A program made the translations under genes and the position numbers. Below are positions 1 to 51,384 of a DNA stretch of 51,384 bases, one piece after another (position 1 is the first letter of the stretch; the number at the start of each line of letters is the position of its first letter). Where the stretch lies: the IMG/VR virus record IMGVR_UViG_3300021962_004629, positions 1-51,384 of that record; one strand, 5' to 3'. The notes under the pieces were generated by a model. That model did not search any database. It had not been told where the DNA came from and saw nothing but the letters and a program-made list of their open reading frames with translations. The stretch is from a virus.

Positions 1-1099
1 CTGTAAAGTTATCATTTGTAGCAGATATAGTTGCTGTTGTTAAATTTGTAAACTGTTGTGTAAGTTGATTAGAAACATTAATACCTTGAGAGCCATCATT
101 TGGATGCCCATACCAACCACTTATTTGATCTATTAATTTTCCTTCTGGAGCATTTATAACTATAGACTCGTTCTCATTTATTGTATGCTGTGGAGTAAAT
201 GGAAATGGTGATGGAATATATAAAGTTACCATATTAGAATCTTGAGAATATGTAGATAAACTATCATTGTCTGCTCTTATTTTAAATTGATATTCTTTAC
301 CAGTCCCGTTCGTAGTAATTACGCTATAAGGAATTGTTATAGATGTGTTTAATGCTGTAGCATCTCCAACATTACCAGTTGCTATTCCCCAACCATTAGT
401 TGTAAAGTTTGATGTTGACCAACTAATTGCATATCTTTCTACTGCCGTATTTGCTTCAGTTGGGGTTGGTGCAGTCCAGGATAAAGTTATGTTTTCTGTT
501 TGGGTAGTTAACGATAAGTTTGTTGGTGGATTTAATGATGGTGGTAGTGGAGGAGTTGGCTCTGTCAAATAAAATACTGAAGCAGGAACAATCTGATCTC
601 CAGAACCATCGTTCCAATATAACCAAACATTTGCACCTCCACCATTTTCATAAAACCATAATGTAAAAGGATATGGAGTATTTGCCTGTATAGTTACTGG
701 CTGACTTATACTTCCTCCCCCGCCTTTGTCATACCAGTCGTTAATTAAAACAGTATTATTAAAAGTAAAATGTATGCCATCATCTCCAGGAGCATAGAAA
801 GTAACTGTTTTTGTAGTAGGAGACATTATATAGCCAGTAAATTTAACTTCTACATCTTCAAATCTATTGCTAAGTACTGGTCCACCACCCCAGTTAAAAT
901 CTATTGTAGATACTGTTGTGGTATTAATTAACACATTTTGATAGCATGGTCTAGGTGGAGCATTGTTCCATCCTGCACAATTATAAACATCTGCAGTAAT
1001 TCCATTGGTATTTGTAGCCCCTGCCTCTTCGGCAAAGCCAAAAAAAGATGTGGCAAACACTATACATAATACTGCCAGGATTCGGGCAATCCTTTTCAA
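1..1099 (-). CDS. Secreted PA14 - fibronectin type III protein (3' end cut by window)
   Basis: The frame stays open from a TTG start to the left window edge (at least 366 residues). An AGGAGAG ribosome site lies five bases before the TTG. The N-terminus is a Sec signal peptide: basic MKRIAR, a hydrophobic stretch, then small residues (cleavage about residue 22-28). Residues of about 38-180 match a PA14 domain, with the signature GDDGIHFTF near the centre and a following NDWYD. A proline-rich linker leads into a fibronectin type III domain at about 195-290. PA14 domains usually bind carbohydrate or sit in adhesins and glycosidases. I infer an exported surface or glycan-binding product. It has its own promoter after the hsp20 terminator. 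The C-terminal part, which could hold an enzyme or cell-wall anchor, is not visible. A virion fibre is possible but the signal peptide argues against it. Confidence 0.8.
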   Translation of the reverse strand, partial: MKRIARILAVLCIVFATSFFGFAEEAGATNTNGITADVYNCAGWNNAPPRPCYQNVLINTTTVSTIDFNWGGGPVLSNRFEDVEVKFTGYIMSPTTKTVTFYAPGDDGIHFTFNNTVLINDWYDKGGGGSISQPVTIQANTPYPFTLWFYENGGGANVWLYWNDGSGDQIVPASVFYLTEPTPPLPPSLNPPTNLSLTTQTENITLSWTAPTPTEANTAVERYAISWSTSNFTTNGWGIATGNVGDATALNTSITIPYSVITTNGTGKEYQFKIRADNDSLSTYSQDSNMVTLYIPSPFPFTPQHTINENESIVINAPEGKLIDQISGWYGHPNDGSQGINVSNQLTQQFTNLTTATISATNDNFT

Positions 1100-1138
1100 T
1101 TTATCTCTCCTAATCAAACTGGGTAGTCTGATAGGATT

Positions 1139-1147
1139 ATTATAACA
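1139..1147 (-). promoter_or_regulatory. Extended -10 promoter for the PA14-FN3 gene
   Basis: The minus strand reads TGTTATAAT, an extended -10 box, about 40 bases before the TTG start. A second TATAAT lies at 1147-1152. No good -35 is seen, and the -35 position falls within the hsp20 terminator stem. This is a sequence match only. Confidence 0.55.
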
Positions 1148-1154
1148 TTATATT

Positions 1155-1183
1155 AAAAAATGAGCAGTTTAAAGACATGCTCA
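1155..1183 (-). terminator. Intrinsic terminator after hsp20
   Basis: On the minus strand TGAGCA and TGCTCA form a six-pair stem (two further GT/AC pairs if one T bulges), followed directly by a run of six T. It lies 12 bases past the hsp20 stop codon. Confidence 0.7.
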
Positions 1184-1194
1184 GGTCTATGAAT

Positions 1195-1611
1195 TTACTT
1201 GATTTTAATTGATTTTGGCTTCTTTTCTTCTGGAATATTACGTGTTACTTTAATATTCAACATTCCATCAGTAAGTTGAGCGCTAGTTACTTCCATATAC
1301 TCACCAAGTGCAAACGAACGAGTAAACTTTCTTGCAGCGATTCCTTTATGTAATACTTCTGCTTCAGTTTCTTTTGTTTGTTCACCCTTAATAATGAGTG
1401 TGCCATTGTCTACTGAGATGTCAAGATCATCCTTACTAAACCCTGCAACTGCAAGAGTTAGAAGATAGTTATCTGCATCTACCTTAAGTAGATCGTACGG
1501 TGGAAATCCACCAGCATTGATTGAGTGTACTTTGTTCAACCTATCTAGTTCACGGTTGAATCCAATAAAAAAAGGATCTTTGAAAAGATCCATAGCAAAT
1601 GTTGTTACCAT
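1195..1611 (-). CDS. Small heat shock protein (Hsp20/IbpA family)
   Basis: This 138-residue protein is an ATP-independent holdase chaperone that keeps unfolding proteins soluble as an oligomer. The alpha-crystallin domain covers about residues 36-125. It carries the family signature A-x4-G-x-L (residues 111-118) and a C-terminal I-x-I motif (IKI) in a lysine-rich tail. The length is typical of bacterial Hsp20. The start has a clear AAGGAG site five bases upstream. A promoter with both -35 and extended -10 lies upstream and a terminator downstream, so it is an independent transcription unit. Phage-borne hsp20 genes are well known in cyanophages. The role here (capsid folding or host stress relief) is inference. 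Confidence 0.92.
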   Translation of the reverse strand: MVTTFAMDLFKDPFFIGFNRELDRLNKVHSINAGGFPPYDLLKVDADNYLLTLAVAGFSKDDLDISVDNGTLIIKGEQTKETEAEVLHKGIAARKFTRSFALGEYMEVTSAQLTDGMLNIKVTRNIPEEKKPKSIKIK

Positions 1612-1665
1612 TTTTGCTCCTTTTCAGCGAGTTTATTTGTATCCCCGTTAGGCAGATACTATATT

Positions 1666-1694
1666 ATTATAGCATACTATCATTTAATAATCAA
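1666..1694 (-). promoter_or_regulatory. Promoter of hsp20 (TTGATT - 17 - TGC-TATAAT)
   Basis: The minus strand has TTGATT at 1689-1694 and TATAAT at 1666-1671, separated by 17 bases and with the extended TGC before the -10. The -35 overlaps the TGA stop of the upstream oxygenase gene. The leader is about 50 bases and carries a good ribosome site. Confidence 0.75.
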
Positions 1695-2485
1695 TAAATT
1701 GGTGTGTGTAGTCTACCAAATATTCCATCTAATCTTCTTTCATTTTCTTTAAATCCGCCAGTAACAGCATGTGCAAATTTAAACAAATCTGGAACTAATA
1801 AATCTCCTTTTTCCCATCTATGTATATAAACAATTTCTTTATTGTTGTAAATATTTTCATAAATACTATGATGTAATTCAATAAATTTTTTTTCCTCTAT
1901 TTTTGTAGGAATTCTTTTATCAAACTCAGCCAAACGTAGTGGTCCATATCGTGACATATGTGGTCTAACACACTTTTCCCCTGTTATCCAATGATCTTTA
2001 ATATAATTAAATTCTTTTTTCTCTCCTTTATATAGAAGAACAACCTTGCATTTATCTAAAAATTCAGCAGATTCCTTATCAAGCAAATTATAAATTTCTG
2101 ATGTATCAATAAAAAGAGTGTTTCCAGTATCGTAGTCACAATCAAATTGTGTCATATTCCATGTAGCACCATAATGTGGATTTTCTTCAAATTGAACCCA
2201 TTCGATATGCCAATTTAACATTAACTCATTTTTTTCAACAAATGATCTATTAACCATTTGCTTATGATGGTCTTCAAAATAATCTGGTCCATTTGGGTTT
2301 AAAGAATTAGGAACCCAGCCTAACAAGTCTCCAAAATAAATCATTATTTTTTGTTGTAAATTTTTATCAGCATTAACATTTCTAAATGCTATTATTTTAT
2401 TATTTAAAAAAATTTTTTTGTAATAATCTTTATTATTTTCTAAATGATCTAACCCATTCCATTTAGTAATTTCAATATTTCTCAT
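1691..2485 (-). CDS. Fe(II)/2-oxoglutarate oxygenase, TauD / clavaminate-synthase-like
   Basis: This 264-residue protein has the layout of the TauD/TfdA superfamily. The iron ligands are probably H93-x-E95 (in NWHIEW) and H239 (in KFAHAV). The segment GNTLFID at 121-127 matches the conserved G-x-TLF strand, and R250/R251 could bind 2-oxoglutarate. An HxE instead of HxD triad is known from clavaminate synthase and asparagine hydroxylases, so a hydroxylase acting on an amino acid or peptide is plausible. The substrate is unknown. I chose the ATG at 2485. An in-frame ATG at 2521 lies inside a terminator hairpin upstream of the promoter. The chosen ATG is seven bases past the -10 box and has no ribosome site, so the message is probably leaderless. 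Confidence 0.78.
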   Translation of the reverse strand: MRNIEITKWNGLDHLENNKDYYKKIFLNNKIIAFRNVNADKNLQQKIMIYFGDLLGWVPNSLNPNGPDYFEDHHKQMVNRSFVEKNELMLNWHIEWVQFEENPHYGATWNMTQFDCDYDTGNTLFIDTSEIYNLLDKESAEFLDKCKVVLLYKGEKKEFNYIKDHWITGEKCVRPHMSRYGPLRLAEFDKRIPTKIEEKKFIELHHSIYENIYNNKEIVYIHRWEKGDLLVPDLFKFAHAVTGGFKENERRLDGIFGRLHTPIY

Positions 2486-2491
2486 TTTTTT

Positions 2492-2521
2492 ATTATAGCA
2501 CAAAGGGCAGGTATATTTCAA
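2492..2521 (-). promoter_or_regulatory. Promoter of the oxygenase gene, overlapping a terminator
   Basis: TTGAAA (2516-2521) and TATAAT (2492-2497) are spaced 18 bases apart, with TGC as the extended -10. The -35 lies in the loop of the preceding terminator hairpin. The start codon follows the -10 by seven bases, so the transcript should begin at or next to the ATG. Confidence 0.72.
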
Positions 2522-2528
2522 CCTGCCC
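2498..2528 (-). terminator. Intrinsic terminator after the secreted coiled-coil protein
   Basis: GGGCAGGT and ACCTGCCC form a perfect eight-pair stem around an eight-base loop. It is followed by a weak TTTGTG tail and lies 14 bases past the stop codon. The short T-run lowers certainty. Confidence 0.65.
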
Positions 2529-2542
2529 GTTTGGCGGATATA

Positions 2543-3574
2543 CTACTTCTTCTTCTTTAGAAGAGCAGCATACTTCTTTTGTAGAGCCTTAAGGTCTGCC
2601 TGTGCTTTTGCAAGGTCAGCCTTTGCCTTTGCTAGTTCTGTATCAAATGCAGACTTTGCCATTGCAGCAGTCTTTTGGACAAGATCAACGCTGCCTAGAG
2701 CCTGAGCAAGTTCTGCCTTTGTCTTTGCATGTGCAGTTTTTTCTGCAGAAAGTTCTTCAGCAGCCTTTGCAGCAACTGCCTTAAGTGCTGTTACCTCAGA
2801 AGCAAGGTCAGATACGGTAACAAACTTAACAGTTGACTTCTTAGCAACATCAAGTCCTTCAACATCAGCAATTACTCCTGGAAGAGCAATGCTAATTGCT
2901 GATTGACCAGCAGTTGCTGGAAACTTAACGCTAAACTTTGAAATACCAGTTGTGGCATCAGATGCACCAGCAGCAACCTCAATAGTTGCACCAATAACAG
3001 TAATGGTTGGGGTAACTCCACCAACGATATTACCAAAAACATCTGTAACCTTAACTGTGTTTTCTACAATGCTTGCAGTGCTTACATCAGACTTGACTGT
3101 TGCATCAAGGTTGTATGCTCCACCTGCTGTACCCTTTACATAATATGTAAGAGTGTTTGGACCATTAACAATTGTTACAGTTCCAACCTCAGTAGTTGTT
3201 GTATAAACAAAAAACTCTGCTGTGGTACCAGTACCAACATTAATGGTAAGTGTGTTTGATCCAGACTTTGAAGTTACTGGAACTGTTGCTGTGTGTAGTG
3301 CTGGCACTACAGTAGCCTTTGCTGTTGTAACTACAACAGAAGTTCCTGCAACAATATTTGTGAGAGCAAACTTAACTGCATCTGCTGCCTCAACCTTATT
3401 ATCTGCAGGGACTGTAGCAACCGCTGCACCTGCGATTGTATTGGCATCGTTGTCTACTGCTGCATTAACGGTTACTGCAACTGTAGGAACATTAGCATGT
3501 GCTGGTGCTACTACTGCCATTGAACCCAAAAGTGCTGCAGACACGATAAGGGCGATCTTCTTGAATGATTTCAT
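2543..3574 (-). CDS. Secreted Ig-like protein with C-terminal coiled coil (surface/S-layer-like)
   Basis: This 343-residue protein starts with a textbook Sec signal peptide: KSFKK, a hydrophobic core, and cleavage after APAHA at residue 27. The middle (about 30-250) is rich in T, V, A and S, has no cysteine, and looks like beta-sandwich repeats. Residues of about 252-335 form a heptad-like alanine/lysine/glutamate coiled coil, ending in four lysines. The overall form recalls host envelope or S-layer-like proteins of low-G+C Actinobacteria, but I do not recognise a named family. The promoter is a consensus one, the ribosome site (AAGGAG) is strong, and a terminator follows. Its codon choice resembles the capsid and tail-tube genes, so high expression is likely. 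Possible roles are a surface coat, superinfection exclusion or an adhesin; none is proven. Confidence 0.75.
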   Translation of the reverse strand: MKSFKKIALIVSAALLGSMAVVAPAHANVPTVAVTVNAAVDNDANTIAGAAVATVPADNKVEAADAVKFALTNIVAGTSVVVTTAKATVVPALHTATVPVTSKSGSNTLTINVGTGTTAEFFVYTTTTEVGTVTIVNGPNTLTYYVKGTAGGAYNLDATVKSDVSTASIVENTVKVTDVFGNIVGGVTPTITVIGATIEVAAGASDATTGISKFSVKFPATAGQSAISIALPGVIADVEGLDVAKKSTVKFVTVSDLASEVTALKAVAAKAAEELSAEKTAHAKTKAELAQALGSVDLVQKTAAMAKSAFDTELAKAKADLAKAQADLKALQKKYAALLKKKK

Positions 3575-3621
3575 TCATTTCTCCTTGTTTTATGTATTAT
3601 CTGACGTTTCGCCAGAATTCT

Positions 3622-3651
3622 ATTATAGCAGATATTGGAAATATGTGTCAA
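3622..3651 (-). promoter_or_regulatory. Near-perfect sigma-70/SigA promoter of the secreted protein
   Basis: TTGACA (3646-3651) and TATAAT (3622-3627) are spaced 18 bases apart, with an extended TGC. Both hexamers are full consensus, making this the strongest promoter I see in the window. The TGA inside TTGACA is also the stop codon of the upstream gene ending at 3648. Confidence 0.85.
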
Positions 3652-4388
3652 ATTAGGTTTTCTTTGATTAGTTTTAACGTTCTTTTTCTAAGACCTGCTT
3701 TTTCAAATTTATCATATAAATAAGACAAAGGCCTGTTTGGTTCATATTGTTTATATTGTATTGTTGCATACATAATATCTTCTAATTCTTTACACATAAA
3801 AAACTTACGTAAAGTAACATTTTTTTCTGTATTAAACTTTATATACATTAATGGATCACCTTTTTCAGAAACAATATTCTTGTCTGAATTATCATAAAAT
3901 TGTAATGCTGGATTTACTGATCTAAACCATTTTGATATATTAAACTTACCTGGAAAAATATAACCATTTTTACAAAAATTACTATTGTGCATAAAAGGAC
4001 TTGTAACCTGAACATCTATATCATCTTCTGAAAAAAATAAATAACCTAGACTATAGTTAAAATTATAAACATTTTCTACTTGTAAAGATCTAATCTTATA
4101 CAAAGAATCTAAATTTCTATTTCCATAATTTAAAATTTTTTGTTTTTCAACTCTAACATTTAAGTCAATTGGATTTTTCATTATGTATGTATTTTTTGTG
4201 AAATCTAAAAATGCCCTGCATGAAAATACAGAAGCACTATTTGGTGTACTTTTACTTTTATCTTTGCTTAAATCAGGATATAGCGGAACCAAACCACTAT
4301 CTAACATATTTAGTATTGGATTGTAATCAAATATTTCATCAAACAAAATATTGCTAGAGTTGTGTACTGCATAATAGACTGTGGTCAT
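3648..4388 (-). CDS. Conserved-looking hypothetical protein downstream of terminase
   Basis: This 246-residue protein of unknown function overlaps the terminase stop by four bases (ATGA), so its translation is probably coupled. It is rich in aromatic residues, N and K, and has no signal peptide or clear membrane segment. Its most distinctive stretch is CRAFLDFTKNTYIMKNPIDL at about residues 57-76. It ends in a basic helix (RKRTLKLIKENL). I do not recognise a family with confidence, though the general look recalls unannotated proteins of marine and freshwater myoviruses. Being the last gene before the separately promoted accessory units, it could belong either to packaging or to the accessory set. 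Confidence 0.7.
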   Translation of the reverse strand: MTTVYYAVHNSSNILFDEIFDYNPILNMLDSGLVPLYPDLSKDKSKSTPNSASVFSCRAFLDFTKNTYIMKNPIDLNVRVEKQKILNYGNRNLDSLYKIRSLQVENVYNFNYSLGYLFFSEDDIDVQVTSPFMHNSNFCKNGYIFPGKFNISKWFRSVNPALQFYDNSDKNIVSEKGDPLMYIKFNTEKNVTLRKFFMCKELEDIMYATIQYKQYEPNRPLSYLYDKFEKAGLRKRTLKLIKENLI

Positions 4389-6172
4389 AATAAATTTAAC
4401 TTTCCTAAAAACTCTTTTACATCATCTGGCATCTCGTTGTTTCTTTCATTTTCTAGTTCCTGCCTTCTTTGCCTTTGCATTTCCTTGTGTGCGCTTGACC
4501 AAGTTCTAACCTCTACTTCAAGATTGTTTTCCTTACTAGTATATGATATCGCACCAAAGGCTGCACCGCAAACTGCGTCAGCCAAATCTTTAGATGATTT
4601 TCGAGGGTGATCTACACGATTATTTTTCATAATCTTAAGTTCAGATAATTCTTCTAAAAGTATTGGTATTTGAGGCATTACAATTCTTTCCTCATAAACA
4701 AGCATTGCTAAGTCTTCATAATGTTTTTTAGCAACAGAAACAGTATCAGTATTTATGTTAACAGCCTTAAGTTCTTGTTGAATATCATAAGACTGCCATC
4801 TATCAAATGTTACCTTGCCAATATTAAATCCTAATCTTCTAAGATTAATAATCCAATTTTTTACTTCACTTAGATTTACTGCACCTTCTTTTTTAGGCTC
4901 CCACCAAGCAACAGCATCCACAACAACAATAGGGGCTACCTGCTCATAGTCTTTAATTACCTGTAAGTTAACCCACTTATCAACATGTGCAATTGCTACA
5001 GCACATTTGTCATGTCTTTGTGCTAAGTCTGCGTGAACATAATATGTTTTATTAGGGTCTGGAACAAATCCTGGATCAAACCTTCTAAACTCATCAACTG
5101 GATTACGAAGAGTCATACACTTTTCTAATTTATCTTTTTGTTTAAAGAATGCATCAGAAGCATACGTTGGCATACATAAAAATCTCATCATTGCATCACC
5201 CAAGTCTGTGTAAAATGCAATTTTAAAATCATCAATACTTCTAGTTGGATTTACTTCCCAAGTTGGTCTTTTAAGTGCCCATACTCCAGGAAACTTATAT
5301 GAAATAATATGATCTTCTTCCCATTCAATTTCTAATGTGTTGTCTGGTGTCTCATCAAGCAAAGGATTAATTATAAACTTGTGTGATTTATGTACAATAT
5401 CTTTGTCTGCTATAACGCTTTCATACTTTTGAGAAATAAAATCTCCTTGATATCGTGGAAATGATAATAATACTACCTTTCCTAAATCTGGAAAACGAGA
5501 GTCTACTGTTCCTCTAAATGCTTTATATATATTATCTGCTGTTTTGCCCTGCTCATTACCAGTTCCAACTTCACTTGCAAAACCAGAAATTTCATCAAGC
5601 ACTGCAAGCAACAAGTTTAGACCTTCGTGTGACTCTCTTTCTGAGTGACCAGAATAAACTGTAATTGTTTTATCAAACTCAATTGAATCTACCTTAGCGT
5701 TATACCTTCCAGCAAACCAAGGCGACTTTTCTATTTTTGTTTTGAATCCTTTGAAGAAGACGTTTTTTGCTTGTTGGGCGTTGATAGCAACGTTAATAAG
5801 GTCAATCGCATCCCCAGACGGTTTGCCAAAATACCTTGCGGGATCTTTAAGGCATAGTAACTTATACACAATATAGGCACAAGCAACAGTTGAAGTGAAG
5901 TCCTTGCCACTACCCTTCCCAAGTTGTAAAATAATTTCGTTCTTAGTGTATTTGTCATAATATCTTGCTCCTTCGACAGTTCCCATTAATAACTCAAGAT
6001 CTGCCTTTTTATATATTTGACTCATTGCCTCTACAATTTCATATTGTATATCTGACAATGGTGGTTGTCCCAGATAATCAGAAGACTCAACAAATGTTTT
6101 TGCATCTACTGGTGTTTCTTCAAATGGATTATCTTGTAATGCTTCAATAAAATCATTGAACATCGTGGACAA
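4385..6172 (-). CDS. terL: Terminase large subunit (packaging ATPase/nuclease)
   Basis: This 595-residue motor translocates DNA into the prohead and cuts concatemers. The Walker A-like loop is GKGSGKD at 85-91. The Walker B is LLLAVLDE at 187-194, with D193/E194 catalytic. A C-terminal RNase H-fold nuclease is suggested by YYVHADLAQRHD and later FDRWQSYD, which provide the acidic metal ligands. The start is TTG at 6172, because GAGGTG lies seven bases upstream of it. The next ATG (6163) would sit too far from that site. The gene overlaps the small-subunit gene by 20 bases. Its place next to replication-type genes and about 38 kb from the portal is unusual. Confidence 0.93.
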   Translation of the reverse strand: MSTMFNDFIEALQDNPFEETPVDAKTFVESSDYLGQPPLSDIQYEIVEAMSQIYKKADLELLMGTVEGARYYDKYTKNEIILQLGKGSGKDFTSTVACAYIVYKLLCLKDPARYFGKPSGDAIDLINVAINAQQAKNVFFKGFKTKIEKSPWFAGRYNAKVDSIEFDKTITVYSGHSERESHEGLNLLLAVLDEISGFASEVGTGNEQGKTADNIYKAFRGTVDSRFPDLGKVVLLSFPRYQGDFISQKYESVIADKDIVHKSHKFIINPLLDETPDNTLEIEWEEDHIISYKFPGVWALKRPTWEVNPTRSIDDFKIAFYTDLGDAMMRFLCMPTYASDAFFKQKDKLEKCMTLRNPVDEFRRFDPGFVPDPNKTYYVHADLAQRHDKCAVAIAHVDKWVNLQVIKDYEQVAPIVVVDAVAWWEPKKEGAVNLSEVKNWIINLRRLGFNIGKVTFDRWQSYDIQQELKAVNINTDTVSVAKKHYEDLAMLVYEERIVMPQIPILLEELSELKIMKNNRVDHPRKSSKDLADAVCGAAFGAISYTSKENNLEVEVRTWSSAHKEMQRQRRQELENERNNEMPDDVKEFLGKLNLL

Positions 6173-6689
6173 TTGTAATCACCTCATCTGATTTTGATAT
6201 ATCAGATAATTTTTGCATAATTAAATCACGAACTTGTGGATGATCTTTTGCAATATCTTTTAGTATTCCAACAAGAACTTCTTGTCGTCTTTCTATTTCA
6301 ATCATTTCTTCTGCAAGTTCTTTATTTTCAAGAAGCCCAGCCTTTTGAAGCATTTCTATTCTTTTTGCTTCAATGTCTAGCACTAATTTAATTCCAGCAG
6401 TCTTTGCTCCAAGATTATTATTCATTGTTGCTTCATCAATCACTTCATATGCTTTAGCAATAAGTTTTCCATAGTGTGCATCTGCTGCTGCAAGTGCTTC
6501 TTTTGCCCTAGAACGAATGGCATCATTTGCAGACACCATCACTTTCCATTCATTTAAATGTGCAACAACACGAGTACGTGGAAGGTTTAAATCTTTAGAA
6601 ATTTTTGTTGGATCGCTACCCTTTAAATATTCTTCAACAACCCTATTAATCTCATCAAGATGTTCTATAACTTCAAGATCTTTTGACAT
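6153..6689 (-). CDS. terS: Probable terminase small subunit
   Basis: This 178-residue, highly helical protein has an N-terminal helix-turn-helix-like stretch (about 22-50, around DPTKISKDLNLPRTRVVAHL). A charged coiled-coil region of about 75-150 could support oligomerisation, and the C-terminus is acidic. Small terminases use this design to bind the packaging site and form a ring. The position immediately upstream of the large subunit, with overlap, is the main support. The ribosome site AAGGAG is clear. No direct sequence signature is strong enough to prove the call. Confidence 0.68.
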   Translation of the reverse strand: MSKDLEVIEHLDEINRVVEEYLKGSDPTKISKDLNLPRTRVVAHLNEWKVMVSANDAIRSRAKEALAAADAHYGKLIAKAYEVIDEATMNNNLGAKTAGIKLVLDIEAKRIEMLQKAGLLENKELAEEMIEIERRQEVLVGILKDIAKDHPQVRDLIMQKLSDISKSDEVITIVHDVQ

Positions 6690-6957
6690 TTTTTCTCCTT
6701 ACAGGAATTCGTTTTACTTTATCAATATCAAACGATCTCATCGCTCTAGGAAACCCACGCTCATACTCTACACAGTCTACCCATTGCAATCCATTATCAT
6801 TGTTTGTTGTAAGACTAAGAAACTTAAACTTAGAGCCATGCTCTCCTTTAATTTTTATCATTTCACCTTGCTCAATTGTATGACCGTCAATTACAACACT
6901 TGGAATTTTTGTGTATTTGCCGTTATCAAAAACCTGAGCCTTCTTTTTTCTACCCAT
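6673..6957 (-). CDS. Small basic hypothetical protein
   Basis: This protein of about 94 residues begins MGRKKKAQVF. A TTG four codons earlier is possible, but the ATG at 6957 has GAGAG at a suitable distance. The middle has alternating beta-strand character (IKGEHGSKFKFLSL) and the ends are strongly basic (RRKNVKRS), suggesting nucleic-acid binding. It overlaps both neighbours slightly, as expected in a coupled operon. The function is unknown. Confidence 0.65.
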   Translation of the reverse strand: MGRKKKAQVFDNGKYTKIPSVVIDGHTIEQGEMIKIKGEHGSKFKFLSLTTNNDNGLQWVDCVEYERGFPRAMRSFDIDKVKRIPVRRKNVKRS

Positions 6958-7189
6958 GCTTGCTCTCAAGTCTATTTATTTCATCTTGTATATAAAAGAT
7001 AGCCTTTTTTAAATCTTCAATATGTTTAGACTCATCTTTTAATCCTGCTCTCCATAAATATTTAAATGCATTTCCAATGTTAAAGTTTCTATGACGAGTA
7101 ATCTGAATACATTCAACACCAGACGGATCTGAAGTGTAGTGTTCTGGATGATTTACTTGATCTACCGTAATTTTTAAATTATCACTCAT
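6950..7189 (-). CDS. DUF3310 family protein
   Basis: This 79-residue protein matches the DUF3310 pattern common in phages. It has VNHPEHYT near the N-terminus, GVECIQI, then FNIGNAFKYLWRAGLK and EDLKKAIFYI. The family is often annotated as a nucleotide-kinase-associated or SaV-like protein, but its biochemical role is not established. It starts with an ATGA overlap to the upstream helix-turn-helix gene. Confidence 0.85.
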   Translation of the reverse strand: MSDNLKITVDQVNHPEHYTSDPSGVECIQITRHRNFNIGNAFKYLWRAGLKDESKHIEDLKKAIFYIQDEINRLESKHG

Positions 7190-7341
7190 CGCTTTGACTT
7201 CCTTAATCCAAATTTTGCAAGGTATACATAAATTGTTTCTGCGCTTGTCTCACACTCTTTGGCAATATCTGTAACTGATTTTTTATCAAGAACATATCTT
7301 TTACGCAACCAAGCCTCATTTGTATATAGTTTAGCACCCAT
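7186..7341 (-). CDS. Small helix-turn-helix protein
   Basis: This 51-residue gene fills the space between the DUF3310 gene and the gene ending at 7346. It overlaps the former by four bases (ATGA). The sequence has an N-terminal helix (NEAWLRKRYV) and then DKKSVTDIAKECETSAETIY, a clear helix-turn-helix of the type found in recombinase and resolvase tails and in phage regulators. The end is basic (GLRKSKR). It probably binds DNA. Whether it acts as a regulator or as a partner of the terminase or resolvase is unknown. Confidence 0.72.
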   Translation of the reverse strand: MGAKLYTNEAWLRKRYVLDKKSVTDIAKECETSAETIYVYLAKFGLRKSKR

Positions 7342-7345
7342 GATA

Positions 7346-7522
7346 TTATTTGTCAATCCTATCCATTGTTTTTAATTTATCCCAGTATCCCCCAGCATTG
7401 CCTTGATAGACCTGTCCAGTTTCTCTGTCTACAAGCAACCACTTTGTAGCAGATTTTGTAACTACTGTAAGAGTTACAGGATCTTTTGTTTCATCAAACT
7501 CAAATGATTGACGACTATTCAT
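7346..7522 (-). CDS. Small hypothetical protein
   Basis: This 58-residue protein starts at the ATG at 7522, which has AAAAGGAG just upstream. An earlier start at 7540 lacks such a site. The start overlaps the stop of the RuvC-like gene (ATGA). It contains a compact beta-rich core (VTLTVVTKSATKWLLVDRETG) with no family I can name. Confidence 0.6.
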   Translation of the reverse strand: MNSRQSFEFDETKDPVTLTVVTKSATKWLLVDRETGQVYQGNAGGYWDKLKTMDRIDK

Positions 7523-8091
7523 GACACTCCTTTTGACCAATTATTTAAACCCCAGTGGCCTATGCCACAAGCATCCGCTATATCATGGTCATCTATAATC
7601 TTATCATAATTGACTTCAATAAACCTAATTGTTCTTTCTTTTCTAATATTTCTTTCATACGATTTATACCAAGCATCTGACTTTCCTGGATTTTTTGATC
7701 TAATAGCAAGTTTTTCTTCTTTAGACAATGGTTTGTTTCCAATATAATTTTGCCATGTAATAGGAGAAACCTTTGCAACATTAAATATTCCAGATACTCC
7801 TGCTGCGCCAATAATTGAGCCCTGAACTAACGCTAGGTCTGCTGCCGTTTTTGGACTATTCATAAAAACAGTATGTTCAATAATCATAGAATCAGTATTG
7901 ATAAAATTTTTGTGTTGTAAAAAAGCACTTACTTTTTGTGATGCATCAATACATTTTTGATAAATATCTTTACCTTCAAAATTAATCTTTCCAATCATTT
8001 CTAAAGTACCAAAAGAAAATAAAGCAAATGCAAGATTATTAGTGCTTGCATCAATAGCAACAAACTTTGCTGGTCTAACGTCTGTCATCAT
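7519..8091 (-). CDS. RuvC-like Holliday junction resolvase
   Basis: This 190-residue protein has the RNase H fold layout of RuvC resolvases. D14 is in FVAIDAS, E72 in MIIEH, and a C-terminal HDIADA motif supplies D170 and D173. These acidic residues would bind two Mg ions and cut four-way junctions. Phages use such enzymes to trim recombination intermediates before packaging, which fits the nearby RecA and terminase. The start (ATG ATG) overlaps the zinc-finger gene and has only a weak ribosome site, so coupling is likely. A crossover-junction specificity is inferred from family membership. Confidence 0.8.
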   Translation of the reverse strand: MMTDVRPAKFVAIDASTNNLAFALFSFGTLEMIGKINFEGKDIYQKCIDASQKVSAFLQHKNFINTDSMIIEHTVFMNSPKTAADLALVQGSIIGAAGVSGIFNVAKVSPITWQNYIGNKPLSKEEKLAIRSKNPGKSDAWYKSYERNIRKERTIRFIEVNYDKIIDDHDIADACGIGHWGLNNWSKGVS

Positions 8092-8368
8092 AATCTATTA
8101 ACCCTTTTAATTCCTTTAAAGCCTTGCTTACTTTTTTATTGTCTACTGAACAGTTTTCACAATAGTTAGAATCATTGTATGCCGAAAGTATTGTTCCACA
8201 ACCTCTTGCACATTTTCTATCCTTACCATATCTTTTTCTTCGTTTGTTAACTGCTTGCTTTTCTGCAATTTTAATCTTTGTTGCCTCTGCCCTGCATTCT
8301 GGACTACAATAAATTTGATAACTTACGGCAGGAGAAAATTCATTCTCACACCACTCACATGGCTTCAC
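8075..8368 (-). CDS. Double zinc-finger protein
   Basis: This 97-residue protein has two apparent zinc sites. C4/C7 with C21/C25 resembles the CxxC...CxxxC fingers found in HNH-associated and phage DNA-binding proteins. C53/C57 with C70/C73 forms the second. Between them is a strongly basic linker (KRRKRYGKDRK). DNA or RNA binding is likely, but the role is unknown. It overlaps the Cas4-like gene upstream and the resolvase gene downstream. Confidence 0.7.
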   Translation of the reverse strand: MKPCEWCENEFSPAVSYQIYCSPECRAEATKIKIAEKQAVNKRRKRYGKDRKCARGCGTILSAYNDSNYCENCSVDNKKVSKALKELKGLIDYDDRR

Positions 8369-9167
8369 TCAATTGCTCCAGTGAACCAATTTTAATTACC
8401 CCTGGTTCTGATAGGGCGCATGCCTTTTGTATTGGACATCCTTTACAAATTTTAGAGTTGGCTCTATAATTTTTTTGTGGCAATTGTTTGTCTTGCCATG
8501 CTTTCTTTACAATTCTCATCCAGTCAAACGTATCATCAATCCACTTTCTATAGTGATCATTAACGCTAACTGGAACAATAAACAATTCATGATTATTTTT
8601 ATTCTCATAAATCACTAAGCCATTAGCCATCTTTAATATCTTCATATATATTAATAGTTGTGCAATATGATATGTTTTTGCCTTATTGGTTTTTTTAATA
8701 TACTCAAAACTTTCATTGCTTGCTGTTTTAATTTCAATAACAAACTCTTCGTTGTTCCATTCAATCATTCCATCAGCCCACCCATAAATAGGAGGATCAT
8801 TACTAATAATCTTAAACTCTGTTGTATCTTTTCCATCATCATCTACAAACTTTTTAGCAATGCCAGACTTAAGAAGCGCATCCTGAATTCTGTCGTGAGA
8901 AAGAGACCCATTTGACATATTGGCTACTGAAAATGGGGTGTTTGTGCTTTCAAAAACAACACCATCAAATGCATGATACCAATATCTAGGACATTCTCCA
9001 TGCCCATAAACAAGTCCTGATGGAGCAAATGTTTTTTTCTTTTGGTGTTTTGGATCCTGACCAACCATATAGCCAGATTCTATTTTTTCAATAACCGAAC
9101 TTACATCTATAGTATTTTCTGATTTTGCTGCTTTAACCATTACCTGCTGTAGTAAACTTTTTGTCAT
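8355..9167 (-). CDS. Cas4-like PD-(D/E)XK exonuclease with Fe-S cysteines
   Basis: This 270-residue protein looks like the Cas4/RecB-nuclease family. H91 is in the motif-I region. D132 is in GWADG, then E145-x-K147 in VIEIKTAS, and a QxxxY-type motif is in QLLIYM (170-175). One cysteine (C59) and three C-terminal cysteines (C241, C244, C250) would hold a 4Fe-4S cluster, as in Cas4 and AddB. The probable activity is 5'-3' exonuclease end-processing for recombination, consistent with the phage RecA. No CRISPR array or cas1 is present, so an adaptation role is unlikely. Confidence 0.85.
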   Translation of the reverse strand: MTKSLLQQVMVKAAKSENTIDVSSVIEKIESGYMVGQDPKHQKKKTFAPSGLVYGHGECPRYWYHAFDGVVFESTNTPFSVANMSNGSLSHDRIQDALLKSGIAKKFVDDDGKDTTEFKIISNDPPIYGWADGMIEWNNEEFVIEIKTASNESFEYIKKTNKAKTYHIAQLLIYMKILKMANGLVIYENKNNHELFIVPVSVNDHYRKWIDDTFDWMRIVKKAWQDKQLPQKNYRANSKICKGCPIQKACALSEPGVIKIGSLEQLSEAM

Positions 9168-9199
9168 TATTTATACCCTATGTCCTTTGTGTTATATTA

Positions 9200-9205
9200 A
9201 TTATA
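9200..9205 (-). promoter_or_regulatory. Putative -10 for the Cas4-like operon
   Basis: TATAAT lies on the minus strand in the short gap between the gene ending at 9208 and the Cas4-like start. It is followed by an AAAGGA ribosome site. There is no clear -35 and no TGN extension. Confidence 0.4.
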
Positions 9206-9207
9206 CA

Positions 9208-9507
9208 CTATCTTGTAATATATTTCAGGGCAGAAACAAGATTGTTAACAGACTCTGCAGCAGTGTAATATATATTTTTCTTTGCTCTATTTTCTTTATC
9301 TACATTTGCCATCCAGGTTGCCTTAAGAGACAACTTAGCAGCAATTGCTTGTAACCTTACAATCTCAAGAGTTGCTACTTGAATAGGAATATCTGGCTTA
9401 ACAATAAGTTTTGCAATCATTGTTAATGCTGTTGTTAGTTCTTCATCTTCCATATACTCTGATATTTCAGACAAACCATTGATCATTTCTAGTGTTGTTT
9501 TTTCCAT
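9208..9507 (-). CDS. Small helical hypothetical protein
   Basis: This 99-residue, almost entirely helical protein has an acidic N-terminal half (SEISEYMEDEELTTAL) and a basic C-terminal half. It has no cysteine or recognisable catalytic motif. It starts right at the stop of the nuclease gene upstream. The pattern fits a small oligomeric accessory factor for recombination, but that is context only. Confidence 0.65.
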   Translation of the reverse strand: MEKTTLEMINGLSEISEYMEDEELTTALTMIAKLIVKPDIPIQVATLEIVRLQAIAAKLSLKATWMANVDKENRAKKNIYYTAAESVNNLVSALKYITR

Positions 9508-9791
9508 TATTTACCATCCATATATTGTTCTAATACATCTACCTCAATTATAGCAAGCCTAATTTTTTTATTTCCTTCGCCTAAAACAACAACTAATGCT
9601 GGGTCACTGTTGTTCTTAATTGCATCTGTTACTACCTTAGCCCAAACATCAGCATTAAGAGTAAATGATTTAGCGCTTTCTTTAAAATCTACTGTAAATC
9701 CATTCCAAGATGCATCACCCTTTTTAGTATTTCTCCCAGAGTTTTTGTGTTGTGTTGCTCCAAGCCTTTTAGATTCTGAGCGCTCACTCAT
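9507..9791 (-). CDS. Small PD-(D/E)XK nuclease, possible Holliday-junction resolvase
   Basis: This 94-residue protein has an N-terminal basic, low-complexity lead (KRLGATQHKNSGR). It then has KGD (D26) and VDFKES (D35-x-K37), followed by KSFTL. The order SGR-KGD-DxK-S-F resembles the Hjc-like and other minimal PD-(D/E)XK nucleases, where these residues bind Mg. The start chosen is the ATG at 9791, eight bases past AAGGA. An ATG two codons earlier is too close to that site. It sits between RecA and the Cas4-like operon, a fitting place for a recombination nuclease. The family assignment rests on motif spacing only. Confidence 0.58.
   Translation of the reverse strand: MSERSESKRLGATQHKNSGRNTKKGDASWNGFTVDFKESAKSFTLNADVWAKVVTDAIKNNSDPALVVVLGEGNKKIRLAIIEVDVLEQYMDGK
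9547..9555 (-). promoter_or_regulatory. Internal extended -10 box (TGCTATAAT)
   Basis: The same box used at other promoters in this genome occurs near the 3' end of the small nuclease gene, about 40 bases before the start of the next gene at 9507. It lies inside coding sequence, so it may be chance. Confidence 0.4.
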
Positions 9792-9960
9792 TTTCATAAT
9801 CCTTTTTTGTTTTGGGAATCATACTAATTTTTGATATATGTTTTTTAGTACACATCCAAGTTACATCTTTTGTTTCAAACCAAAGTCTACAAACATCAAC
9901 AACATCATTACATTTTTGACATGTAAATTGACCAGTAAAAGTTTTAAACTTTTCAGACAT
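9784..9960 (-). CDS. Small zinc-ribbon-like protein
   Basis: This 58-residue protein was found by reading the space after recA. The start ATG overlaps the recA stop by eight bases and the end overlaps the next gene. It has CQKC, a later C, and then CTKKH, enough ligands for one zinc site (C-x2-C ... C-x4-H style). The function is unknown. DNA-linked roles are common for such tiny proteins in replication operons. Confidence 0.62.
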   Translation of the reverse strand: MSEKFKTFTGQFTCQKCNDVVDVCRLWFETKDVTWMCTKKHISKISMIPKTKKDYENE

Positions 9961-10969
9961 TATTTACTTTGTCTCTTAGCATATCTTGTAGATCTAACTC
10001 TGCTCTTACCTTATTTACAAATGCATCTCTACCTTGAACTTTTGTACCATCTTCAAGTTGATACCATGCACCTGTTCGATTAACTATCCCCAAACTTTCT
10101 GCTGTATCAACCAAATCAGCGATGGAATCAACACCAAGATCGTCACCTCTAAAATAAAAATCATACTCACCAGATTGGAAGGCTGGAGAAGTTTTTGAAA
10201 ACTGTAACTCCCACCTAACCTTGCGACCAACTTTTTCTTCAATAAGTTTGTCTCCAACATGTATTTTTCCTTTCAGTGCTTGGTTATCTGATTCTGATGA
10301 AAATAATTTAATAACAGTTGATGAATAAAATTTTGTTGCCTGACCACCAGTAGGTTGCTGACTGGTATACATTGCATTAATATTATTTCTTGATTGTGAA
10401 ATAAGAATAAACAAAGTTGGTTTAACTTTATTATTTGCATAATTAATCATCTTCCACGCATTGCTAAAGTCACGAGATTCTGCACCAATTTGTTTAGTAT
10501 TTTCTAGTTGTTTTAATTCATCTGTATCTTTTTCAAAATAAATTGCTGGCAATAAAGATGTAATTGAATCAACTACAATTAAATCTACACCAGCCTCCAT
10601 TAGTTGAACACCTACATCTACCATCTCATTAATTGTTCTAGCCTTTGAGACAATTAATTTTGCAGTATCTACACCCAACTTTTCTGCCCAGTCTTTATCA
10701 TATGACATTTCAGCATCAATCCAAGCACAAATCTTACCTTCCTTTTGTGCTAAAGCGATTGTCTGAAGGCATAGAGAAGACTTTGCAGACGACTTAGATC
10801 CCCAGATCAAAACCTGTCTTCCATACGGCAGACCGCCATTCAGTGCCCTATTAAGGCCTACGCTAGGTGTTGCTGCATACTCTGTTGCTGGAACAGAATC
10901 TCCAGACATTACACTTTTACGTAATTTAGGATTAAGTTGTGCTAATACTTCTTCTACTGTAACTGTCAT
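9953..10969 (-). CDS. recA: RecA-like recombinase
   Basis: This 338-residue ATPase would form filaments on single-stranded DNA and drive strand exchange. The Walker A is GSKSSAKS at 57-64, the catalytic glutamate is E87 in WIDAEMSYD, and the Walker B is VDLIVVDS at 128-135. An L2-like region follows around TGGQATKFYSS. The C-terminus is shorter than the bacterial RecA tail and differs enough to be phage-type rather than a recent host copy. It overlaps the MazG-like gene upstream and the small zinc gene downstream, within one replication-recombination operon. Confidence 0.92.
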   Translation of the reverse strand: MTVTVEEVLAQLNPKLRKSVMSGDSVPATEYAATPSVGLNRALNGGLPYGRQVLIWGSKSSAKSSLCLQTIALAQKEGKICAWIDAEMSYDKDWAEKLGVDTAKLIVSKARTINEMVDVGVQLMEAGVDLIVVDSITSLLPAIYFEKDTDELKQLENTKQIGAESRDFSNAWKMINYANNKVKPTLFILISQSRNNINAMYTSQQPTGGQATKFYSSTVIKLFSSESDNQALKGKIHVGDKLIEEKVGRKVRWELQFSKTSPAFQSGEYDFYFRGDDLGVDSIADLVDTAESLGIVNRTGAWYQLEDGTKVQGRDAFVNKVRAELDLQDMLRDKVNNV

Positions 10970-11286
10970 TAAAATCTTACCCCATGTTTTTCTGGTCTAG
11001 TTTGATTAAACTGTGTCTTCTCTGCAAATGCTTCATCTAAAGAAATATTAAGGTACCCATTCTTTTTCATGCCAGCATATAAATCTAATGTTCTAATAAG
11101 AACATCTGCAATTTCTTTTGCTATTTCTTCCTCACCTTTGCTTTTACGAACCGCTTCCATTACCTCTGTAACTTCAGAAACAATCATCATACATTGCTTA
11201 GCAATAAAAATATCATCAGCCTTTTCTGGCCAAAATCTTTTTGCTTGTGCTGTCTTGTGTAACTCATATGCTAAATCATCAAACAT
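10969..11286 (-). CDS. MazG-like nucleotide pyrophosphohydrolase
   Basis: This 105-residue all-helical protein carries the MazG/dUTPase-type metal motif. ExxE is at E38/E41 in SEVTEVMEA and ExxD at E58/D61 in KEIADVLIR. Such enzymes hydrolyse (d)NTPs to monophosphates and can clean the nucleotide pool or lower alarmone levels in infected cells. The single-domain length is typical of phage copies. It is placed between dnaE and recA with short overlaps. The substrate is not predictable from sequence. Confidence 0.8.
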   Translation of the reverse strand: MFDDLAYELHKTAQAKRFWPEKADDIFIAKQCMMIVSEVTEVMEAVRKSKGEEEIAKEIADVLIRTLDLYAGMKKNGYLNISLDEAFAEKTQFNQTRPEKHGVRF

Positions 11287-14200
11287 TTACTACATCCTCC
11301 ATTATTACTGTTCCATCTTTGGTTTTGCCAAACTCAAACTTATAAACATTTCCTTCTTGAACATTCATGTATGCTTTTGCAAAAGAAGTAGGAAATACAG
11401 TTACTGAGTGTAACTCTCTAGAAGAGTCTGCAATTGTAAGAGATGCCATTTTCTTTCCCGTCTTTGTTACTCTAGGTTTAAATGCTACCACAAAATGCTG
11501 ATCTTCTTTATATGGAATGATTTTGTAATTTAAAAACTTTACCAGTGCATTTTTAGTATCTTTAATTTCATCAACTGGTATATAAGAAATAATCCTGTTG
11601 TCAGAAGCAAGAATTAGATATGTTCTACCACTTTCAATAACTGTTTGCTCTTCATCAAATATTCCAATCGAACCAGTTTTATCTAGCACTTCTACTCTAG
11701 ACCATCCTTTGCCACGTTTAATTGATTTGACCATTCCCATCAAAATAAACGATCCTTTTTCTTCAAACTCTTCTACATCATTAATATAAGCATAATAATG
11801 TTGTGGAATAGAAATATTAAACTCTGGAAGATTTAAATACTCATATAGATTGGTACGAACTTCATTATCATCTGTTGGATTGTCTGTAAAGTTTAATGCA
11901 CCAATACATTTCATTGCTTGTAATGCCCTGCTATTTACTCCGTTACCCTTAGTAAATGTAAACTCTTCTACCTGCTTAAAAGAAGTAAATGGACGTGCAG
12001 CAATATATTTAGTTGCAATATTGTCTGAAATATATTTAATTCCTGTCAAACCAAAACGAATTCCTTTACCTTCAATCTTAAAATCAAGATCTGATTCATT
12101 GATGTGTGGCAACTTAATCGGAATTCCCATACGCTTTGCTTCAATCAAATATTCTGTACGAGCATCTTTATCTTTTTCATTCTTAAGAATTGAATACATA
12201 AACTCAAGAGGATAGTGATACTTAAGCCATGCTGTCCAATAAGACAATGTTGAATATGCTACTGCGTGTGATTTGTTGAACGAGTATCCAGCATGCGCTT
12301 CAAAATCATGCCAGAGATCTTTCGCCTGATTAGGAGAAACAAACCTAGAAGCACCAGCAACGAACTTATCTCTAAAAACATCAAACTCCCTCGCATCCTT
12401 TTTCTTACCAATAATTTTACGAACTTTATCGGCTTCTGCCATAGTCATTCCACCAAGTTCAACACAAGCAAGCATAACTTGCTCTTGATACAAAATACAT
12501 CCGTATGTATCTTCTGTAATTGGTTTCATAACTTGATGAAAATAATTAATGTTTTGCTTTCCATGTTTTCTAGCAACATAATCTTTACCAATTGTATTCA
12601 TAGCACCTGGACGAACAAGAGCATTTGATGCTGCAAGTTCATCTAGATTTTTAACGCCCATCTTTACAAGAAGATTTGTATATGGAGTTGCTTCACACTG
12701 GAATACACCTTTTGTATAACCATCTGAAAGCATCTGATATACATTTTTGTCATTTATGTCAATTGATAAAAGATCAATCTTCTTTCCGTGTCGTTCTTGA
12801 ATAATCTTAATTGTGCTATCTAAAACACTTAATGTTTTTAGACCTAATGCGTCAATCTTGATGAGACCAATCTTTGCAGCCTCTTCCATGTCCACCGCAA
12901 CGACAGGTATCCTATCATCGCTACCAGGAGAAGAACGTGTCTCCATTGGTGCATACTTAAAAATAGGATCTTTACTAGTGACAACACCAGCAGCGTGTAT
13001 ACCAGTACCTCTAATGCGACCCCTAAGTTGTTCACCATATACCTCCACTTCTGGATATTTTTCTCTAAACCAAGCAGATGATTTTGAACTACAGAATTCA
13101 TCCCACGTATCAACGGTTTTTAAAACCTTGTTTACATCTGGCAATGGAATATTTAAAACACGAGAAACATCTCGTACAACGCCTTTATCTTTAAACTGTA
13201 AAAATGTAGCAATAGATGCAACATGTCTATATTGTTTTACTAGATAATCTTTTACTTCATCCCGTCTAGAATCTTGAATGTCTGTATCAATATCAGGGAA
13301 GTCATTACGCTCAGGATTGATAAAACGAAAGAACAAAAGTCCATGTTCAATTGGATCAATATCTGTAATTCCAAGTGTATAACACAATAAAGACCCTGCA
13401 GATGAACCACGACCTGGACCAACCATTATGCCTTCTTTTTTTGCCCAGTTAATCATATTACGGACAACAAGAAAATATGGAGCAAACTTCTTTTCTTTAA
13501 TAATCTCTAACTCTTCATTTAGTCTTAATTCATAAACATCATTGCCTACCCAAGAAGATGTTAGATGCATTTCTTCTAATGCCGTCCACGCAAGTTCTCT
13601 TAACTCTTTATCTGGATTTTTATATTGAACTGGTAAAAGATTTAAACCTTCTTTAATGTCATAGTCTTCAACCTTGTCTGCAATCTCTAGGGTATTAGCG
13701 AACATGTCTTCTCTAAACTTAAGTTCTTTTGTCATTGCAGATTTCATTTCATCATATGACAATAAGTGAATATCAAATCTATTAAAACTCATCATACGAT
13801 CTTTGCCATAAAGATAGTCAAGTCTGTCCATCATGTCTTTATACTTTTGAGACTTATCGTACTTAACATCTTTTTCAAGTTTGGCATGCGTATTAAGAAT
13901 AAGCATCATTTCTTGAATAACTTTTTGGTCTACATCAGAGTGATGGCAATCTGGAGTTACTACAATCTTGACTCCAAACTCATCAGCCAACTGCATTAAA
14001 TTAAGATTAATTTCGGTTGGGTTGTGTGGCATTACCTCAATATAAAAATCATCTTTAAAAGTATTTTTAAACCATTCAATATGCTGCTTTGCTACTGCAA
14101 ACTCCCCTACCTCAATAGCCTTTGCAATAAGGCCACTAAGACAAGCAGACAAAACAATTAATCCATCTTTATACTTTTCTAATACTGCAAAATCAATTCT

Positions 14201-14566
14201 AGGCTTTTTATAAAAACCTTCTGTCCATGCAATCTCATTTAACTTATTCAAGTTTTCTAAACCCTGCTGGTTCTTGGCAAGAATAACAATATGATTGTAA
14301 ATTAAATCTAGTGGAGTTGTTCTCTCTGCTTTATCTCTATGATCAAATCTATCAGCAGCAATATATCCTTCAATACCAAGAATTGGCTTAATACCCGCTG
14401 CCTTTGCAGCACGATACATCTCACGATGTCCAGACAAAGTGCCGTGATCTGTGATAGCAATTGCTGGCATACCCAGACTCACGGCTCTGTCAATATATTC
14501 TTGCGGTGTCGCAACACCATCCATAAGTGAATAGTGTGTGTGAACGTGTAATCCTACGTAGTTCAC
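11279..14566 (-). CDS. dnaE: DNA polymerase III alpha subunit (DnaE type)
   Basis: This 1095-residue replicative polymerase has an N-terminal PHP domain with intact metal ligands (H7, H9, H11 in HVHTHYS, then TDHGTLSG). That may give proofreading or pyrophosphatase activity. The catalytic core has GPGRGSSAGS and the FPDIDTD motif at about 423-429, with its two aspartates. A third aspartate probably lies in KIDALGLKT near 568. The C-terminus holds an OB-fold-like stretch (FILMGMVKSIKRGKGWSRVEV). No separate exonuclease, clamp or clamp loader is seen here, so the host clamp is probably used. It lies three bases after the SSB stop, in the replication operon. Confidence 0.96.
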   Translation of the reverse strand: MNYVGLHVHTHYSLMDGVATPQEYIDRAVSLGMPAIAITDHGTLSGHREMYRAAKAAGIKPILGIEGYIAADRFDHRDKAERTTPLDLIYNHIVILAKNQQGLENLNKLNEIAWTEGFYKKPRIDFAVLEKYKDGLIVLSACLSGLIAKAIEVGEFAVAKQHIEWFKNTFKDDFYIEVMPHNPTEINLNLMQLADEFGVKIVVTPDCHHSDVDQKVIQEMMLILNTHAKLEKDVKYDKSQKYKDMMDRLDYLYGKDRMMSFNRFDIHLLSYDEMKSAMTKELKFREDMFANTLEIADKVEDYDIKEGLNLLPVQYKNPDKELRELAWTALEEMHLTSSWVGNDVYELRLNEELEIIKEKKFAPYFLVVRNMINWAKKEGIMVGPGRGSSAGSLLCYTLGITDIDPIEHGLLFFRFINPERNDFPDIDTDIQDSRRDEVKDYLVKQYRHVASIATFLQFKDKGVVRDVSRVLNIPLPDVNKVLKTVDTWDEFCSSKSSAWFREKYPEVEVYGEQLRGRIRGTGIHAAGVVTSKDPIFKYAPMETRSSPGSDDRIPVVAVDMEEAAKIGLIKIDALGLKTLSVLDSTIKIIQERHGKKIDLLSIDINDKNVYQMLSDGYTKGVFQCEATPYTNLLVKMGVKNLDELAASNALVRPGAMNTIGKDYVARKHGKQNINYFHQVMKPITEDTYGCILYQEQVMLACVELGGMTMAEADKVRKIIGKKKDAREFDVFRDKFVAGASRFVSPNQAKDLWHDFEAHAGYSFNKSHAVAYSTLSYWTAWLKYHYPLEFMYSILKNEKDKDARTEYLIEAKRMGIPIKLPHINESDLDFKIEGKGIRFGLTGIKYISDNIATKYIAARPFTSFKQVEEFTFTKGNGVNSRALQAMKCIGALNFTDNPTDDNEVRTNLYEYLNLPEFNISIPQHYYAYINDVEEFEEKGSFILMGMVKSIKRGKGWSRVEVLDKTGSIGIFDEEQTVIESGRTYLILASDNRIISYIPVDEIKDTKNALVKFLNYKIIPYKEDQHFVVAFKPRVTKTGKKMASLTIADSSRELHSVTVFPTSFAKAYMNVQEGNVYKFEFGKTKDGTVIMEDVVNV

Positions 14567-14569
14567 AAA

Positions 14570-15223
14570 TTACCATTCAATGTTTGTTGATGTCACTGAA
14601 GGTGTGTCAAAACCAAAGAAGAAGGATTCTTGCTCTGGATAAGGGACTTCACGCACTACCTTATCTAGATTATGAAACTCAAATCCATCCCACTTAAATG
14701 GCTCTGTATCTGGTTTGCTTGGAATCAAGGTATAGTTTGTTTCAGTACCTTGTCCATTACGCTTTAACTTCCACTGAATATTTGATACGCTTCCAGTTTC
14801 TAGCGCATATTCACGAATTGTATTGAATGCTGATTGCTTGCTAATGCCTTGTGACCAAACTGCGATGTATGGATCTTCTAGACCATCATCTACTAGCACG
14901 TTGCAATAAAAACGCATACGAGCCTTCCAACCACTCTTTGGTTCCTTGCGAGCCATCTCGCATCCAAAGCAACGACCTTCTGTGTCAATTGTACAAGCAG
15001 CCTTGCGCTTGTAATCCTTTGGGTTTGTGTGTTCTGCAACTACAACTGCTAGACCACGAGATTCACTATAACTTGCAGAGTCTTCATCTAACTCTTCTAC
15101 AAAACGGATCTTTGCTGCCTGTCCATCAGCCAACTTAACCCATCTTACCTTGATTGCACTGCCTTCATATTTTGGTTTGTCGAGCAGGGCGTTGATGTTT
15201 TTTAATCCCTTTACTACGCTCAT
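14570..15223 (-). CDS. Single-stranded DNA-binding protein (gp32-like zinc type)
   Basis: This 217-residue protein looks like the phage SSB family related to T4 gp32. H65, C77, C85 and C88 form a zinc site with nearly the same spacing as gp32 (H64, C77, C87, C90). Aromatic and basic strands around it (ARMRFYCNVLV) could bind single-stranded DNA. The C-terminus is FFFGFDTPSVTSTNIEW, less acidic than in gp32. It has a strong ribosome site (AAAGGAG). Placed just before dnaE, it should coat template DNA in replication and recombination. Confidence 0.82.
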   Translation of the reverse strand: MSVVKGLKNINALLDKPKYEGSAIKVRWVKLADGQAAKIRFVEELDEDSASYSESRGLAVVVAEHTNPKDYKRKAACTIDTEGRCFGCEMARKEPKSGWKARMRFYCNVLVDDGLEDPYIAVWSQGISKQSAFNTIREYALETGSVSNIQWKLKRNGQGTETNYTLIPSKPDTEPFKWDGFEFHNLDKVVREVPYPEQESFFFGFDTPSVTSTNIEW

Positions 15224-15255
15224 ATTATTTCTCCTTTGTGTGTGTTTATTTATTT

Positions 15256-15263
15256 TATCATAG
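15256..15263 (-). promoter_or_regulatory. Weak candidate -10 upstream of SSB
   Basis: The only gap inside the replication operon (15224-15286) is A+T-rich and holds a TATGAT-like hexamer on the minus strand near here. It has no good -35 or TGN. It could give SSB its own promoter downstream of the inserted halogenase cassette. Confidence 0.3.
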
Positions 15264-15286
15264 ATAGCAAATTAATGCAAATCTGC

Positions 15287-16720
15287 TTATATTGATTCTA
15301 TCATATCCTTATGATCTTTCCAATTTAAAGTTCTTTTGTTTAACATCTTAACATAGTCATAATATAATTTATCATTATATTTATTAATAACATCTTTATT
15401 TCTTAAACCATTACCATAATATATCTTTATAAAATAATCATTTAAATATGACCTATCTGAATATACAAAGTCACATTTTTTTGGATCTGGTATTTTTAAT
15501 TTCATAGTCTCTAAAAATTCTTGTACTTTTTCTGGCATTTTGTTGTTTGTTGTAAAATTTTTCCAAAAATCATTATTTGTTTTATTGGTAACATAATGAA
15601 TATATATTGCTGAAACAATATCTTTTTGAATATTTTTCAAATCATTGTTAATATTTTTTATAAAACTAATTTTATCAACAAGATATTCGTTAAATTTTAA
15701 AACAATTTTATTTAAAACAAATGTGGTTGTCATTAAAGAACTTGCTTCCATTGGTTCAAAAAAACTTCCAGAAAGTCCAACGGCTATGCAATTACCAATA
15801 CATTGATTTTCATAAAACCCAGTATTATATTTAATACTTCTTGCTGGCTCCCACCCACTATTAATTTTATTTTTTAATTCAATTATTGCATCTTCTTCTG
15901 ATAAATAGTTATTATCAAAATTATATCCAACTCCATATCTTTCGCTTGTTGGAATTTCAAAAGACCATCCATAATCTAATGCTGTGGTTTTAACGTAAGG
16001 TGGTAGTTTATCTTGTAAAGGAACTTGTCCAACAACAGATTGATTAATTGGTAAAGTATCAGAAAGGCTTGTCCAATTTTGTTTATAAAATTTTCCAATA
16101 ACAACCCTGTTAAATCCAGAACAATCAAAAACAAAATCTACATCTAGTTTTGTGTTTGAAAGCAAAATTGTTTTAATATACTCTTTTTCAGATTCAAAAC
16201 CAATAACTAAATCATCTATTATTTTTATTTTTCTTTTAATTGCAACCTGTTTTAAATACTGTGAACACAAAACACTATCTAAATTTACTGCTAAGTTAAT
16301 ATTTTTTTCTATACCAATATCAAAAGGAATTTTATTTTGTAGTGCAAAAATGGCAGATTCATCTATTTGTAACAAAGAGTTATCATTTTTTATAGCGGAA
16401 GATATAAGTTCTAAATAACCTTTTGTATAAAACTCCTCTGGACTTAATATTGGAATCCAAAAATCTTTGTTTTCATTGTTCCAATTAGAAAAAAGATTTC
16501 CTGCTTTAATTGTACAATTTGAGAACCTAATAAATTCTAAAAGATCAATATCTAAGTTTTTAATGGTTCTTAAAAAACTGCCAGTTGTTGATTCTCCAAC
16601 ACCAATGGTTCCAATTGTTGAGTTTTCTATTAAAGTAACGCTATGCTCTGGAAAATGTTTTTCTATAGTTAGTGCTGTTAAATATCCTGCTGTTCCACCA
16701 CCTACTATTCCTATTTTCAA
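15287..16720 (-). CDS. Flavin-dependent tryptophan-halogenase-like protein
   Basis: This 477-residue protein shows the family hallmarks. It has an FAD-binding GGGTAG at 7-12 and GVGEST at 40-45. A lysine matches the catalytic K79 of RebH (K72, in TIKAGNLFSNW). It also has FDCSGF at 198-203 and GSFFEPMEASS, whose E325 matches the RebH glutamate. The GWxWxIP motif reads GWSFEIP (251-257), so the second tryptophan is phenylalanine. Family members use FADH2, oxygen and halide to make HOCl-like oxidant that halogenates an aromatic ring. The substrate here is unknown and no flavin reductase is visible. It starts with TTG overlapping the upstream stop (TTGA), so it is translationally coupled to the AhpD-like gene. 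Related genes occur in cyanophages. Confidence 0.85.
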   Translation of the reverse strand: MKIGIVGGGTAGYLTALTIEKHFPEHSVTLIENSTIGTIGVGESTTGSFLRTIKNLDIDLLEFIRFSNCTIKAGNLFSNWNNENKDFWIPILSPEEFYTKGYLELISSAIKNDNSLLQIDESAIFALQNKIPFDIGIEKNINLAVNLDSVLCSQYLKQVAIKRKIKIIDDLVIGFESEKEYIKTILLSNTKLDVDFVFDCSGFNRVVIGKFYKQNWTSLSDTLPINQSVVGQVPLQDKLPPYVKTTALDYGWSFEIPTSERYGVGYNFDNNYLSEEDAIIELKNKINSGWEPARSIKYNTGFYENQCIGNCIAVGLSGSFFEPMEASSLMTTTFVLNKIVLKFNEYLVDKISFIKNINNDLKNIQKDIVSAIYIHYVTNKTNNDFWKNFTTNNKMPEKVQEFLETMKLKIPDPKKCDFVYSDRSYLNDYFIKIYYGNGLRNKDVINKYNDKLYYDYVKMLNKRTLNWKDHKDMIESI

Positions 16721-17244
16721 GCAAACCTACCATCATAGCCAGCAGAATTAATTTGTTGTGCAGAAGGGGCCCAACTTTCAGAGTTTTCTTGAACACCATG
16801 ACCTTCAATAATTCTATTAAAGAAATTAAATGCAGAACAAACTGCAATGGCATCTTTAACCTGCTCTTGTGTAAATCCAGCCTCATAGCAGTCATCATAT
16901 AGTCTTTTTGTCATACTTGATGGATGCTTTGTTAATTGTTCCACTAAATTAAAAATTGTCGTTAGTCTATTTGGAATTGATTTAATTCCGCTATCTAATA
17001 CATCAATCTCAGCATCTATTGATTCTGCAAAAAGACGATGAGATCCATAACAGAATTTACATCCATTTAAATATGATGTATATGCTGCAATAATTTCTCT
17101 ATCTTGTGGAGACAACGATGAAGGCTCTCGCAATACTTCTTGTGCAAATGAAAGCATCATCATATACCTTTTTTTATTTTCCATAAAAACATCAATAATT
17201 GTTGATTCTTCTTTAATTGAATCAAAAACATTTTTTACACTCAT
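16717..17244 (-). CDS. AhpD-like / carboxymuconolactone-decarboxylase family protein
   Basis: This 175-residue helical protein carries YLNGCKFCYGSH with C62, C65 and H69, the AhpD-type CxxC...H redox site. It fits the 'peroxidase-related' branch of the family. AhpD proteins are thiol oxidoreductases that reduce peroxides through partner proteins; other members are decarboxylases, so the chemistry is unsure. It lies two bases from the primase stop and runs into the halogenase gene by a TTGA overlap. The two genes therefore form a cassette inside the replication operon. A role in peroxide protection beside an oxygen-using halogenase is inference. Confidence 0.82.
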   Translation of the reverse strand: MSVKNVFDSIKEESTIIDVFMENKKRYMMMLSFAQEVLREPSSLSPQDREIIAAYTSYLNGCKFCYGSHRLFAESIDAEIDVLDSGIKSIPNRLTTIFNLVEQLTKHPSSMTKRLYDDCYEAGFTQEQVKDAIAVCSAFNFFNRIIEGHGVQENSESWAPSAQQINSAGYDGRFA

Positions 17245-17246
17245 AA

Positions 17247-18191
17247 TTACCTCAACATTTCTAGTATGGACTTTTCTATTGAATTATCTAACTTAATTAT
17301 ATCAGAGTCTTGCATATCTCCGATATCTTTATACTTAGCGTCTAATTGGATTATTGATACCCTTGATTTTAATTTATCTGTCATCTTTTTAGACATTGAC
17401 TTTCCTGCTTCATCATTATCTGATATCAAACATATTTCATTAAAATATTTTTCTAGTAACTCTATTTGATTTTTTGAAACATTAGCACCAAGAGTGGCAA
17501 CCGCTGGCATTCCAACTTGATCTAATCTTATTGCATCGAATGATGACTCAACAACATAAATTTTATTAGATTGCTTAACTCTATGCAAATTAAAAAGTAT
17601 TTTGCTCTTTGGCAAACCTGGAGTATTTTTAAACTCTTTGCCCTCTATAGTTCTTGCTACAAATCCTATAGTCATGCCGTCTGGAGATTGAACTGGTATT
17701 GTTACCATATCCTGTTTATCAGAATATCCAAGAGCAAACTTTTCAATAGACATTTTTGTAATCTTTCTACCTTCAAAATACCGTAATGCTCGTGGAGATT
17801 CTAATGCCTGATTGTTTAATCTTTTAATCAATAACTCATCATATTGAATAAATTCTTTAGGCTTGTATAATTTTTTGTTTACAAGATCTTCAATATTGGT
17901 TTCTTTTTCTTTGCTTTTAATAAACCGAATGGACTCAAAATAAGATCGTCCAGTCATCTTCATAATAAGTTCTTGAAGTTCTGCAGTTTGTTGACAACTA
18001 AAACAAAAGAACAATCCACTTTCTTTAGACACTTCTCCTGCTGGAGTTCTTGTATTATTATGATATGGACAAAATATAATGAAGTCTGAACCGACTTCTG
18101 ATTCTATAGTTACGCCTGACCCGATAAGGACTCTTTTAATCTGGTCTTCTGTATATGTATTGGTCTGTACCCGTCTACTGCGATAATCCAT
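17247..18191 (-). CDS. DnaG-type primase
   Basis: This 314-residue primase lays down RNA primers for DnaE. The N-terminal zinc ribbon uses C41, H44, C63 and C66 (FCPYHN ... FFCFSC). The TOPRIM core includes E215 in YVVESSFDA and D258/D260 in LISDNDEAG. It lacks the long helicase-interaction tail of bacterial DnaG, as is usual for phage forms. The start overlaps the preceding small gene by 82 bases in another frame. The upstream ribosome site is only moderate (GAAGAAAGAAG), so a later start cannot be fully excluded, but the zinc ribbon needs most of this N-terminus. Confidence 0.9.
   Translation of the reverse strand: MDYRSRRVQTNTYTEDQIKRVLIGSGVTIESEVGSDFIIFCPYHNNTRTPAGEVSKESGLFFCFSCQQTAELQELIMKMTGRSYFESIRFIKSKEKETNIEDLVNKKLYKPKEFIQYDELLIKRLNNQALESPRALRYFEGRKITKMSIEKFALGYSDKQDMVTIPVQSPDGMTIGFVARTIEGKEFKNTPGLPKSKILFNLHRVKQSNKIYVVESSFDAIRLDQVGMPAVATLGANVSKNQIELLEKYFNEICLISDNDEAGKSMSKKMTDKLKSRVSIIQLDAKYKDIGDMQDSDIIKLDNSIEKSILEMLR
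17296..17304 (-). promoter_or_regulatory. Putative promoter for the AhpD-halogenase cassette
   Basis: TGATATAAT, the same extended -10 as at two structural-gene promoters here, lies in the 3' end of the primase gene about 50 bases before the AhpD-like start. The following leader has a GAGGT ribosome site. It lies inside coding DNA, so chance is possible. Confidence 0.42.
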
Positions 18192-18433
18192 TGTATCTTC
18201 TTTCTTCCCACGTACATTCCATATGCTGTAAGACCAAATTCAAAACAATTCTTGTCACTATCATATTTTAGCGTAAAGTCTGGCTCAATGTCAATTCTTG
18301 GTGCATACCCAGTTTCCCGCATCTGGATGACCAACAATCTAAGATATTCTTCCTTAAGTCTAGGTATATGAGATTCATCCTTGATTACGCCATCAAGATA
18401 AAAGTTTTTGATCGGTTTGTGATGAAGTGACAC
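18110..18433 (-). CDS. Hypothetical protein between helicase and primase
   Basis: This 107-residue protein starts with GTG at 18433. There is no ribosome site, but a TATAAT lies just upstream and a leaderless GTG is possible. The middle is beta-rich (FTLKYDSDKNCFEFGLTAYG) and the N-terminal helix is basic. The last 27 codons overlap the primase start in another frame. It could be a primase-helicase linker protein, which is only positional reasoning. Confidence 0.6.
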   Translation of the reverse strand: MSLHHKPIKNFYLDGVIKDESHIPRLKEEYLRLLVIQMRETGYAPRIDIEPDFTLKYDSDKNCFEFGLTAYGMYVGRKKIQWIIAVDGYRPIHIQKTRLKESLSGQA

Positions 18434-18439
18434 ATTATA

Positions 18440-19666
18440 TTATAACGCCTTATCTTCGTAGTCTTTATAACGATAGTAACCTTTATCAAAGTCTACCTGC
18501 ACCAAAAACTCGCCCATAAAACCATTACGATTCTTTCTAAAGGCACACTCAATGATGTCCGAGTTAGTTGCCCTACCAAGAGCCATGACCCAGTCGGCAT
18601 CATAAGCAATCTGTCTAGACCATGCTGTTTGTCCAAGTGTTGGTACGCTGCTTAAATCATTGACATCGTCTGGGGTAGCAGAAGAAATAGCAATAATTGG
18701 AACCTCTTCTGAGATAGCCATAAGTTTAAGTTCACGAGATAAATTCTTCATTCTTACAGTCTCATTATCAGACTTTTGGTTTGGTGTCATAAGTTGTAGG
18801 TAGTCTACAATAACAAAATCTGGTTTGTATTGGTCTATCTTTCCACGTAGAACAGATGGGCTAATCTCTCCACCTTGATCGTTTGAGATAATATGGAATG
18901 GATTCTTTCCTTCAAGGTGGCGTTTGTGCCACTCTTTTAATGTATCTATTTCAATGTTACCTTGACTAATTTTACGATGTGACCAAAGCCCTTCACCCAT
19001 AATTGTAAATACACGATTACGAACTTCTGTTTCAGACATTTCAAGACTAATAATCAATGGTGTCTTGCCTTGCTTCCAAGCCTGTACTGCAAAGTAAAGC
19101 GCAAGCCATGATTTACCAATTCCTGGATAAGCAAGAAATACTCCTAATTGGCCAGCAGTAATTCCAGAAGGCAAATAGTTGTCAAATCCTGGCAGTCCAG
19201 TTTTAATTCCTACATTACCTGCTGCTTCCATCTTTTTAAGATGATCGAAATATGCAATTGCAGAATCTAAATCAATAACATCAATATCACGAACAGCAGA
19301 TGTATTCTTTTTTAACTCTGAAGTTTTTGTAATTAGATTATTAAGCGCCTCTGAACCCTTATCATTTTGTACATCTGTTGCAGCAGAACGAAGAATATCT
19401 TTAAGACTATCATTAAGATACTCATGTTGTAATTCTTCAAGGTGATGCTTTGTTGCACCAACATCTTCAATTAATTCAAAGTCTCTAAATTTTTCTACAA
19501 CCAAAGATGTAGGTGGCACAGAACTGTTATGTTCAAAATAATTTCTTACAAATGTCCAAATATCAGAGTGTGTACGCAAAAGATTGTCTATGTTTGCTTG
19601 AAGCAAAACATGGATCTGTTTATCTTTTAATACAGCGTTAATTACTTTTGCCTCTGAATTATTCAC
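18440..19666 (-). CDS. dnaB: Replicative DNA helicase (DnaB family)
   Basis: This 408-residue RecA-fold hexameric helicase unwinds DNA at the fork. The N-terminal region is helical. The ATPase has AYPGIGKS at 179-186 (Walker A), ISLEMSETE (206-214), and PDFVIVDYLQ at 283-292 (Walker B plus the DnaB-type YLQ). Conserved Q and R sensor segments follow near the end. It overlaps the next gene upstream by eight bases. The length is a little under bacterial DnaB because the N-terminal domain is short. Confidence 0.94.
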   Translation of the reverse strand: MNNSEAKVINAVLKDKQIHVLLQANIDNLLRTHSDIWTFVRNYFEHNSSVPPTSLVVEKFRDFELIEDVGATKHHLEELQHEYLNDSLKDILRSAATDVQNDKGSEALNNLITKTSELKKNTSAVRDIDVIDLDSAIAYFDHLKKMEAAGNVGIKTGLPGFDNYLPSGITAGQLGVFLAYPGIGKSWLALYFAVQAWKQGKTPLIISLEMSETEVRNRVFTIMGEGLWSHRKISQGNIEIDTLKEWHKRHLEGKNPFHIISNDQGGEISPSVLRGKIDQYKPDFVIVDYLQLMTPNQKSDNETVRMKNLSRELKLMAISEEVPIIAISSATPDDVNDLSSVPTLGQTAWSRQIAYDADWVMALGRATNSDIIECAFRKNRNGFMGEFLVQVDFDKGYYRYKDYEDKAL

Positions 19667-19967
19667 TTAGCCATTCCCTTGCTTTGCCACGTCTCTCTTT
19701 TCGTTCTCTATCATCTTGCTCTTTATCAAGTTTTGCTTTCAATATCTTTTCAGCATTATATGCAAAATAATTCCACGATGGCTCTTGTGCCACTTTAAAA
19801 TAATACTCTAATAAATCATAACAGGCTGGTAATCCATAAGACTCAATCAAGGCATCAGAAGCCCACTGCTCTACGTTTAAATTTAAAATAGACTTTGCCT
19901 GATATTTTTCAGCATGATATTTACCATACCTACTTAGCAAAGCCATTCGGTCTTTGCGTTCAGCCAT
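19659..19967 (-). CDS. Hypothetical protein, possible helicase-loader-like
   Basis: This 102-residue, helical, charged protein sits just before dnaB with an eight-base overlap. It contains a tryptophan-rich middle (EPSWNYFAYNAEKILKAKLD) and an extremely basic/acidic tail (DRERKERRGKAREWLS). Its position and form match small helicase-loading or interacting factors, but no motif proves it. It has no ATPase signature. Confidence 0.6.
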   Translation of the reverse strand: MAERKDRMALLSRYGKYHAEKYQAKSILNLNVEQWASDALIESYGLPACYDLLEYYFKVAQEPSWNYFAYNAEKILKAKLDKEQDDRERKERRGKAREWLSE

Positions 19968-20176
19968 TACTCTGCTATTTCTGCTTTAGCCTCGTTGATC
20001 TTCTCAGTCAATTTAGCCTCTACAAAGCCATAGACACGTTCCATAGCCTCGTTTGTGGTCTCACCCTGCCTCTTTGAATCTACTACGCCCAAATCAAGCC
20101 GTAGCGATTGAAAGTTGCCAAGATTTAGCGTATAGCCTAAAGTAACAGATACCTTAGTCTCATCGTTTTGTTCCAT
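19967..20176 (-). CDS. Small conserved-looking hypothetical protein
   Basis: This 69-residue protein has two beta strands (VSVTLGYTLNLGNFQSLRLDLGV), a loop, and a C-terminal helix. It begins four bases past a GGAGG ribosome site. The pattern LGNF-S-R-D-GV recurs in unannotated phage proteins in my memory, but I cannot name a family. It is the first gene of the helicase cluster. Confidence 0.6.
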   Translation of the reverse strand: MEQNDETKVSVTLGYTLNLGNFQSLRLDLGVVDSKRQGETTNEAMERVYGFVEAKLTEKINEAKAEIAE

Positions 20177-20190
20177 TAGCCCTCCAAGGC

Positions 20191-20736
20191 CTAGTTAATG
20201 CTTTCATTCCAAACAGGAATAAATCTACCGTCTTCAGTTTTCGTATAAGTAAGTATACCATCACCCATTCTGCGTGTCAACTCTTGCTTAGTAGGCGTAT
20301 TATTATTTGTTACCAACCCGTCTTTTCTAGGCTGGCCTTGATGAATTGATGCAAGAATATCTCGCATTTCCCTAACCTGACTTTCAGAATAATATGATCT
20401 AATCTGAAATCCTGTTTTGCCATCTTTGCTACATCCCTTTGGATATGGAATAATACCATCTTTCATTAAACGTGGCATATATTTTCTATGCCTGTTTAAT
20501 AATTGTGAAGTTTCATTCACAGTAAATGCTCGTTCTCTCTTCTTTTTAAATTCATGTGTAAAACAAATTTCATTTTGATCTTTATTTATATTGTATAAAG
20601 TTATAGTACCAGTTGCCCTGCTGCTATGATATATTCTAACAAGGTCTCCATTAAGAAACCATATTTTTTTGCTGCCAGAAATTACAGGGGCGCTATTGTA
20701 GTCTTTGCCCTTGTCTTTTCCTGAGAAAGCAACCAT
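20191..20736 (-). CDS. MerR/excisionase-like DNA-binding protein
   Basis: This 181-residue protein has a winged-helix-like centre at about 70-125: AFTVNETSQLLNRHRKYMPRL, then basic residues and YYSESQVREMRDIL. That layout (turn, helix, wing, SESQV helix) matches MerR/AlpA-type DNA binders. The N-terminal 60 residues form a separate beta domain. The start has GAGGG four bases upstream even though it lies inside the preceding zinc-ribbon gene (55-base overlap). It sits at the border of the tail and replication modules, so it may be a transcription regulator. Confidence 0.66.
   Translation of the reverse strand: MVAFSGKDKGKDYNSAPVISGSKKIWFLNGDLVRIYHSSRATGTITLYNINKDQNEICFTHEFKKKRERAFTVNETSQLLNRHRKYMPRLMKDGIIPYPKGCSKDGKTGFQIRSYYSESQVREMRDILASIHQGQPRKDGLVTNNNTPTKQELTRRMGDGILTYTKTEDGRFIPVWNESIN
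20252..20260 (-). promoter_or_regulatory. Possible promoter for the helicase cluster (TGGTATACT)
   Basis: TGGTATACT, the second extended -10 form used in this genome, lies near the end of the MerR-like gene, about 76 bases before the start at 20176. It is inside coding DNA and has no clear -35. Confidence 0.32.
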
Positions 20737-20870
20737 GATCCCTCTTTTGAACTATCTGGTGGATGATAAAATTTTCTTTTACCACATACAATACAGTATA
20801 CCTCAAGATGCTCTGATGTGCTAAATTGACGATCTACTAGGACTTTGCCTTTACACTTTACGCATTTCAA
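20682..20870 (-). CDS. Small zinc-ribbon protein
   Basis: This 62-residue protein has two CxxC pairs (KCVKCKG at the N-terminus and YCIVCGKRK near residue 26), a typical zinc ribbon. The second half is polar and may be a tail. It overlaps the tail gene upstream by four bases and the MerR-like gene downstream by 55. The role is unknown; binding nucleic acid next to a regulator is plausible. Confidence 0.65.
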   Translation of the reverse strand: MKCVKCKGKVLVDRQFSTSEHLEVYCIVCGKRKFYHPPDSSKEGSWLLSQEKTRAKTTIAPL

Positions 20871-21310
20871 TTTGGAATTCCAATTACAAGAACGTTTACA
20901 TCTATTGTAGCAACACCATTAGATGCAAACTTTGCAACAAGGTTTGCTTCTGATGTTGTAACATTTGTAAGATAGATAGAAACATTCTTTCCTGCTTCTG
21001 TTCCACCTTTGTTCCAAGGTGTTGCTACGACAATTGGTGGGTACTTAAAACTAAAATTAACTTTAAAAGGAACCTCTCCACCTGCAGTTGTTGTTGCAGC
21101 ATTAGTTACATTTACTGTTTCTCCATATATAGATGCACCTGGGGTTGGAACAGCATACTCTGTTCTTGGTGTTGTGGTTCCAACAATCTTTGTATTGTTA
21201 GACGATGTTGGAGAAGACTGTCTTAAAAGTTGATTGACTGTTGTAACAATACTAGAGATGTATGAAACATCTAGTGGCTGACCTCTTTGTGGAATTGGTA
21301 ACTCAGGCAT
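20867..21310 (-). CDS. Tail-fibre-like protein (H-type-lectin-like C-terminus)
   Basis: This 147-residue protein has a proline-rich N-terminus, a serine/threonine-rich middle, and a C-terminal beta domain. That domain holds FSFKYPPIVVATPWN, then VSIYLTNVTTSEANLVA, the strand order seen in fibre-tip and H-type-lectin-like folds. Its place at the end of the tail module fits a host-contact role. It has a promoter with the ATG only eight bases beyond the -10 and no ribosome site, so it probably has a leaderless mRNA. Confidence 0.65.
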   Translation of the reverse strand: MPELPIPQRGQPLDVSYISSIVTTVNQLLRQSSPTSSNNTKIVGTTTPRTEYAVPTPGASIYGETVNVTNAATTTAGGEVPFKVNFSFKYPPIVVATPWNKGGTEAGKNVSIYLTNVTTSEANLVAKFASNGVATIDVNVLVIGIPN

Positions 21311-21318
21311 GATATTTA

Positions 21319-21327
21319 ATTATAGCA
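21319..21327 (-). promoter_or_regulatory. Extended -10 promoter, leaderless tail-fibre gene
   Basis: TGCTATAAT on the minus strand ends eight bases before the ATG at 21310. No Shine-Dalgarno fits in that space. The -35 is weak. Confidence 0.62.
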
Positions 21328-21336
21328 CATTCCTAA

Positions 21337-21822
21337 TTAAAGATTTTCTTTCGTGGTTTGAACCAAAATTTGATTAGTATTAATTTTCCTATCATATGTT
21401 GCCTCTTGAACAATAACATTAAAATTATCTACGTCATTTTGATCCAATAAAAATCTAACACTAAAAAACCCTTGTTGTGTTTGGTTGTATGAGTAGGTTG
21501 AAATTTCTGGCTCTCCAACTGCGGTATTTGTTTTTAAAAATATATCATAATTTCTCATTACTTGTAAGTATATTTCTGGTTTAGTCCATTGTAAAATTAT
21601 TTCATGAATTGAAGTATTGCCTTGTTTTTGTATACTTAAAGTATATGAATATGGAGAGACAATTACTGGCATTGCAATTTCATGTATTTTTGACCAATGT
21701 GAGGATCTGTTTCTATCTTCAGAAATAACCCTATATCTTAATCTTATTTTACCTGTTTCTCCACTAAATGGAGGAAGATCCTTTTTTTTAATAATAGATT
21801 TTTTAATATTTTTATCTGCCAT
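21337..21822 (-). CDS. Minor tail protein (fibronectin-like)
   Basis: This 161-residue protein has a basic N-terminus (KNIKKSIIKKKD) and then beta-rich sequence. LRYRVISEDRNRSSHWS and ILQWTKPEIYLQVMRNYDIFLK recall a fibronectin type III fold. It is coupled to the next upstream gene by overlap at 21822. By position in the tail-tip set it is most likely a virion baseplate or fibre component. Confidence 0.6.
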   Translation of the reverse strand: MADKNIKKSIIKKKDLPPFSGETGKIRLRYRVISEDRNRSSHWSKIHEIAMPVIVSPYSYTLSIQKQGNTSIHEIILQWTKPEIYLQVMRNYDIFLKTNTAVGEPEISTYSYNQTQQGFFSVRFLLDQNDVDNFNVIVQEATYDRKINTNQILVQTTKENL

Positions 21823-23165
21823 TATTGGACACCAACAGACATCCTATACTCTATATAGTTATTTGTATTTGATGCTTTTAATATTGGCTGCTCATCAGCA
21901 TTTTTTACTATTGTATATGCTGTTAATCCATACAATGGATTTTGTGCTGTAACATTATCAACTCGTATTGCATCAAGACCTATGTAGTAGTTGTCATCCA
22001 ATGCATTGCTTGTAACTGCACATGCATAAATTTTTATAGATGTAACATCTGCCCAACTAAATCCGTCTTCTTGTACTGCATCTGATATATTTTTCTCCAT
22101 AGCATAATATCTGTTTGTTGAAAAATCAATGCCAACTGCCTGACCAACAGGAGATACCGCTACTGATGAAACATTGTCTGCTGTTTTTGAATAAGAAAAT
22201 GTTGTGCTTGTAGTTGATGTAATTATATGTGTGCCATCAAATGTATTATCTACGCCAGTCACTAATATCTTGTCCCCGACTGCAAATGAATGTGATGAAG
22301 ATGTTGTTAATGTCGCTACGTTTGATGTTAAAGATTTATTGTTTATAGACTTTGTTCCAGTATGTATAACATTATAAATCAACCTTGCCTTTTTTGTTGA
22401 TGTATTTATAAAATCAATAATAATTTTTACACTATCTGGTCCAGTATATGGTGTTGAAAGAACTAAAGATGATGATTGATTAATAACTGAAAAAGCAATT
22501 TTAATTTTATCAGACAAAGAGTTCTGAGACAAATTAATTGATGTTCCAGTTTTTAAAATATGATATGCAGATGAAAGATCTGTAGAAGATGTAGCATCCT
22601 TAATACTAGAAAAGTCTCCAGCCACTAAAACTACATTATTAAAAAACCTACATCTTTCATGATAATCATCCCTGTTGGGATTAAAAAAAGTTCTATTGTC
22701 TGCATTAGCCTGAAAAACATCATACGCAACGTCAATAACATTATCATCTTGAGAGTCTAATGGAGTTGTTACTGTTGGTATGTTTGCTGTTGATGTAGTT
22801 ACTGACTGCCAGGCCTCTTCTTGTGAAAACAGTACAATGTTTCTACTGTCAAATCCAGCAGCAGACGGATTGCTTCCTGCAGAGTAAATACCAATCTCAG
22901 TAATTTCATATCTTTCTTGGCTAGGAAGTTCTGCTGTAAATACTAATTTATTTACTCCATCTTCATACACATATCCTTTAGAAGAGATGGGAACTCTAAA
23001 CATTTCAAAGTCTAATAACTCTTTTTGTGCATATGTATTAAAACTATGTGAATCTGCAGATCCTAAAGGTTGTGGCCCAGCACCAAATGCCATATAGGAT
23101 GCAAATGCTGGGGCAGTGCCCAAAAGGTACTTTGCAACAATTTCTTTACCAGTATTAGTTATCAA
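21822..23165 (-). CDS. Tail fibre / minor tail protein
   Basis: This 447-residue protein opens with MITNTGKEIVAKYLLGTAPAFASYMAFGAG, a beginning typical of actinophage minor tail proteins. Then comes a beta-rich body with many T/S strands and a jelly-roll-like end. A stretch around ATLTTSSSHSFAVGDKILVTG looks like a repeated beta motif found in phage fibres. It is coupled to the gene before it by a four-base overlap. It probably contributes to receptor contact. Confidence 0.72.
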   Translation of the reverse strand: MITNTGKEIVAKYLLGTAPAFASYMAFGAGPQPLGSADSHSFNTYAQKELLDFEMFRVPISSKGYVYEDGVNKLVFTAELPSQERYEITEIGIYSAGSNPSAAGFDSRNIVLFSQEEAWQSVTTSTANIPTVTTPLDSQDDNVIDVAYDVFQANADNRTFFNPNRDDYHERCRFFNNVVLVAGDFSSIKDATSSTDLSSAYHILKTGTSINLSQNSLSDKIKIAFSVINQSSSLVLSTPYTGPDSVKIIIDFINTSTKKARLIYNVIHTGTKSINNKSLTSNVATLTTSSSHSFAVGDKILVTGVDNTFDGTHIITSTTSTTFSYSKTADNVSSVAVSPVGQAVGIDFSTNRYYAMEKNISDAVQEDGFSWADVTSIKIYACAVTSNALDDNYYIGLDAIRVDNVTAQNPLYGLTAYTIVKNADEQPILKASNTNNYIEYRMSVGVQ

Positions 23166-23869
23166 GCCTCATCCACCTCTAATATATCAGTATCTATTGT
23201 ACCACCTGAAATGATTTCAATTTGAACTCTTTCATCAATGGCGTTATCTTTTGTTTCTATGACTAAATCTCCATTTGCGTCTATATATACATTAGTACCA
23301 TTTGTGCTAGAATCTGTTGGAATATCTGGGATTCTAGAAAGAAGATTAATGGCAAAATTGAAAAAATATACATCTGAAGTATCCTGAAGGGCTATGATTT
23401 TTTTAGGATCATACGTATTTTTAAAGTTTGAGATATTTGCAATAGGCTGATAATCAATGTTTTTAGTATTTACAAAGTTTTTATTGCTTAATATTAATAG
23501 TTCATGTCCAGCAATTTGTTCAAAAAATAAGTTAACAATATCTCCTTCTGTAATAGGATTTAATATATTTTCATCAAAGTCTACATACTGAGGTGTGGCA
23601 ATCTTTACCGATGCATTTGTTACTAAATTAGAAGATTGTTGTGGTGGTTGAGAAGTTGGTGTTGGCGGTGTTGCCGTCATATTTGCCACATTGCTTACAT
23701 TATTGCTTGAAGATATTGGAGCAGACCCATAAGCCCCTTTATCTTTTGTTGAATCCAACAGTTCTTGTTGCCACCACTCTATATTATTGGCAGCAGCAAT
23801 ATTTTTATTTTCAATAGCCTTATATATTGCAGTATTCATAGACATTTCTTCTTGTTGCCAGTATTCCAT
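23162..23869 (-). CDS. Tail-associated hypothetical protein
   Basis: The start is the ATG at 23869 (AGGTG just upstream); a GTG four codons earlier is less likely. The 235 residues open with two similar W-Q-Q-E segments (EYWQQEE and EWWQQEL), so a short duplication is present. A disordered P/S/T/Q stretch follows, then an acidic beta-rich domain. No family is recognised. The context is the tail tip. Confidence 0.62.
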   Translation of the reverse strand: MEYWQQEEMSMNTAIYKAIENKNIAAANNIEWWQQELLDSTKDKGAYGSAPISSSNNVSNVANMTATPPTPTSQPPQQSSNLVTNASVKIATPQYVDFDENILNPITEGDIVNLFFEQIAGHELLILSNKNFVNTKNIDYQPIANISNFKNTYDPKKIIALQDTSDVYFFNFAINLLSRIPDIPTDSSTNGTNVYIDANGDLVIETKDNAIDERVQIEIISGGTIDTDILEVDEA

Positions 23870-23870
23870 A

Positions 23871-26800
23871 TTACACCTCACTCAAGTAAATTGTCATAGA
23901 TGGGCCACTACTACTTCTGTTATATTCAATATTATAAACTATAAATCTTGTGTTTTGTGTAGCAACCATATCAACACCACTATTATTTTTATAATCAATA
24001 GTAACAATATCTCCTAATTGAACTATTGGAGTTGCAAAAATTTCAATTCCTACTGCTTTTTTAGGTTGCATTAATTTATTAATAATCCATCCCATTAAAT
24101 TTTCAGCATCGTCAGATGTTTGAATATAATCACTTTCAATAGAAAATTCATTTTTTCCGTAAATAATTCTACTATTCTTAATAGTATTATATTTTTGTTC
24201 CTCAATCAAAGGTGAATATATAATAACATTTCCCTTTAGTTCTTGATCTGAAAAACTTGAAGTTTTCTTAAAATAATCGTCAACAGTTAGTGTATTAGTA
24301 TTATCTTGTGTAAATGCAATACCAAGAATATTTAAAAAGTTAAAAGATGTGGTTCCTAAATCTAATAAAGAGTCAGTTGAATTAAATATTAAAAATTCTG
24401 CACCGTAAGCATTTGATTTATAATTTGAAATAGTAAAATCTTTTACCCTATCTTGTGGCTTTAGTATTTGTGAAGATAATGCTGGATATGCATTATCAAA
24501 TCTAATATTTAAATATGAACATTCTCTCATAATAGTTCCAAACTCATCATAAAAAATTTTATAATTTGGATTATTTCCAGGACCAACACCAGACAAGTAT
24601 GTATCTTGTAATACGCCACTTAATGCATACTTTCTTAGTGAGTCTTTAATATTAATTGAGTTGCCACTAAACACCTTACTAATTGGTTCAGTTATAACAG
24701 TTGATCCAGTAGTAGAATAGTTTGGACCCATAGCAAGTATGTGCTCAAACATACACTTTGATCCACCACGAGTAAATAGTGCGGTATTATAATTTTTAGG
24801 TAGTGGATCTTTATCGTCAACTGTAGCAATTAAAACATTATTTATATATAAATAAAATCTTCTGCTATTTCCACCCAAAGTATCGTCTACATACTCTACT
24901 GCTAAATCATAAACTGTTGTATATTTATCTTCAAATTTCTTAGAAACACCAACAAAATTTCCAGAGTCAGATAAAATATCTCCATTTCCACTCCACAATA
25001 GTTCTGGGATTGCTTTGGTAGAACTAGAATCTTTTTTAATTTTATAAAATATAATATTTGCTTGCTCTTCAGTTCCACCATCTAAAGAAATAATTTCAAA
25101 ATAATAACCATTATTATTTGCTGCATTAACTAATACACCAAGTCCTCCAGAATTTCCAGAAACTTTAATTGTTTGGTTTGGAGAATCTGTTGGAATTTGA
25201 TAATATATTGATCCATCTAATGGAATAAGTGTTTTGTATGACTCATTATTTTCATCTTGAATTTCTCCAACAGATGCTCCAATAATTCTAATTCTTGTAC
25301 CAAAATAGTTATACCTATCTTGAAAACTTTTAGTAATAAGTGTAATAACATTTGTTGGATTTGGATCATTACCTGTAAAATTTGGTCCTTTTAAAACAAG
25401 CGCTGATGACTGTATGACACCTTTATGTTTTTGTGGGTTAATAATATTAGTTGTTGATATTTCATTTTCTGTTAAATTAGATTTACCTAAATATTTTTTA
25501 ACAACGCCATTGGCTGTAGACTTTTTAGCCAAATCATTATTTATGCCAGCGGGACCAACGGTTGTACTTCCAGCAAAAGAACTTGCTCCAAAAAGATACT
25601 GTGACTCCATAACGCAGCCTTTTCTATTGTCATAACTAACCCATTCTTCTAAAAGACCAGCAGTGTGGTATGCAATTTGTGTTCCAAACTGTGCCCTTCC
25701 GCTTGACATTACCGGACCCTCTTTCATTCTGCTTGTTCCGGCAATAAGTTCATAATATGGCTCAGAATATATCCTTACTCTACCAGTATGATATATTTTT
25801 CCATTAAATGGCATGTTTGATAAATAATATTTATATTCAGCATCATTACTAATCCAAACATTTCCAGTTCCTGCAACATTATATTCAACAGCATCATATC
25901 TTATAATTTCACCATTTGCATAAAAATAACCTTGATACCTGACCAATAAATATGCACTTTCACCAAAATCAACAATGTTGTTTTGAATAATTCCACCTTG
26001 AACGGTGGGAGGTAAATTGCTAAGATCTTTATTTAAAACAAGAGCAGCAAGGCTATATCCACCTGAACTATTTCCAATCTTAGACTCTTGTGTGTCCTGT
26101 ATTTGCCACAATAATGATGGCTTATATATCCAAGACTTGTCTTCTGATCCTATATTTGTTTCTTGTCCTAACTGGCTATATGTTTTATCAATATACCTTG
26201 TTTTATAAGTAATCTTTCCATCATTATATACTTTTTTATCTTGTGATGATATGTTAATAATATTTGGTAGTTTTTTGCCATTAATAATTTTGTTTCTAAT
26301 AACATTAGCAGTATTTTCAATAAATGATGCACTACCTTGACCTAATTCTTCTGTCCAAAATGTAGTATTATAAAATCCTGCGTCTAACTCTTCTGTTGCA
26401 GTGCTTGTTGGTGCTTCTCCATCATCTGTTAAAACAATAATTTCAGAAACTTTATCAGTTACTTTTGAACCTATAAGTTCATAATCTGTTGATCTTTCTG
26501 ATAAATTAGGCATTAAATATTCTTTACTCATAACAACAAAATTATTATATTCATCAAAAAACATTGCTGTTTGAGTTGATATTGCTAAATCATTTAAAAT
26601 TTCTGCCAGATTTTTATCTGGACTAACAAAAAAATATGGAATTACTGGCTCAATATCGCTAACATTTCTTTTATATATATAATTGCTAAAACCAATATAG
26701 TCTAAAAGAAGTGCAATTGCATAACTTAAAGAAACATTTGTAATAAATAATTGTGGTGCTGGCATTGATTCAAAATGAAAATATAAATCTCTTAATTGTA

Positions 26801-28361
26801 TAGATATTGTTCCACCAGTAATATCTGCTTGTGGAAAACCTTCAGAGTACAAAGTTTTAATAGGAATTAAATAATCATATCCATATACGTTAATAATATT
26901 TTCATAAAATGTAAACTTAACATTTTTTCTTACATACTTATAAATTATACTGTCTAAATTGTTTTCATTAAACGATTGATCTTCATCAAAAATACTTATG
27001 TTACCAGTAGAAGCAAGCAATCGACCAATCGGCAGAGCGCCTGAACCCAAATCTCCCAAAGACTTGGTAACATTATACGATAACACTCTATTAGAAATAT
27101 CTACATTTAGTCTAGGAGAAAATTCAATAAGATTAAAGGTAGAGTTAAATTTATTCATAGAGTCAACAACAATTCTAATACCTTTAATATATGCAAACTC
27201 TCTATACTTAATCTGACTTGTTGTAGCCTCTATATATGACGATGGATTGGTTAAATCAGTAACAAAATGTTTTGTTTGATCTAACGAATCATCTGTTAAA
27301 AACCAAGTGTATTCAGGAACAAACTGTTCATACACATTGTTTAAATTATTCCAAATATGATATATTCCTTTATCACTATCATTAGTAATAACCAAATATG
27401 CATATCCATCTACCGCATCTGTTGGCAACAAACTAGTTGATGATAACACTTCAGCATGAATAAAACGAGATTTATATTGATCTGGAATTTTTAATCCATA
27501 GGATAATTCTACATACCCATCATCTGGAACAATTGGTGATCCATCTGGCCTTCTTGATGCAAAATTGAAATCTTGAACAGTTACCCACTGATTTCCTTGC
27601 AATATTTGAATCTTCCATATAACTGGAGTTGTTTTGTTTGCGGTACCATAAAACGGATCTGCTAAAGTTCCAATAGTAGATTGATATGGACCTAAATTAA
27701 CACCACCAACGTTTGTTTGCATTTTAACAATAACTCTATTAGATGGAACATCGTTTTTATAAACAACAAACGGGGCTGCATCATCTAGATAATAAGACTG
27801 TCCTATAAGTCTATTTGCTATACCACGCTCTGTTGTATTTGCTGAAGATATAGACTCTTTTTCAGTTCTATAAGATGTCCAATATTTAAATTGATCATTT
27901 CTGTCTGGCATATAATATCTAGGTCTTTGTGTAAAAAAAGAACCTTGATTATTTAACGCATCAGTTGTAAATGATGGTATATAGTTTCCTGGAATATAAG
28001 ATATTTTATTAATGCCTGATCTTGGTCTAAATGGCTTAATGCAATCTTCTAAAGAATAGTATAGTTTAAGTTGTTCTTTTGTTGCAGTATATATAATTGG
28101 ATTATCGTCATCGTCTACTCCGCCATCGACAACAACGTCAGCATCTGTTGCACCAGTATAAAACTGTCCTATATCATTTGCATCAAAAGTTGATTGAATA
28201 GTTAAATATCTTGTATCATTACTTTGTGGTCGATATCTATAATTGCCAAGTTTAAAAATATTATCTGGCATATTCATATTCCATTCAGCAACTATTTTTG
28301 ATCGTGATTGGACAGTTGGTGAATTTTGAAAATGATTTTTTAATACTGTATTGTTAAACAT
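23871..28361 (-). CDS. Large tail-tip / central fibre protein
   Basis: This is a 1496-residue virion protein by position and composition. I use the ATG at 28361, which overlaps the upstream stop as TAATG and has GGAAG close by. A start 11 codons upstream lies inside the previous gene. The N-terminal third is beta-rich (about 100-500) and has a hub-like region with FEFSPRLNV-type strands. Around residues 1050-1230 there is a concanavalin/LamG-like part (YYFEIISLDGGTEEQ and later FYLYINNVLIATVDD). It probably forms the tail-tip hub or receptor-binding fibre after the distal tail protein. No enzyme motif is evident. Confidence 0.75.
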   Translation of the reverse strand: MFNNTVLKNHFQNSPTVQSRSKIVAEWNMNMPDNIFKLGNYRYRPQSNDTRYLTIQSTFDANDIGQFYTGATDADVVVDGGVDDDDNPIIYTATKEQLKLYYSLEDCIKPFRPRSGINKISYIPGNYIPSFTTDALNNQGSFFTQRPRYYMPDRNDQFKYWTSYRTEKESISSANTTERGIANRLIGQSYYLDDAAPFVVYKNDVPSNRVIVKMQTNVGGVNLGPYQSTIGTLADPFYGTANKTTPVIWKIQILQGNQWVTVQDFNFASRRPDGSPIVPDDGYVELSYGLKIPDQYKSRFIHAEVLSSTSLLPTDAVDGYAYLVITNDSDKGIYHIWNNLNNVYEQFVPEYTWFLTDDSLDQTKHFVTDLTNPSSYIEATTSQIKYREFAYIKGIRIVVDSMNKFNSTFNLIEFSPRLNVDISNRVLSYNVTKSLGDLGSGALPIGRLLASTGNISIFDEDQSFNENNLDSIIYKYVRKNVKFTFYENIINVYGYDYLIPIKTLYSEGFPQADITGGTISIQLRDLYFHFESMPAPQLFITNVSLSYAIALLLDYIGFSNYIYKRNVSDIEPVIPYFFVSPDKNLAEILNDLAISTQTAMFFDEYNNFVVMSKEYLMPNLSERSTDYELIGSKVTDKVSEIIVLTDDGEAPTSTATEELDAGFYNTTFWTEELGQGSASFIENTANVIRNKIINGKKLPNIINISSQDKKVYNDGKITYKTRYIDKTYSQLGQETNIGSEDKSWIYKPSLLWQIQDTQESKIGNSSGGYSLAALVLNKDLSNLPPTVQGGIIQNNIVDFGESAYLLVRYQGYFYANGEIIRYDAVEYNVAGTGNVWISNDAEYKYYLSNMPFNGKIYHTGRVRIYSEPYYELIAGTSRMKEGPVMSSGRAQFGTQIAYHTAGLLEEWVSYDNRKGCVMESQYLFGASSFAGSTTVGPAGINNDLAKKSTANGVVKKYLGKSNLTENEISTTNIINPQKHKGVIQSSALVLKGPNFTGNDPNPTNVITLITKSFQDRYNYFGTRIRIIGASVGEIQDENNESYKTLIPLDGSIYYQIPTDSPNQTIKVSGNSGGLGVLVNAANNNGYYFEIISLDGGTEEQANIIFYKIKKDSSSTKAIPELLWSGNGDILSDSGNFVGVSKKFEDKYTTVYDLAVEYVDDTLGGNSRRFYLYINNVLIATVDDKDPLPKNYNTALFTRGGSKCMFEHILAMGPNYSTTGSTVITEPISKVFSGNSINIKDSLRKYALSGVLQDTYLSGVGPGNNPNYKIFYDEFGTIMRECSYLNIRFDNAYPALSSQILKPQDRVKDFTISNYKSNAYGAEFLIFNSTDSLLDLGTTSFNFLNILGIAFTQDNTNTLTVDDYFKKTSSFSDQELKGNVIIYSPLIEEQKYNTIKNSRIIYGKNEFSIESDYIQTSDDAENLMGWIINKLMQPKKAVGIEIFATPIVQLGDIVTIDYKNNSGVDMVATQNTRFIVYNIEYNRSSSGPSMTIYLSEV

Positions 28362-28996
28362 TACACTTCTTCCAAAGATACAGAAACATTCCAAAGATCG
28401 TGGTTGCTTCCGCCTCGTTTTACAACATCATAACTAAAGTCTGCAATATAAACCTGCATAATTTCACTGTAACTTGTTAGATGTAAGTATGCTGAATCAT
28501 CAGTGCCAAAGTTTTTATAATTGTCATATGATAAAAACATCCAGAATGGTCCTTGATGATTTTCATACCAATCAAGCAATTCTACTCCACCTGCACCACC
28601 ATCTGCTGTATATTCGTTTTGTCCAGTAAGATCAGATTTTCCAGTTGAATCAAAATCTGCAACTCTTAGATGTGCCCTTGATGGCAACTTGTCCCAAGAA
28701 AAAGAAATTGTCATTTTGTCTGCAATATGATGAGATCTCATATTTCCATTAATCATTCTTTGTCTTTGTTCAATTCTTGTTGGTTTAAATTGTATTGGAG
28801 ATCTGTTGTGATCAGATAAAATTAAAAATTGATTTGCTGGTTGTGATGTAGTTGCTAAAGTAGAGTCAGCACCTATTTCTTGACCAGTAGGAATATAAAT
28901 ACCAGTTGCATCTAATGTACCTGCATTTTCCGACCAAATTACGGCCTGTGGTCTAGCATATCTTTTTCTACCTAAAATATATGATGCTGTTGCCAT
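28361..28996 (-). CDS. Distal tail-like protein
   Basis: This 211-residue protein lies directly after the tape measure and overlaps both neighbours by one base, the usual place of the distal tail (Dit-like) protein. It is beta-rich, with ITDK-like strand patterns (KMTISFSWDKLPSR) and a C-terminal domain ending VVKRGGSNHDLWNVSVSLEE, similar in style to tail-tube-fold proteins. It should cap the tail tube and join the hub. Confidence 0.66.
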   Translation of the reverse strand: MATASYILGRKRYARPQAVIWSENAGTLDATGIYIPTGQEIGADSTLATTSQPANQFLILSDHNRSPIQFKPTRIEQRQRMINGNMRSHHIADKMTISFSWDKLPSRAHLRVADFDSTGKSDLTGQNEYTADGGAGGVELLDWYENHQGPFWMFLSYDNYKNFGTDDSAYLHLTSYSEIMQVYIADFSYDVVKRGGSNHDLWNVSVSLEEV

Positions 28997-31900
28997 TATC
29001 TACTACCCCTAATTCTTTGTGAATCAACCTGTTTAATTTGATTCATAACAACTCTTGCAATTTCATTTGCATTTGCATTACTATTTGAAACATTAACACT
29101 TAGACTATAATTATACACTGAGTTGTTACTTGGCAGTTCACCTTTATTTATAGATTTCATTGTGTCAATGCCAAGAGAGTCTACTGCGCTTTTTCTTACT
29201 ACAAATTCCCCAGGAGTTAACATTGCTGGGATAGTATCTGTTCCCTTGCCGTATCCACCTGCTGCAAAATATTTTGGAACTACTCCACCCATATTCATAT
29301 ATTTAGGAACTAATCCTCCAGAGTTAAACAAAATTCCCATCTGCCTTAACTTATCTTTGTAAGTTGGTTCTTTTACTTTTACAGGTTTTGGAGGTTGGTT
29401 AATCGGAATAATAGTTCCACCAACAACAATATATTGTTGACCATCAGGCCTTGCTGCTGCTGCTGCGGCAACCGAAGTAGCGGAGGCGGCATCTTGTTTA
29501 GCCTTTAGTTCTGCTGCTGCTTTATCTGCTGCTGCTTTTGCCTCTTGTTCCTCTTTAAGTTTTTGCTCTGCAAATTTATCATTATCATATTTTGCTTTTG
29601 CTTCTGCTTGTTTTGCAAGTAATTTTTCAATTGCAGTTCCAACTGATGCAAGAGCATCAACTGTATCATTTGCATCTCCAACAACACCCTTTAAAATTTG
29701 TCCCAAAAACTTTTTATTGTTTGGATCAACACCAGCATCTAGTGCAGCAGATATTCCAGAAACTGCAGCCTGTATTTCAACCCTCGTCATTCCAATAGTT
29801 TTCTTAAGTTCATCGTCTAAAGCATTTTTAGCAAGCCTAATTTTTTCTTCAATATCCGCTAAACTGTTTACGATTGCTTTATTATCTGCCTCAATTTGTT
29901 CTCTTGTTTTACCATTAAACTGAACCCCTGCAAGTTGTTTCTTTCTTGCTTCTTCAATTGATTTACGTCTTCTTTCAATTTGTGCAAGAGCCTCTGCTTG
30001 TCTAATTTCTTGAATTGCTCCAGCAGCGCCAGCCATATCTCCACCAGCAAGCGCTTGTGCCAAACTAAATCTTCTTTGTTGTATTTGATTAATTTCTTCT
30101 TGTTTTGCTGCAACTTTATCTAAAGCCTCAATCTCTTTATCATATTTCTTATTAATTGCATCTTCTTCTTGTGATATTTTTCCTAATGCATATTCATTTG
30201 CTGCTTGACGAGAATTTAAAACTGCTTTTTCAGAAGCGTATTGATTTTCAATTAACTGTTCCTGAAGCACAACATATTTTTGTACCATTTCAAATCTAGC
30301 CTTTTGACCATCCATTTCATCCATTAGAGCAATTTTTGTTACTCTTTCATATTCTTTTTGAGCATTGGTTAGTTCTCTTGTTTGTTTCTTAAGTTCTTTT
30401 AACTGTTTTGGACTCAACTCATTGTTAGCAATAGCAAGTGCAAGAGTTTGATCTTTAGCGAGTTCTTGTGCTTCAGCAAATGTAAATCCAGCCTTTATAA
30501 GTTTTGATGTGGCCTGTGTTTGTTGATTAAGTGATAGAATTGTGTTTTTAATGTTTACTTGGTACTCTCCAAGTTTAGCAGCAACCATACCACGCATAAT
30601 GGCTTTGCCAGCCTCATTAAGAGTTAATAATCCCTTTGTACCTTTTTCAATAAACTTATCAAGATCATTTTGTATTCCTTCTGGGCCAAGAGAATCTACA
30701 AAATCCAAAAATTCTTGACTTACTTTGCCATTGCTTAAAAGTTGTTGATCAATACCTTTAAATTTGGTTAGACTGATTGCACCGCTTCCAGACATTACTT
30801 TCTTTAATTCTTTAAGCCCACCTAGTGCATTAATAGAACTGTTTTGTACAAGTTTAAGTCGTTTTAACAAATCATCAAAAGTGGTATCTCTTTTATCTCC
30901 ATCTCCAGTTTTGCCATCTTTACCTGCCTTTGCTGCTGCCTCTTTTGCTGCTTTAGTAACCTGCTCTGCTTGAAAGTTTCCTTTTGCTTGATTAACATAT
31001 TCTTTTGTAACTTGCATATCTGGAAGAAATTTTCCTCTTCCAGCCTGCGGAGTTCCTTTGTAAGACAAACCTCTTTCCTTCATAAAATTCTTTGTATCTT
31101 GACTATTTGCATCAAATGTTTCTGTTGCAGTAACCAACGTTGTTAAATAAACTTTTTGTTGTTCTGCTGGTAATTTAGTAAAATAATCTAAGTTTGAATT
31201 TAAAGACTCTAATGTAGCAGGAGTTGCTCCCAACAATTTTGTTGCAAGCGTAAGGTTAATCTTACCCTTTTGATTTTGTATATCTGAGATTACACCCTGC
31301 AAAATAGATGCTGTATTTGGATTATTTATTAAAAAGTTACCAACAACCTCCATATCAAGAACTGTTCCAGTTTTACCAAGAGCATTATAAAAGTCTATAA
31401 GTTTTTGTGCTTCCGCTGGTGTTTTTCCAGCAGCAACGTTTGCTATTAATGTTTTTTGAACATTGTCTAATGGTTTTCCAGTACGATCAACAAACATTGA
31501 TGCAACACCCATGGCCTCATTACCCATTGTTGCACCAAACCTAGTTGTTATATCAACAAATTTTGCTGCTCCTGCTTTGTCTCCCTGGAACAAACTAACA
31601 AGGTCCATAACCTGTGTTGGCTGAAGTTGTCCAGATGATAATTGAATATTTAACAAGTATTGCTGTTCTTTATTTAATCCTAATGACTTAATTCCTTCTA
31701 CAGCACCACCAGCAATTGCTTCCATTGGCGTACCTTTATATTTTGCTACTGCTGCTTGTTCTGAGCCAAATAGAAGTTTATCTCTTACACCTTTTCCTGT
31801 GGCATTTTTATATGAATTTAAAATTTGTGTATTAAGACTTGCATTTTGAGCAAGTATCTTTAATCTTCCCTCTTCATATTCTGCTCTTGCTTTTGCTGCT

Positions 31901-34900
31901 TCAGCAAGTTTTCCATCTGTTTCTAATAGTTGAATTTTCTTTTGATTTTCAACATCATAAGAATCTAATAATTCTTGACTTTGTTCCAAGGCAATTTGTT
32001 GCATTGCAACTGATGCTCCAGTTGCTTTTGCAATTGCTTGATTTCGTTTCTTTAATCCAATCATTGCTCCAATTGCAAGACCAGCAACTGCTCCAATTGC
32101 AGTACCTATTACTGGAACTACTGATCCTGCAGTTGCTCCTGCTGCTGCCATACCTGCAGCAACGCTACCACCAACCATAAGCCCTGCTACTGCACCTCCA
32201 GCAGCGCCACCAATACCAAATAGCCCTGCTCTACCAGCCTGTCCAGCAGTAAGTCTTCCAGACTTATTTGCTGCATCTGCTGCTCTACCAACATTTGATT
32301 TAGCATCTTCAATTAATTTTACTCTAACAGCAACTGGGTCTTTAAGAAGATTTTCTCCATTAACACCCATAAGTTCAATAAGTTGAGCATTAACATTAAT
32401 TCCAAAAGATCTATCCCCCATTGCCTCGCCAATGTTTGCAGCAACACTTCTTGCTTGTGCTGGTGTCATAATACCGCTTGAGATTGCTGTGGCTAGTTGT
32501 GAAACCATTTCACTTTGAGCAACCTGTTGTCCACCTGGTCCAAGATCTTTCATTCTTTGGCCAAACTGCTCAATCATTTTTTTACCTTGTTCACCTTCAA
32601 CAAATGATTGTCCAAATGTTTTCTTTCCTGTTTGGATTTGGAACTGAGACATTTTTGCTGCTCTTCTTCTATCCATAATTTCACCAGCAGAAACTTTGCC
32701 AGTAGCCTTTGCTAAGTCTCTCATTGACTTTGTTCCTGCACCCATTGCTACTGTAGTTTCTATTGTTTTCTTTAATAATGCCTCGTTTTGTTTTTTAAGT
32801 GCATAATATGTTCCGCCAACTGCTACTGCTGCTAGTGCTAATGCACTCTTTGGACCAGTAACCATTTGCATACCCATAGTTAACATATTCATGCCCATCA
32901 TCATTGGAGCAATTTTATCTTGAATTCCATTGCCCATCATTGATGCTGCCTGTGTTAAACCATTCATTGCAATCATTGCACCATTAGTTCTTTGCATAAA
33001 CCTGCGTTGTTGTTCTAATTGTGCTGCAGCCATTTGTGGATCTACTGTTGATCCTGCTACTCTACCCCTTCCGCCACCTCGCAACAATCCACCACTACGA
33101 AAGGCTCCAGTTGCTCTTGCAAATCTACCTCTTCTTTTATCTGATGTAGCATCTGCTGGTATTACACCAATATTTGCATAAGGGTCTTCTTGTATTGGTG
33201 TTTGATTTGTTTGACTAAACTTACTAGCCATGCTTCGCATTTTTGCATTATGTTCAGCATCAACCTCTGCCATGTCCTGTTCAATTTGTTTTGACATTGG
33301 AGCAACTATTGCAGAACCTATTGCATTTGCTGCACCTTTTGCAACTTTTGAAAACATATCTCCAATTGTTTGTCCTGAACGTCTAACACTTTCTGGCTCA
33401 ATTGGAACACCAACATTAGCAAATGGATCCTCTGTCATTCCTGATGAATCTCTCCAAGATCCAGGATTTCCGGTCCATCCTTCAGCAAAACCAGGTATGC
33501 TACCAGCAACCATTCCATTAATTATTGGCTGGTATTTCTTTGTCATATCTGCTGGAATTACTGCTTCTCCTGGAGCAAGCATTGCTGGGAAGTTATCTTT
33601 ACTTCCAGTGCCTGGAACTTTTTTAATTCCTTTAGCAAGTTTTGTTCTAATCCTACCAGTTTGAGTAAATCCTGGTTGACCTGGAAGAATTAAAGAACTT
33701 GAGGCCTGTGCTTTTTGTGCTTGCATAGAAAGCGCTTGTTGTAGTTTATTTTGTGCTTGATTTGTTTGTTGTTGCTCTGAAACACCTTTGCTAACTTCTC
33801 TTTCAAAATCACTTAGTCTTATTGTAAAACTTTCAATCTCTTGTCTTGCTTTTTGCAATGCAGCCTTTTGTTCTGCCGTATACATAGAAGGATCAACACC
33901 ACTAAACGTTGCCTCTTTTACTGGCCTAACTCTTTCCCTAGAAATTTTTTCATATCCTGGCATATGTGCATATTCAAATCCAGAAACATCATATCCTTGT
34001 GCAGCCAAAATTTGTCGTTGTCTTGCTGCGCCATACGCACTAGTTTGTCTCTCATCTCTTTTCTTTACTTGTCCACCAGGCTTTACTTCATAGATTGTAT
34101 CGCTTGCAACTGCATAGTCTTCTCTTGTTGGAGCAATTCTTCTTCTTGCTGCAATCTTTTGTTCAGCAGTTAATTCTGGAATTGACTCTATTTCTCTAAT
34201 TGCCTTTTGAGATGCTTGCTGCCATGACTCAATGCTTCCGTCAAATTCATCCGCAGCAGTACTAAGTATTGGACTAATTCTATCCAAAACTGCAGAAATT
34301 TCCGATGTATTTGTCATAAACCTTTCAAGTTCAACTTGAACATTGGCCAACATAGCAGATTTACCTAAAGCGCTCTGTGCATACTCTTTAGTCATTCCTA
34401 GAGGAGTATCGTTTACACTTGCAGGAGCCATCATGCCTGCAACAGAATACACCATTTCCGGACCACCAACTGGGATCCTTGCTCTGTCTGAACCTGCAGG
34501 AGCATTTGCAAATAACTCTCTATTTGCTGTTTGACTAAAAATTCTTGGCTTTCTGCTTGTTGCATATCCAGGAATATTATCAGCAATCATTGAGTTAATT
34601 AGTGGCCCATATTTTTTTGTTAATGGTGCAGATATAACAGCCTCTCCAGGTGCAAGCATTGCTAGTTCTGTGTCTTTGTTACCTGGCCCATTGCCTGGAA
34701 CAATCTGTACGCCCTTGCCTTTTGCATAACCTGGAAGAATTAATCCTCCTGGAGTTTTTCCACCTCTAATCGGTGGCAACATTGCACCTGGGTTTGCATT
34801 AGCAAAGTTTTGTCCTGCGGAAATTGCTCTTCTATATGCATTATTTAATGCATCTAGCGCATTAGCCTCTTGTGTAAATGTTTGTATTAATCTTGCATGT

Positions 34901-36750
34901 GCTTGATCTAATGACGAAGCAATTGCTGCTGCTTCCATTTGTTCTGATGACATGTATTGCGTTTGAAATGCTAACTGATCTGATTGTTTTCCTAATCCTA
35001 AAAATCCATTTCGCATTGTTCCAAACAGTTTAATAATGTTTGCAGCACCGTTTGCTATCAAACCAAACGTCATCAAAAATACTGGACCAATCGCTCCAAC
35101 TACTGTTGCAAGAATTACAGCAATTCTTTTTCCACCATCACCAAGGTTATTAAATTTTTCTAATATTTTTCCAATAAATTCTACAATTGGAGTAACTGCT
35201 TTTAAGAACTGTTCTCCAACTGGTGCCAAGGACTGTTTAAGATTTTCCATAGACTTCTTGAACTTGGTTCCAGTTGCATCTTCTACTGCTGCTAATTCTC
35301 TTTCAGACAGTACCGCAAGTTCTTCTACTGATGCTCCAGTTAATTGTAAAACTCTTGCTGCTTGTGTTCCATCTTTTGTAACATTTTGAAATAATGTTGA
35401 AAGTCTTGAAAATTGAAACTTACCAAAAAGTTGTTCGATTGCTTTTGCCCTATCAAGTGGTGCTAACCGATCTAGTGCATTGGCAAAATCTACAACAATT
35501 CCTTTAACATTTCCTTTATTTGCGTTAACAATACCCTGAATGTTTATTCCAAGATCTTGAAGCATTCCAGATGCTTTGTCGGTTGGGTTAATTAATGAAG
35601 CAAGACCAGACTTCAATGCGTTTGCACCTTCTGACGCATTAATTCCACCTTCTTTCATTGCTGTTAAGAAGAATGCAAGATCTTCAACATCACCGCCTAA
35701 TTGTTGTACGACTGGACCAGCCTTTGGAATTGCAACTGTTAAGTCTTCAATACTAACAACAGTTTGGTTTTCAACTGCGTTAAGAAAGTTAATTTTATTT
35801 GCTAAGTCATCCGCTGCAATCCCAAAAGCGTTTGTTAAAGATATAGTTGTTTCAAGTGCTTGATCTTGTTCTACTGAACCTAAAACAGCAAGCCTTGTTG
35901 CTTGTGCAACTTGTGCAAGAAGATCTGCACCCATTTTACCAGTTGCTGCTGCATCTGCAGCCATTTTCATAGTATCAACAACTGCTACGCCATATTTTGT
36001 AAATTCTTGTGCTAATAACCTTATATCTTCTAGCGCCTTATTTGTTTCTGCTGTTGTTGTAAACATTTCACCATAAACACGCTTAAACCTAATTGCTTGT
36101 TTTTCAAGATCCATAAATACCTGAGATGCTTTAGTTCCAAAAATAGTAAGTGGAATTGTAAAACCAACCATAAGTTGGCGACCTGCCCATTGAGTGTTTT
36201 TACCAAAATTTAAAAGATTAGTTGAACCTTGTTTTAATAACTGCCCAAATAATTGTTGTTTTTGTGATGCTAATGCAATTTTTGTTGATAAGTCTTCCAT
36301 GTCAAGAGTGAGTGGTCTTACTGCTATTGACTGAAGCGCTCCATTTGCACCTCTACCCATTTTAATATACTGGGTTTGCATAGTTTTAACACGTTCTTCA
36401 GCAACTTTGCTAATTGTGTCAAACTCTGATTTAAATAATTTTCCAAAAGTCTTAGTTGCTGCTCCAGCATACCTAAAATATTCACGAGTTGAAAACTTAT
36501 TTTTTTCTAATGATTCAGTAAAAGACTCAGTACTACTTTTAATTGTTCGCATACTAGCAGCAAATTTGCCAGTAGCATTAATAGAATTAATTAAATTATC
36601 TTGTAATTCTTGTTGTGCTCTTGCTGCTGTTGCTGTACTTTTTGCTAAAGAGGTGTGGAAAGTAGATATCTGTCTTTGAAGTGCTTTAAGTTGTGCTAAT
36701 GCCCCTGAGGTATCAACATTAACCTGAATATTAGACTGTATATCAGCCAT
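28996..36750 (-). CDS. Tail tape measure protein
   Basis: This 2584-residue protein sets tail length and is ejected with the DNA. The N-terminus is coiled coil (SNIQVNVDTSGALAQLKALQ style). Membrane-like segments lie near 545-580 and at about 1500-1568, the latter a glycine/alanine zipper. Long coiled coils occur at about 2050-2350. A 'xAMLxPGExVI' motif, usual in tape measures, occurs three times (about residues 695, 1050 and 2505). The first two copies share a longer flank (TKKYxPxIN). At roughly 0.15 nm per residue the predicted tail is near 390 nm. A strong ribosome site (GAGGTG) precedes the ATG. No peptidase or lysozyme domain is obvious. Confidence 0.95.
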   Translation of the reverse strand: MADIQSNIQVNVDTSGALAQLKALQRQISTFHTSLAKSTATAARAQQELQDNLINSINATGKFAASMRTIKSSTESFTESLEKNKFSTREYFRYAGAATKTFGKLFKSEFDTISKVAEERVKTMQTQYIKMGRGANGALQSIAVRPLTLDMEDLSTKIALASQKQQLFGQLLKQGSTNLLNFGKNTQWAGRQLMVGFTIPLTIFGTKASQVFMDLEKQAIRFKRVYGEMFTTTAETNKALEDIRLLAQEFTKYGVAVVDTMKMAADAAATGKMGADLLAQVAQATRLAVLGSVEQDQALETTISLTNAFGIAADDLANKINFLNAVENQTVVSIEDLTVAIPKAGPVVQQLGGDVEDLAFFLTAMKEGGINASEGANALKSGLASLINPTDKASGMLQDLGINIQGIVNANKGNVKGIVVDFANALDRLAPLDRAKAIEQLFGKFQFSRLSTLFQNVTKDGTQAARVLQLTGASVEELAVLSERELAAVEDATGTKFKKSMENLKQSLAPVGEQFLKAVTPIVEFIGKILEKFNNLGDGGKRIAVILATVVGAIGPVFLMTFGLIANGAANIIKLFGTMRNGFLGLGKQSDQLAFQTQYMSSEQMEAAAIASSLDQAHARLIQTFTQEANALDALNNAYRRAISAGQNFANANPGAMLPPIRGGKTPGGLILPGYAKGKGVQIVPGNGPGNKDTELAMLAPGEAVISAPLTKKYGPLINSMIADNIPGYATSRKPRIFSQTANRELFANAPAGSDRARIPVGGPEMVYSVAGMMAPASVNDTPLGMTKEYAQSALGKSAMLANVQVELERFMTNTSEISAVLDRISPILSTAADEFDGSIESWQQASQKAIREIESIPELTAEQKIAARRRIAPTREDYAVASDTIYEVKPGGQVKKRDERQTSAYGAARQRQILAAQGYDVSGFEYAHMPGYEKISRERVRPVKEATFSGVDPSMYTAEQKAALQKARQEIESFTIRLSDFEREVSKGVSEQQQTNQAQNKLQQALSMQAQKAQASSSLILPGQPGFTQTGRIRTKLAKGIKKVPGTGSKDNFPAMLAPGEAVIPADMTKKYQPIINGMVAGSIPGFAEGWTGNPGSWRDSSGMTEDPFANVGVPIEPESVRRSGQTIGDMFSKVAKGAANAIGSAIVAPMSKQIEQDMAEVDAEHNAKMRSMASKFSQTNQTPIQEDPYANIGVIPADATSDKRRGRFARATGAFRSGGLLRGGGRGRVAGSTVDPQMAAAQLEQQRRFMQRTNGAMIAMNGLTQAASMMGNGIQDKIAPMMMGMNMLTMGMQMVTGPKSALALAAVAVGGTYYALKKQNEALLKKTIETTVAMGAGTKSMRDLAKATGKVSAGEIMDRRRAAKMSQFQIQTGKKTFGQSFVEGEQGKKMIEQFGQRMKDLGPGGQQVAQSEMVSQLATAISSGIMTPAQARSVAANIGEAMGDRSFGINVNAQLIELMGVNGENLLKDPVAVRVKLIEDAKSNVGRAADAANKSGRLTAGQAGRAGLFGIGGAAGGAVAGLMVGGSVAAGMAAAGATAGSVVPVIGTAIGAVAGLAIGAMIGLKKRNQAIAKATGASVAMQQIALEQSQELLDSYDVENQKKIQLLETDGKLAEAAKARAEYEEGRLKILAQNASLNTQILNSYKNATGKGVRDKLLFGSEQAAVAKYKGTPMEAIAGGAVEGIKSLGLNKEQQYLLNIQLSSGQLQPTQVMDLVSLFQGDKAGAAKFVDITTRFGATMGNEAMGVASMFVDRTGKPLDNVQKTLIANVAAGKTPAEAQKLIDFYNALGKTGTVLDMEVVGNFLINNPNTASILQGVISDIQNQKGKINLTLATKLLGATPATLESLNSNLDYFTKLPAEQQKVYLTTLVTATETFDANSQDTKNFMKERGLSYKGTPQAGRGKFLPDMQVTKEYVNQAKGNFQAEQVTKAAKEAAAKAGKDGKTGDGDKRDTTFDDLLKRLKLVQNSSINALGGLKELKKVMSGSGAISLTKFKGIDQQLLSNGKVSQEFLDFVDSLGPEGIQNDLDKFIEKGTKGLLTLNEAGKAIMRGMVAAKLGEYQVNIKNTILSLNQQTQATSKLIKAGFTFAEAQELAKDQTLALAIANNELSPKQLKELKKQTRELTNAQKEYERVTKIALMDEMDGQKARFEMVQKYVVLQEQLIENQYASEKAVLNSRQAANEYALGKISQEEDAINKKYDKEIEALDKVAAKQEEINQIQQRRFSLAQALAGGDMAGAAGAIQEIRQAEALAQIERRRKSIEEARKKQLAGVQFNGKTREQIEADNKAIVNSLADIEEKIRLAKNALDDELKKTIGMTRVEIQAAVSGISAALDAGVDPNNKKFLGQILKGVVGDANDTVDALASVGTAIEKLLAKQAEAKAKYDNDKFAEQKLKEEQEAKAAADKAAAELKAKQDAASATSVAAAAAARPDGQQYIVVGGTIIPINQPPKPVKVKEPTYKDKLRQMGILFNSGGLVPKYMNMGGVVPKYFAAGGYGKGTDTIPAMLTPGEFVVRKSAVDSLGIDTMKSINKGELPSNNSVYNYSLSVNVSNSNANANEIARVVMNQIKQVDSQRIRGSR

Positions 36751-36770
36751 TCATAGCACCTCTTTAGTTA

Positions 36771-37088
36771 TTACATATTTAGTAGGTCTGTTTCCTGGAT
36801 TTTAACTCCAGAGGCAGCCTCTACGATTTTATACACAGTTGGAAGATCTAAGATTTCTTCTAACTTTACATCATCTTCTAAAATTTCTGGCTTATATTGT
36901 TTCATTGCGATTTTAACACACTCAATCAATACATCCATTGATTTTTCATTATCTTGTGCTACTGCCGTAAGTTCTTCAAACTTCTTCATAAAAGGACGAA
37001 GTAGGGAGATCTTTAGTGGACGAGTTGAAATCTTAGTTCCATCCATAAGAACTAAAACGTTTTCATCTTTTGCAGAGTTTGCTGCCAT
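36771..37088 (-). CDS. Tail assembly chaperone, short paralogue (gpG-like)
   Basis: This 105-residue protein directly upstream of the tape measure is the usual position of gpG. It is homologous along its whole length to the N-terminal half of the next gene. Shared features are PLKI, FE, a DVLxxC..IAMxQY core, ED, and DLxxVYxI near the end. It has its own promoter and a GAAAGGA ribosome site. Such chaperones coat the tape measure during tail assembly and are not in the virion. Unlike the lambda G/T pair, no frameshift is needed because a longer copy is encoded separately. Confidence 0.72.
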   Translation of the reverse strand: MAANSAKDENVLVLMDGTKISTRPLKISLLRPFMKKFEELTAVAQDNEKSMDVLIECVKIAMKQYKPEILEDDVKLEEILDLPTVYKIVEAASGVKIQETDLLNM

Positions 37089-37117
37089 TATATTTTTCCT
37101 TTCGACATGGTAGATTA

Positions 37118-37126
37118 ATTATAGCA
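37118..37126 (-). promoter_or_regulatory. Promoter of the short tail chaperone
   Basis: TGCTATAAT lies 30 bases before the ATG at 37088, in the 46-base gap between the paralogues. A normal ribosome site follows, so this unit is not leaderless. The -35 is poor. Confidence 0.6.
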
Positions 37127-37134
37127 TAATACGG

Positions 37135-37827
37135 CTAATTTTTTGTAAGGTCTTCATAATCTAACCCCATTCCAATGCCAAATCCAGCCTTTTGAGCATT
37201 TACTCCTTGCAATGCTAAAACATCATTTCCATCAGATGTTTTTCCTTTACTAAATACCCTGGCCTTTAAATTTTCCCATTCATTTTGTTTGTTTTGTCCT
37301 TTTTCAATATCAACACCTTGTATTGCTGCCAAAAACTTTTTTTCTTGATAATCTAATTCTCTTCTTGATGAAAGAGTAGCCATTAGTTCTGGCATTGACA
37401 GAGATAACTCCAACTCCCTATAATCTTTCCAAATGCCTATTAAAAACACTTCAGACTCTAATTTGGCTAGGTCTAAATCTGACCAGCCAGATGCCTTTTC
37501 TCCATCCATAGTTTTTTGTTTAACATCTTTATCATCTTTGCTATTAACCTTTATGTTTGCTGAATATTCTAATATGTCATAAACCATATGTAAATCTACC
37601 AAATCTTCTACATCCTCTAATAACTCTGCTTTAGGATAGTATTGTCTCATTGCAATTGCAGCACATTTAACCAAAACATCTATGGCTTGCATGTCATCTT
37701 TTACATTTTTAATATTTTCAAATTCATCCATAAGATCATGCAAATGTTTAATTTTTAATGGTACTAGTTCAATTACTTGACCATTTAATAACTCAATACT
37801 TTTTGAAGAATAAATTTTTGTAGCCAT
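37135..37827 (-). CDS. Tail assembly chaperone, long paralogue (gpGT-like)
   Basis: This 230-residue protein has an N-terminal part (about 1-95) related to the short chaperone and a unique charged C-terminal part (about 100-230, with YQEKKFLAAIQ and a lysine-rich middle). The arrangement matches gpG versus gpGT of lambda, where the long form recruits the tape measure. Here each form has its own gene. The ATG is seven bases after a TGC-TAAAAT box, with no ribosome site, so its message is probably leaderless. It lies after the terminator of the major tail protein. Confidence 0.7.
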   Translation of the reverse strand: MATKIYSSKSIELLNGQVIELVPLKIKHLHDLMDEFENIKNVKDDMQAIDVLVKCAAIAMRQYYPKAELLEDVEDLVDLHMVYDILEYSANIKVNSKDDKDVKQKTMDGEKASGWSDLDLAKLESEVFLIGIWKDYRELELSLSMPELMATLSSRRELDYQEKKFLAAIQGVDIEKGQNKQNEWENLKARVFSKGKTSDGNDVLALQGVNAQKAGFGIGMGLDYEDLTKN

Positions 37828-37834
37828 TTATATA

Positions 37835-37843
37835 ATTTTAGCA
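37835..37843 (-). promoter_or_regulatory. Extended -10 promoter, leaderless long chaperone
   Basis: TGCTAAAAT on the minus strand is followed after seven bases by the ATG. It partly abuts the T-run of the preceding terminator. Confidence 0.55.
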
Positions 37844-37844
37844 C

Positions 37845-37879
37845 AAAAAGACAAAGCCCACCTATAAAGATGGGCCTTG
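37845..37879 (-). terminator. Intrinsic terminator after the major tail protein
   Basis: A nine-pair stem with one G-U pair (arms 37852-37860 and 37871-37879) and a ten-base loop is followed by five T. It lies about 15 bases beyond the stop codon. Confidence 0.72.
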
Positions 37880-37893
37880 TTAATCAATTAAGA

Positions 37894-38535
37894 TTAGGAT
37901 GCAGTGTGAGTGCGATCAACAATCTTGCCGTATGTTGCTGTCAAGTCATCTGGAAGAAGACGGAACGAAACTTCAAACATTGAAGCCTCATCACGCTTAG
38001 CAGATACTGTAACATTTTCAATGGAAAGAGCACGATACGCAACGTATACACGCTCAACATTTCCAGAATCTTCACAGTCACCAGTTCCTGGACCTACTGC
38101 AACGATACCACGCTCAACTGGGCATTCTCCAATGTCTCCTGCGGAGAGATTAAGAACACGACCTGCTGATGTAGCCTTAGAGCCTGTAAGGTCTGAATCC
38201 TGGCCTGCGGTAGCAAGAAGAAGGTTTTCAAGAGTTGCCTCTGCAAATGTAGTAGCAAGATTTACTTGCATTCCTTGCTTGTAGAGTTTTGCAACGTCAA
38301 GAACCTGGTCAACCTGAACCTCACCAAAATCTGGTTGGAATTGAAGTTCAATACCGTTCATTGTATAACCAACGTTTGTGTAGTCTGGATCTGATGAAAG
38401 AGTAGACTTGTAAGACTCAGTGCTTACGAACGATGGAATAGCGTTAGTTGTGGTATTGAGTGTAGAATCAGCAACGAAAAGGGCTGCTGCACCTACGATA
38501 ATGTTTGTGGACGTACCACGAGAATATGCTGGCAT
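37894..38535 (-). CDS. Major tail (tube) protein
   Basis: This 213-residue protein builds the tail tube. It begins MPAYSRGTSTNIIVGAAALF, has a beta-sandwich-like body (VGYTMNGIELQFQPDFGEVQVDQ), and ends in a strand-rich domain (SMFEVSFRLLPDDLTATYG), as in actinophage tube proteins. Codons are biased toward C- and G-ending forms like those of the capsid gene, a sign of high expression. It has its own promoter and terminator, so this key protein is a separate transcription unit. The ribosome site is AGAGGTG. Confidence 0.84.
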   Translation of the reverse strand: MPAYSRGTSTNIIVGAAALFVADSTLNTTTNAIPSFVSTESYKSTLSSDPDYTNVGYTMNGIELQFQPDFGEVQVDQVLDVAKLYKQGMQVNLATTFAEATLENLLLATAGQDSDLTGSKATSAGRVLNLSAGDIGECPVERGIVAVGPGTGDCEDSGNVERVYVAYRALSIENVTVSAKRDEASMFEVSFRLLPDDLTATYGKIVDRTHTAS

Positions 38536-38607
38536 ATTTAATTCACCTCTTTTTAGTTTTGTATTAAGTTATATAGTGGCAAACAAGGCGATGTTTCCTC
38601 TAAACCC

Positions 38608-38616
38608 AGTATACCA
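38608..38616 (-). promoter_or_regulatory. Promoter of the major tail protein (TGGTATACT)
   Basis: An extended -10 box lies just after the end of the preceding gene (stop at 38623). The leader is about 65 bases and includes a good ribosome site. The -35 is weak. Confidence 0.58.
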
Positions 38617-38622
38617 GCGTTT

Positions 38623-39234
38623 TTAGGTATAGTTTATGTCGGGATCTGGAATGGTAGTATTGATAATTTTTTCTTGATTTATCATATGGTAGTCATATTC
38701 AATAACAAACTTATTAAGAGTAAGGCCTCTTAGGGCAGCCAATTCTGTAAGGTCTCTAACTTCTTCTAACTGGTAAACCTTGATGTCATGAAAATAAACA
38801 TTGTGTGTAATTGGAACGGCTAAATCTCTTATTGGGCTAGAGCCATTTTGTTTGGCTATACACCATCTATTAAGGTCTTCTGCAGCAGCATCTGATCTAT
38901 CAAGAAGTTGAGAAATAATAATTCCAGCATCTATAATTTTGCTAGGTACTGAATAAACATAATATAACAATTGTTCACATTTCATTGGGTAAAAGGCATT
39001 TCTCCTAAACCTTAAAAGCCTATCATATTGAATTGCAATATCCCATTCTTCTGGAAGCGGATTTCCTTGAGGATCAAACTGTCTTGGAATAGACCCTCTA
39101 TTTTTTGTTAAATCATCAATAGCGTTAGGGGTGCTTGGAAGAGTAAGAACACTAAACCCATATTTGTTTAGTTCTTCTTTAATATATTCGTTAATCCAGA
39201 TAGGTGGAAACGGAAGATCTCTTATGTCTTTCAT
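38623..39234 (-). CDS. Tail terminator / head-tail joining protein
   Basis: This 203-residue protein lies between the neck proteins and the tube protein, the normal place for the tail terminator. It has an N-terminal helix (PPIWINEYIKEEL) and alternating strands later, with YYVYSVPSKIIDAGIIISQL in the middle. The family cannot be named from sequence alone; position is the main argument. Confidence 0.58.
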   Translation of the reverse strand: MKDIRDLPFPPIWINEYIKEELNKYGFSVLTLPSTPNAIDDLTKNRGSIPRQFDPQGNPLPEEWDIAIQYDRLLRFRRNAFYPMKCEQLLYYVYSVPSKIIDAGIIISQLLDRSDAAAEDLNRWCIAKQNGSSPIRDLAVPITHNVYFHDIKVYQLEEVRDLTELAALRGLTLNKFVIEYDYHMINQEKIINTTIPDPDINYT

Positions 39235-39238
39235 GTTC

Positions 39239-39922
39239 TTATTCTACCCCAATTGTTGCATTTACTATCCAATTGTATCCAGTACTCAAACCTTTTGATC
39301 TACCTTGTTTTGCTCCAGCATTAAAGTTTTCTTTGTAAGAAATTGGATTTTCTAAATAATCTAAAATACCACTTGCTCTTAAAAATGATTGAGTAAAATA
39401 TTTATTAAAAAATGTGTCAAATGCTTTTTCATATGAGCCTTGAACTGCATCTCCACCAGGATTTTCAACTTTTACTGGATTTGGTGTAAAAATTTGTTCT
39501 CCATTTTCTTCAAAAGCAAGAACTTTGGCATTTCTTGGCTTTATAATAACTGGTATTCCATTTTCCATAATCTGCGCCTTATTTATAAAAGGAACAGTTG
39601 ATCCATTTTTTATGCTTTTGGATTGTTTAAATGTTGAATTAAAAAATATAGTGTCTTGACCATTGCTTATATATGTTATATCAAATAGTCTTGCTGATGG
39701 ACTACCAGTTTGATTCCATTCATAAATATGATGTAATGCTCCTGGACTCATCTTTGATGTAATATCAATATACTTCTTAAATGCTTCTATTGTACCCAAT
39801 GCTAAATTATTAAGAAAAACCTTGTGTCCTTTTTTAGTTCCATCTAAAAAACCTAAAGAATATTCAACAACATTGTTCATTGTTTTTTCAAACATTAACG
39901 TGTTTGTTCTTGCATTTATCAT
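39239..39922 (-). CDS. Neck / HK97 gp10-like protein
   Basis: This 227-residue protein is larger than a typical HK97 gp10 (about 120-150 residues) but has the same placement between the head-closure and terminator genes. The N-terminal half is helical (LGTIEAFKKYIDITSKMSPG) and the C-terminal half carries many aromatic residues and a basic stretch (KQGRSKGLSTGY). The start is coupled to the gene before it. The call is by position. Confidence 0.52.
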   Translation of the reverse strand: MINARTNTLMFEKTMNNVVEYSLGFLDGTKKGHKVFLNNLALGTIEAFKKYIDITSKMSPGALHHIYEWNQTGSPSARLFDITYISNGQDTIFFNSTFKQSKSIKNGSTVPFINKAQIMENGIPVIIKPRNAKVLAFEENGEQIFTPNPVKVENPGGDAVQGSYEKAFDTFFNKYFTQSFLRASGILDYLENPISYKENFNAGAKQGRSKGLSTGYNWIVNATIGVE

Positions 39923-40368
39923 TAATCATCAACGCCTTGATTTTCTGCTCGTCTAACAACTATTTTATAATATTCAATATTTCCAAATGGACCAGTAAAT
40001 GGCTCAAGGGTTGCAATTTCATATATTGTCCCACGATCTTCTCTAGCACCAGATGTTTCTTTATAAATAAGTTCTCCAGAACAGTTACGAACATTAGTAA
40101 TTAAAACATTTGTAACTGAATTATTCGTTCCATCTTTTCCTATACGAATATCATTTTTAACTCTTCCAAGAAGCATGTTTTCGTACTGCACAAATACCTT
40201 TGGTTTTACCTCTTCTTCAAATGCTGACCCTACTGGATTTAAACTAATTACAATAGTTCTGTCAAATCCCCAGTCTTTTTTTATTTGACCATAAACATCT
40301 TGTTTAACGATTGGATGGTATACATCTGCAATCATTGGGTACATAAAGTCTATTTCGTTGCATGACAT
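39922..40368 (-). CDS. Head closure-like protein
   Basis: This 148-residue, mainly beta protein looks like head closure (Hc1/gp16 type) factors: YHPIVKQDVYGQIKKDWGF, then VFVQYENMLLGRVKNDIRIG. It overlaps the adaptor gene by one base. It should lock DNA inside the filled head and join the tail. Confidence 0.56.
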   Translation of the reverse strand: MSCNEIDFMYPMIADVYHPIVKQDVYGQIKKDWGFDRTIVISLNPVGSAFEEEVKPKVFVQYENMLLGRVKNDIRIGKDGTNNSVTNVLITNVRNCSGELIYKETSGAREDRGTIYEIATLEPFTGPFGNIEYYKIVVRRAENQGVDD

Positions 40369-41282
40369 TACAATACCCCAGGAACAATAATATTACCCGC
40401 ATATCTCTCAAGAATTTTATCAACAATAAGATTTCCAGTACCAGCAAACAATGTTTTATCAAATTGAATTCTAAACTGATCTGTATTATATGCAGATGCA
40501 TATCTCTTAAAATAATCTAACTTGCCACACTTAATATCATCCATTAGCATTAATGTTGCTTCTTTAATGTCCGTAGGAACAACCTTATATCCTGCTTCTA
40601 CAATAAATGTATAGTCTGAACTTTTAGAAAACGTATTTCCCCAACCAATTGGACCAAGCCAGTCTGACTGTGCGGTTGGCATCATTAGTGGCGCTTGATC
40701 AGCCCTATTGTATGCACCAGTAATTTCTTGTATAATAGCAGTTTTATTATCGCTTAATTTATATGTGACTCCAAAAATTGCTGGCTCTTCTAAAGAAGAA
40801 TCATACCAAAGTTCGTTGTTTTGATAAACCTTTAATACCTTTCGAGTACGTGGTCTTACTGGAGCATAATCAGTATTTAATCCTACATGCTCAATTGTTT
40901 CGGTTGTGTAATAAAAACCACCTGTAATAGCATCAATAATTAACCTTGCTGTTAGTTCTCTTTGAGTTATTTCTGCTATCTCTGTTGCTGTTGTTCCAAG
41001 GCTTGCTGGATCTACATAAGGCCTTGTAATTTCAAGCATATCTTCAACTACAATATCTCCATCTGCTTCTTGAATTCTCAATGCATATACACTGTCATAT
41101 AAATGCCATTCGTCAGTTTCAAAAGTATAATTCAACTTTTTACCAGATGTTGAAGTTATAGTTTCTTCTAATAAAACAATAGATGTTTCTTCGTCTTCAA
41201 TTATCAAGTCATATGAAGTAGATGCCAGTGGCACATCATATGAGATGCTTAACGGGTAGGGTGGAAGACGAAGTATTTTCAT
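40368..41282 (-). CDS. Head-tail adaptor protein (extended)
   Basis: This 304-residue protein follows the capsid and a small gene, as head-tail adaptors do. The N-terminal 100 residues form a beta-sandwich-like extension (SYDLIIEDEETSIVLLEETI). The middle and end resemble adaptor-type helices (ATLMLMDDIKCGKLDYFKRY). The adaptor fold is usually about 100-120 residues, so the large N-terminal addition is noteworthy. It overlaps its neighbours by one and four bases. Confidence 0.56.
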   Translation of the reverse strand: MKILRLPPYPLSISYDVPLASTSYDLIIEDEETSIVLLEETITSTSGKKLNYTFETDEWHLYDSVYALRIQEADGDIVVEDMLEITRPYVDPASLGTTATEIAEITQRELTARLIIDAITGGFYYTTETIEHVGLNTDYAPVRPRTRKVLKVYQNNELWYDSSLEEPAIFGVTYKLSDNKTAIIQEITGAYNRADQAPLMMPTAQSDWLGPIGWGNTFSKSSDYTFIVEAGYKVVPTDIKEATLMLMDDIKCGKLDYFKRYASAYNTDQFRIQFDKTLFAGTGNLIVDKILERYAGNIIVPGVL

Positions 41283-41497
41283 TTATTTTTGCTGTAGTAT
41301 TTTGCTAACTCAACAGCACTTACCTCTCTAACTGACTTTGATTTTAGAAAAACGTCTAAGTTTGCTTTATCAATGATAGAAAACCCTTGATCAATATGAC
41401 CATATCCATCAAAGTATAGGTTTTTATCAGAAAAAATAACTGTTTGATCATTGACCTCTACGGCCTTAGATACTACTTTCTTTGTTGTACTTGCCAT
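41279..41497 (-). CDS. Small hypothetical head protein
   Basis: This 72-residue basic protein follows the capsid gene and is transcribed from its own promoter with a clear AAGGAG site. It has a beta stretch (DQTVIFSDKNLYFDGYG) and a C-terminal helix with lysines. It could be a decoration or neck-linked factor; no family is recognised. Confidence 0.55.
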   Translation of the reverse strand: MASTTKKVVSKAVEVNDQTVIFSDKNLYFDGYGHIDQGFSIIDKANLDVFLKSKSVREVSAVELAKYYSKNK

Positions 41498-41520
41498 TTT
41501 TGCTCCTTAATAGTATCTTA

Positions 41521-41529
41521 ATTATAGCA
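41521..41529 (-). promoter_or_regulatory. Promoter following the capsid terminator
   Basis: TGCTATAAT on the minus strand starts eight bases beyond the T-run of the capsid terminator. The leader is about 20 bases and includes AAGGAG. It drives the connector genes. Confidence 0.65.
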
Positions 41530-41534
41530 GATTG

Positions 41535-41566
41535 TTAAAAAGGGCAGAGGACGAATCCCCTGCCCT
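41535..41566 (-). terminator. Intrinsic terminator after the major capsid gene
   Basis: An 11-pair stem (one G-U) is capped by a UUCG tetraloop in the transcript and followed by five T. It lies about 18 bases past the capsid stop. It is the best-formed terminator in the window. Confidence 0.85.
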
Positions 41567-41583
41567 AATTAATTGCTTAATGA

Positions 41584-42705
41584 TTAGGAAGCAGCAATGT
41601 CCTTATAGGCAATTGCATCTTCTTCTTCAATCTGGATACCGAAACGGACAAATACTGTGTATTCGATAGTATCTTTCTTTGGTTGATACTGACGATTGAC
41701 AGTGATGTCTCGTTGGAAGCCCCAGATACGGTTTGCTGGGAATGTCAAATCGACATAGTCTGCTGGATAGTAAGGAACTTCCATTACGTCAATGCCGAGT
41801 ACGCGAGTGGTACGTGCATTTCCAATAACTTGTCCTTGACCATCAAGGTATGCTTGACGATTTGCCTGTGTGCTACCTGTACGGCTTGAGAAAGCCTCAG
41901 AAATAGCATCAGCAAGAGTACCGTTATTACGGACAATGCTCTGGAACACGTCTGTACCTGCATAGAACTTAAGATTATTCTTAAGTGCACGATACTTACG
42001 TGGCATTGCATTGATAATACCTTGCATAACTGGTGTTGTCCAGTTATCAGATGTAACGGCTGGAAGCACAGAATCGTGTGCATCTCCGTTAGTTGTAATC
42101 ATGTGATGGAAACCTTCCATGATTGATAGGAAGGATCCTGTTGAACCATCTCCGTTGATAGCCAAATCTTCGATATCATTACCGAATGCATTGGTCATCA
42201 AGCGAACAAGATGATCTTCAAGTGCTGCACCTTCAACGTTGTCTTCAAGTGCCTCTGTAGTGACTTCCCAATCAAGACGAATCTTCTTGGTTGTAAGTTC
42301 TACCTTACTGAATGTTGCGCCAGTGTTGGTGTAAGCACCATCACCTTGAGCAGCAGCGCGAAGAACACGCTCACCAACGTTAACTTTTTCAAGTTCCATT
42401 GTGTTGGCTCGCATAGTAACTCTACGGCCATCCTTAGCGAGAACTGTAGCATCCCAGACATAATCAATAAATTGACGTGCCTGTTCTGGTCTCAGAATTC
42501 CACTAGCAGCAGATCCCGAAGGATTTACAGCGTTTGCACCAGTTGTTACACCGAATTGTGCTGTTGGGATGTTACCCAAGGTGTCTGCACCTGGGCTTGA
42601 AACACCACCGATTCCACCAGAAGCGAAGCCACCATCCGAGTTGTATAGACCCGAGTCTGATGCACCACCGCTACCTGGTTGATTTTTAATAATTTCTTCT
42701 GACAT
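41584..42705 (-). CDS. Major capsid protein (HK97 fold)
   Basis: This 373-residue protein forms the shell. The N-terminal 75 residues are glycine- and serine-rich (GGFASGGIGGVSSPG), probably a flexible delta-like arm. The body fits the HK97 fold: ARQFIDYVWDATVLAKDGRRV, RLDWEVTTEALEDN (E-loop/P-domain region), and a late FQRDITVNRQYQPKKDTIEY. Codon choice is C/G-rich compared with neighbours, a sign of strong expression. I chose the ATG at 42705, eight bases past a perfect AGGAGG. A GTG three codons upstream is less likely. Confidence 0.92.
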   Translation of the reverse strand: MSEEIIKNQPGSGGASDSGLYNSDGGFASGGIGGVSSPGADTLGNIPTAQFGVTTGANAVNPSGSAASGILRPEQARQFIDYVWDATVLAKDGRRVTMRANTMELEKVNVGERVLRAAAQGDGAYTNTGATFSKVELTTKKIRLDWEVTTEALEDNVEGAALEDHLVRLMTNAFGNDIEDLAINGDGSTGSFLSIMEGFHHMITTNGDAHDSVLPAVTSDNWTTPVMQGIINAMPRKYRALKNNLKFYAGTDVFQSIVRNNGTLADAISEAFSSRTGSTQANRQAYLDGQGQVIGNARTTRVLGIDVMEVPYYPADYVDLTFPANRIWGFQRDITVNRQYQPKKDTIEYTVFVRFGIQIEEEDAIAYKDIAAS

Positions 42706-42730
42706 ATTGTTCACCTCCTAGTGAATTTCC

Positions 42731-43261
42731 TTATTTGAATAGGTCAGTTGCGAGGAAACGACCGCCCCATAAGGATTTCTGAACCATTTCTGGCTCCTGT
42801 ACGATCTCGCCTAGATCGCCAGACTTGCGGAAAGCAGTATCTTGCTCTACAGCGTCTACTCTCTTTCCAAACTCAGCATTACTTTCTTTGACGTTCTTAA
42901 CCTCTTTAGATACGTCTGTAATGGACTTGCTTAACTCAGCAACTTGAGCCTGGACCACTTTCATGGTCTCTTCATTTAATGATTTAATAGTTGCTGCTAG
43001 ATCGCCAAAGGCACTCGCAAGAGTCTCTTTAATTTCGGCAACTGCATTGACTACTACCTCGTCAGATTTTGCAATCTCTTCGGTCGCTACTGCAACCTCT
43101 TCTGACTTGGCAAGTTCAGTCTCAACAACTGCTTCGGCTGCCTCAGTTGTTTCAGCAACAGGTGCTTCTTCAACTTCAACACTCTTGGTAACAGTATCAA
43201 CATCTGTTGCCTCTGGAGCGACCTCAACATCTTCAACAACTGCTGTTGTTTCGTTTGTCAT
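42731..43261 (-). CDS. Internal in-frame scaffold protein (nested start)
   Basis: Within the protease-scaffold gene an ATG at residue 255 (MTNETTAVV) is preceded by AAAAGGAGGT with eight bases to the ATG, a near-perfect ribosome site. The product would be 176 residues, acidic and coiled coil, with no protease. This is the known design of lambda C/Nu3, where the scaffold is made separately from the same frame. That it is used here is inferred from the site's strength. Confidence 0.68.
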   Translation of the reverse strand: MTNETTAVVEDVEVAPEATDVDTVTKSVEVEEAPVAETTEAAEAVVETELAKSEEVAVATEEIAKSDEVVVNAVAEIKETLASAFGDLAATIKSLNEETMKVVQAQVAELSKSITDVSKEVKNVKESNAEFGKRVDAVEQDTAFRKSGDLGEIVQEPEMVQKSLWGGRFLATDLFK

Positions 43262-44023
43262 AGGACTTACCTCCTTTTGAATCTCAGTTGTACTAATACC
43301 TTTGGCACTATCAACTAAGAACTTTATCATGTCTGTTTTTTCATTATCGTTTTTCTCAACAAAACCTATATTTTTCATAGGTTGACCAGACGTTGGGCTG
43401 ATTTCTGTTTCATTTTCAGAAACCATTACAAGACCAGAATCTTTATCCCAAAATACATTTTCTACAACAATGTCTGCTGCAGAACCTTTAAGAACATCTA
43501 CACCATCAACCTTTTCAATTGAAATAATACTTGCAAACTGATTTGCTGGATTATCAACAAGGGATAGTTCTACAAGATCGTAATCTTTTATAATTCTAAT
43601 TGGCTTATCCATTTTCTCATCATAACCATCGTCCCACTTGTTCATTCTTCCGCCAATTGAAAAACCTGTATATGTTCCATCCAACACTTTCTCCCACGCA
43701 TTTTGTGCGCCTTTTGATACATATGCTGAAACAAAAACTCCAGAATAAAACTTCTTTGAGTCTGGATCAAAATACTTATCTTCTTTAAATGCAACCATCT
43801 TGCCTACAGCAGAAGGCTGATGCATCTCACGGATGTTCCCTCTAAACTTAGAAAAAGCCTTTAAACTGGCGTCAGTTGTGACAATATCGTTTTGTCTGTC
43901 AAGATTGTCAAGTGTCGCAAAACCTGATACAATTCTACGTTCCTTGTCAACCTTGGCAAAAGGCATTGACAACCTTACGTTGTCTCCTTCTGTTGACCAA
44001 TGGGCTTTATTAATGATACTCAT
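42731..44023 (-). CDS. Prohead protease with fused scaffold domain
   Basis: This 430-residue protein has an N-terminal protease of the HK97/U35-like class (about 1-165). Its likely catalytic residues are H68 (MHQPSAVGK), S122 (GFSIGGR) and E152 (DLVELSLVDNP). The second half is highly charged, with V/E/A repeats (about 255-335) and coiled coil, as in scaffold domains. An internal start at 43261 has a full Shine-Dalgarno. The protein would self-cleave and clip capsid subunits during head maturation. The upstream TGA-TATAAT box nine bases before the ATG suggests its own short-leader transcript. Confidence 0.86.
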   Translation of the reverse strand: MSIINKAHWSTEGDNVRLSMPFAKVDKERRIVSGFATLDNLDRQNDIVTTDASLKAFSKFRGNIREMHQPSAVGKMVAFKEDKYFDPDSKKFYSGVFVSAYVSKGAQNAWEKVLDGTYTGFSIGGRMNKWDDGYDEKMDKPIRIIKDYDLVELSLVDNPANQFASIISIEKVDGVDVLKGSAADIVVENVFWDKDSGLVMVSENETEISPTSGQPMKNIGFVEKNDNEKTDMIKFLVDSAKGISTTEIQKEVSPMTNETTAVVEDVEVAPEATDVDTVTKSVEVEEAPVAETTEAAEAVVETELAKSEEVAVATEEIAKSDEVVVNAVAEIKETLASAFGDLAATIKSLNEETMKVVQAQVAELSKSITDVSKEVKNVKESNAEFGKRVDAVEQDTAFRKSGDLGEIVQEPEMVQKSLWGGRFLATDLFK

Positions 44024-44032
44024 ATCACATCC

Positions 44033-44041
44033 ATTATATCA
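44033..44041 (-). promoter_or_regulatory. Extended -10 promoter of the protease-scaffold gene
   Basis: TGATATAAT ends nine bases before the ATG at 44023. The leader could be only about three bases. It sits in the 41-base gap after the portal stop. Confidence 0.55.
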
Positions 44042-44064
44042 ACTTTTTTATGAGTTTGTTGATA

Positions 44065-45666
44065 TTATGTGGAAGACCTTCCCTCTCCCTGTGGATTTCT
44101 TCCAGAAATTGTGGAAGGAGAGTCTGAGTTGTTATTTGTTCTTTCAGCATCTCTTTCTCTATTTCCAGCAAGATTTGCTCTAGCATCTGTTGCTTGTCTT
44201 GCAGACATCTCAAATGGTGCATCTCCATCTGGTCTTTGTGGCAAACCTATGACTTCTCTAGCCTCATTTGGCATCATTACTTGAGTCTTTACATATCTTT
44301 CAAGAATTTGAGACTGTGCAATTTCATCAGTCAGTGTAAGTTCATTAAACTTAAGTTCAAGAATGTCTGTTTTTTCACGAACAACCTTGTTGATAAGTTT
44401 TTCTAGTTCTTGTTGTGCTGGTCTAGCAACCTGTTCTTTAAATGTTCTATCCTGTGCCAAAGCAGCAGCAATTGAACCACTGTCTGCACCGCCTAATTTA
44501 GAAATAGGAACTTGGTGAGCAATCAAAATATCGTCACGATTTCTTATTCTATATTCATTAAATGAAGCCTCTTGAATTCCATTTTCAATTGGATCCATCT
44601 TAAACTCAACCTTATTGTTTTCACTATCTCCAGGAAGTGGGATATAAAGTGTTCTATGAGACTGTGACTTTAAACCAGTCTGCAAGAATCTAAACATCTT
44701 ATCTTCTGCATCAGCAGATAACTTTGCACCCTTAAGTGTAATAATGTATCTTGGAACTGCTTTGTTTTCAAAATAATCAATGTTGTATTGAGTTGCTAGT
44801 TGATCTCCAACAAGTGCTGGAAGTGCAGCAATAATATCTGGAACTCCATAATATGTATTTAATGGAGAATATTGTTTGAAGTGAATAATTTCATTTGGTC
44901 TACGATCTGTTGTAATTGGGTTTGGATTTTTTGCCCCAAAATTTCTAAAGTATATTACAGAAGGGCCAATAATCTGAACATATCCATCACGTAGTCTACG
45001 AACACGAATTGTTGTTGCAGGAATATGTCCAATGTATCCAATTTCACCAGTAACTGTACGACCAATTTCCATATAACCATTACCAGTTGCTTGCATATCT
45101 ACATAAATTTTTTCCATTGTTTTTGTAAAACTATCATCATCATTTAGGCTTTCTAGCCAATCTTTCATTTCAATCTTTGCACGTTCAATGCGCTTTCTTG
45201 CTCTACCCAATGCAGTTTCATCTTCAACATTTTCAAGTTTAAGCATTGTTCTTGAGCCAATAACAAAATCATATCCAAGACCAACAACGTTCTCTACCTT
45301 TGCGTCAATTGCTGCGTGATTTGCAAAAGAAGTATCATAATAGTTTGCTAACTCGTAAAGATTATACGGTGGTGTAATAACATCAAACAATCCATAACCA
45401 TTTCTAATTACAGCACCAGGATTGATGGCCTTTGACCTTGCATCTTCAACTCCCGCTGGACTTGAATTAGCACTGTTAAGATATGCATTTGCTGCTGTAT
45501 CTACTTTACCTAAATTTCTTGATGTGCGTCTTTTAAAGTTTTGATCTAAGTTTCCTAAACCTTTTAAATCATCCCAAGATTTATTGAACGGGTCACTCTT
45601 TTTAAAAGTGTCATCTTTTTCTACGGGATCACTAATGGATGCACCAAGTATGTAATCTTCATTCAT
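44065..45666 (-). CDS. Portal protein
   Basis: This 533-residue protein would form the dodecameric DNA gate. Sequence landmarks are YELANYYDTSFANHAAIDAKVENVVGLG in the first third, HFKQYSPLNTYYGVPDI, and the YFENKAVPRYIITLKG segment. The late core is EASFNEYRIRNRDDILIAHQVPISKLG, typical of phage portals of the SPP1/HK97 kind. The C-terminus is polar and likely disordered. It is coupled to the small gene upstream by overlap at 45666 and precedes the protease, the standard head-gene order. Confidence 0.93.
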   Translation of the reverse strand: MNEDYILGASISDPVEKDDTFKKSDPFNKSWDDLKGLGNLDQNFKRRTSRNLGKVDTAANAYLNSANSSPAGVEDARSKAINPGAVIRNGYGLFDVITPPYNLYELANYYDTSFANHAAIDAKVENVVGLGYDFVIGSRTMLKLENVEDETALGRARKRIERAKIEMKDWLESLNDDDSFTKTMEKIYVDMQATGNGYMEIGRTVTGEIGYIGHIPATTIRVRRLRDGYVQIIGPSVIYFRNFGAKNPNPITTDRRPNEIIHFKQYSPLNTYYGVPDIIAALPALVGDQLATQYNIDYFENKAVPRYIITLKGAKLSADAEDKMFRFLQTGLKSQSHRTLYIPLPGDSENNKVEFKMDPIENGIQEASFNEYRIRNRDDILIAHQVPISKLGGADSGSIAAALAQDRTFKEQVARPAQQELEKLINKVVREKTDILELKFNELTLTDEIAQSQILERYVKTQVMMPNEAREVIGLPQRPDGDAPFEMSARQATDARANLAGNRERDAERTNNNSDSPSTISGRNPQGEGRSST

Positions 45667-46031
45667 TATTCTTCACCATGTACCTTTAATGTTTGTTGTG
45701 CATCATAAACTGCGCCAAGATCGTTCATATTTGGAATAAGACCTTCACGCATTCTTGATAGTTGTTCTGTGTATTCCATTTCACTTACTCTTTTAATTCC
45801 TGGATGAAATTCTGCATGACCACCTTCACAGCCATAATATTCCGCTGCTCTTCTTAATTCAGCCATTTTTTGCAAGTCGCCACGCATGGCTGGTATGTTA
45901 AGCAGATTTCCATGACCATCTCCGAACGCTTTTCCATTAGGCTTTATCCAAATATACATACCCCAATCATAGCCTTTTTCAATTAACTTGATCTTAGACT
46001 TACCAACTTTTTCTGATTTTGGCTTATTCAT
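45666..46031 (-). CDS. Small hypothetical protein upstream of portal
   Basis: This 121-residue protein contains WIKPNGKAFGDGHGNLLNIPA, a G/N-rich loop region, then helical AELRRAAEYYG. I use the ATG at 46031, seven bases after a TGG-TATACT box and with no ribosome site; a GTG at 46037 would lie too near the box. A leaderless message is likely. It precedes the portal. The function is unknown. Confidence 0.62.
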   Translation of the reverse strand: MNKPKSEKVGKSKIKLIEKGYDWGMYIWIKPNGKAFGDGHGNLLNIPAMRGDLQKMAELRRAAEYYGCEGGHAEFHPGIKRVSEMEYTEQLSRMREGLIPNMNDLGAVYDAQQTLKVHGEE

Positions 46032-46038
46032 AACCACA

Positions 46039-46047
46039 AGTATACCA
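46039..46047 (-). promoter_or_regulatory. Extended -10 promoter of the portal operon, leaderless
   Basis: TGGTATACT is followed after seven bases by the ATG of the small gene. It lies directly beyond the LamG gene's stop at 46050. No good -35 is seen. Confidence 0.58.
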
Positions 46048-46049
46048 TA

Positions 46050-49000
46050 TTATGCTGGAGTTATAATATATTCTTGCCAAGATGCGTTTTCATATGAGGA
46101 TATGCTACTTGAAACTATTCTAAAATCATTATTAAGATCATCGACTACAACAGTGCGATTACCAATATATGTCTTATAAACCTCTGACGGATTAACAATA
46201 TATCTAGAATCTCTAGACCTAATCAACAGATTATTCCAGTCACCTTCGCTGGCCCAAGCCTGCCAATTAGACTCCTCATCGAAAACCTCTTGCCAAGTTC
46301 TTAAAATCAACCGCTGGACAACTTGTAATGGAGTTCCTTGATAAAAAGAAATATTATTAAACATCATAAGATATTTTAAAATAATACTTCCAGAATAGTT
46401 GTTAAAACTTAAAGATGAGTTAAAAGAAATACCAAAAGAGTACCACTGCTGTATATCTATAACTGGCTCTCCGACCAACTTACCATTTAAATAATAGGAC
46501 AGGTTTGTAAATAAAGAACCAGAAGATCTCAACTTAGCAAATATAACTCCTCGTTTTCCATTTGAAGAATTTGCCTTGATATAAAAATCTAAAGAATCGT
46601 CTTTATAATTTATTTCAAATATTTTAACTGGGCTTTCAGGAAAAGCAAATAAATCACATCTAGTAAACATTTGAATTGCGCTTAAAGAATATTGATCAAT
46701 TGTAGTTGAAGAAATTGGAATTGAAACTCCTCGCTCAATGTCATTGGTACCGTTTCTTAACTCTAAACCACTTTTTCTTGTTAAATATAAATATGGAGTA
46801 TTATCTTTGTCAATGATTAAAGGATTTTTTCCTTTATAACTTGTATAAAATCCTACCTTTTTAAATGGATAAATATCTATTCCATATTTTGTTCCTATTA
46901 CTGTGTTTGAATTATAGTTTAATGTTCTTGCAGCAAATTCTAATTTTCTTAAAAATATTTTTTTCTTTAAAATACTTTTAACTTTAAAGTTTACAAAATA
47001 AATTAAAGACATACTAGACAAATCAACATTTTTATCTGGGTAAACTAAATATCCATCAACTACTTCAAATCTCTTATCTGTCCAGGCTGTAGTATTTAAA
47101 TCTAAAACCCTGGACTGATTTGCAGAAACATCAGTGTAGTCTTCGTCTGGTTTAGAATAGCCGTTTGATGTATAGTCAAATGCAATATAAGATCTAATAG
47201 ATGCATCTGAAGTTGAATATGTGTTTGATATAGATGAGTTAGTCCAATACGTTTGTCCAATAGAAGGAACATCTGAAGGTGATGGATAATCAATATTAAA
47301 CTGAATAAAATCTAAGTCATTGACTGTATTATTAGATGTGTCTGTAACTTGTGACATTAATGTCGATACTGGAAGATAGTCTCTCCAATATCCTGCTACT
47401 GAAATGTCTAAAAAGAATTTTCCATATTCTTCAAATGGTGATAGGGTATAACTAGCAATATGCGGCAATAAAGATGAATATGCATTAATTGTTGCAATTC
47501 CATTAGATGCAAAGTGATGATCTATTTCTAATGAATTCTTTATTGTTGATATTGCAAAAGTATAAATTCTGCCAGTAAATTTATCATTATTAAAATCATT
47601 TCCTACATAAAGTTTTAGTGCAAGCGGATTAGATAAAAATTGAGACAAACCTAAAATATTATTACTTAATAACTTACTAAACTCAAACCCTGCAACAAAT
47701 TCATGTAGCGGAATTACCCCAGAAGCAATGGTTGTTGTTGTTCCATTGTAACAAAAAACATAATTGATACTATTGTTACTTGCAAGCCTTCTAATTTTTA
47801 AATAATTGTTGTTATCTTGAAATAAACACATTAATGTTTGATCTGTTGACGAACTTGTAAATTCAAAAACTCCATAAACTGCATTTATTGGCGATTGTAT
47901 AAAATTTAAATTATTAAAATAAATAGAAGAGTTAATTGAGTTCCACGTAGAGTTTGGATTTAAAGAAAAGAATGCTTCGCCATCATCTTGTATTGCATAG
48001 TTATCTAATTCTAATTCTGATAAAGTTTTTAAACCTAGATTAAAGGTAGGAAGTGAATAATCTGGGGTTTTCAAAGAAGTATCTGTTGCATTTAAATTGT
48101 CAATATCGGCTTGCTGCCAAGATAAATTTAAAGGATAAGACTTATTGTTGTTATATTTTGAAACAGAATAATCAATTTCAATAGATGTTCCACCATAATA
48201 ACTATCAATAACCTCTGAAGATAAAGGAACGCCCTGTCCATAAACATAATGTGACTTAGCAACTAGTGTTGACATTGCATATGGAAATATAGAAAAAGAT
48301 CCTAAAATTATTGGATCTACTACTTGATCTTTGTATGCATAAAATCCAACCCAATCATTGCTTTCATTATTAGAACTAAATTCTTCTGGCAAAACTAAAT
48401 CATTTGTACTAAAAGATAATTGGCCAACCTCCTCACCATTTACTAAAAGTGTGCCAGAATCTTTAATAAGTCGAATATGTACAAGCATTGGTCTAAACCA
48501 TTCACCAACATAATGCGAAACAAAGTTTTGGCCAACGACCAATGTTAAAAAAGCATTTTCTACGTATAATCCGTCTGTAGAGTTTATTGGTCCAAATATT
48601 CTTTTTGGGCTAGTTGCATTTGAATCTATATTTAACCAACACTCTACTGTATAGTTTTGATTTCTTCCAGCCTCATTTAAAAATCCGCAACCTGGAAAAA
48701 TTATAGAAGGCTTTGCACTAATAATAAAATCAGATTGATTTTCAAACTCGTGCAAACTTCCCCATGTTTCATTTTCATCCCAGTAAGACCAGGTTTCGTC
48801 TTCAGTTTGATCCCAACTTCTTGTTGTGATTAATTCTTCATGTGGTATAAGTTCAACAGAACCGCTAGATCCAAAAACTAAAGGAATAGATCCATGCCTT
48901 GCCACAAGATTATTATTAGCAACAATATAATATCCGTTTTTATCTGAAAGTCCATATGCGTCTGCAACTACAGCACCATCTACATTTAAATTAATTGAAG

Positions 49001-49652
49001 ATGGCAAAGCAATTTGTTGTTTTCCTAAAGACTCTGCTTGATATTCTTCACACAGTTGTCCCATTGTTAGTCCATGCCAACTAAACCTATAGTCTGATGT
49101 TGAAGTTCCATCTGTATTAGTAGTTATTTTTATAAGTATGTCAATATTTTCATTTGTTACTCCAGCAGGAATATCAAAAGTGCCTGAAATAAAAAACCAA
49201 CCACGTTTTTCTTGTGTGTTAATAAAACTTAAATCTTTATATATTGTTGATCCACCAGAATATTTATAACCAATAGACAGTTTATCTAAAAATCTGCTTT
49301 CTGAATAAACCCAAACGCCAATGCAAAATGTTTCAAGGTTACTATCAAGATCATCAAATCCCACAAAACCTGGCGTTTCTAATATTATTGGGTTATTTTC
49401 ATTTACAATTTCAACAGATAGAATGTCTTCATCTGGAAATGGATATGGAGACATAGATTTAATTACTGAAGATGATGGAGAGTAAGTTGTTACTCCGTTT
49501 GTAACGGTCCAATCTTCATATCCAGTAAATAAGTCTGATCTGACCGCATCACTAATCAAACTAATATAATCTGCATTATCGTCTAGATGCCAGATGGCAA
49601 TAGGATGCTCGGAATATAGTTTTTCAGCATACAGATTTGATAAAACTGTCAT
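46050..49652 (-). CDS. Giant LamG/concanavalin-like structural protein
   Basis: This 1200-residue protein is beta-rich throughout. At least two or three jelly-roll segments of LamG type can be seen. The N-terminus has IAIWHLDDN and TFCIGVWVY. The middle has NYTVECWLNIDSN, then LLVNGEEVGQLSF. The end has LSYYLNGKLVGEPVIDIQQWYSFGISF. Such domains bind sugars or proteins in fibres. It lies between the reductase and the portal operon and not in the tail-tip set. It could be a head fibre or an additional receptor-binding fibre. It has no signal peptide. The ATG is nine bases after a TGA-TATAAT box, so the leader is very short. Confidence 0.75.
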   Translation of the reverse strand: MTVLSNLYAEKLYSEHPIAIWHLDDNADYISLISDAVRSDLFTGYEDWTVTNGVTTYSPSSSVIKSMSPYPFPDEDILSVEIVNENNPIILETPGFVGFDDLDSNLETFCIGVWVYSESRFLDKLSIGYKYSGGSTIYKDLSFINTQEKRGWFFISGTFDIPAGVTNENIDILIKITTNTDGTSTSDYRFSWHGLTMGQLCEEYQAESLGKQQIALPSSINLNVDGAVVADAYGLSDKNGYYIVANNNLVARHGSIPLVFGSSGSVELIPHEELITTRSWDQTEDETWSYWDENETWGSLHEFENQSDFIISAKPSIIFPGCGFLNEAGRNQNYTVECWLNIDSNATSPKRIFGPINSTDGLYVENAFLTLVVGQNFVSHYVGEWFRPMLVHIRLIKDSGTLLVNGEEVGQLSFSTNDLVLPEEFSSNNESNDWVGFYAYKDQVVDPIILGSFSIFPYAMSTLVAKSHYVYGQGVPLSSEVIDSYYGGTSIEIDYSVSKYNNNKSYPLNLSWQQADIDNLNATDTSLKTPDYSLPTFNLGLKTLSELELDNYAIQDDGEAFFSLNPNSTWNSINSSIYFNNLNFIQSPINAVYGVFEFTSSSTDQTLMCLFQDNNNYLKIRRLASNNSINYVFCYNGTTTTIASGVIPLHEFVAGFEFSKLLSNNILGLSQFLSNPLALKLYVGNDFNNDKFTGRIYTFAISTIKNSLEIDHHFASNGIATINAYSSLLPHIASYTLSPFEEYGKFFLDISVAGYWRDYLPVSTLMSQVTDTSNNTVNDLDFIQFNIDYPSPSDVPSIGQTYWTNSSISNTYSTSDASIRSYIAFDYTSNGYSKPDEDYTDVSANQSRVLDLNTTAWTDKRFEVVDGYLVYPDKNVDLSSMSLIYFVNFKVKSILKKKIFLRKLEFAARTLNYNSNTVIGTKYGIDIYPFKKVGFYTSYKGKNPLIIDKDNTPYLYLTRKSGLELRNGTNDIERGVSIPISSTTIDQYSLSAIQMFTRCDLFAFPESPVKIFEINYKDDSLDFYIKANSSNGKRGVIFAKLRSSGSLFTNLSYYLNGKLVGEPVIDIQQWYSFGISFNSSLSFNNYSGSIILKYLMMFNNISFYQGTPLQVVQRLILRTWQEVFDEESNWQAWASEGDWNNLLIRSRDSRYIVNPSEVYKTYIGNRTVVVDDLNNDFRIVSSSISSYENASWQEYIITPA

Positions 49653-49661
49653 AGTATCCTA

Positions 49662-49670
49662 ATTATATCA
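49662..49670 (-). promoter_or_regulatory. Extended -10 promoter of the LamG protein
   Basis: TGATATAAT on the minus strand. Its TGA is the stop codon of the reductase gene. The ATG follows after nine bases. Confidence 0.55.
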
Positions 49671-51384
49671 GGAACCAGTTTTAATTTCACAATAATCTGT
49701 AGTACAGTACATTTCTCCAACAGAGTCTAGGTTTTGCACCCCGTCATAAATTGCTGACCAATCAATCTTGGCAATTTTACCAACGTAGTCATCATATTCT
49801 TGTTGAGTAATTTGTTGATATGGCTGTTGTGGATAGACCATATTGCCCATCGGAAGGAACGACACAGCCTTTAACTGACCTTCATACATGTGCAACGCTG
49901 GAGCAATATGCTTTGTTTCTGATTCTTTGTCAAACGACAATGTTACAGAAACTCCATTGTCAGACCAATACTTTTGAGTTGTTGCTGCAAGACCAATCTT
50001 TTCAAACAAAGTTACATCTTTTTCTGATCTGGGATGTCCTGAATGAACTGGGAAGTAAACAACTGTAGTATTAGCAGAAACTAAATCATCTTCCATCTTA
50101 TATCCCGCTGCCTTAAACAAGTGCAACATTGGATCTTGATCACTAAATCTAATTGCACGAAGGAAGTATTCTCCACCCACTGGCCAGTGAACTCCTGGAG
50201 AAGCGCCAGAAAGTAGTGAAACAGAACCAGATGGCTTGACTGTAGTTACACGAATTGATTCACGAACACATAGCCACTCTGAATATTGTTTATCGTATTT
50301 ACGAATTGTTTGATATCCTTCATCCATCCAATCACGAGTTGCTGGAAGACCATGTGTATCTGCAAATGATGCAATACCAGTAAGCGATGTTCCAATACGG
50401 CGATTGCGTTGCATAATTCCATTTGTAATCTGCCAGTGTGTAGGAACAAGTGTTACTGTTTTACCATAAAGATATGCAAACTTTAATGTACGCAAAAAGT
50501 CTTCTTTGCTATCATGTCGATTAAGGTGAACCTCTACAAGAGTACAAAGTTCATAGGACTCTAGCGGTTGTTCTGCACATGGGTTAAAGCCCATTACACG
50601 ATAGTCTTTTCCATCTGCTGGATCAGCAAGACGACCGTAGTTTCTAGCAACGTCTAGCCAAATAAATCCTGGCTCGCCATTATTCGAAATAAGATCAACA
50701 TAGTCTTCATATTTTGTTCCAACTGTAGCAGAAATAGAATTATTGCTCATCCAGGCCCACCCTGGATTTTCTGCATCAAATGAATTTCTTTCTGGAAATA
50801 CTTCTGCATTTTTTAAATTAATAAAATCGTTATCTCCAGCAGAACCTAATGCCAATGTTGCAGAACGTCTAACATTTCCAGAAACAACACAAGTTCCAAT
50901 TAGGTTTACAATATCAACAATAGCCCTTGCATCAAGGCTCTCTCCGACCCTAGAACCGATTACTTTACGAAGCCTGTTGTGAAGGTCGATCAGTGGCTGT
51001 GGACCGCTTGAAACGCCTCCAAAGCCCTTAATTGGTGCTCCTGCAGGACGTATCAAAGAATAGTCAAACTCTTGAATGTTTTGATTTGGTCTAAGCATTG
51101 AATTAAGCAACATTCTTGTTGCCTCTACCCAGCCTTCACGAGTATCTGGAATTTGATAAGTGACAATAGGCTCAGTTGGTGCATAAATTGGCATCTCTTT
51201 GTCTTGTCCAACAGTATCAAAACCTACTCCAACACCAAGCATTAAGGCATCCATAACCCAAGCAAATAAAGCACCTGGATCATTTCTATCAATATCACGG
51301 GTTGATACCATTGCACAATTTTGAAGGGCAGCAGAATTACGCTTCTCCATAGTCATTGGGGTACCAAATGCCCACAGACCTCTT
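49668..51384 (-). CDS. nrdJ: Ribonucleotide reductase, class II monomeric (5' end cut)
   Basis: The frame is open to the right window edge, so the N-terminus is missing. It reads into RGLWAFGTP and then LQNCAMVST. The active site is the class II monomeric type. In NPCAEQPLESYELC the first cysteine is the thiyl-radical residue, followed by the glutamate two residues on and a second cysteine 11 residues after the first. This spacing equals C408/E410/C419 of the Lactobacillus leichmannii enzyme. The C-terminal YCTTDYC pair (C-x4-C) is the usual re-reducing pair. It makes dNTPs from NTPs using adenosylcobalamin, so the host must supply B12. It should feed the DnaE polymerase. Confidence 0.92.
   Translation of the reverse strand, partial: RGLWAFGTPMTMEKRNSAALQNCAMVSTRDIDRNDPGALFAWVMDALMLGVGVGFDTVGQDKEMPIYAPTEPIVTYQIPDTREGWVEATRMLLNSMLRPNQNIQEFDYSLIRPAGAPIKGFGGVSSGPQPLIDLHNRLRKVIGSRVGESLDARAIVDIVNLIGTCVVSGNVRRSATLALGSAGDNDFINLKNAEVFPERNSFDAENPGWAWMSNNSISATVGTKYEDYVDLISNNGEPGFIWLDVARNYGRLADPADGKDYRVMGFNPCAEQPLESYELCTLVEVHLNRHDSKEDFLRTLKFAYLYGKTVTLVPTHWQITNGIMQRNRRIGTSLTGIASFADTHGLPATRDWMDEGYQTIRKYDKQYSEWLCVRESIRVTTVKPSGSVSLLSGASPGVHWPVGGEYFLRAIRFSDQDPMLHLFKAAGYKMEDDLVSANTTVVYFPVHSGHPRSEKDVTLFEKIGLAATTQKYWSDNGVSVTLSFDKESETKHIAPALHMYEGQLKAVSFLPMGNMVYPQQPYQQITQQEYDDYVGKIAKIDWSAIYDGVQNLDSVGEMYCTTDYCEIKTGS

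Follow-up and report, generated by a model that had tools for sequence, protein, structure and literature searches.

The question raised by this locus is why a phage should carry, within its replication operon, genes for a flavin-dependent halogenase (FDH) and an AhpD-like protein, and whether these genes work together or only share an insertion site. The window, which is the whole 51,384-nucleotide stretch of IMG/VR virus record IMGVR_UViG_3300021962_004629 that was analyzed, has a minus-strand series of genes in the order DnaB helicase, small ORF, primase, AhpD-like protein (AhpD), halogenase (HAL), single-strand DNA-binding protein (SSB), DNA polymerase III alpha subunit (DnaE), MazG-like protein, and RecA. 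The DnaB-like helicase (18440..19666), which is 77 to 98% identical in relatives, and DnaE (11279..14566) are the conserved flanks used in comparisons, and the small ORF is at 18110..18433. The cargo site has the DnaG-type primase (17247..18191) as its upstream edge and SSB (14570..15223; PHROG 9721, E 7e-40) as its downstream edge, and the pair is located between them, 2 bp from the end of primase and 63 bp from SSB, just where the initial annotation had placed it.

WhiB genes, which are reported to be confined to Actinobacteria and their phages (PMC10611076), are present in several of the larger relatives (G017, G018, G019, and others) and suggest actinobacterial hosts; there are none in the window. 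The window phage probably infects freshwater Actinobacteria, with the freshwater habitat suggested by the kinds of relatives it has and by lake phage DSL-LC01. Relatives extend to 108 to 113 kb, so that the window probably covers only part of a genome, maybe about half, and genes missing from it therefore prove little.

Other minus-strand genes in the window code for a phage HSP20 small heat shock protein (1195-1611), with similar-looking ORFs in L142 and one other fetched locus; a TauD/TfdA-type 2OG dioxygenase (1691-2521; 27% GC) without a close relative in the fetched loci; an Ala-rich, secreted-looking protein (2543-3574) with a signal-peptide-like start, a coiled C terminus, and no family match; and, at the window end (49668-51356), a protein matching B12-dependent (class II) ribonucleotide reductases. 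A 246-aa protein of an unnamed family (3648-4388; 25% GC) adjoins halogenases in L103, L177, L212, and L288; it was rejected as an obligate member of the module, being present in the halogenase-free G020 and missing from many phages that have the module.

The halogenase and its AhpD-like neighbor

HAL (15287..16720, minus strand) is a 477-aa protein with a TTG start, and its gene is AT-rich, with a GC content of 25.5% versus 34.5% for the genome. It matches PF04820 in a Pfam profile search (E 8.4e-74, 249.5 bits, cutoff 21), PHROG 2928 in a PHROG search, and 30 halogenase-family sequences from PDB, VirX1 among them. The frame opens straight at the Rossmann strand (MKIGIVGGG), with the GxGxxG flavin motif at residues 7 to 12, and Lys72 and Glu325, the two residues to which the initial annotation drew attention, do align with the FDH catalytic pair. 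Among 165 related viral halogenase ORFs, the lysine position is kept in 161 of the 163 scored and the glutamate position in 155 of the 162 scored. The WxWxIP position reads WSFEIP (residues 252 to 257), and the F that replaces the second W is also present in 23 of 163 related viral halogenases; this motif varies or is missing in certain FDHs (PMC8407142). Glu325 lies within FFEPMEASS (residues 320 to 328), which fits the FX[DE]PX[EFL] motif (PMC8407142) and fits Fx.Px.Sx.G only as an A/S variant. An AlphaFold (AF2) model of HAL (mean pLDDT, 88.8) superposes on PyrH with a TM of 0.89, so the structural modeling proposed earlier returns an FDH fold. HAL is thus, by sequence and fold, a member of the FDH family (variant A, PF04820) with a predicted halogenating activity.

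The substrate is a separate matter. HAL has neither the group A nor the group B pattern of the Trp4 substrate motif of free-tryptophan halogenases (PMC8269204), and the family name "tryptophan halogenase" is therefore not to be taken as its substrate; tryptophan, a substrate considered in the initial annotation, loses ground accordingly.

AhpD (16717..17244, minus strand; 175 aa) matches the CMD domain PF02627 (E 7.5e-9, 35.9 bits, gathering cutoff 23) and the AhpD structure 6k40 (E 7.8e-8), but it scores 66.7 bits with TIGR01926, under the cutoff of 81.8, and so is assigned only to the broader CMD family. It shares with AhpD/CMD peroxidase-related proteins (6k40, 3c1l, and TIGR01926) both sequence kinship and the catalytic pattern E-x11-CxxCxxxH, here E50, C62, C65, and H69, and this pattern is invariant in the phage copies, down to 45% identity. 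AhpD differs from those proteins in falling below the TIGR01926 cutoff and in belonging to what is, as judged by sequence, a phage subfamily. A search of the phage record collection gives no match to it, and no halogenase is beside its bacterial relatives (30 to 38% identity) at six loci.

The two genes overlap by TTGA at 16717..16720, as first described: the TTG start of HAL lies over the TGA stop of AhpD, and the tetranucleotide comprises the last T of the final AhpD codon (GCT) plus the stop. This same overlap is kept in L003, L004, and L027, and in other AhpD-HAL pairs an overlap is made by different start codons.

Contents of the primase-SSB junction

The records compared are fragments from metagenomes. 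Viral contigs scanned with the primase yield 80 loci, 73 of which show both ends of the primase-SSB junction. At 52 of these 73 junctions there is no HAL, no AhpD, and no copy of a small membrane protein (MP) described below, and the existence of such empty relatives agrees with the earlier view of the pair as an insertion in the replication operon; 12 junctions contain AhpD and HAL, 8 contain MP and HAL, and 1 contains MP only. A partner, either AhpD or MP, is next to HAL at all 20 halogenase-bearing junctions, and HAL is alone at none (Fisher 5e-17, uncorrected for kinship). The junction is therefore seen empty, MP-only, or paired, and AhpD-MP without a local HAL is found in L272, L273, and L295. 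Against a fixed pairing, the G074 record has HAL, with MP missing from the record and neither AhpD nor MP at the junction.

MP is a highly conserved 97-aa predicted three-helix membrane protein of an unnamed family (e.g., L025:8942-9232 and L103:6001-6291), present at about 380 viral loci, where it either adjoins a halogenase or lies in the primase-SSB junction. It is modeled with moderate confidence (pLDDT, 73.6) as a short N-terminal helix followed by three long helices, and it is 62 to 82% identical among phages with widely different halogenases. It has no match in Pfam, in PDB by profile search, or in the collection of phage records, and a fold search gives insignificant matches only, the best being SemiSWEET (E 0.8). 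In one locus (L288:889-2349) an open frame joins an internally deleted halogenase to MP; this possible fusion was left out as evidence because an internal stretch of the halogenase is missing, and the frame may have arisen when tandem copies were assembled into a chimera.

The halogenases at this site are exchanged far more readily than their surroundings. Flanking genes are up to 95 to 99% identical where HAL is only 29 to 61% identical (L002, L025, and L026), and in the clade of the window an AhpD of 84 to 87% identity stands beside three types of HAL (59%, 31%, and 29% identical); because HAL is divergent while AhpD and the flanks stay similar, HAL is swapped as a cassette. In a quick tree without bootstraps most of the halogenases found at the junction group in a single clade, and across the junction halogenases the partner switches between AhpD and MP at least four times. 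The halogenase of L018 is in a different deep clade of this tree, together with those of L274, L279, and L290, in which AhpD is on the opposite strand, and since AhpD thus accompanies halogenases of distinct deep clades, the AhpD-halogenase pairing arose more than once. The AhpD-paired halogenase homologue of L018 (5777-7318), like that of L019, has Arg in place of the catalytic Lys and Thr in place of Glu, and this AhpD-linked type may be a non-halogenating derivative.

Partners beyond the junction and in known phages

The initial annotation had suggested searching related phages for the same pair, and the genes prove to be associated across phages and contexts, with separation without association not seen. 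This AhpD is found at 39 viral loci, and at 36 of them the fetched DNA also includes HAL, MP, or both; the exceptions are L278, L291, and L292, and in the records of the last two HAL is found elsewhere. Whole-record searches locate HAL in all 15 tested AhpD-bearing records of at least 35 kb, the records without it all being below 34 kb, and in the large AhpD-MP records G066 and G067 HAL is located away from the two partners. AhpD accompanies halogenases in unrelated contexts (L212, L285-L287, L274, L279, L289, and L290), MP directly adjoins HAL in many unrelated loci, mostly in the order HAL-MP, and a tandem HAL-MP-AhpD arrangement is present in L212 and L285-L287; both partners also adjoin HAL outside the replication operon. 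HAL is also present in the tested MP-bearing records of at least 50 kb, at times distantly. Nevertheless, of the 80 loci that the halogenase profile retrieves, 47 have neither partner nearby, and MP is missing from the whole record in 9 of 13 large halogenase-profile records; with so many viral HALs lacking a nearby AhpD or MP, phage halogenases do not in general require a partner. Several halogenase genes occur per viral locus in L189, L206, L208, L221, L223, L235, and L250, and runs of small sulfotransferase-like genes are upstream of halogenase-MP pairs in L005, L175, L187, and L190.

Viral halogenases have been known since cyanophage genomes; many cyanophages have one, and 66 phage records match HAL. 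HAL falls in PHROG 2928 along with the tryptophan halogenases of cyanophages and of Pelagibacter phage HTVC008M, and it is 25 to 31% identical to its better matches in these phages, but their gene neighborhoods are unlike that of the window, and AhpD is unmatched in phage records. No AhpD or MP is near six phage halogenases fetched from these records. The tryptophan halogenases PyrH, SttH, PrnA, and RebH have the fold, FAD motif, and catalytic Lys and Glu in common with HAL, which differs in lacking the Trp4 motif (PMC8269204). VirX1 of cyanophage Syn10 (PDB 6qgm), a phage FDH like HAL (E 1e-36; fold TMq, 0.80), is a characterized lysine-dependent enzyme that acts on many aromatics (PMC8407142); it is 22% identical to HAL and comes from a marine cyanophage, and at distances of up to 4 kb the Syn10 halogenase genes have no neighbor homologous to AhpD or MP. 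Actinomycetia phage DSL-LC01, a lake phage, is also halogenase bearing (PMC10611076), but its enzyme is 21% identical to HAL and has collagen-repeat genes among its neighbors and no AhpD or MP. The literature searched names no natural substrate for viral halogenases, and a search for a phage halogenase paired with AhpD found none. The earlier remark that such a system is poorly described thus applies not to phage halogenases, which are known (PMC8407142), but to the AhpD/MP-halogenase module and its primase-SSB site, both of which appear to be undescribed.

Proposed function and alternatives

FDHs use FADH2, O2, and halide to form HOX, which travels through a tunnel to a lysine from which an aromatic is halogenated, and PrnA works with host reductases (PMC8407142). 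We consider it fairly probable that the locus is a mobile halogenation module of freshwater actinobacteriophages, using host FADH2 and acting on some aromatic compound that is not free tryptophan, with AhpD or MP as a working partner. The initial annotation had advised looking for a flavin reductase elsewhere in the genome, but no PF01613 protein is present in the window or 15 relatives (16 records), and so we infer that a host flavin reductase supplies the FADH2 bound by HAL. With O2 and halide, HAL would then form HOX and hand it to Lys72, which together with Glu325 would yield a halogenated aromatic, probably not free tryptophan. AhpD, probably translated from the same message, would be a dedicated CxxC thiol enzyme whose likeliest role is to reduce peroxide or hypohalous by-products formed by HAL, or else to act on the HAL substrate, and MP, in the neighboring place of AhpD, would support HAL in another mode, such as membrane placement. 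The benefit would be a modified host or virion molecule differing between strains, a strain-varying target being suggested by a rate of halogenase exchange much above that of the adjoining genes.

Of the other explanations, a shared cargo site at which HAL, AhpD, and MP meet by recombination as independent genes, without cooperating, is unlikely: it accounts for a true hot spot with empty, MP-only, and paired states, for the AT-richness of HAL, and for the AhpD-MP junctions without a local HAL, but not for the absence of lone HAL from the 20 halogenase-bearing junctions, the adjacency of both partners to HAL outside the replication operon, the HAL carried elsewhere in G066 and G067, or the recurrence of gene overlaps with different halogenases. 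We regard as similarly improbable that HAL is a halogenase-derived flavin monooxygenase or oxidase performing an oxidation jointly with AhpD; the L018 and L019 proteins lack both catalytic residues yet keep their AhpD pairing, and HAL itself has the WxWxIP substitution and the A/S variant, but related viral halogenases overwhelmingly keep the catalytic Lys and Glu, that substitution recurs among them, and HAL fits FX[DE]PX[EFL] (PMC8407142).

Modification of virion proteins or of the virion surface, with the halogenase acting on tail fibers or other phage proteins, would suit DSL-LC01, in which the halogenase gene is downstream of collagen-repeat genes and adjoins a glycosyltransferase gene, and other halogenase loci that adjoin tail-type genes, 2OG oxygenases, and sulfotransferases. 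The window pair, however, is in the replication operon, away from tail genes, and it is not obvious what AhpD would do in modifying proteins, making this quite improbable here. What recommends the nucleotide or base modification also raised in the initial annotation, by which the pair would halogenate or oxidize a base for phage DNA, is that the primase-SSB junction is its place both in the window and in relatives, but nothing else points there and we think it very improbable: the same genes occur outside replication operons, the site may hold MP only and is empty in most relatives, and no base-modification companion genes are recognized among the window ORFs scanned. HAL, AhpD, MP, and two other window proteins have no match to PADLOC defense families.

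Returning to a halogenation module with working partners, we tentatively extend it, as a serious possibility, to a phage halogenation system in which a fast-exchanged FDH, a constant AhpD and/or MP, and a hot spot in the replication genes serve varying targets in hosts or competitors. The conserved partner is a handle for studying viral halogenase function, close relatives with and without the cassette are natural comparison pairs, and the module is a source of divergent halogenases for biocatalysis. Phages that are near-identical in other respects have swapped halogenases, which suggests a substrate or target that differs from strain to strain and has a bearing on phage fitness.
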